Below, in pieces: positions 1 through 33,462 of a stretch of 33,462 bases of DNA. The translations under genes and the position numbers were made by a program. Below the pieces are notes generated by a model, which did no database searches, was not told the origin of the DNA, and saw only the letters and a list, made by a program, of their open reading frames with translations. Position 1 is the first letter of the stretch, and every line of letters begins with the position of its first letter. Source of the DNA: Acidobacteriota bacterium. Its GTDB lineage: Bacteria; Acidobacteriota; Vicinamibacteria; Fen-336. The stretch covers positions 37,799 through 71,260 of the forward strand of contig QHVM01000024.1 of NCBI GenBank assembly GCA_003223555.1. Direction: 5' to 3'.

Positions 1-1
1 C

Positions 2-394
2 CCCTGGGATGCCAGGAAGCCGTGGAACGGCTGGTGGGGAGCCGACCCGCCGTTCTGTCACCCGGTGTTCGTGCTGACGCATCACGCCCGGGAGCGGCTC
101 GAGCTCAAGGGCGGGACCACATTCACGTTCGTCACCGACGGCATCGGCGCGGCCCTCGAACAGGCGCGGCGGGCCGCCGGTGGCAAGGATGTGTCGCTCG
201 CCGGCGGAGCGAAGGCCGCCCAGCAGTATCTCTCGGCCGGCTTCGTGGACGAGATGGAGATCAGTCTCGTGCCGACGCTCCTCGGCCGCGGCGAGCGGCT
301 GTTCGACGGCGTCGGCGACGACCTGCACGGGCTCGAGCTCATGCGGACGGTCGCCACGCCGAAGGTGACGCACCTCAAGTTCACAAGACGTTGA
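2..394 (+). CDS. Dihydrofolate reductase family protein (RibD C-terminal-like), 5' truncated
   Basis: The reading frame is open from the first bases of the window and ends at TGA 392-394, so about 130 C-terminal residues are visible and the start lies outside. A GTG at 65 exists, but the upstream in-frame stretch (WNGWWGADPPFCHPVFVLTH) is typical of this family, so the gene should not be started there. Recognisable family blocks are VFVLTHHARE, the TFTFVTDGI strand, GGAKAAQQYL (nucleotide-binding glycine segment) and DEMEISLVPTLLGRGERLFDG near the C-terminus. Family members are NAD(P)H-dependent reductases with the RibD_C/DHFR fold; many are not true dihydrofolate reductases and their substrate cannot be told from sequence. 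No partner gene follows closely. Confidence 0.85.
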   Translation, partial: PWDARKPWNGWWGADPPFCHPVFVLTHHARERLELKGGTTFTFVTDGIGAALEQARRAAGGKDVSLAGGAKAAQQYLSAGFVDEMEISLVPTLLGRGERLFDGVGDDLHGLELMRTVATPKVTHLKFTRR

Positions 395-575
395 GGCGAG
401 CGATGCTGATGGTCGGCGCGCGGGCTTGAAGGCCCGCTCGGCCACGAACTGCGGAAGCGGCTATCCCCCTCCGGCGTGACGGTCAAGGTAGAGATCGCGT
501 GACGCGTGTCAGGCTGGATTGGCCCAGATCTGTGACGTCGGCCGCCCGCTCCCTTACAATGCACGCGGCCCATCG
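395..575. other. Intergenic stretch, no supported gene
   Basis: 181 bases between the reductase-family gene and the ACT/DUF5612-like gene. A short open stretch ends at TGA 500-502 but has an in-frame stop just upstream and no start codon, so it is at most a decayed fragment. A candidate -10 element lies at its end. Confidence 0.4.
555..560 (+). promoter_or_regulatory. Candidate -10 element (TACAAT)
   Basis: TACAAT lies 15 nt before the chosen ATG at 576. TGTGAC at 531-536 is a weak -35 candidate with 18 nt spacing. It implies a very short leader. The assignment rests on motif and position only. Confidence 0.4.
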
Positions 576-1181
576 ATGGCGAACGAGCGGACGGGCGTCG
601 TGATCGACCGCGGCGACATCACGTCCGTGGAGATCCTCGACAACCGGCCCGCGGGCAGCCGCGTGTACCTGGAGATCGACCTGCCGGAGCCCACGCCGAC
701 GCTGGCCGACGAGCTGCGCGCGCTGCCGGTGGTGCGTCGCGTCGAGCTGGTCAAGACGTTCCAGGCCATCTATGGCAAGCGCATCATCATCATCGGCGGC
801 GGAGCGCAGGTGGGCCAGGTGGCGATCGGCGCCATCTCCGAGGCGGATCGGCACAACATCCGCGGCGAGCACATCTCGGTCGACACTATCCCGCTGGTGG
901 GCGAGCAGCCGCTGGCGGACGCCGTGCGCGCGGTCGCCCGGCTGCCGCGGGCGAGCGTGCTGGTCCTGGCCGGCGCGCTCATGGGTGGCGCGATCGAGGC
1001 GGCGGTGCGCGAGGTGCGCGCGCAGCGGCTGCTCGTCATCAGCCTCAATATGGCCGGCAGCGTGCCCGACGCCTCGGACCTGGTGGTCACCGACCCCGTC
1101 CAGGCCGGAGTGATGGCCGTGATGGCCGTGGCCGAGACCGCGACATTCAACCTCGAGCGGCTGAAGCGGCGGACGTTCTAG
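576..1181 (+). CDS. ACT-like / DUF5612-like domain protein
   Basis: 201 residues. The N-terminus (about residues 5-60) looks like an ACT regulatory fold (DRGDITSVEIL, then SRVYLEIDLPEP and LRALPVVRRVELVKT). It is followed by a strongly patterned block, GKRIIIIGGGAQVGQVAIG, then AISEADRHNIRGEHISVDT and LAGALMGGAIEAAVREVR, which I associate with DUF5612, a family known mainly from archaea and scattered bacteria and of unknown function. The glycine-rich segment resembles a nucleotide-binding loop, but that is inference. The ATG at 576 is preferred over the in-frame start at 519 because the candidate -10 hexamer at 555-560 would place the transcript start between them. The ACT part is short: the helix-containing piece before DRGDITSVEIL is thin, so a small N-terminal loss is possible. 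The gene stands alone. Confidence 0.65.
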   Translation: MANERTGVVIDRGDITSVEILDNRPAGSRVYLEIDLPEPTPTLADELRALPVVRRVELVKTFQAIYGKRIIIIGGGAQVGQVAIGAISEADRHNIRGEHISVDTIPLVGEQPLADAVRAVARLPRASVLVLAGALMGGAIEAAVREVRAQRLLVISLNMAGSVPDASDLVVTDPVQAGVMAVMAVAETATFNLERLKRRTF

Positions 1182-1372
1182 CCCTGGACGGGCACGCCGA
1201 CGAGGTGCTCCTCGCCCTCGCGTGAGCGTACGGTCCCATTCATCTGCTTCCCGACCCGGTGCGGGCCCTCCGCTCGGAATAGGCCGGGTTCGCGGGGCGC
1301 CGGCGGCCGGGCGCACATCCCGCACGCGGCCTTCCCTAGACGACGTCCCGGGCTAGCTCCAGAGGCTTCGTA
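1182..1372. other. Intergenic stretch between convergent genes
   Basis: About 190 GC-rich bases between the ends of two convergent genes. I see no coding potential and no convincing hairpin with a T-run. Confidence 0.4.
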
Positions 1373-2908
1373 TCACTTGCCCCGCAGCTTCGCGACCGGC
1401 CCGTCGACGCCGTTCGGCGGCTGCTCGTCCGCGAACTGGTCGTCATCGCGCACCGCCTGCTTCAAGCGCCGCAGCTCAGCCTTGAGCATCTTCGTCAGCT
1501 CGACCTGCCCGGGTTGGCCGTACAGGTTGTGAAGCTCGGAGGGATCGTTGACGAGGTCGAACAGCTCCCACTGATCCTTCTTCCAGAAGTAGATCAGCTT
1601 GTGAGTGCGGGTGCGGACACCGTAGTGCGCGCGGGTGTTGTGATCGCCGGGGTCGTGGTAGTAGCGGTAGTACATCGACGTACGCCAGTCGGCCGGCGTC
1701 CTGCCGCGTACCACCGGCACGAGGCTTCGGCCTTGCATGTCGGCCGGAACGGCAAGCCCCGCCGCGTCGAGGAACGTCGGCGCAAAGTCCACGTTGAGCG
1801 CCATCGCGTCGCTCCGCGTTCCCGGCTTGATCACTCCCGGCCAACGAACCAGGAACGGCATCCGCAGCGATTCTTCGTACATGAATCGCTTGTCGAACAG
1901 GCCGTGGTCTCCCAGGAAGAAACCCTGGTCGCTCGTGTAGATCACGATCGTGTCCTTCGCGAGGCCGCCGCTGTCCAGGTATGCGAGAAGACGGCCGACA
2001 CCGTCGTCGACGCACTGGATCGTCGCCAGGTAGTCCTGCATGTAGCGCTGGTACTTCCATCGCGCCAGGGCCTCGCCGGTCAGGGTGGGCGTCTGGCCAT
2101 CAGGGGCCCGCGTTACGGTAGTCGGCTTCTCGGCCAGCCAGCTCGCGCGCTCCGCGTCGGGGAGGTCCGGCGGTGGCTCGAGCTTCAGATCGCGGCGCGT
2201 GAGATCGTCCGCGACGCGCTGCTGGTTTTCGTGGAGCGCGTCGGTTCGCGTCGCGTACGAGTCCCAGAACGTTTCCGGCTCCGGGATCCAGCGGTTCGCA
2301 AACTGGGCGCGGTGCGCCGCGTCCGGCTCCCACGGCCGATGCGGCGCCTTGTGATGGACCATCACGAAGAACGGCTTGTCCTTCGGTCGGGTCTTGAGGA
2401 AGTCGATGGCGAGGTCGGTGATCACGTCGGTCACATAGCGGCCCGTGTACCTCCTCTCGCCGGTCGCCGTGTAGAACACCGGATCCGTGTACGCGCCCTG
2501 CCCGGGAAGGATCTCCCACCGATCGAACCCGGCCGGATCGCTTCCCAGGTGCCACTTCCCGATCATGCCCGTGTAGTAGCCGGCCTGCTGGAGCAGCTTC
2601 GCCACCGTCATGCGCGAGCTGTCGAAGCGGTTGAACACGGGCACGCCGTTCAGATGCGAGTACTGGCCGGTCAGGATGGTCGCCCGGCTCGGCGTGCAGA
2701 TCGAATTCGTCACGAACACGCTCTCGAGGAGCATGCCCTCACGGGCGAGGTGATCGATGTTCGGCGTCTGGTTCACGTGCGACCCGTAGGCGCTGATCGC
2801 ATGCGCCGCGTGGTCGTCCGCCATGATGAAGAGGATGTTCGGCCGGTCGCCGCCGAGGGTCAGCGACGCGAGGGTGGAGAGGGCGACCGTGAGGACGAGT
2901 CTGCCCAC
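1373..2908 (-). CDS. Secreted S1-family sulfatase (formylglycine type)
   Basis: 511 residues starting at GTG 2908, with GGAGAGG six bases upstream. Residues 1-20 form a signal peptide, so the enzyme is exported. The sulfatase signature CTPSRATILTG has Cys71 as the residue converted to formylglycine. Other active-site features of the alkaline-phosphatase fold are visible: metal ligands Asp31/Asp32 (FIMADDH), Lys118 and His120 (GKWHLG), His185/His186 (VHHKAPH) and Asp327-Gln328 (SDQGFFLGDHG). The length is normal for S1 sulfatases, which remove sulfate from carbohydrates or other esters; the substrate is not determinable. A maturase (FGE or anSME) must be encoded elsewhere. It follows the secreted-protein gene at 2933-3499 by 24 bases on the same strand, a probable two-gene operon. 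Confidence 0.93.
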   Translation of the reverse strand: MGRLVLTVALSTLASLTLGGDRPNILFIMADDHAAHAISAYGSHVNQTPNIDHLAREGMLLESVFVTNSICTPSRATILTGQYSHLNGVPVFNRFDSSRMTVAKLLQQAGYYTGMIGKWHLGSDPAGFDRWEILPGQGAYTDPVFYTATGERRYTGRYVTDVITDLAIDFLKTRPKDKPFFVMVHHKAPHRPWEPDAAHRAQFANRWIPEPETFWDSYATRTDALHENQQRVADDLTRRDLKLEPPPDLPDAERASWLAEKPTTVTRAPDGQTPTLTGEALARWKYQRYMQDYLATIQCVDDGVGRLLAYLDSGGLAKDTIVIYTSDQGFFLGDHGLFDKRFMYEESLRMPFLVRWPGVIKPGTRSDAMALNVDFAPTFLDAAGLAVPADMQGRSLVPVVRGRTPADWRTSMYYRYYHDPGDHNTRAHYGVRTRTHKLIYFWKKDQWELFDLVNDPSELHNLYGQPGQVELTKMLKAELRRLKQAVRDDDQFADEQPPNGVDGPVAKLRGK

Positions 2909-2932
2909 GGATGGCCTCTCCGCTGAGTCCGA

Positions 2933-3499
2933 TCAGCGCGCGATGAAGTGCCGGATCGTGGACTCGCGCCGCCACGCGCCGTCCACGCGCCGCCAGTGGT
3001 GGATCTCGAAGGTCCTGATCAGCGGGCGTCCGGCTGCGGCGGCGAGCTGATCGACCGACGGCTCCCTGTCCGACGACGCCAGGTCGTCGAACCTCGAGAC
3101 GAGCGTGGCCGTGGCGGGCGGGTCCAGCGCCAGCGTCTCGAGATACACCCACGCTTCGCCGCCGTCGAGATCGAACGAAGTGACCCGGAGCAGGTCCGCC
3201 CGCTCGGTCGTCTCCGCCGGCCGCCGCCCGGACGGGGCGATGATGCCGGGATCGACCTGGTCCACCCGGTCGGCCAGCCGCCGCATGGCGCGGGCCACCC
3301 GCCCGAGCCGCGGGTCGGACGAATCGACCCGGCCGTTGACCAGCAGGCGTCTCTCGCTGAAGGTGCTGAAGGCGTTTATGAAGTTGTAGTCGCGGTAGTG
3401 ATCCTTGATCTCGGCGGGCAGCTCCGGCCCCGCCGGGCGGCTGGGCTGGCCGCCCGCAGTGGTGGCCAGGACAGCGAGGACGACGGCGATAGAGGGCAT
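2933..3499 (-). CDS. Secreted protein of unknown function
   Basis: 188 residues from ATG 3499, chosen over the TTG two codons upstream because CGGAGG lies six bases before it. The N-terminus (MPSIAVVLAVLATTAGG) is a signal peptide and the rest is soluble. The mature part has alternating strands and helices: AEIKDHYRDYNFINAF, then an Arg-rich helix with RVARAMRRLADRVDQVD, and a C-terminal block FEIHHWRRVDGAWRRES that resembles the last strands of NTF2/SnoaL-like folds. I do not recognise the family firmly. The close upstream position to the sulfatase suggests co-expression and a shared periplasmic or extracellular role. Confidence 0.7.
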   Translation of the reverse strand: MPSIAVVLAVLATTAGGQPSRPAGPELPAEIKDHYRDYNFINAFSTFSERRLLVNGRVDSSDPRLGRVARAMRRLADRVDQVDPGIIAPSGRRPAETTERADLLRVTSFDLDGGEAWVYLETLALDPPATATLVSRFDDLASSDREPSVDQLAAAAGRPLIRTFEIHHWRRVDGAWRRESTIRHFIAR

Positions 3500-3627
3500 C
3501 GGCAACCTCCGACTCGAAGGATGCTACCCCGCGGCGAATCGCCCGTCACGCCCAGGAGCGTTGCCTCGCCAAGCAAGTGGCGCGCCACTGGGCGAAGTCC
3601 TGGCCCTCGCGCCCGAAGTCGAGTGAG

Positions 3628-3703
<76 letters not shown>

Positions 3704-3745
3704 CCGGTGGCAAACCTCAATTCAAGCACGAGGCCGGAAGATCAG

Positions 3746-4183
3746 TCAACGCGGGCGGCGCGGCTCACCGCCCGTGTCCCGGCTGGCGTACACGCTGTCG
3801 ACCCGCGCCTTGATTCGGGCCAGGTCCGAGCCGGCGATGTCCACGAACTTCACCCCGCAGCCGGGGGGGAAGCGGGGGGCGTTCGCCCCGCAGCCGCTGA
3901 AGCAGGAGGGAGGGTTGCGCCACACGACCTCGACCCGCGCCGGGATGGGACGGGGATCGCCGGGCAGTCGCAGCGAGACGCGGAGGCCGGTGCCGACATT
4001 GGGGATGTCCTCCGGCAGGACGAGGTAGAGGCCGGCCACGCTCAGGTTCCAGATGACACCCTCGCGCGACCCGTCCACGCCGGCGACCTCGAACTCACAG
4101 CGCTCGCCGCACGCGATCCGTTCGGCGCCCTTGAAGCTCGACAGGAGCTTCACGGCCCTGACGGCTCTCCGGAACCCAGGCAC
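3746..4183 (-). CDS. PilZ-like domain protein
   Basis: 145 residues if started at GTG 4183; a second GTG at 4153 would give 135. The central block VIWNLSVAGLYLVLPEDIP carries the (D/N)xSxxG-type signature of PilZ domains, followed by strands LRVSLRLPGDPRPIPARVEVVW and GCGVKFVDI. The N-terminal RxxxR c-di-GMP-binding motif is not clean (AERIACGERCEFEV), so dinucleotide binding is uncertain and the protein could belong to the non-binding PilZ subgroup. A Cys-rich insertion (CFSGCG) sits in the middle. It is divergent from the ferredoxin gene. The hexamer TATATT lies 8 nt before GTG 4183 with no Shine-Dalgarno sequence, which favours the longer, leaderless start. Confidence 0.75.
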   Translation of the reverse strand: MPGFRRAVRAVKLLSSFKGAERIACGERCEFEVAGVDGSREGVIWNLSVAGLYLVLPEDIPNVGTGLRVSLRLPGDPRPIPARVEVVWRNPPSCFSGCGANAPRFPPGCGVKFVDIAGSDLARIKARVDSVYASRDTGGEPRRPR

Positions 4184-4191
4184 GCGTAGAC

Positions 4192-4197
4192 AATATA
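4192..4197 (-). promoter_or_regulatory. Candidate -10 (TATATT) for the PilZ-like gene
   Basis: Minus-strand TATATT separated from GTG 4183 by 8 nt (gtctacgc), a leaderless arrangement. No good -35 at 17 nt; TTGTCT lies 14 nt upstream. Confidence 0.4.
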
Positions 4198-4264
4198 CGC
4201 TTATCGCGCAGAGACAAGCGGCATCGGTCATGCCCGAGGATTTCGCCCGCGCCGCGGCTCCCGC

Positions 4265-4270
4265 TATACT
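4265..4270 (+). promoter_or_regulatory. Candidate -10 (TATACT) for the ferredoxin gene
   Basis: TATACT with weak TTCGCC 17 nt upstream (4242-4247). The predicted start of transcription near 4277 falls after the ATG at 4274, which rules that ATG out and supports ATG 4310. Confidence 0.5.
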
Positions 4271-4292
4271 CAAATGGGCCGGCTGGCCCTCG

Positions 4293-4298
4293 AGGAGG
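4293..4298 (+). promoter_or_regulatory. Ribosome binding site AGGAGG deciding the ferredoxin start
   Basis: A perfect AGGAGG 11 nt before ATG 4310. Together with the -10 at 4265 it selects 4310 over the in-frame ATG at 4274. Confidence 0.6.
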
Positions 4299-4309
4299 AA
4301 ACCGAAGCG

Positions 4310-4687
4310 ATGCCCGCACCGCCGCCGGGGAAACTGCCGAAGGACTACGACAAGCTGCCCGTGCCGCAGCCCCAGGCCACCAGCGCCCGCAAGCGCGACC
4401 CGAAGATGCTGGCCGTCATCGACCCCAACAAGTGCTTCGGCCGGGGCTGCGAGTTCTGCATCGCCGTCTGCCCGGTCCCGGACTGCATCACCCTGGTCCC
4501 CGATCCCCAGGCGGCGACGCTGCACGTCTGCTCGGTCAACTATGACACCTGCATCGGCTGCATGGCCTGCGAGAAGTGGTGCCCGGACGACTACGACGCC
4601 ATCCGGATGCTGCCCTTCGCGGAGGTGATCAAGAACCGCGAGGCCTACGAGACGCCGACCTTCAGCGTCGACATCCCCTACGAATAG
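4310..4687 (+). CDS. Dicluster 4Fe-4S ferredoxin
   Basis: 125 residues with ten cysteines. The first iron-sulfur motif is Cys42-x4-Cys47-x2-Cys50-x3-Cys54-Pro and the second is Cys81-x2-Cys84-x2-Cys87-x3-Cys91-Pro, the pattern of bacterial 2[4Fe-4S] proteins. Extra cysteines lie at 59 and 74. There is no signal peptide; a Pro/Lys-rich lead of about 30 residues precedes the cluster domain, and about 30 residues follow it (AEVIKNREAYETPTFSVDI). It should act as a cytoplasmic electron carrier or as a small subunit of an oxidoreductase. The next gene, a D-2-hydroxyacid dehydrogenase, follows immediately on the same strand and is the only visible candidate partner, though such dehydrogenases use NAD(P) and do not need a ferredoxin. 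Confidence 0.88.
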   Translation: MPAPPPGKLPKDYDKLPVPQPQATSARKRDPKMLAVIDPNKCFGRGCEFCIAVCPVPDCITLVPDPQAATLHVCSVNYDTCIGCMACEKWCPDDYDAIRMLPFAEVIKNREAYETPTFSVDIPYE

Positions 4688-4742
4688 CCGGGCCCCCGAA
4701 GTCCTCTTCTGCTACCGGGGCTTCCCGCCCAGCCGCGTCGCC

Positions 4743-5627
4743 TTGCGGGAGAAGCTCGCCGGCAGCGGCATCGAGATCGGGGAGGTCGATCCCGCGCGAC
4801 CGCTCGAGGAGCAGGTGGCGAACGCCTCCGCCCTCATCCCCTCCATGGCGCGCATCAGCGCCTCGGTGATCGCCGCCGCGCCGCTACTGAAGCTCATCGC
4901 GCAGTTCGGCGCCGGCCTCGACGGCGTCGACCAGGCGGCGGCCGCGGCCCGCGGCATCCCGGTGCGCAACGTGCCCGGGGCCAACGCCCAGTCGGTGGCG
5001 GAGCTGGCGCTGTTCCTGATGCTGGCCCTGGCCCGCCGCCTGCCTCTTCACCGGCGGACGTTCGAGAGACGGCTCGTCGGCGACCCGCCGGGGACCGAGC
5101 TGATGGGAAAGACCCTCGGGATCGTCGGCCTGGGAGCCACGGGCCGCGCCCTGGCCCGCATCGCGCGCGCCACCGGCATGGAGGTGATCGCGGTGCGGCG
5201 CCACCCCGGCGCCGACGCCGACGCCGACGCGTCGTGGGTCGGCGGACCCGCGGACCTCGACGCGCTGCTCGCGCGATCCGCCTACGTGAGCCTGCACGTG
5301 CCGACGTCGTCGGAGACGCTGCGCATGATCGACGCGGCGCGCCTGGCGCGGATGAAGCCGACCGCGTTCCTCATCAACGTGGGGCGCGGTGACCTGGTGG
5401 ACCGGGCGGCGCTGCTCGACGCCCTGCGGTCGCGGCGGATCGCGGGGGCAGGCCTCGACGTCTACTGGGAGGAGCCGCCCGATCCGCGCGACGAGATCTT
5501 CTCCCTCGACAACGTCGTGGCGACACCGCACCTGGGCGGCACGACCTTCGAGTCCCTCGACCGCATCGCCACCCGCCTGGCCGCGCTGCTCAAGGAGTAC
5601 CTCCGCCCGGATCTGCCGCGAGCTTGA
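4743..5627 (+). CDS. D-isomer specific 2-hydroxyacid dehydrogenase, N-terminus in doubt
   Basis: 294 residues from TTG 4743. It has a Rossmann NAD-binding motif GLGATG (129-134) and the catalytic triad of the family: Arg215 (INVGRGDLVD), Glu244 (YWEEPPDP) and His263 (TPHLGG). Family members reduce 2-keto acids or oxidise D-2-hydroxyacids (phosphoglycerate, glyoxylate and related substrates); the substrate is not clear here. The frame stays open upstream to 4629 and reads APEVLFCYRGFPPSRVALRE from about 4692, which looks like the true beginning of the substrate-binding domain. No ATG, GTG or TTG exists in that stretch, and TTG 4743 has no ribosome binding site. A few bases carrying the start may be missing after the ferredoxin stop. 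The 3' end overlaps the opposite-strand gene by 38 bases. Confidence 0.88.
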   Translation: MREKLAGSGIEIGEVDPARPLEEQVANASALIPSMARISASVIAAAPLLKLIAQFGAGLDGVDQAAAAARGIPVRNVPGANAQSVAELALFLMLALARRLPLHRRTFERRLVGDPPGTELMGKTLGIVGLGATGRALARIARATGMEVIAVRRHPGADADADASWVGGPADLDALLARSAYVSLHVPTSSETLRMIDAARLARMKPTAFLINVGRGDLVDRAALLDALRSRRIAGAGLDVYWEEPPDPRDEIFSLDNVVATPHLGGTTFESLDRIATRLAALLKEYLRPDLPRA

Positions 5628-8600
5628 TGTCGGCCGCCGCCGTGCCGCCTTCCGCCACCGTCACGGTCGTGCGCCCTCCGAGCCGGTCCTTGCGGGCCCG
5701 CAGCGACATCGTGCCCGCCGGGACGGTCAGCTCGCCGTTTCCCTGGACGTCGGTCCTCGTCTGGAGCATCAGCTCCTCCACCAGGACGGAAGCCTGTGCG
5801 ACCGGCTGGCCGTCGGGTCCGAGGACGCGGATGGTCAACCGGCCTCCCGGTCGAAGGGTGAGCACCAGCTCCTTGTCGCCGGGGACGACCCCCGTGCGGA
5901 AGGCGAAGGCGCCGATCTCGCTGCGGGCGAAGACCCGGTGGGGCACCGGCCGCAGGCCGCCCATCTGGAAGCTGCCGTCGGGCAGCGTCATCGCGCCGCC
6001 GCCGCTGCGATCGGGACCTGACTCGAGCGACATCGCGCGGACCTGCAGGCCGCCGACGCCGCGCCCGCCCACGTCGACGACCTTGCCCGAAAGCGTGAGG
6101 CCGCGACCAAGGACGAGACGGACGTCGCTACCGGGACTGCTTCCGACGCTGACTTCCGTCACGGCGGGTCCGTAGTTCTCCGCGGCCGCGTGCACCGTGT
6201 AGTCGCCGGGCTCCACCTCGAGGCGGAAACGGCCGTCCTCGCCGGCGTTACCGCTCGAGCCTCCCGTCGAGCCTGACCCCGGCTTCTTCGGGTTGGCGAA
6301 GACGTGGGCGCGAGGCACCGGCTGCTCGGTCTCGTGATCGACGACGACGCCCGTGATCGTGGCGCCGGCGAAGGCCAGGTCCAGGGTATACGCGTCGGCG
6401 TCGGGCACTTCGACGGTGCGGGTGGGGTAGCTGGTGCGGCCGTCGACGCTCTCCACTTGCACGGACGCGCGGCCGGGCTGGTCGACGATCATCTCGTAGC
6501 CGCCGTCCTCGCCGCTGACCGCCGTCATCCGCTGGGGGCCGGCGGGCGGGGGCGAGACCTCGTCCGGCGGGCCGACGCCCATCATCATCGTGTAGCTCCC
6601 GTGAAGCGTGATGCGCACTCCGGGCAGCGGGGCCCCCGCCCGCGTCGCCCGGCCGGAGACGAGGATGTCGCGCGAGCGCAGCTCGACCGGCGTCATCTCG
6701 CCCTCGCGGACGTCCACCTCGGTGCCCTGCGCGTTGATGTAGGCCGATCCCGACCGCGTCATCAGGGTCACCGTGACCCGGCCGGCTGGGACGTGCTCGG
6801 CCACGAAGCCGCCGCCGGCGTTCGTCACCAGCATCCCGGGTCCCGACATCATCGACCGGCCCGGAGCCTGGCTGACGATGTTCACGTAGGCGCCGCCGAT
6901 CGGGCTGCCGTCGCGCCGCCTCACCGAGCCTTCGAGGCGGCCTCCTTGCGTCAGCACGATCCGCGCCTCGGCCGCGCCCTTGGCGGCGTCCACGTCGATC
7001 CCGCTCACGCGTCCCTCGGCATAGTTCGGGTGGGAAGCCCAGACCTCCACCGTTCCTGGCGCGACGCCGGCCACCTCGAAGGCGCCCGAGGGATCGGTGG
7101 CACCTTGCGGTCCCATGCCCGGGCCGCTGAAGTCACGGCCCGCCCCGCGAACGCCTATCGTCGCACCGGGCACCGGGGTGCCCGCCGTGTCGGTGACCGT
7201 GCCGCGGATCGTGCCACCGGCGGAGAGGCGGATCGTCCCGACGTCCGTCGTCGACCCCGCGGTGACCTTCACGTCGGAGACGTTGCCCGTCGACCGGCCG
7301 GCCGCCGCGGCGTCGACGACATAGCGGCCTTCACCCATGTCCTCGAGCAGGAACCGGCCGTCGGCGCTGGTGACCATCCGTGAGCGCGGGAGGGTGACGA
7401 CGGGCCCGGCCGACATCGGCTCCCTCCGCGCCGGGCTGGCCGACACGCGGAACGTCTCGATGGGCCGGCCCGCGTCGTCCACGACGACCCCCGCGATGCC
7501 GCCGGCGGGGGAGAGCACGAGGTCGACCTTGTCGGCGCCTGCGTCCACCGGCCGATACATCCCCGCGTAGCCCGGAGCGCTCGCGTTCACGCGGTAGGAG
7601 CCCGCCTCGACGCCGGCGAGGACGAAGCTCCCATCGGCCTCGGAGATGGCCTGTCGGATCTCGGGCACCATCCCGCGCAGATGGCGGCGCCCGCGCGGTC
7701 GTGGACGCGTCCCTGGATCGTCAGGCCCGTCTCGAGCTCGACGTCGCCGACGTCCACGGCCCGGCCGCTGGGTGCGACCTGGGCCTCGACGCGCTTCGGC
7801 GCGTAGCCGGGGGCGGTGACGGCCAGGACGTGGGAGCCCGCCGGAACCGCCTCCATCCGGAAGCGTCCGTCCGCGCCCGCCTCGGCGCGCAGCAGGTCGC
7901 GGAGCGGCCGCGGAGCGGGCTGGCCGTCGATCTCCTGCACGGAGACGCGTCCCGCCACCGCCCGCGGCTCCGGCCCCGCGACGAGCCGCCCGGTGACCGT
8001 CCCACCCTTGTCGAGGATGACGTCGGCCTGCGCATCGCCGCCTCGCTCGACGTCCACGCCGACGGCGAGACCGGGAGCGAAGTCCTTGTGGCGGGCCACG
8101 ACCCGGTAGCGGCCGGGGTCGACGCCGGCGATCTCGTAGCGCCCCTGGGCATCGCTCACCGCCGGCCGCGGCGAGATCGCCCAGCGGGGAGCCTCGGGTT
8201 CGGCCCTGACGACGGCTCCGGCGACCGGAGCGTTGCCGGGTCCCCAGACGGTGCCGGTGAGCGTGGATCCCGGAAAGAGGTAGATGTCGGCCGGCCGGCC
8301 GGGCAGCGCCCCCGTCTTGCGGCCGCTTTCGTAGCTCCTGGTCCGGGCCCAGACGGTCTGCGGCCCGCTGCCGAGCGCTTCCAGACGGAAACGGCCCTTG
8401 CCGTCGGTCAGCGCCTGCGCGAGGCCGGCCGTCGCGTCCCAGGGCAGGCTGAGCGCCGACTCCTCGCGGGCCTCGACCTGGGCCAGCGCCACGGGCTGGC
8501 CCGTGACGCCGTCGCGCACAGTTCCCTCCAGTACTCCGCCGCGGGAGAGGACGACCTCCAGCGGCGCGCCCGGGCGCGCCTTCTCGACCGTGCGGCCGGC

Positions 8601-8900
8601 GAGCCCGCGCGCCTCGACGCGCACCGTGTGGGGCGCGGTCCGCCTCACCCCGAGGCGGAACCGCCCGCCCGCGTCGGTGTTCGTGCTGAGCGGCGGCTCG
8701 GCGAAGTCGACCACGGAGCGGACGATGACGAGCGCGCCCTCGATGGGCTTGCCGTCCGGTCCCTTGACGACACCTTCGAGAGCGGGCGAAGGCGTGGGCG
8801 CGGGGGCGGGCCGGGGAGCCGGCCGAGCGGCAGCCGTCTGGAAGGCGACGAGCGGGAGCGCTGCGAGGAGAAGGAGAGCGGCTACGCAGAGCCTCTTCAT
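5590..8900 (-). CDS. Secreted modular carboxypeptidase-regulatory-like protein (paralog B), frameshifted
   Basis: The gene starts at ATG 8900 with GGGAGG six bases upstream. It encodes a signal peptide (MKRLCVAALLLLAALPLVAF), a Pro/Ala linker and 12 tandem beta-sandwich modules of about 80-95 residues (pattern GxVxDxxGxPVxGAxV, then DGxFxLxGLxPGxYxVxAxAPGYA), the carboxypeptidase-regulatory/transthyretin-like fold. The frame breaks in module 5 near 7670-7695. Codons run in one frame to HDRAGA, and homology to the upstream paralog resumes in another frame at about RHLRGMVPEI. Compared with the intact copy about 10 residues are missing, a net loss near 28 nt. The C-terminal half ends at TGA 5590-5592 (GGTAAADIKLAADPGGGTP). 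Such proteins are exported and probably surface or matrix components. Its ATG overlaps the stop of the upstream paralog (ATGA), so translation is coupled. Confidence 0.85.
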
Positions 8901-11900
8901 GGAGTCCCTCCCGCCGGAGCGGGTCCGAGCTTGATGTCGACCGCCGCCGTCCCCCCTTCACCGACGGTCACGGTCGCCCGGCCTTCGAGCTTGTCCTTGC
9001 TGGCGCGGATCTCGGTCGTCCCGGCGGGCAGCGCCAGCTCGGCCAGCCCTTCCGCGTCGGTCTTCACGAATACCCCGATGTCCTCGACCATCGCGCTCGC
9101 GCCGGTCACGGGCAGGCCCTCGAGCCCGAGTACGCGGACCGCCGCGCGGCCGCCCGGCCGCAGGGTCAGGACGACGTCCTTGTCGCCCGGGCTGACGCTG
9201 CTCCGCGTGGCAAAGGCTCCCAGCTCGGAGCGGGCGACGATGCGGTAGGACGCCTGCCGCAGGCCGCCGATCCGGAAGGTCCCGTCGGGGAGCGTCTGCG
9301 CGTAGCCGACACCTCGCGGCGCTCCCCGCTCGGTTGCGGAGGCGATCACCTCCAGGCCGCCGAGGGTGTGGCCCGCGAGGTCGACGACCTTGCCGGCGAG
9401 GACGAGGCCCCGGGAGAGGGACAGCTTGAGATCGGCGCCGCCATCGGTGCCGATCGTGGTCTCGATCTCGGCCGGGCTATAGTCCTCCGCCGAGGCCTCG
9501 ATGCGATAGTCGCCGGGCTCCAGCTCGAGCTGGAAGCGGCCGTCCTCGCCCGCCTGGCCGCCCCCTCCTGCCGGCGCGCCGGGATCGGGCTTCTTGCGCG
9601 CGGCATACACGCGGGCGCGGGGGATCGGCTGCTCCGTCTCCTTGTCCACGATGATCCCGCTGACCGGCGCCACGTCGTAGGAGAGGTCAAGCGCGTAGGC
9701 GTCGGCATCCGGCACGTCCACGCTCCGCATCGGATAGCTCACGCGCCCGTCGGCGCTCTCTACGACGACCCTCACCCGGCCGGGCTCGTCCACGAGCAGC
9801 TCGTAGCCGCCCTCCTCACCGGTGACCGCCGCCATCCGCTGCGGACCCGTCGGCGCAGCCGTGACCTCCTCGTCGGTCCTGCCGAAGGACATGTACAACG
9901 CCCGGTCCCCGCGGAAAGTGACGCGAGCGCCGGCTATAGGGGTCCCCGAGCGGGTCACCCGGCCGGAGACGAGGATCTCGCGCGACCGGAACTCCACCCG
10001 TGCGGACTCCCCGTCGCGCAGGTCCACGTCTCTCGACTGCGCGCCGATGAACCGCGATCCCGCGCGTGTCATGAGGTTGACGGTGGCCCGGCCGGGAGGA
10101 AGGTGCTCGACGACGAAGGTGCCGTCGGCGCCCGTCGTCACGAGGCCCGGTCCCTCGGAAGAGAAGATCATGCCTCCTCCCGAGCGCTGCGGCGTCACCC
10201 GCACGTAGGCCCCGGCGATGGGCGTTCCATCGCGCCGTCCGACCCAGCCGTCGATGCGTCCCCCTTGCCGGAGGACGATGCGAGCTTCCGCGACGCCCTT
10301 GGCCGGATCCACCTCGATCCCGCCGACCCGTCCCTCGGCATAGCTCGGATGGGACGCGGACACTTCCACCGCCCCCGGCAGGACGCCCTTCACCTCGAAA
10401 GCGCCGGTGGGATCGCTCACCGTCCGCGCCCCGCCGCCGAAGTCGAAGTCCATTCCCGGCCCGTGGACCCGGACGGTGGCGCCCGGCACGGGCGCGCCCG
10501 CTCCGTCCACGACCGTTCCGCGGATCGTGCCGCCCGCGGCGAGACGGATCGTCCCCACGTCGGTCGTCGAGCCGGCCGCCACCTTCACCCCCGAGACGTG
10601 CCCTCTCGCCCGCTCGGGCGCGTTCGCTTCGACAACGTAGGTGCCTTCGGCAAGGTCCTCGAGGAGGAAACGGCCATCGGAGGCGTTGACCTCGCGGTAG
10701 CCGGGGCTGCGGATGACGAGGCCTTCGTTCGCCTCCGCTTCGGCGGGCTGGGCACTGACGTTGAACAGCTCCACGGGCCGGCCCCCGTCGTCGACGACGG
10801 TCCCGGCGATGCTGCCGGCCGGCGATAGGACCAGCTCGACCTTCTCGGCTCCTGCCTCGGACTGTCGCATGATGCCGGCATAGCCCGGAGCGCTCGCGCT
10901 CAGCCGCTGCGGCCCGGGCTCGAGCCCGGCCAGCACGAACGTGCCGTCGGCCTCGGCAGAGACGCGCACGCTGCGGTCGGGCATGCGGCGGGCCGGCCAC
11001 GCGACGACCGTCGCACCCCCCACGGGCAGCCCCGCGCGGTCGCGCACGCGGCCGTGGATCGTGAGTCCCGTCTCCAGCTCGACGTCGCCGAGGATCACCT
11101 CGCGCGCGCTCGGTGCGACGTGCACCTCGACGCGCTTCGAGGCGTAACCGGGGGCGATCACGGCCAGGGCGTGGGACCCGGCGGGGACCGCTTCCAGGCG
11201 GAAGTGTCCGTCACTCCCGGCCTCGGCGCGAAGCAGGTCGCGAAGCGCTTCGGGCGCGCGCTGGCCGTCGATCTCCTGCACGGAGACGCGGCCGGCCACG
11301 GCCTGCGACTCCGGTCCCGTGACGAGCCGTCCCACGACGGCGGCTCCCTTGTCGAGCACGACGTCGACCTGCATGTCCCCTCCGCGCTCGACCGAGACGG
11401 TCGGGACGATGGCCGGCGCGAAGTCCTTGTGGCGGGCGGTGACGCGGTAGCTTCCCGGGTCGAGGCCGGCGATCTCGTAGCGGCCCTCGGCATCGGTCAC
11501 CACGGGGCGGAGTGATCCCCTGAAACGGGGAGTGTCGGAGTCCGCACGGACGATCGTCCCCGGGACCGGAACGTTGCCGGGCCCCCACACCGTGCCGCCC
11601 AGGATCGTGCCCGGGAAGAGGTAGATCTCGGCCGGACGGCCCGGCACGGCGCCCGACTGGCCGCCCGCCCCGTAGCCGCGGGCCCGCGCCCTCACGGTCT
11701 GGAGGCCGCTCGTCAGGCCTTCGAGGCGGAAATGCCCCTTGGCGTCGGTGCTCGTCTCCACCACGCCGGCTGCCGGCTCCCACAGCAGTGGGATCGCCGT
11801 CTCGTCGCTCGCTTCCACGCGGGCCTGCGGCACCGGCTGGCCGGTGGTGCCGTCGCGGACCGTGCCTTCGAGCGCCACGCCCCGCGTCAGGCCGACTTCG

Positions 11901-12247
11901 ATGGGGGCACCTGGCCGTGCTTTCTCGATCGTGCGGCCGGCCAGACCGCGCGCTTCGACTCGCAGCGTGTGAGGCACCGGCCTCGCGAGCGTCAGGCGGA
12001 AGCGGCCGGCCGCGTCGGTCCGGGCGCTGAGGGTCGGTGCGGGCGATGCGAGGCCGGGCGGCCGGGCAAATACGAGCGCGCCTTCGAGGGGCTTGCCGTC
12101 CGGTCCCTTGACGACACCTTCGAGCGCGGGCGGCGGCGTTGGGGCCGGGGTGGGCCTGGGAGAAGGGCGGGCGGCGGGCGCCTGGAAGGCAAGCAGCGGG
12201 AGCGACGCGAGCAGAAACGAGAAGAAAGCCGGGCAGAGCTTCTTCAT
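8897..12247 (-). CDS. Secreted modular carboxypeptidase-regulatory-like protein (paralog A), intact
   Basis: 1116 residues from ATG 12247, with GGGGAGG six bases before it. A signal peptide (ends near LLAFQAPAA) is followed by a Pro-rich linker (PRPTPAPTPPPALEG) and 12 tandem modules. Their first strands read LEGVVKGPDG, LEGTVRDGTTG, LGGTVWGPGN, VVGRLVTGPE, IHGRVRDRAG, IAGTVVDDGG, IRGTVVDGAG, IDGWVGRRDG, VSGRVTRSGT, VSGIIVDKET, LAGKVVDLAG and AAVRVLGLEG. Each is a predicted seven-strand carboxypeptidase-regulatory-like sandwich. There are no membrane segments after the signal and no catalytic motif, which suggests a structural, adhesive or binding protein. It lies downstream of recA on the same strand and is coupled by ATGA to its paralog. 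The two copies align module for module, so they arose by whole-gene duplication. Confidence 0.88.
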   Translation of the reverse strand: MKKLCPAFFSFLLASLPLLAFQAPAARPSPRPTPAPTPPPALEGVVKGPDGKPLEGALVFARPPGLASPAPTLSARTDAAGRFRLTLARPVPHTLRVEARGLAGRTIEKARPGAPIEVGLTRGVALEGTVRDGTTGQPVPQARVEASDETAIPLLWEPAAGVVETSTDAKGHFRLEGLTSGLQTVRARARGYGAGGQSGAVPGRPAEIYLFPGTILGGTVWGPGNVPVPGTIVRADSDTPRFRGSLRPVVTDAEGRYEIAGLDPGSYRVTARHKDFAPAIVPTVSVERGGDMQVDVVLDKGAAVVGRLVTGPESQAVAGRVSVQEIDGQRAPEALRDLLRAEAGSDGHFRLEAVPAGSHALAVIAPGYASKRVEVHVAPSAREVILGDVELETGLTIHGRVRDRAGLPVGGATVVAWPARRMPDRSVRVSAEADGTFVLAGLEPGPQRLSASAPGYAGIMRQSEAGAEKVELVLSPAGSIAGTVVDDGGRPVELFNVSAQPAEAEANEGLVIRSPGYREVNASDGRFLLEDLAEGTYVVEANAPERARGHVSGVKVAAGSTTDVGTIRLAAGGTIRGTVVDGAGAPVPGATVRVHGPGMDFDFGGGARTVSDPTGAFEVKGVLPGAVEVSASHPSYAEGRVGGIEVDPAKGVAEARIVLRQGGRIDGWVGRRDGTPIAGAYVRVTPQRSGGGMIFSSEGPGLVTTGADGTFVVEHLPPGRATVNLMTRAGSRFIGAQSRDVDLRDGESARVEFRSREILVSGRVTRSGTPIAGARVTFRGDRALYMSFGRTDEEVTAAPTGPQRMAAVTGEEGGYELLVDEPGRVRVVVESADGRVSYPMRSVDVPDADAYALDLSYDVAPVSGIIVDKETEQPIPRARVYAARKKPDPGAPAGGGGQAGEDGRFQLELEPGDYRIEASAEDYSPAEIETTIGTDGGADLKLSLSRGLVLAGKVVDLAGHTLGGLEVIASATERGAPRGVGYAQTLPDGTFRIGGLRQASYRIVARSELGAFATRSSVSPGDKDVVLTLRPGGRAAVRVLGLEGLPVTGASAMVEDIGVFVKTDAEGLAELALPAGTTEIRASKDKLEGRATVTVGEGGTAAVDIKLGPAPAGGTP

Positions 12248-12272
12248 GACTTGCCTCCCCGGGTCGTCAACC

Positions 12273-12287
12273 GTCTATTTTAGACGT
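12273..12287. promoter_or_regulatory. Perfect inverted repeat CGTCTA-TTT-TAGACG upstream of the paralog pair
   Basis: A 15-base palindrome between recA and paralog A, 26 nt upstream of ATG 12247. On the minus strand it includes TAAAAT, a candidate -10. It could be an operator over a promoter. The 3-nt AT-rich centre and lack of a following T-run argue against a terminator. Confidence 0.45.
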
Positions 12288-12326
12288 CCGACCCACCGAA
12301 AGGACGCAAGCAGAAACGGCGAACCC

Positions 12327-13363
12327 TCAGGCCTTCTTCTTCTCCGGCATCGGCAGCACGTCGGCCTTTTCCTGCTTGGCCTCCACGCCCCGGCTCACCT
12401 CGGGCAGGCCCATGCCCTTGCGAAGGCGCGAGTCGATCTCGGCGCGGATGTCGTGGTTCTCCTTCAGGAACTGGCGGGCGTTCTCGCGGCCCTGGCCCAT
12501 CCGCTCGCCGTCGAAGGTGTACCACGCCCCCGACTTCTCGATGACCTTGTGGTCGACGCCGAGGTCGAGCAGGTCGCCTTCCTTGCTGATGCCTTCGCCG
12601 TAGAGCACGTCGAACTCCGCCTCGCGGAACGGGGGAGCGACCTTGTTCTTCACCACCTTGACCTTGGCCCGGCTGCCGATGACGACGTCGCCTTCCTTGA
12701 GCGAGGCGATGCGGCGGATGTCGAGGCGGATCGAGGCGTAGAACTTCAGGGCCCGGCCGCCGGTGGTCGTCTCCGGGTTGCCGAACATGACGCCGATCTT
12801 CTCGCGGAGCTGGTTGATGAAGACCAGGCAGGTCTTGCTCTTGGCCACGATCGAGGTCAGCTTGCGCAGGGCCTGGCTCATGAGGCGGGCCTGCAGGCCC
12901 ATCTGCGCGTCGCCCATCTCGCCCTCCAGCTCCGAGCGGGGGACGAGCGCGGCCACCGAGTCCACCACCAGCACGTCGACCGCGCCCGATCGGATCAGGA
13001 CCTCGGCGATCTCCAGGGCCTGCTCGCCGCTGTCGGGCTGGGAGACGAGCAGGTTGTCGATGTCGACCCCCAGCTTGCCCGCGTAGGTGGCGTCGAGCGC
13101 GTGCTCGGCGTCGATGAAGGCGGCCATGCCGCCCCGGCGCTGGGCCTCGGCGATGACGTGGAGGGCGAGGGTGGTCTTGCCCGAGGACTCCGGGCCGAAG
13201 ATCTCCACCACCCGTCCAGGGAGAGGGATCCCGTGGGGATGGCGGGCACGTCCACCTTCTCGCGGCTCCCCAGGCGCATGATCGAGCCCTTGCCGAACTG
13301 CTTGTCGATCTGCGCCAGGGCGGCCTCGATCGCCCGGGCCCGCTCGTTACGCTCTTCAGCCAT
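12327..13363 (-). CDS. recA: RecA recombinase, frameshifted by a 34-nt loss
   Basis: RecA catalyses ATP-dependent strand exchange and LexA cleavage. The start is ATG 13363 ([20 protein letters not shown]) with AAGGAGAG five bases upstream. Residues 1-50 end at TGSLSLD. The protein then continues in a different frame from GTG 13211 with [15 protein letters not shown], containing Walker A GPESSGKT. Between them only two bases (13212-13213) stand where the family has 12 codons (the IALGVGGIPRGR-like segment), so 34 nt are missing and the frame is broken. The remainder is intact: Walker [16 protein letters not shown]-like [17 protein letters not shown]2 region [18 protein letters not shown], and C-terminal domain ending PMPEKKKA. 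Because recA is normally essential for repair and single-copy, I judge this most likely a sequence or assembly error. The upstream region shows TATCCT at 13386-13391 but no obvious LexA box. Confidence 0.95.
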
Positions 13364-13385
13364 AACCACTCTCCTTGGATCCAAC

Positions 13386-13391
13386 AGGATA
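13386..13391 (-). promoter_or_regulatory. Candidate -10 (TATCCT) for recA
   Basis: Minus-strand TATCCT 22 nt before the recA ATG, with an AAGGAGAG ribosome binding site between. No clear -35 and no LexA-like palindrome was seen in 13364-13504. Confidence 0.35.
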
Positions 13392-13492
13392 CCGCGGCCG
13401 CCGGTGACCGGGCGTCCAGGGCCCCCGGGCAGCGACAGGCGGATCGTACCCGCGGGCGCGGTCAGGGCGGGTCCGGCCATGAGAAAAAAGAT

Positions 13493-13498
13493 TATCCT
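13493..13498 (+). promoter_or_regulatory. Candidate -10 (TATCCT), leaderless arrangement
   Basis: TATCCT followed by six bases (gggccg) and ATG 13505. There is no Shine-Dalgarno sequence, so the transcript would begin at or next to the start codon. Confidence 0.4.
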
Positions 13499-13504
13499 GG
13501 GCCG

Positions 13505-15469
13505 ATGTTCCTTCTCACCACGGTCCTCGCCGCCTCGAGCCTGGCCGTGCCGTTCGTGGCGCAGCAGAAGGACACCTGCGGCGCGGCCGCCCTGGCCATG
13601 GTCATGCGCTACTGGAACGAGGACGTGTCCCACGACGACCTGGCCCGATCGCTCGTCGAGCCCGAGCTGCACGGCGTGGCCGGCTCCCGGCTGGCCGAGT
13701 TCGCGCGCGGGCGCGGCCTGGAGGCGATCGCCTACCGAGGCGACATGGCCAACCTGCGCGACTACGTCGGCAAGGGACGGCCCCTCATCGTGGCCTGGGA
13801 CGCCGGCCGGGGGCGCTACCACGACGTCGTGGTCGTGGGGCTCGACGACGAGCGCGGCGCTGTCCTCGTCCATGACCCGGCGGTGGGGGCCTCGCGGCCG
13901 ATTCGGGCGGCCGCGTTCGAGAAGCGCTGGGCCGGCGCCGGCTATTGGACGCTGCTGGTCACCCGCGCGGCGGGGGCGGCGCCGCCCTCCCGTTATGACG
14001 AGCTGATGTCCCTCGGGATGGCGGCCGGCCGCAGCGGCCGTTACGCGGAAGCGGCCAAGTACCTCCAGCGGGCGATCGCGCTCGCTCCGTCGCGCTCCGA
14101 GGCGAGGGTGGAGCTGGCCGGCGTGCGCTTCCTGCAGCGGAAGTACGAGGCGGCGGCGGCGGGTTTCGCATCGTCCCTGTTCTACCAGCCGGACTCCTAC
14201 GCGCGGGAGATGCTCGCCGCCTCGCTCCATCTCGCCGGCCATACCGAGGACGCCCTCAAGGAATGGAACCGGCTCGGCCAGCCCCGCCTCGAACGGGTCC
14301 AGTTGAACGGCCTGCGCCACACCCGCGACCGTGTCGTGCGGCACGAGCTGAAGCTGGCCGAGGAAGGAGTGATGGACCTGGGGGACTACCGGCAGACGCG
14401 GCTGCGGCTGGAAGAGCTGGGCATCTTCGACCGCATCGTGCTGCGGCCGGAGCTCAAGGGCGAGGGCCGGGTCGATCTCGAGGTCGACCTCGCCGAGCGC
14501 CATGGCTTCGGGGACCTGCGCCAAGTGGGGGCGAGCAGCGCGGTCTACGCGCTACGCAAGAAGATCGTCCTGCGCTACTTCAACCTCGCCGGCGAAGCGG
14601 TCAACCTGGGCGTCGACTACAAGTGGCAGAAGACCCAGCCGCACCTCCGGGGCAGCATCGAATGGCCGCGCCCTTTCGGCATCCCGGCCAACCTCCACCT
14701 CGAGGCGCTCCGGGCGCGCCCCTCGTACGACCTCGGGGAGGCCTTCCGGCTGAGCACGCGAGGAGTGGACCTGAGCCTGCGGCGGGTCGTCGGCCCCGGC
14801 AGCGTGGCGGAGGTGGGCTGGCGAGTGAGGGATCGGACCTTCAGCCTGGCCCGCCCCGACGCTCCGGACGGCGTCATCTCGGGATACCAGCTCGGGCTCG
14901 ACCATCGGCTGGTGGACCGGCGCCGCCATCGCCTCGATACGGCCTTGCGCTTCTTCCAAGCCGCACGCCCCCTCGGCTCCCAGCTCTCGTATCCCCTCGG
15001 CCAGGCGAGACTGCGCTACCACGGGTACATCGCGCTGCCGGACGGCAAGCCCATCACCCGCTCGATGCTCACGGCGCAGCTCATGCTTGGCCGGGGTGGC
15101 CACGGCACGCCGCTCGACGAGATGTTCGCGCCCGGCGCCGCCTCCGAGATGGACTATCCACTCCGCGGTCATTATCAAAAGCACGACGGCATCCTTGGCC
15201 GGACGCCCATCGGGCAAGGTCTGGACCTGCTGAACGTGGAGCTGCGCCAGCGTGTCGTGGACGGTCACCTCTTCCAGCTCGGCGCCGTGGCCTTCTACGA
15301 CGGTGCCCATCTGGATCTCACGGCGCAGGGTGGATCACGGACCTTGCACGATGTCGGCGTGGGACTTCGCCTTGCCACTCGGGGCATGGTGCTTCGCCTC
15401 GATTACGGCCAGAGCTTGTCCGGCGACGGGAAAAATGCCTGGACCGCAGGCATGGGTCAGGTCTTCTAA
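13505..15469 (+). CDS. C39-family peptidase / TPR / POTRA / Omp85-type barrel fusion
   Basis: 654 residues in one uninterrupted frame. Residues 1-19 are hydrophobic ([14 protein letters not shown]) and would act as an export signal, although a basic N-region is missing. Residues about 20-155 form a C39-type papain-fold peptidase: Cys25 ([14 protein letters not shown]), His106 ([12 protein letters not shown]) and Asp124 (VLVHDPAVG). About 163-275 are TPR-like helices ([37 protein letters not shown]). About 278-352 resemble a POTRA domain ([18 protein letters not shown], then [14 protein letters not shown]). The rest is a beta-barrel with alternating strands and a terminal Phe (MGQVF), as in Omp85 proteins. 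The peptidase and TPRs should face the periplasm. C39-TPR proteins are known; the covalent join to an Omp85-like barrel is unusual. It is divergent from recA. Confidence 0.82.
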
Positions 15470-15562
15470 CAGACGAGAGCCCCGACATTTAGTGCGTGTC
15501 GGCCTGGACACGGCGCCTGGGCACCCCCCAAAAAATCCTGGCGTCAGGCGAAAGGGTTTTGA

Positions 15563-15568
15563 TAGAAT
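15563..15568 (+). promoter_or_regulatory. Candidate -10 (TAGAAT) upstream of the ABM-like gene
   Basis: TAGAAT inside an AT-rich island (ttttgatagaatctttt) that is conspicuous in this GC-rich DNA, 69 nt before GTG 15638. No good -35 was found. Confidence 0.4.
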
Positions 15569-15637
15569 CTTTTCGGGAAGTCGGCCTCACGGCAGCCAAA
15601 CCCGGAAAGGGGCAGGGAGGCCGGCCAAGGGGGTTGA

Positions 15638-16327
15638 GTGAAGTCAAGGCGTCAGAAAAAGCCGGCCCGCAAGTCATCGGGCGGTCCCTCCCACCGGCGC
15701 CGGCTGGCCAGAAGAGCCAAGACGCGTGCCAGCCGCCGTCCCGACCGGAAGAGATCGGGAACGCCTCGTTCTGCGAAGTCCAGGTCCCGGAAGTCTTCGT
15801 CCGTACGCGCGACCACACCCGCCCGCAGCACCCATTCAGGCGCGATGCCGAAGACGGCACGCGCGCGCAACGAGCCGATCCCGTCGCCGATGCCGCTGCG
15901 GCACGTCGCTCCGGCCCGGCCGGTGCTGGTCGCTCCTGCGCGCTCCATGCCGCCGATGCGCGACGGCCGCAAGCCGGTCCCACCGGCTGCGCGCGGCCCG
16001 CTCGTCATGCCCGACTTCGCCGAGGCGGGCGTCGTCCTGGCCATCACGTACTCGATCCGCGAGGGACGCCGCGGCGAGTTCTTCGACCTGATGCGCGAGC
16101 TGAAGCCGCTGCTGGCCGCCATCGGTGGCACCGACTGCACGATCTACGAGGATCGCAGCCGGCCGAACTACTTCATGGAGGTCTTCCGGTTCAAGGACGA
16201 GGCGGAGTTCACCGCCTTCGACGACAAGTTCCACAAGGACCGGAAGATCGCCGCCATCTATGCGCTGCTGGACGACATCGTCGAAGCCGAGAAGAGCGAC
16301 TTCAAGATATTCGAGCGCAGGCTGTAG
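15638..16327 (+). CDS. ABM-like dimeric alpha/beta-barrel protein with long basic N-terminal tail
   Basis: 229 residues from GTG 15638, preceded by AAGGGGG. The first 120 or so residues are low-complexity and rich in Arg, Lys, Ser, Pro and Ala (MKSRRQKKPARKSSGG onward, including RRPDRKRSGTPRSAKSRSRK), resembling histone-H1-like tails. The C-terminal 100 residues form an antibiotic-biosynthesis-monooxygenase/YgiN-type domain: VVLAITYSIREGRRGEFFDL, then CTIYEDRSRPNYFMEVFRFKD and EFTAFDDKFHKDRKIAAIY. These domains dimerise and act in quinone or small-molecule oxidation or have no known activity. An alternative start at the ATG encoding MPDFAEAG (16009) would remove the tail and leave a normal-length ABM protein. 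The stretch from 15638 is an open frame with a plausible ribosome binding site, so I prefer the long form. A terminator follows at 16353. Confidence 0.72.
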   Translation: MKSRRQKKPARKSSGGPSHRRRLARRAKTRASRRPDRKRSGTPRSAKSRSRKSSSVRATTPARSTHSGAMPKTARARNEPIPSPMPLRHVAPARPVLVAPARSMPPMRDGRKPVPPAARGPLVMPDFAEAGVVLAITYSIREGRRGEFFDLMRELKPLLAAIGGTDCTIYEDRSRPNYFMEVFRFKDEAEFTAFDDKFHKDRKIAAIYALLDDIVEAEKSDFKIFERRL

Positions 16328-16352
16328 CGACTTGGCTCCTGCGTTCGGAAAA

Positions 16353-16380
16353 GGCTCGGGGTGATCGCCCCGGGCCTTCA
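16353..16380 (+). terminator. Rho-independent-like terminator
   Basis: GGCTCGGGG, loop TGATCG, CCCCGGGCC: a 9-bp stem with one T-G pair, then TTCATTAA. It stands 25 nt after the ABM-like stop. The T-tract is weak. Confidence 0.65.
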
Positions 16381-16418
16381 TTAAGCTGGGGGATGCTAGC
16401 GGCGCACCCCCCAGACCC

Positions 16419-16447
16419 CCCGCTCGCTCCGCGGGAGTGAATCCCGC
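16419..16447. repeat. REP-like overlapping inverted repeats
   Basis: CCCGC-N7-GCGGG (16419-16435) and GCGGGA-GTGAA-TCCCGC (16431-16447) share the middle arm, so two alternative hairpins are possible. They follow a C-rich run (accccccagacccccc). This looks like a mobile REP/BIME-type intergenic unit, but only one copy is in the window. Confidence 0.4.
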
Positions 16448-16468
16448 TGCGCTCGCAGCTGTGACCGA

Positions 16469-16996
16469 TTGCCGAGTCCGGTAGGGCATACCCTCGCGGG
16501 ACTCACCGTACACCTGCTCTCTGCGCGCGATCGGGCGGAGCTGGCGAGCCGTGCTCACGCGGCGGTGGCGGTCGGAGCGTCGGTGGCCCCCGACCTCGAC
16601 CTGCTCCTGCGCTTCGTCGACGGACGGAACCACCACCAGGGCGCGAGCCACAGCGTCGGTGCCGCGCTGATCGCCGGCGCCGCGGTCATGCTCCTCGCCC
16701 GCGCGATGGGCTGGGCGCGCCCGCCGGCCCTCGGTCTCGTCTCCGCCGGGGCATGGGGAAGCCACCTCCTGCTCGACTACCTCAGCGTCGACACGCACCC
16801 GCCGATCGGCATCCCGCTCCTGTGGCCCTTCGCCCGCGGTTATTTCCACTTTCCGTGGCCAATCTTCCTGGACATCGGGCGTACACTGGACTGGCACACG
16901 GTCCGTCATGACGCCGTGGCATTGGCCTGGGAGACGGCCCTGGTTCTTCCGATCCTCCTGGCGAGCTGGTGGTTGCGGCGGCCCCCGGAGGACTAA
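16469..16996 (+). CDS. YdjM-like membrane-bound metal-dependent hydrolase
   Basis: 175 residues from TTG 16469. The start is set by the family's N-terminal motif PSPVGHTLAGL; no ribosome binding site is obvious. Family features are the early His (VGHTL), VAPDLDLLLRFVDGRNHHQGASHS with clustered Asp and His ligands, and LLLDYLSVDTHPP. Hydrophobic segments lie around residues 68-85, 88-105 and 155-170, matching the LexA-binding, inner-membrane YdjM family (PF04307), which is annotated as a metal-dependent hydrolase but has no proven substrate. The following small gene starts 3 bases after its stop and uses the ribosome binding site inside its 3' end. Confidence 0.8.
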   Translation: MPSPVGHTLAGLTVHLLSARDRAELASRAHAAVAVGASVAPDLDLLLRFVDGRNHHQGASHSVGAALIAGAAVMLLARAMGWARPPALGLVSAGAWGSHLLLDYLSVDTHPPIGIPLLWPFARGYFHFPWPIFLDIGRTLDWHTVRHDAVALAWETALVLPILLASWWLRRPPED

Positions 16997-16998
16997 AC

Positions 16999-17217
16999 GT
17001 GGCGCGAGGCTTCGAGAGCAAATCGGTGGCCGACCAGCAGGAGTCCGCCCAGGACAAGCGCAAGGGGGCCGATCCGCCTCCGGCCCGCCGCCGCACGCTC
17101 GAGCTGGCCCGCGTGGACGTCATGCGGCGGCTGGAAGCGGCGGGCAGCCAGTCCTACCGCGAGATGCTCAAGCGCACGCTCGCCGCCCTCGACAAGGAGC
17201 TGGCGGAGCTGCCCTGA
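16999..17217 (+). CDS. Small charged helical protein of unknown function
   Basis: 72 residues from GTG 16999, chosen because GGAGG at 16987-16991 lies seven bases before it; an earlier GTG at 16969 would overlap the upstream gene for no reason. The N-terminal half is hydrophilic and disordered (SVADQQESAQDKRKGADPPP). The C-terminal half is a predicted amphipathic helix pair (LARVDVMRRLEAAGSQSYREM and KRTLAALDKELAEL). No transmembrane segment. The overlap of its ribosome binding site with the YdjM-like gene suggests translational coupling. I do not recognise a named family. Confidence 0.65.
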   Translation: MARGFESKSVADQQESAQDKRKGADPPPARRRTLELARVDVMRRLEAAGSQSYREMLKRTLAALDKELAELP

Positions 17218-17271
17218 CCAGGCGGGGGCGCCTCAATCCTCAGGCTGCCGGCGGCGAAATGACGAAGTGAC

Positions 17272-20196
17272 ATGTGTCGACACCGCCTGCCCTGGGCGCC
17301 GCTGATCGCCGCCATGCTGATGGCAGCCGCCCTTCCGGCGGCCGCCCAGCAGGGCGCGGCCGAGATCCGCGGCCGCGTGTTGGACGCCCAGGAACGACTG
17401 CTGCCCAGGACCGCGGTCGTGCTCCGGAACCAGGACACGGGCATGTTCCGCCAAGCCGTCTCCACCGCGGACGGCACCTACTTCCTGAGCGAGGTGACGC
17501 CCGGCCTCTATGAGCTCGCCGCCGAGCTGGCGGGGTTCAAGAGGTACGCGCGCCGGGGCGTGCGGCTGGAGGTCGGCAAGACCGCCACCGTGGACATTCG
17601 TCTGGAGATGGGTGGCCTCGACGAGCAACTCACGGTCATCGCGGAGTCGCCGATCGTGGACGTCACATCCAAGGAGGTGGGCGGCAACATCGCCAGCGGC
17701 GAGCTGACGGATCTGCCCAGCATCAACCGCAGCTTCATCGGCTTCGTCGGCCTCTTGCCGGGCGTGGTTCCGATCACCAACACCGGTTCATTCGGCGCGG
17801 ACTCCGTCGTGGCCAACGGACAGGACTACCGAAACAACAACTTCATGCTCGACGGCGGCAACGATAATGACGACGTGGCCGGACAGTGGGCCGGGCCCCA
17901 GGCTCGCATGCCGCTCGAGGCGATCCAGGAATTCCAGGTCCTGACCAGCCAGTTCGATGCGGAGTTCTCGCGCACCACCGGCGCGGTCGTCAACGCCGTT
18001 ACCAAGCAAGGGACCAACGCCTTCCACGGGAGCGCCTTCGCCTTCCTGCAGGACGCATCCCTGACCCGGAAGGACTTCTTCGCGAAGCAGGACAAGCTGC
18101 CCAAGCCCGATACCACCTTCCAGCAGTATGGGTTCACCCTGGGCGGACCGGTCGTGAAGGACAAGGCCCACTTCTTCGCCAGCGTGGAGCGCCTGATCAT
18201 CGACGACGCGCGCACAATCAACATCCCGGCGCGGCCCGACCTCGACGCCACGCCCACCACCCGGAACCGGGTCTGGAACACGCTCGTCCGATTCGACCAC
18301 CAGATCGGCGCTGGCCATACCTGGAACGTGCGCTGGCTGCGGGAGCATGCGCTGCAGTTCAATCAGCTCGGAGCCGCCCGCACCCTGGCCGCGGCGGGCG
18401 AGGAGGACGACCTGGACCAGACGGTCGTGGCCGCCTTCAACTCCTCGCTGGGCAACACCCGGTTCAACACCCTGCGGCTGGCCTTCACCCAGGAGGACCT
18501 GGTCATGGCCAACCCGGGCTTCATCGCGAATGGTCACCGTCAGGACCTGCTGCCACCCACCCTGCGCTACCTCACCTACGTGGACCAGCAGAGTCCGGGG
18601 GCCCAGATGCGCGTCGACGATGCCTATCAGGCTGAGGACACCTTCGCCTGGTTCGTGCCGGGGAAGAGAGGCGACCACAACGTCCGGCTCGGCGTGCAAT
18701 ACCAGTACGTAGCAGCCGACGTCGCGGTCCACGGCAACCTGAACGGGACGTTCGTCTTCCGCACGGACGGCCCATTCGACGCCGCCGATCCGCGCACCTA
18801 CCCCGAGCGCCTCAACATCCGCGTGCCCGGGCCAAGCGACCTCTCCCTGAGCACTCACTACCTCGGGGCCTTCGTCCAGGACAAGTGGAAGGTGGACCGC
18901 CGGCTGACCCTGAGCCTGGGTCTGCGGTACGACCTGGAGGTGATCCCGTTGCGCGAGGAGGACAACCCGCGCTTCCCGGATCCGGCGCACTACCCGGTCG
19001 ACGGCAACAACCTGGCGCCGCGCGTGGGCTTCGCCTTCGACCCGCGGGGCGACGGCCGAATGGTCGTCCGCGGCGGCTACGGCCGCTTCTTCGACAAGAC
19101 GCACCTCGACATCATCTCGGCCGCCGTCACGACCGGAGTCTTCTCGGACTCGTTCGTGGCGAACTTTCCTGCCAATGCCGCCGACCCGGGGCCTTCCCGG
19201 GGCGAACTGCCCTCGGATCCGCTGCTTCACAACGGGCCCCTGCTGGACCGCACATTGCTGACGCAGCTCTTCCCGTCCGGCTCGCGCGTGCGCAACACGG
19301 GCGACGTCGTCCTGGACAACCCCGATCGCCGGAGCCCCTACGCCGACCAGCTCTCGCTCGGCTTCGAGCGGGCGATCGGTCCCCGTCTCTCCGTGAGCGC
19401 GGATTACGTCCATGCCTTCGGCCGCGACCAGTTGATGACCCGCGACCTCAATCCGGGCGTGCGCGTGGACACCAGCCGGACCGGGCGCATCGTCCGCCGT
19501 GACCCCGACTTCGTCTCCTCCGTGCTCACCCGCGTCAACGCCGGCCGCACGGAGTACGACGCCCTCCAGCTCGAGGTCGAGCGCCGCCGGGCCGGCCGCC
19601 ACCGCTTCCGCGTGTCCTATACCCTGGCCCGCTCGCGGGGGAACACGGGCGGAGTCAGCGTCCCGGCCGTGCCCACGAGTCCCTTCCAGTACCTGGATGA
19701 CATGCGGCTCGAAGCCAACGAGGGACCCACCGACACCGACCTGCGGCACAACCTGGTGCTCAGCGGCTCGGCCGTGGTGCCCAGGACCGGCGGGCTGACG
19801 ATAGGGGCGGTGGTGCGCGCCCTCTCGGGCCGGCCCTTCACCGTCCTGGACACGAGTGTCGACGCCGACCGTAACGGCATGCTGTTCGACCCGCTGCCCC
19901 CCGGCACGTACTCGGGCACCGGTCCCAACGCCTTCACCGTCGAGAACGAGGGCGGGCGCAACGGCGCGCGCGGTCCGGGCTTCTTCCAGGCCGACGTGCG
20001 CCTCGGCTACCGGTTCCGGTTCGGCGAGCGGCGGCTCGAAGTGTTCGGCGAGGTGTTCAACCTCACCGACAAGGCCAACTTCTTCCTGGCCGCCACCAAC
20101 GGTGACCGCCGCTCCACCGACTTCCTCACCTACACCGCGCTACGCGCCGGCGCCGTGCCGCGGACGGGCCAGTTCGGCATGAGGTTCACGTTTTGA
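17272..20196 (+). CDS. Oar-like TonB-dependent receptor with carboxypeptidase-regulatory domain
   Basis: 974 residues, intact. A signal peptide (APLIAAMLMAAALPAAAQ) is followed by one carboxypeptidase-regulatory-like domain (about 28-115: AEIRGRVLDAQERLLPRTAV, then DGTYFLSEVTPGLYELAAE). The plug comes next, with DLPSINRSFIGFVGLLPGVV and NNNFMLDGGNDND. The barrel region ends in TGQFGMRFTF with a terminal Phe. This is the Oar-type architecture common in Acidobacteriota, where receptors import or sense glycans and other large substrates using TonB energy; the ligand is unknown. Start ATG 17272 lies 54 bases after the small upstream gene, with only a weak ribosome binding site. It converges with the PD40 gene, leaving 22 bases between the stops. 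Confidence 0.92.
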   Translation: MCRHRLPWAPLIAAMLMAAALPAAAQQGAAEIRGRVLDAQERLLPRTAVVLRNQDTGMFRQAVSTADGTYFLSEVTPGLYELAAELAGFKRYARRGVRLEVGKTATVDIRLEMGGLDEQLTVIAESPIVDVTSKEVGGNIASGELTDLPSINRSFIGFVGLLPGVVPITNTGSFGADSVVANGQDYRNNNFMLDGGNDNDDVAGQWAGPQARMPLEAIQEFQVLTSQFDAEFSRTTGAVVNAVTKQGTNAFHGSAFAFLQDASLTRKDFFAKQDKLPKPDTTFQQYGFTLGGPVVKDKAHFFASVERLIIDDARTINIPARPDLDATPTTRNRVWNTLVRFDHQIGAGHTWNVRWLREHALQFNQLGAARTLAAAGEEDDLDQTVVAAFNSSLGNTRFNTLRLAFTQEDLVMANPGFIANGHRQDLLPPTLRYLTYVDQQSPGAQMRVDDAYQAEDTFAWFVPGKRGDHNVRLGVQYQYVAADVAVHGNLNGTFVFRTDGPFDAADPRTYPERLNIRVPGPSDLSLSTHYLGAFVQDKWKVDRRLTLSLGLRYDLEVIPLREEDNPRFPDPAHYPVDGNNLAPRVGFAFDPRGDGRMVVRGGYGRFFDKTHLDIISAAVTTGVFSDSFVANFPANAADPGPSRGELPSDPLLHNGPLLDRTLLTQLFPSGSRVRNTGDVVLDNPDRRSPYADQLSLGFERAIGPRLSVSADYVHAFGRDQLMTRDLNPGVRVDTSRTGRIVRRDPDFVSSVLTRVNAGRTEYDALQLEVERRRAGRHRFRVSYTLARSRGNTGGVSVPAVPTSPFQYLDDMRLEANEGPTDTDLRHNLVLSGSAVVPRTGGLTIGAVVRALSGRPFTVLDTSVDADRNGMLFDPLPPGTYSGTGPNAFTVENEGGRNGARGPGFFQADVRLGYRFRFGERRLEVFGEVFNLTDKANFFLAATNGDRRSTDFLTYTALRAGAVPRTGQFGMRFTF

Positions 20197-20218
20197 GATG
20201 CCGGCCCGTCGGACGGTT

Positions 20219-21382
20219 TCAGTTCTCCTCGTCGTCCTGATCGTGCTTTTCGCCGCACTTGGCCTTGATCTCGCCCCAGGTCGGGAACATGTGGGCACCC
20301 GGTGGGCTCGTGAGCTTGTAGGCGGTCGGCACGGTGCCGTCCGGATTCCTCACCGAGTTCATCATCCAGGTCTGCTGTCCTTGTCCCGGCGGCGGGTTCG
20401 CCACCGGCCTCTGGAACAAGATCTTCTCGCCATCGGGTGTCCAGTGGGGTGACAAGTCGGCCAGGGTGTTGTTGGTCAGGATTTCGACGGTGCGGTCCGC
20501 CAGGTTCATCACGCAGATCTCGAGCGTGTTGCCGCCGAGAGTGCCTTCCCGGCAACTGTAGACAACGCGCTCTCCATCCGGGGACCAGGCCGGCGATCGT
20601 TCCTCCTTCTCGTTCTCGGTCAAGCGCGTCAGCCCCGTCCCGTCCACGTTGACGGCATAGATCTCGGCGGAGGTGGGATTTCGGGGATCGGCGTCGACGC
20701 GGCTCTTCCTCGTGAACACGAGCTTTTCCCCAACCGGCGACCAGTCGGCGTCATCGTCTATTTGTCCCTCGTCGACCTCGGTCTGGGGATCGTCCTCGAG
20801 GGGATGCGTGATCTGCCGCGGCGCCTCGCCCTCGAGGGGGTCCCCCACCTTGGCGACGAAGATCACACTGTCCGTCGTCGGAGCGCCCGGGTCCGTCTTG
20901 ACGGGCACCCCTACCCCCGACGCCGAGGCGTGGAATGCGATGCGTTTGCCGTCCGGAGACCAGGTGGCGGAGCTGCCCCGCGTCAGCAGCCGTTGATCGC
21001 TACCGTCCGCCTTCATCAGGAACAGATCCGCGGTGTTGAGGAAACCTTCCGGGCCCCGGTTCCGGTTGCTGTCGAACACGATCCTTCCCTTTCCGTCAGG
21101 CGAGATGGCCGGGGCACTGTCGCTGTCGGTGCCCGGCAGATGCCGCCAGACGGAAAGTATGCCGTTGGCGTCCACCTGATCCGGGTCCAGCAGGTAGATA
21201 TCCCAGGTGTTGACCGGGGGATTTCCGATCAGCTGACCATTCGCATCGACGGCATGGCGGTTACCCGAGACCGCGATGACGGATTTCAGTACCTTCGAGG
21301 AATCACAGTCGACCTCTTGAGCCCACGCTGGACCGACGACTCCGACCGAGAGAAGCAGCGCCAATGTCGCCCGCTTGTTCAT
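20219..21382 (-). CDS. Secreted TolB-like PD40 beta-propeller protein
   Basis: 387 residues from ATG 21382, with AGGAGG six bases upstream. A signal peptide (KRATLALLLSVGVVGPAWAQ) precedes several WD40-like PD40 repeats: AISPDGKGRIVFDSNR, ATWSPDGKRIAFHASA, ADWSPVGEKLVFTRKS, PAWSPDGERVVYSCRE and PHWTPDGEKILFQRPV. These repeats form a propeller like the periplasmic TolB C-terminal domain. The TolB N-terminal domain is absent, so this is not the Tol-Pal TolB. It has paired cysteines in the mature part and ends in an acidic tail (HDQDDEEN). It is divergent from a winged-helix/TPR regulator, a pairing common in Acidobacteriota, and may be controlled by it. Confidence 0.85.
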   Translation of the reverse strand: MNKRATLALLLSVGVVGPAWAQEVDCDSSKVLKSVIAVSGNRHAVDANGQLIGNPPVNTWDIYLLDPDQVDANGILSVWRHLPGTDSDSAPAISPDGKGRIVFDSNRNRGPEGFLNTADLFLMKADGSDQRLLTRGSSATWSPDGKRIAFHASASGVGVPVKTDPGAPTTDSVIFVAKVGDPLEGEAPRQITHPLEDDPQTEVDEGQIDDDADWSPVGEKLVFTRKSRVDADPRNPTSAEIYAVNVDGTGLTRLTENEKEERSPAWSPDGERVVYSCREGTLGGNTLEICVMNLADRTVEILTNNTLADLSPHWTPDGEKILFQRPVANPPPGQGQQTWMMNSVRNPDGTVPTAYKLTSPPGAHMFPTWGEIKAKCGEKHDQDDEEN

Positions 21383-21617
21383 GGCCTTCCTCCTTTGCCT
21401 CAAAGTGCTCCCACTCCGACTCGAGCGGGGAATCCGATCGTGGCCCCTCGCCGATCGTCGGAACGGGCGAGAAGATCGCTCGAGCCGAGCGGACCCGCCA
21501 TGGCCTGGCGCTGTCTTGCGGCTGGCTTCCGTCTGACCGGCTAAGCGCTTCCAGAAGCGCGCCTTGAGATCTTGCTGGCTAGCCGCATGGCAAAGAGATA
21601 CAGTGCCGGGGCCGCTC
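21383..21617. promoter_or_regulatory. Divergent intergenic region
   Basis: 235 bases between the PD40 gene and the regulator gene must hold both promoters. TACAGT at 21599-21604, 13 nt before ATG 21618, is a candidate -10 for the regulator. I see no strong palindrome. Confidence 0.35.
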
Positions 21618-23311
21618 ATGCCGGCGTCCACACAACCCCGCCCGATCCACCGCTTCGGCGATTTCGAGTTCGAGCCGCGCACCGGCGAGCTGCGCAAGCG
21701 GGGCCACAAGGTCAGGCTGCGCGAGCAGCCTGCCCAGATCCTCACGCTCTTGCTGGCGCGTCCGGGCGACCTCGTGACCCGGGAAGAGGCACGCCAGGCG
21801 CTCTGGCCCGGCGATACGTTCGTGGACTTCGACGTCGGCCTCAACAGCGCCGTCAAGGGGACACTGGCGGTCGTGCTGCTGGCCCTGGCCCTGAGCCGGA
21901 CGGGTGACCGGTTGCGCGGCGCCCGGACAAACCCCGTGCACGTCACGTCGATCGCCGTGCTTCCGTTCGAGAACCTCACCGGAGACGCCGGGCAGGACTA
22001 CTTCGTCGACGGCATGACCGACGCCGTCATCACCCGGCTGGCGCAGGTACGGGCCCTGCGGGTGATCTCGCGTACGTCGGTGATGCAGTACAAACGAACG
22101 AACAAGCTGTTGCCCCGCATTGCCGGCGAGCTGAACGTGGATGCGGTGGTGGAAGGCACCGTCGCTCGGTCGGGCGACCGCGTGCGCGTCACCGCGCAGT
22201 TGATACACGCTTCCACCGACCACCACCTGTGGGCACGGACCTACGAGCGCGAGTTGCGCGAGGTGCTGGCCCTGCAGGGGCAACTGGCCGGGGCCATCGC
22301 CGAGGCCGTCCAGGTCAAGGTCCAGCCGGAAGAAGGCCGCCGGCTGGCCGGCCGGGGCGCGGTCGACCCCGATGCGTACGACGCCTACCTCAAGGGGCGG
22401 TTGTTCTCCGAGAGACGTTCGTCCCGGGACCTTTCGAAGGCGATCGCATGCTTCCAGCAGGCGATCGCACGAGATCCGACCTATGCACCCGCCTATTCGG
22501 GCTTGTCCGACGTCTACCGCATGTTCGGGGTGCAGGGCCTGCCGCCACGCGAGTGCATGCCGAAAGCGGAGGCCGCGGCGCGAAAGGCGCTGTCCCTGGA
22601 CGACACGCTGGCCGAAGCGCACGCCTCGCTGGCCGGCGTCCTTTACCGCTACCAGTGGGACTGGCAAGGCGGGGAAAGGGAGTTCCGGATCAGCCTGGAG
22701 CTGGACCCCGGCTCTGCCGAGGGTCATCGCGCCTACGCGGTGTATCTCTGGACCGTGCGCCGGAACGAAGAAGCCCTCTCCGAGATGGAGCACGCGCGAG
22801 AGCTGAGCCCGCTCTCCGCGACAATCAACGTCGAGCTGGGTGCGGCGCTCGTGCGCGTGGGTCGTTTTGGCGACGCCATCCAACAGGTGCAGAAGGCGCT
22901 CGAGATCGACCCGAAAGTCGGCGGGGCGCACACGGTGCTCGCCCGGGCCTACGAGGGACAGGGCGACGGCCGTCGTGCCCTGGCCGCGCTCGAGAGCGGC
23001 TCTGATTCAGGTCGCGCCAACGCCTGGCTCGCCTACGGTATGGAGCCGCCGGGCGCCGGCGCGAGGCGCTCGAGATACTGGCGCGGCTCGAGAAGCTCTC
23101 CCGCAGACAGTACGTCACACCGCAGCACTTTGCCGTCATCCACCTGGGCCTCGGTGACCGGGATCGAGCGTTCGTCTGGCTCGAAAGAGCGTACGAGGAC
23201 CGAGCCTTCGAGGTTACCGGCTTCTCGGGCCCGCTTTTCGATCTGCTGGGCGACGACCCGCGGTTCCAGGACCTGCTGCGCCGGATGAGGCTGCCCCCGC
23301 CCCGCGGATAG
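21618..23311 (+). CDS. Winged-helix / TolB-like / TPR regulator with internal deletion and frameshift
   Basis: The start ATG 21618 gives MPASTQPRPIHRFGDFEFEP, the normal beginning of CadC-type (Trans_reg_C) winged-helix proteins. The DNA-binding domain runs to WPGDTFVDFDVGLNSAVK and then jumps directly to a membrane-like segment GTLAVVLLALALSRTGD. The rest of the recognition helix, the wing (normally ...ETLPRRGYRF) and the linker are missing in frame. A FlgO/TolB-like domain follows (SIAVLPFENLTGDAGQDYF to HHLWARTYERE), then TPRs (AIACFQQAIARDPTYAPAYS onward). Near 23043-23045 one base is lost. The correct frame then reads ALEILARLEKLSRRQYVTP and ends RFQDLLRRMRLPPPRG at TAG 23309-23311. Without the shift the frame would continue to 23288 with unrelated sequence. 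Intact relatives are one-component membrane regulators. Confidence 0.82.
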
Positions 23312-23337
23312 GAGACGGGCACGCGGCGGCGCCCTGC

Positions 23338-24189
23338 TCAGTAGGTGTAGAACCCGCGGCCGGACTTCCGGCCCAGCCAGCCCGCGTCCACCATCCTCTT
23401 CAGCAGCGGGCACGGCCGGTACTTCGGGTCGCCCAGGCCCTCGTGCATCACTTGCAGGATGGCCAGGCACACGTCGAGGCCAATGAAGTCGGCCAGCGTG
23501 AGTGGTCCCATCGGGTGGTTCATCCCCAGCTTCATCACCTCGTCGACGGCCTCGGGCTTGGCGACGCCCTCGTAGACCGCGAAGATCGCCTCGTTGATCA
23601 TCGGCATCAGCACGCGGTTCGACACGAAGCCGGGGAAGTCGTTCACCTCGACGGGCGTCTTGCCCAGGGAGCGGGCCAGGTCCATCACGCTGCGGGTCGT
23701 CTCGTCGGAGGTGGCCTGGCCGCGGATCACCTCCACCAGCGCCATGATCGGCACCGGGTTCATGAAGTGCATGCCGATGACGCGGTCCGGCCGGCCGGTG
23801 GCCGCGCCGAGCTTGGTGATCGAGATCGACGAGGTGTTCGAGGCCAGGATGGCCTCGGGGCCGGTCAGCCGGTCCACCTCCTGGAGCACGGCGGTCTTCA
23901 CGGGGAGGCTCTCCACGACCGCCTCGATCACCAGGGCGCACCCCGCCGCCGCGCCGATGTCGGTCGTGGCCGCGATGCGGGCGAGGGAAGCCTCCTTCTC
24001 GCTCGGGCGGATCCGGCCCTTCTCGGCCAGCCGGGCCAGGCTGCGCTCGATCTGACGGCGCGCGTGATCGAGGATGTTGCCGTCCAGGTCGCGCAGGACG
24101 ACCGGGTGGCCGTGCTGGGCGAAGACCTGGGCGATGCCGTTGCCCATGGTTCCTGCACCCAGGACGGCGACCTTCGGCTTGTCGCTCAT
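23338..24189 (-). CDS. 3-hydroxybutyryl-CoA dehydrogenase
   Basis: 283 residues, intact, close to the family length of about 280. The N-terminal Rossmann fold has GAGTMG at 11-16 and the NAD-selecting acid in LRDLDG. The catalytic His141-Glu153 pair appears in [18 protein letters not shown]. The helical dimerisation domain contains [20 protein letters not shown] and ends with [13 protein letters not shown]. It oxidises (S)-3-hydroxybutyryl-CoA to acetoacetyl-CoA with NAD(P), or the reverse, in butyrate/PHB-type or fatty-acid pathways in the cytoplasm. The thiolase gene 3 kb away on the same strand would supply or consume acetoacetyl-CoA; the PadR/ADOP pair lies between them on the opposite strand. 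Confidence 0.93.
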
Positions 24190-24283
24190 GGCCAGACACT
24201 ATCGCCGGCGCGGCCGGCCCGGCAAGGCGAGGAAACCGGCGGCACCGCCGGCCGCCCGCCCGGTTGTCTTCTCACGCGACTTC

Positions 24284-24305
24284 GTCTACCCTCATATGGG
24301 TAGAC
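24284..24305. promoter_or_regulatory. Candidate PadR operator GTCTACCC-N6-GGGTAGAC
   Basis: A perfect 8-bp inverted repeat around TCATAT, ending 13 nt before the padR start and just upstream of its AGGAGG (24309-24314). The position and symmetry fit autoregulation by the PadR dimer encoded next. Confidence 0.65.
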
Positions 24306-24318
24306 CATAGGAGGGGCA

Positions 24319-24657
24319 ATGGCGGGCCAGCAGGGGGTCCCGCAGGGCACGCTGGCCCTCATGGTGCTCAAGACGCTCGAGGCCATGGGGCCGCTGCACG
24401 GCTACGGGATCGCGCGCCGCATCGAGCAGACGAGCGGCGAGCTGCTCAGCATCAACTACGGGACCCTGTACCCGGCGCTGCTCAAGCTCGAGCAGGAGGG
24501 CGCCATCACGTGCGGATGGGGGGTCTCGGAGCACAACCGGCGGGCGAAGTACTACCGGCTCACGCGGGCCGGGCGCCGGCAGGCCGGGCAGGAGACGCGC
24601 GAGTGGCAGCAGACGGCGAGCATCCTCGCGCGCTTCCTCGCGCCGAGCCGGTCCTGA
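24319..24657 (+). CDS. PadR-family transcriptional regulator
   Basis: 112 residues from ATG 24319 behind AGGAGGGG. The PadR winged-helix is clear: LALMVLKTLEAMGPLHGYGI for the first helices, YGTLYPALLKLEQEGAI for the recognition helix, and KYYRLTRAGRRQ for the wing. It is the short, subfamily-1 type with one C-terminal dimerisation helix. Its stop overlaps the start of the ADOP permease gene (TGATG), so the pair is co-translated. PadR proteins repress neighbouring genes until an effector binds; the palindrome at 24284-24305 is the likely target. PadR-ADOP pairs are a hallmark of Acidobacteriota. Confidence 0.92.
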   Translation: MAGQQGVPQGTLALMVLKTLEAMGPLHGYGIARRIEQTSGELLSINYGTLYPALLKLEQEGAITCGWGVSEHNRRAKYYRLTRAGRRQAGQETREWQQTASILARFLAPSRS

Positions 24658-27368
24658 TGCGGCGGCTGCGCGTACTGGCCATGCGCGTTCTCGGCCTGTT
24701 CGACCGGGACCGGGGCGAGCGGGAGTTCGCGGAGGAGCTGGCGGGTCACCTCGAGATGCACGTCGAGGACAACATGCGCGCCGGCATGACCTACGAGGAG
24801 GCCCGCCGGGCGGCCCTGATCAGGCTGGGCGGCGTCGAGCAGACCCGCGAGATCTACCGCGACCGGCGCCGGCTTCCGCTGGCCGACATGCTGGTCCAGG
24901 ACGTCCGCTTCGGCTTGCGCATGATGCGCCGCAGCCCGGGCTTCACGTCCGTGGTCCTGCTGGTGGTGGCCCTGGGCGTGGGCGCCAACACCGTCATGTT
25001 CTCCGTCGTGAATACGTTGCTGCTGCGGCCGCTGCCCTACCCGCACGCGTCCGAGCTGCAGCTCGTGCAGACGGTGAGCGAGGACGGCCGGGCCGCCGCC
25101 ACCGCCCCGCCCGATTTCTACGAGTACCGCGCCCGGAACCACTCGCTGCAATCGCTCGCCTCGTTCTACTCGCGGCCCTTCGACCTGACCGGCGCCGAGG
25201 AGCCGGAGCGCATCCGCGTGCTCATCGTGTCCTCGGAGTTCCTGGGCACCCTGCGCGTCCCGCCGGCCATCGGGCGCGAGCTGGGTCCCGCCGACGAGCG
25301 ATGGGGCGATCACCGGGTGGTGCTGCTGACCGATGCCTTCTGGCGGCGGCGCTTCGGCGCCGATCGGGCGATCCTCGGGCGGCCGATCACCCTCAACGCC
25401 GAGCCGTACACCGTCGTCGGGGTCCTGCCCCGCGGGTTCTCCTTCGTGGGCCTGGAAGCGCAGGCCCTGGTGCCGATGTCGTTCGCCCCCGGTGACAACC
25501 TGAACTCGCACAACAACTACTTCCTGGCCATGGTGGGGCGGCTGCGGAGCGGCGCGACGGCCGCGACCGCGAAGGTCGACCTCAACCGCATCTCGGCCGC
25601 GATCATCGCCGAGCACCCGGAGAACCGCGGCACGCAGATCGACGTGAGGTCGCTCCAGGCGGCGGTGGTGGAGGGCGTCAAGCCGGCGCTGCTCGTCCTC
25701 CTCGGCGCCGTCGGCTTCGTGCTGCTGATCGCCTGCGCGAACCTGGCCAACCTGCTGCTCTCCCGCGCCGCCGCCCGCCGTCGCGAGATCGCGCTGCGCA
25801 TCGCCATCGGTGCCAACCGCCGGCGCATCCTCGGGCAGTTGCTGGCGGAGAGCGTGCTGCTGGCCGTCTGCGGCGGCGCGCTCGCGCTGGGCCTGGCCTG
25901 GATGTCGGTGGGCGCGCTCGGCTCGTTCCCCCAGGCCATGTTGCCGCGCACGGAGGACGTGCGGATCGACGGGGCGGTGCTGGCCTACACCGCGCTGGTG
26001 GCGGTGCTGACGGGCGTGCTCTTCGGCCTTGTGCCGGCCTGGCGCAGCGTGGACGTGGAGCCGGGCGACGCGCTGAAGGAAGGCGCGCGCACCGGCGGAG
26101 ACCCGCGCGGAAACCGCGCGCGGGCCACGCTGGTGGCCGGCGAGATCGCGCTGGCGCTCGTCCTCCTCATCGGCGCGGGCCTGATGATGAAGAGCCTGCA
26201 GGCCCTGGCCCGGGTCGACGCCGGCTTCGACGCGCGTCGCGTGCTGACCGCCCAGCTCAGCGTGCCGCGGAAGAAGTACGTCGACGAGGCGCTGGAGCGG
26301 CGCTTCCGGCCCGAGGCGTACGCGCGGTCGGCGCGGTTCTTCGGCGACGTCGTGGAGCAGGTCCGGTCCATGCCCGGGGTGGCCGCCGTCGGCGCCGTGA
26401 GCGGCCTTCCCCTGATGGGAGACGTCTGGGGCAAGAACGCGACGCTCTACGACCGGCCGCTGCCCTCGACAGTGACGGAGCTGCCGCCCATCCAGTACCG
26501 GGTGGTCGCCGGCGATTACTTCCGCGCCCTGGGCATCCCGCTCCTGAGCGGCCGCGCGTTCACGCCCGCCGACACCGAGGGCGGGGCCAAGGTCGCCCTC
26601 GTCAGCCGCGAGATGGCCCGCCGGTACTGGAACCGCGCGGACCCCGTCGGCCAGGTCATCTCCGTGAACCCGCCGATCCAGCTCGTGCCCCGCGGCAGCG
26701 TGCCGCCCGACTACAAGCCGGACCGGCTGACCATCATCGGCGCGGCGGGCGACGTACACTACGCCGCGCTGAGCACGACGCCGTCACCGGTGGTCTACGC
26801 GCCCTTCGCGCAGGGCTCGGAGGGGACGACCACGATGTTCCTCGTGGTCCGTACGGAGGCCGATCCGCTGGCGATGGTGCCCGCGCTGCGCGAGCGGATC
26901 CGGCAGGTGGATCCGGACATCCCGTTGTCGAACGTGCAGACGATGGAGAGCAGGGTGTCGGCGTCCGTGGCCCAGCCGCGGCTCCAGGCCGTGGTGCTGG
27001 GGACGTTCGCGGGCCTGGCGCTGCTGTTGGCCGCGGTGGGCATCTACGGCGTGATGTCGTATGCCGCGCGGCAGCGGAGGCGTGAGATCGGGATCCGAAT
27101 GGCGCTGGGCGCCGGCTCGCGGGCCATCCTCACCTTGCTGCTCGGAAAGGGCATCGCCATGGTGGCCGTGGGTGTGGCGGCCGGGCTCCTGGGGGCGGTG
27201 GCCCTCACGCGCACGCTGCGCACGCTGCTCTACGGCGTCAGCGCCACCGACCCGCTGGTGTTCGCCGGGATCACGGTCGTGCTCGCCGCCGTCGCGCTGC
27301 TGGCCGCGCTGTTGCCGGCGCGACGCGCGACGAAGCTGCCGCCAGTCCTGGCGCTTCGCGAGGAGTGA
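24657..27368 (+). CDS. ADOP-family ABC transporter permease (MacB/FtsX duplicated)
   Basis: 903 residues from ATG 24657; the frame opens earlier but that part lies over padR. The N-terminal helical ADOP domain (residues 1-75, FDRDRGEREFAEELAGHLEM, then EEARRAALIRLGG) is followed by two MacB-core/FtsX halves. The first has a membrane segment at about 97-118 (TSVVLLVVALGVGANTVMFS), a periplasmic domain, and FtsX helices near LVLLGAVGFVLLIACANLAN. The second repeats this (LVAGEIALALVLLIGAGLMM to LALLLAAVGIYGVMSYAARQ and REIGIRMALGA). No ATPase is encoded nearby, as is usual for these orphan permeases. They may export or act mechanically; the substrate is unknown. Both halves appear complete. Confidence 0.93.
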   Translation: MRRLRVLAMRVLGLFDRDRGEREFAEELAGHLEMHVEDNMRAGMTYEEARRAALIRLGGVEQTREIYRDRRRLPLADMLVQDVRFGLRMMRRSPGFTSVVLLVVALGVGANTVMFSVVNTLLLRPLPYPHASELQLVQTVSEDGRAAATAPPDFYEYRARNHSLQSLASFYSRPFDLTGAEEPERIRVLIVSSEFLGTLRVPPAIGRELGPADERWGDHRVVLLTDAFWRRRFGADRAILGRPITLNAEPYTVVGVLPRGFSFVGLEAQALVPMSFAPGDNLNSHNNYFLAMVGRLRSGATAATAKVDLNRISAAIIAEHPENRGTQIDVRSLQAAVVEGVKPALLVLLGAVGFVLLIACANLANLLLSRAAARRREIALRIAIGANRRRILGQLLAESVLLAVCGGALALGLAWMSVGALGSFPQAMLPRTEDVRIDGAVLAYTALVAVLTGVLFGLVPAWRSVDVEPGDALKEGARTGGDPRGNRARATLVAGEIALALVLLIGAGLMMKSLQALARVDAGFDARRVLTAQLSVPRKKYVDEALERRFRPEAYARSARFFGDVVEQVRSMPGVAAVGAVSGLPLMGDVWGKNATLYDRPLPSTVTELPPIQYRVVAGDYFRALGIPLLSGRAFTPADTEGGAKVALVSREMARRYWNRADPVGQVISVNPPIQLVPRGSVPPDYKPDRLTIIGAAGDVHYAALSTTPSPVVYAPFAQGSEGTTTMFLVVRTEADPLAMVPALRERIRQVDPDIPLSNVQTMESRVSASVAQPRLQAVVLGTFAGLALLLAAVGIYGVMSYAARQRRREIGIRMALGAGSRAILTLLLGKGIAMVAVGVAAGLLGAVALTRTLRTLLYGVSATDPLVFAGITVVLAAVALLAALLPARRATKLPPVLALREE

Positions 27369-27377
27369 CCGCCGGAG

Positions 27378-28559
27378 CTAGAGGATCTCGACCGCCAGGG
27401 CCACGCCGTTGCCCCCGCCCAGGCAGAGCGTGGCGATCCCGCGGCGCTTCCCGCGGTCGCGCAGCGCGTAGAGCAGGGTGGTCAGGATGCGGGCCCCGCT
27501 GGCGCCGATGGGATGGCCGAGGGCCACCGCGCCGCCGTTGACGTTGACCCGCGCCGGATCCAGGCCCAGCTCGCGGCAGACCGCCACCGCCTGCACCGCG
27601 AAGGCCTCGTTCAGCTCCACGAGGTCGACGCTGGACGCGCTCCAGCCGGTCTTCTCCCACAGCTTCCGGACCGCCGGCACCGGCGTCATCATCACCATTG
27701 ACGGCTCCAGGCCCGATACGGCCTGGGCCACGATGCCGGCCATCGGCTTCCGGTCCAGCGCGCGGGCCTTCTCGGCGGAGGTCACGACCAGCGCCGCCGC
27801 GCCGTCGTTGACGCCGGGCGCGTTGCCCGCCGTCACCGTCCCCCCTTCCTTGAAGGCCGGCTTCAGCCTCGCGAGCGCCTCCAGCGACGTGTCCTCGCGC
27901 GGCGTCTCGTCCGTGTCGAACATCGCCGGGTCGCCCTTCTTCTGGGGGATGGGCACGGGAAGAATCTCGTCCTTGAACCTGCCCGCCTTGATGGCCGCGA
28001 TGGCGCGGCGATGGCTCTCGAGGGCGTACTCGTCCTGCTGCCGCCGGCTCACCCCGTGCTTGTCGGCCACGATCTCGCCGGTGCAGCCCATGTGGTAGTC
28101 CTCGTAGGGGTCCCACAGGCCGTCGTAGATCATCGAGTCGATCGTCTCGCCGTGGCCGAGCCGCAGCCCCTCCCGCACGCTGGGCAGCAGGTAGGGACAG
28201 TTGGACATCGACTCCATCCCGCCGGCCACGACGACCTCCGAGTCACCGGTGGCGACGCCCTGGGCGGCGAGCATCACCGCCTTCAGGCCCGAGCCGCAGA
28301 CCTTGTTCACGGTGAGCGCGGCCACCCGGGGGGGCAGGCCAGCCCCGAGGGCGGCCTGCCGCGCCGGCGCCTGGCCGAGCCCCGCCGAGACGACGTTGCC
28401 CATGATGACCTCGTCCACCTGCTCCGGTGCGAGGCCGGCCCGGGCGACGGCCTCCTTCACCACCATCGCTCCGAGCTGCGGGGCGGTGAAGCCCTTGAGA
28501 GAGCCGAGGAACTTCCCGGTGGGCAGCCGGACCGCGGAGAGGATCACGGCCTCACGCAC
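27378..28559 (-). CDS. Acetyl-CoA C-acetyltransferase (thiolase)
   Basis: 393 residues, normal for biosynthetic/degradative thiolases. Catalytic residues are all present: Cys88 ([12 protein letters not shown]), His349 (LGHPIGASG) and Cys379 (CLGGGNG). The start is GTG 28559 with AAGGAG six bases before it. It condenses two acetyl-CoA to acetoacetyl-CoA or cleaves the product, in the cytoplasm. It overlaps the DciA-like gene by 8 bases, so the two are probably co-transcribed. The 3-hydroxybutyryl-CoA dehydrogenase gene lies downstream on the same strand, beyond the opposite-strand PadR/ADOP pair. It converges with the ADOP gene with 9 bases between stops. Confidence 0.94.
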
Positions 28560-29022
28560 GGTCGTCTCCTTCGCCTCCGGGACGTTGCCGGCGCGAGAGG
28601 TAGCGGGAGGCCGCGGACATGAAGACCGCCCGCAGCTCCGCGTCGGGGATGTGCTCGGCGGCCTCGGCCAGCGCCGGGTCGACCCTGATCGGTGCGGAGG
28701 GCGAAGGGCTCGGGGTCGTTCTCACCTCGGGGGCGGAGATGACCTGGCCCTCGCTGAAGCCGAGCCGGGCCGGTCCCAGCTCGCCGGCGACGCCGCGGAG
28801 ACGCGCCACGATCTGCGGCTGCATGCGGTGCAGCACCTTGCGCCAGCCCGTGTCCGGCACCCGCACTCGCAGCGTGCGCCCTTCCACCGCCAGCACTTCG
28901 GTGCGCCGGGCCAGCTCGGGTCCGACCGCGAGGGGCCACGCGCTCTTGAGAAGCGCCAGCCGCGCCGCGGGCAGCCGGAAGATCCGTGACGCCAGGCCCG
29001 TGCTTGCGCGGTTGAAGGCCAT
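28552..29022 (-). CDS. DUF721 / DciA-like protein
   Basis: 156 residues. The N-terminal 90 residues match the DUF721 (DciA) pattern: [41 protein letters not shown] and [13 protein letters not shown], with the conserved W and G residues of the KH-like fold. DciA is the ancestral loader of the replicative helicase DnaB in bacteria lacking DnaC. The C-terminal 60 residues are variable and partly disordered ([15 protein letters not shown]), ending with a helix [20 protein letters not shown]. Overlap with the thiolase gene points to shared transcription, though no functional link is known. It is divergent from the zinc-ribbon/receiver gene across 39 bases. Confidence 0.75.
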
Positions 29023-29047
29023 GCCGAAGGGACCCCGAGCCCTAGGT

Positions 29048-29053
29048 TATTCT
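29048..29053 (+). promoter_or_regulatory. Candidate -10 (TATTCT), leaderless arrangement
   Basis: TATTCT followed by actgcccg (8 nt) and ATG 29062, with no Shine-Dalgarno sequence. The same geometry is seen before 4183 and 13505. Confidence 0.45.
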
Positions 29054-29061
29054 ACTGCCCG

Positions 29062-29868
29062 ATGAAGTGTCCCCGGTGCAAGGCGACCGTCACCGGCGCG
29101 CCGGATGCGACGGGGCTGATCCTGTGCCTGGGCTGTGGCGCGCGGCTGAGGAGTCGCCCGGCGGCCAAGGCGGCCGTCCCCCATCCGGCCGCCGCCGAAA
29201 CCGACGGCCTCGTGGCTGCTCCGGCCGAGGCTCCCCCAGCCGCGAAGCCTCGCGCTCGCGAGCCGCGATCCGTCGCGAAGGCGGGCGCGGAGACGCTGCC
29301 TCCGGTGCCCGCCCGGGTCGAGGCTCCGTCGGAGCTGGAGACGGTCCTGGGCGAGATCCGCGCCCTGCGTGCGGTACAGGACGAGATCCTGTCGCTCCTC
29401 AAGGAGAGGTCGGCCGAGACCGACGGCGCGGCGGCCGCCATGGGGCCCGACGACACCGTGCCTCCGCCGGCCTCGGCCGTACGCTCGCGACGGCGCAAGG
29501 CCGTGTTGCTCATCGACGACGACGAGCAGTCGCGGGCGGCGGCGGTCCAGGCCCTCGAGCAGGCGGAGGTGCCCGTCCGCACCGCGCCGGACGGCAACGC
29601 CGGCCTGGCCGCGATCGCCGAGGAGAAGCCCGACGTGGTGATCCTGGAGCTGGGAATCGATGGGGCCATGTCGGGCAAGGACTTCGTCAACATGGTCAAG
29701 GCCACCATGGAGTGGGTAGACCTGCCGATCGTGCTCTACACCCGCATGCCCATCGAGGGCCAGAAGGAGGCGCGCATCATCCACGGGGCGGACGAGCTCG
29801 TGCCCAAGGGCGCCGGGGCGCCGGAGGCGCTCGTGCAGCGCGTGATCGGGCTCTTCCGCAAGGGCTGA
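29062..29868 (+). CDS. Zinc-ribbon / coiled-coil / pseudo-receiver protein
   Basis: 268 residues. Cys3-x2-Cys6 and Cys22-x2-Cys25 form an N-terminal zinc ribbon. A Pro/Ala-rich linker (30-88) and a heptad-like helix at about 90-117 (ELETVLGEIRALRAVQDEIL) follow. Residues 145-268 are a receiver fold with acidic Asp152-154 (VLLIDDDEQS), Thr227 (VLYTRM) and Lys249 (LVPKGAG). The phosphoacceptor position holds Glu196 (DVVILELGIDG) instead of Asp, codon GAG at 29647-29649, so ordinary aspartyl phosphorylation is not possible there; the Glu may mimic the phosphorylated state. No kinase gene is adjacent. It is followed directly by maf. The role is unknown; the ribbon and coiled coil suggest a scaffold or DNA/protein-binding output. 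Confidence 0.85.
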   Translation: MKCPRCKATVTGAPDATGLILCLGCGARLRSRPAAKAAVPHPAAAETDGLVAAPAEAPPAAKPRAREPRSVAKAGAETLPPVPARVEAPSELETVLGEIRALRAVQDEILSLLKERSAETDGAAAAMGPDDTVPPPASAVRSRRRKAVLLIDDDEQSRAAAVQALEQAEVPVRTAPDGNAGLAAIAEEKPDVVILELGIDGAMSGKDFVNMVKATMEWVDLPIVLYTRMPIEGQKEARIIHGADELVPKGAGAPEALVQRVIGLFRKG

Positions 29869-30450
29869 TTGTCCGCCCCGCTTGTCCTGGCTTCCGCCTC
29901 GCCGCGCCGAGCCCACATCCTGCGCGCGCTGGGCGTCGGCTTCCGCGTCGTCGTCTCGGGCACGGACGAGCGGCTCGAGCCGGGGGAGGACGCCCCCGCC
30001 GCCGCCGAAAGGCTGGCCCGGCTCAAGGCGGCATGGGTGGCGCGCTCCGAGCCGCCGCCGATCCTCGCCGCGGACACGGTCGTCGTCTGCGCGGGACGCA
30101 TCCTCGGCAAGCCGTCCTCACCCGAGGAGGCGCGAGGGATGCTGGGCCTGCTCGCCGGACGCACGCACGAGGTCGTCACCGGCCTGTGCCTGGTGGCGAA
30201 CGGGCGGACAGTGTCGGGCGTCGAGCGCACGGCGGTGACGTTCGCGCCGATGAGCGCGGAGGAGATCGACTGGTACGTCTCGACCGGAGAGCCGATGGAC
30301 AAGGCCGGCGCCTACCACGTCGACGGCCGCGGCGCCCTCTTCGTCGCCTCGGTCTCCGGCTCGCCGTCCAACGTGGCCGGCCTGCCGGTGCGGCTGCTCC
30401 TCCGGCTCGCGCGGGACGCGGGTCTCGACCTCGGACCGGCTTGGCGGTAG
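29869..30450 (+). CDS. maf: Maf-family nucleoside triphosphate pyrophosphatase
   Basis: 193 residues from TTG 29869, immediately after the preceding TGA. The N-terminal SASPRR signature (residues 9-14) is the Maf nucleotide-binding motif. Asp69 in ILAADTVVV is the general base, and GKPSSPEEARGML, then EIDWYVSTGEPMDKAGAYHV and SGSPSNVAGLPV complete the fold. Maf proteins hydrolyse dTTP, UTP or modified pyrimidine nucleoside triphosphates to the monophosphate and diphosphate, a house-cleaning activity in the cytoplasm. The length is typical. It is tightly packed after the pseudo-receiver gene and 23 bases before the GH172-type gene. Confidence 0.92.
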   Translation: MSAPLVLASASPRRAHILRALGVGFRVVVSGTDERLEPGEDAPAAAERLARLKAAWVARSEPPPILAADTVVVCAGRILGKPSSPEEARGMLGLLAGRTHEVVTGLCLVANGRTVSGVERTAVTFAPMSAEEIDWYVSTGEPMDKAGAYHVDGRGALFVASVSGSPSNVAGLPVRLLLRLARDAGLDLGPAWR

Positions 30451-30473
30451 CCTCTCGCGTCAAGGAGGCCACC

Positions 30474-31622
30474 ATGAATCGCTGCGCGATGGCCGCCGCG
30501 CTCCTCGTCTGCGGGATCGCGGCCCGAGGGGAGGCCCAGGACCGCTCCTTCGACGGCCTCTCGGTCGACCTGAGCAACCTCTACCGGCTCTCGAAGGCCC
30601 GCACCCGCTCGATCAGCCCCGAGAATCTCTCCGGCGAGAAGGGCAAGGGCGGCATGGCCACCGAAGGGACCGGCAAGGACGCCGCCCGCGACCTCGGCCA
30701 GAAGTGGAAGGTCTCGCCTTCGGTGAAGATCGCGCCGGGCGCGACCCTCACCCTGGCCCAGATCGACGGCCCGGGCGCCATCCAGCACATCTGGATGACG
30801 CCTACCGGCAACTGGCGCTTCTCGGTCCTGCGCTTCTACTGGGACGGCGAGACGAGCCCCTCGGTGGAGGCGCCGGTGGGTGACTTCTTCGCGTCGATCC
30901 CGGGCAGGTACGCGCAGATCAGCTCGCTGCCGGTGGCGGTCAACCCCGGCAGTGCCTTCAACTGCTATTGGGTCATGCCGTTCCGCAAGTCGGCCCGGAT
31001 CACCCTCGAGAACGTGGACGAGAGCGCGATGACCCTCTATTACCAGGTGACCTATGCCCTGGCTCCCGTCCCTGCCGACGCCGGGTATTTCCACGCGCAG
31101 TTCCGCCGCTCGAACCCGGTCGTCTACAAGCAGGACCACGTGATCCTCGACGGCGTGCGCGGGCAAGGCCAGTACGTCGGCACGCACCTGCTGTGGAGCG
31201 TCCACAACGACGGGTGGTGGGGGGAGGGCGAGGTCAAGTTCTTCCTCGACGGCGACGCGGAGTTCCCGACGATCGCGGGCACGGGCACCGAGGACTACTT
31301 CGGCGGGTCGTATGACTTCGAGAACAAGGAGACCAAGCGCTACCAGGAGTTCACCGCCCCCTACACGGGCCTGCCCCTCGTGGTGCGGCCGGACGGCCTC
31401 TACCAGTCCCAGCAGCGCTTCAGCCTCTACCGCTGGCACATAGCGGACCCGGTGCGCTTCGAGCGCGACCTGAAGGTCACGATCCAGGCCCTGGGCTGGC
31501 GCGCGGGCGGTCGCTACCTCCCGCTGCAGGACGACATCGCTTCGGTGGCGTACTGGTACCAGACCGAGCCGCATGCGCCGTTCCCACCCCTGCCGGGAAG
31601 GGAACAGCTCGAGCTGAACTGA
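30474..31622 (+). CDS. Secreted DUF2961 / GH172-type glycoside hydrolase
   Basis: 382 residues from ATG 30474, with AAGGAGG five bases upstream. The signal peptide (MNRCAMAAALLVCGIAARGEAQ) shows export. The DUF2961 features are clear: LSNLYRLSKARTRSISPEN at the start, GPGAIQHIWMT, LRFYWDGETSPSVEAPVGDFF, and the active-site loop IAGTGTEDYFGGSYDF. Members of this family, now GH172, act on alpha-fructofuranosyl or alpha-arabinofuranosyl linkages and assemble as trimers or hexamers; the substrate here is unproven. The length fits a one-domain enzyme. It lies in a co-directional run after maf; the HAD remnant starts 1 base after its stop. Confidence 0.9.
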   Translation: MNRCAMAAALLVCGIAARGEAQDRSFDGLSVDLSNLYRLSKARTRSISPENLSGEKGKGGMATEGTGKDAARDLGQKWKVSPSVKIAPGATLTLAQIDGPGAIQHIWMTPTGNWRFSVLRFYWDGETSPSVEAPVGDFFASIPGRYAQISSLPVAVNPGSAFNCYWVMPFRKSARITLENVDESAMTLYYQVTYALAPVPADAGYFHAQFRRSNPVVYKQDHVILDGVRGQGQYVGTHLLWSVHNDGWWGEGEVKFFLDGDAEFPTIAGTGTEDYFGGSYDFENKETKRYQEFTAPYTGLPLVVRPDGLYQSQQRFSLYRWHIADPVRFERDLKVTIQALGWRAGGRYLPLQDDIASVAYWYQTEPHAPFPPLPGREQLELN

Positions 31623-31623
31623 C

Positions 31624-31826
31624 GTGCTGGGCCTCATCTTCGATCTCGACGGCATGCCCGGCGCCTGCAGGACCGGCACGACGGGAGGCGGGCGGGCATG
31701 CTCACCGTGGGCCTGCTGAGCGGGGGATACGGTGGGGACGAGCTGACGCGGGCCGGCGCGTTCCGCGTCTACCGGGACCCCGCCGAGCTCGACGCCTCGC
31801 TCGACGAGCTCGGTGTGCTGACATGA
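31624..31826 (+). pseudogene. HAD-family hydrolase remnant
   Basis: The first codons from GTG 31624 read VLGLIFDLDG, the catalytic DxD-type motif I of haloacid-dehalogenase hydrolases, but the frame stops at TGA 31717-31719. In another frame, from about 31650 to TGA 31824-31826, a typical HAD C-terminus is present (GRRAGMLTVGLLSGGYGGDE, then FRVYRDPAELDASLDELGV). The core domain, motifs II and III and the cap are absent. A normal member has about 210 residues, so some 450 nt are missing and the two ends are out of frame. The stop overlaps the start of the AsmA-like gene (ATGA), suggesting the intact gene was coupled to it. Either a real deletion or an assembly dropout. Confidence 0.8.
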
Positions 31827-33184
31827 GCGGACTGGCGGCCGCGCGCCCGCGCGCGCTGGCCGCCATGGTCGCGGCGGGTTCGCTCCTGGTCGTGGCCGCG
31901 CTGTCGCTCATGGAGTTCGACGCGTCTCGGCTGGGGCGCGCCGTGCTCGAGCGCGCCGGGGCCGTGACCGGCGCAAGGGTCACCGCGCGTGCCTTCCGGC
32001 TGCGCCCGCTCACCGGCCTCGTGCTCGAGGACGTGGAGGCGGCCGCGACCTTCACCGGCGGAAGCGCCGCCGTCTCGGTGGACCGGCTGGTATTGGACCA
32101 TCGGCTGTCGCGGCTGCTCGCGGCCGAGCTGGCGGTGGACCGCCTGGTGCTGCGGCGGCCGCGCATCCGCCTGATGGGGGAGCCCGCGCCTCGGGGCTCG
32201 CCCGCGCGGACGGCGGCCGTGCCCGGCGCGGCCGGCCTCGGCTGGTTGTCCCTCCGGATCTCCCGCATCGACGTGGAAGACGGCACGATCGAGCTGCAGG
32301 CGGCCGGCCAGCCGCACCCCGTGCTCGTGAAGGGGCTGGAGCTGCGACTCCGCGACGTGGGACTCGATCCCGCGGGCACCACCGTGATGACCTCCCTCAG
32401 GGGAGTGGGGGACGTCCGCGTGGCGGAGGTGGCCTTCGCCCGGAGCCGCGCGCTCGACCTGCGCGGTAGCGTGCGCGTGGGGGGAGGGCGGCTGAAGACC
32501 GACACCGTGAGGTTCCGCACCGACCAGGGTCCGTTCGAGGCGACGCTGGATGCCGACCTGGGCCGGCTGCCGCTCACCTATGCCCTGACCCTTCAGGGCG
32601 ACCCCCTGGACGTATCCGGGATGACGGGAGCCCGCGGCTTCGGCGCCGGCACGTTACGGCTCGAGGCCCGCGGCGTGGGGCCGGAGGCCGAGGGCGTGGA
32701 AGGACGCGGCGACCTGCGGCTGCGGGCCGGAACGCTTCCCGCGGCGCCCGTGCTGCTGGCCATCGAGCAGGTGCTGGGCCGGAAGGGAGTGATCGGGGCC
32801 GGCTACCGGACGACCGACGCGCCGTTCCGGATCGAGCACGGGCGCGTGATCCTCGACCGTTTCGAGCTGCAGACGGACGTGGTCGGGATGGAAGCCGCCG
32901 GCTGGGCGAGCCTCGCCGGCCCGATCGAGCTGAGCCTGGCCGTGCGCGCGCCTCGTCAGGGCCTGGCCGTGCACGGCGTGGCCGCAGACGTGTTGGACTT
33001 GATGACGGACGAGCAGGGCCGCGTGATCGTACCGTTGAAGGTGACCGGCACGCCCGGGGCGCCCCGGGTGAGCCCCGACGCCTCCGCCCTGGCCGCCCAG
33101 GCCCGGCGGGCAGGGGGCCGGGCGCTCGTCGAGAAGGCGGGCCAGGGGCTCGGCGGGCTCTTCCGCCGCAAGCTGAAGGATTAG
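31823..33184 (+). CDS. AsmA-like envelope protein
   Basis: 453 residues from ATG 31823, overlapping the previous stop. One N-terminal membrane segment (ALAAMVAAGSLLVVAALSLM) anchors the protein; the rest is periplasmic and strand-rich. Typical AsmA/DUF748-type features include ARVTARAFRLRPLTGLVLED, RLVLRRPRIRLMGE, then LRISRIDVEDGTIELQ, and a late block ILDRFELQTDVVGMEAAGWA followed by VIVPLKVTGTPGAPRVSPD, the recurring C-terminal signature of this family. AsmA proteins are bridge-like, chorein-related proteins implicated in phospholipid transport between membranes. The length is at the short end of the family. It ends a co-directional run. Confidence 0.82.
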   Translation: MSGLAAARPRALAAMVAAGSLLVVAALSLMEFDASRLGRAVLERAGAVTGARVTARAFRLRPLTGLVLEDVEAAATFTGGSAAVSVDRLVLDHRLSRLLAAELAVDRLVLRRPRIRLMGEPAPRGSPARTAAVPGAAGLGWLSLRISRIDVEDGTIELQAAGQPHPVLVKGLELRLRDVGLDPAGTTVMTSLRGVGDVRVAEVAFARSRALDLRGSVRVGGGRLKTDTVRFRTDQGPFEATLDADLGRLPLTYALTLQGDPLDVSGMTGARGFGAGTLRLEARGVGPEAEGVEGRGDLRLRAGTLPAAPVLLAIEQVLGRKGVIGAGYRTTDAPFRIEHGRVILDRFELQTDVVGMEAAGWASLAGPIELSLAVRAPRQGLAVHGVAADVLDLMTDEQGRVIVPLKVTGTPGAPRVSPDASALAAQARRAGGRALVEKAGQGLGGLFRRKLKD

Positions 33185-33462
33185 GCGCCCGCCGGCTGCG
33201 GAGCGGGTCCGGGATCGAGCTGGTCAAGCAATTCCTCCGCGCAGCCGGCGATGGTGAGTGCGAGCTTCGCCAGGTATTCGAGGCCGACCAGAGCGCGCCG
33301 CCGAGCGCCGCAAGACCCTGATCCTCGGCGGCCGCGATACGCCGTAGACTGGTAGCAGCCGCGCGATGGCCTCCCGAAAGATAACGGACAGCTCGGACCC
33401 GACCGGGCCGGATCGGAGCGTCACCGGTCCCGGGCGCGTGCACGCGACGCAGGCGCTCGCCG
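33185..33462 (-). other. Possible 3' end of a minus-strand gene, unclear reading
   Basis: A minus-strand reading ending at TAA (33183-33185) gives a helical tail, RRALVGLEYLAKLALTIAGC then AEELLDQLDPGP. Further upstream that frame turns into implausible sequence, while another frame, from GTG 33424 (MTLRSGPVGSELSVIFREAI), looks better. The two may be parts of one frameshifted gene. I do not recognise the product. Confidence 0.3.

Follow-up and report, generated by a model that had tools for sequence, protein, structure and literature searches.

The window, a stretch of 33,462 nucleotides from an acidobacterial contig, carries on its plus strand an open reading frame (13505-15469) that starts with ATG and encodes 654 amino acids plus a stop codon, the last residue being Phe654. 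Pfam and NCBIfam searches identified a C39-TPR-POTRA-Omp85 fusion gene, a layout that was repeated in a congeneric locus (L001) and in 21 other loci. A putative signal peptide (about residues 1-14; 13505-13546) was recognised from the sequence and from the position of the signal peptides of homologues. It is followed by a C39 peptidase domain (residues 15-154; 13547-13966), a TPR region (about residues 161-256; 13985-14272), a single POTRA domain (residues 260-331; 14282-14497) and a predicted Omp85-type barrel (residues 336-654; 14510-15466) with about 16 putative strands and a C-terminal Phe. The signal peptide is short and weak and has no basic residue, and the exact start of the reading frame is therefore less certain than the rest.

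The Pfam match to Peptidase_C39 (PF03412) covered residues 19-144 (E 4.5e-14; 52.9 bits against a cut-off of 22), and the TPR matches (TPR_19 and TPR_16) spanned residues 167-250. The POTRA domain (PF07244), which precedes the barrel, scored 26.8 bits against a cut-off of 21.3. These matches bore out the original prediction that C39, TPR and POTRA domains were joined in one frame.

The divergent neighbour of the fusion gene is recA (12327-13363, minus strand), which is missing a run of about 12 codons present in relatives and shifts frame at that point, near position 13211. No other full recA match turned up in the genome, and the frame break reflects either a mistake in assembly or a genuine lesion. 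The regions at 5590-12247 (minus strand) and 17272-20196 (plus strand) encode two neighbouring CarboxypepD_reg-repeat proteins (1123 and 1116 amino acids) and a barrel protein that resembles a TonB receptor and has a single domain of this kind.

Peptidase_C39 was found by Pfam at E<=0.001 in 20 of the 22 family members. The top NCBIfam model for the fusion protein was the equivalog NF033920, the PA2778-family C39-TPR peptidase, which matched residues 14-252 with 85.4 bits, below its cut-off of 150. Judged by this score, the fusion protein is a relative of the PA2778 family and not a member of it; the same model was the best match for the C39 domain in 21 of 21 family members. When 22 fused homologues and 17 homologues split over two genes were aligned, the residues that had been named at the outset as the catalytic triad, C25 (codon 13577-13579), H106 (13820-13822) and D124 (13874-13876), were invariant or nearly so, as was the oxyanion residue Q20 (13562-13564). 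The congeneric protein has Asn at position 124, a residue that papain-like enzymes also use at that catalytic position. The AlphaFold models (mean pLDDT of 37 for the fusion protein alone and 34 for two sequences, with L001 included) were too poor to use, and the triad geometry and barrel closure stand as predictions from sequence.

The C-terminal part was assigned mainly by profile comparison. The fusion protein itself gave no Pfam match to PF01103, a model that three homologues matched directly, and on its own it matched the NCBIfam Omp85_fam model over residues 563-654 with E 1.2e-6, below the cut-off. A family profile of the POTRA and barrel regions, built from 25 sequences, significantly matched BamA structures, including the BamA POTRA, as did the full-length profile. 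Alignment of the POTRA and barrel profile with Omp85 proteins of the same genome by hhalign gave a probability of 95.8 and E 7.6e-9 over 330 columns. By a crude count of periodicity, 15 amphipathic stretches follow residue 335, which with the C-terminal one makes about 16. The sequence LRGH (residues 553-556; 15161-15172) aligned with BamA as the counterpart of the Omp85 L6 motif, (V/I)RG(F/Y), and comes after the 11th amphipathic stretch, which is the place of L6 in BamA. Across the family the motif reads LRGH or LRAH, with His at the aromatic position; L553 and Arg554 are invariant, as are Glu579 and Asp599 downstream. The profile alignments support an Omp85-type outer-membrane barrel, as in the original prediction; its closure we infer.

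The genomes sampled were all acidobacterial and comprised 149 relatives and 396 drawn from the phylum; family matches were found in 42 and 45 of these, respectively. The database comparison that had been proposed for the architecture was positive. The same in-frame fusion was present in the congener (L001 in genome G001; 74% identity), the contig of which begins at residue 53, and 21 more distant loci, outside the source genus, were also fused in one frame. The architecture is not, however, a lone oddity, since homologues occur both fused and as two genes. In four members of the source's own family (L058-L061) the C39 domain stands alone in a protein that carries a signal peptide of its own, and a second gene, for a signal peptide, TPR, POTRA and barrel, has its start overlapping (NTGA) the stop codon of the first. 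An identical two-gene arrangement was found in 14 loci from other acidobacterial groups. The TPR region is thus retained on the barrel protein in the split form, and each of the two proteins has its own signal peptide. The corresponding junction in the fusion gene, where split relatives have the stop codon, the overlapping start and the second signal peptide, lies at 13964-13993.

In a maximum-likelihood tree the source protein was nested within the split family (supports of 99/96, 100/98 and 100/99), and the fused state required two changes, a result that was the same across bootstrap trees. The tree therefore indicates that fusion, or fusion plus fission, occurred at least twice. Repeated fusion is a usual sign of two proteins that work together. 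The architecture was absent from the viral contigs searched, and in the plasmids searched the matches were confined to TPR and to C39 of the ABC-transporter type, with no PA2779-like protein.

The sole further gene conserved around 35 loci encodes a PA2779-like partner, which matches PA2779_fam (NF033919), or DUF6627. The partner protein is about 125-135 amino acids long and consists of a signal peptide, a helical middle, an [A/G]G motif and a hydrophobic tail. Its gene lies directly upstream of nearly all of the C39-Omp85 loci and downstream in three. The NF033919 cut-off of 40 bits was exceeded by three of five partners tested, and the copy in the source genome scored 36.4 bits (E 1.8e-8), just below it. 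The partner gene was linked at 33 of the 39 C39-Omp85 loci, among them every one of the 21 fused loci beyond the source genus; the remaining six genomes carry an unlinked copy. In the source genome the partner gene is unlinked and lies near polA (G000:C107:10704-11084), and its product reads ...DPVAG followed by LDHDIKLLLEIFLIVAIVLIVIKAVD.

Among the 149 relatives, the partner was present in 41 of the 42 genomes with the protease compared to 8 of the 107 without it (Fisher 2e-27, not corrected for ancestry). The presence and absence of the two also matched within single genera, for example g21. Partner and protease distances were correlated (Mantel r of 0.89, and 0.76 in the fused group alone), but common descent by itself could produce such a correlation, and little weight was given to it.

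The G before the partner tail was invariant in two alignments and was found in 45 of 45 partners when the motif was located by pattern, the preceding residue being G or A. The split and f1 forms have AG and not the canonical GG. Hydrophobic residues recur at -4, -8, -11, -15 and -18 from [A/G]G, and this hydrophobic helix face recalls the double-glycine leaders that are read by C39 enzymes. C39 peptidases are expected to cut behind a motif of the GG, GA or AG type, for which the [A/G]G of the partner is a candidate. The check proposed for double-glycine or similar substrates co-conserved with the protease was thus positive and points to the PA2779-family protein with its [A/G]G and tail.

Several known systems resemble this one in part. 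PA2778 and PA2779 (NF033920 and NF033919) likewise combine a C39 peptidase and TPR with an adjacent small Sec-exported protein that has a C-terminal hydrophobic tail; however, the PA2778 model covers C39-TPR only (255 positions), whereas here a POTRA domain and an Omp85 barrel come next, either on the one chain or from the adjacent gene. The nearest working precedent is FapD and the nearest architectural precedent PlpD. FapD is a periplasmic, Sec-exported C39 peptidase on which secretion by way of the barrel FapF depends in the Pseudomonas Fap amyloid system; its target was unknown in that study, and the periplasmic C39 class was then without a proven target (PMC5557850). Like the system proposed here, FapD and FapF pair a periplasmic C39 peptidase and an outer-membrane barrel with a dedicated client, but they are separate proteins, and FapF, a trimer whose barrel has 12 strands and a coiled coil, is not an Omp85 protein. 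The fusion protein scored 20.6 bits against the FapD family model NF058616 (cut-off 330) and so is not a member, which makes the likeness to FapD a functional comparison.

PlpD, like the fusion protein, has an enzyme, one POTRA domain and an Omp85 barrel on one chain (patatin-POTRA-Omp85), and its enzyme domain remains in the periplasm (PMC11116518). It differs in that its enzyme is a lipase-like patatin and not C39, it has no TPR and no linked client is known. No patatin match was found in the fusion protein by Pfam, and because its N-terminal domain is C39 it does not belong to the PlpD/type Vd family. BepA also combines a peptidase with TPR and acts at an Omp85 protein, BamA (PMC8423444), but it is a Zn-metallopeptidase (M48) that is not covalently attached and acts on LptD. 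In the GlyGly-CTERM/rhombosortase systems (PMC3237569, PMC6219818) a glycine motif before a C-terminal hydrophobic segment serves as a processing signal, as is suggested for the candidate client here. The protease in those systems is a rhomboid intramembrane enzyme and the tail has a basic C-terminal cluster; here the enzyme is C39 and a genome usually encodes one or two clients.

In the literature searched, no paper on a C39-Omp85 fusion was found, and no role or function for PA2778 or PA2779. In their main text Heinz and Lithgow describe ten Omp85 subfamilies, none of which includes the fusion (PMC4104836). None of the modules is new by itself, and NCBIfam already lists the PA2778 and PA2779 families; it is the C39-Omp85 combination that was not found described. 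The PA2778-PA2779 pair of protease and partner has no known role, and its coupling to an Omp85 barrel, in both fused and split forms, points to where the pair acts. A peptidase is also added to the few enzymes that form part of Omp85 proteins, and the system offers a testable candidate client with a predicted cut site. For most Omp85 members studied, the task is the assembly or transport of outer-membrane and secreted proteins.

The explanation that we favour, with about half of our confidence behind it, is that a periplasmic C39 maturation protease is tethered through TPR and POTRA to an Omp85 barrel and cuts a dedicated PA2779-family client, which would make it a protease-client pair of the PA2778/PA2779 type. 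The PA2779-family (DUF6627) protein, with its helical periplasmic part, invariant [A/G]G and hydrophobic C-terminal tail, would be exported by Sec and held by TPR and POTRA at the periplasmic mouth of the barrel. The C39 domain would cut after [A/G]G and so part the helical section from the tail, and one of the cleavage products might then be passed, inserted or displayed by the barrel. What the sequences show is that the domains are fused, that the catalytic residues are conserved, that the barrel is related to Omp85, that a two-gene form exists and that the client is linked and co-occurs; from this we infer cleavage of the client, its site and the role of the barrel. In favour of this explanation are the best match of C39 to the PA2778 family beside a linked gene of the paired PA2779 family, the repeated fusion and the FapD precedent. 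The periplasmic location of the protease, as originally predicted, is supported by the signal peptide on the split C39 protein and by the TPR region that stays with the barrel protein. The idea that the protease cleaves clients of a translocon calls for correction: the client is likely not a generic substrate but a dedicated small PA2779-family protein, the gene for which adjoins the protease gene in nearly all relatives. Since the C39 domain would be at the outer membrane and the client tail is expected in the inner membrane, the client must span the periplasm or its tail must be pulled out. This counts against the favoured explanation, as do the unlinked partner gene in the source genome, the AG of the split and f1 forms, the PA2778 match below cut-off and the fact that neither the co-occurrence nor the distance correlation is corrected for common ancestry.

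Secretion in the manner of FapD and FapF is possible, if on balance unlikely. The Omp85 barrel would then be a true export channel, and the cut PA2779 product, be it the helical section or the tail rich in V, I and T, would be released or polymerised outside. The FapD precedent (PMC5557850) and a weak match of the FapD model to 5 of 21 members are consistent with this proposal, as is the fact that exported peptides are the normal targets matured by C39 enzymes. V, I and T account for roughly half of the 24 C-terminal residues of the partner, but the tail also resembles an ordinary transmembrane helix. Moreover, no second secreted gene was linked in the neighbourhoods of 35 loci, Omp85 proteins mostly function in assembly or insertion, and the PlpD enzyme is not secreted (PMC11116518). 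Doubtful as well is a minimal maturation-and-export system in which one polypeptide would cut the [A/G]G-tailed client and pass the product through its own barrel, having been assembled at least twice from the two-gene form.

We regard as rather improbable a role in quality control, in which the peptidase and TPR, at their own or another Omp85 barrel, would trim or remove misassembled outer-membrane proteins, with PA2779 as a regulator or adaptor. POTRA plus barrel is the layout of an assembly factor, and BepA is a peptidase-TPR protein that acts at BamA on LptD (PMC8423444). However, C39 enzymes are site-specific and not general proteases, and a small partner with a candidate cut site accompanies the system almost without exception.

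Display of the N-terminal C39-TPR region at the cell surface as a type Vd-like passenger of the barrel would fit the order of parts, which is that of PlpD (enzyme, POTRA, barrel), but it is very improbable and was rejected: in split relatives C39 is a free protein with a signal peptide of its own and the TPR is found on the barrel protein, both of which speak against a passenger at the surface, and the PlpD enzyme domain was shown to be periplasmic (PMC11116518). An assembly or sequencing artefact that joined two adjacent genes, as might be suspected from the two overlapping genes of near relatives and the frameshifted recA in the same contig, is scarcely credible and was rejected, since it is contradicted by the independent fused sequences (L001 and the 21 other loci) and since the second signal peptide is missing too, not just the stop codon.

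A few other loci stood out in the survey. The only genome with a C39-TPR match and without a PA2779-like gene was G089 (contig C13, locus L028); the open frame there is short (397 amino acids), the match ends near residue 340, and the barrel is perhaps absent or encoded in another frame. PA2779-like genes were present in two close copies at L081, L087 and L116. Stand-alone C39 proteins of about 350-376 amino acids, with neither a barrel nor a PA2779-like gene, were found at L094-L097, and a different small hydrophobic protein was encoded just upstream at L094, L096 and L097 and also at L095. At L091 (G394) a C39 gene had no Omp85 partner in reach, and the short protein encoded before it ends ...VVGGALSTQTLTYIVIALAAAVLVLIFK, which makes it another candidate client with GG plus a tail.
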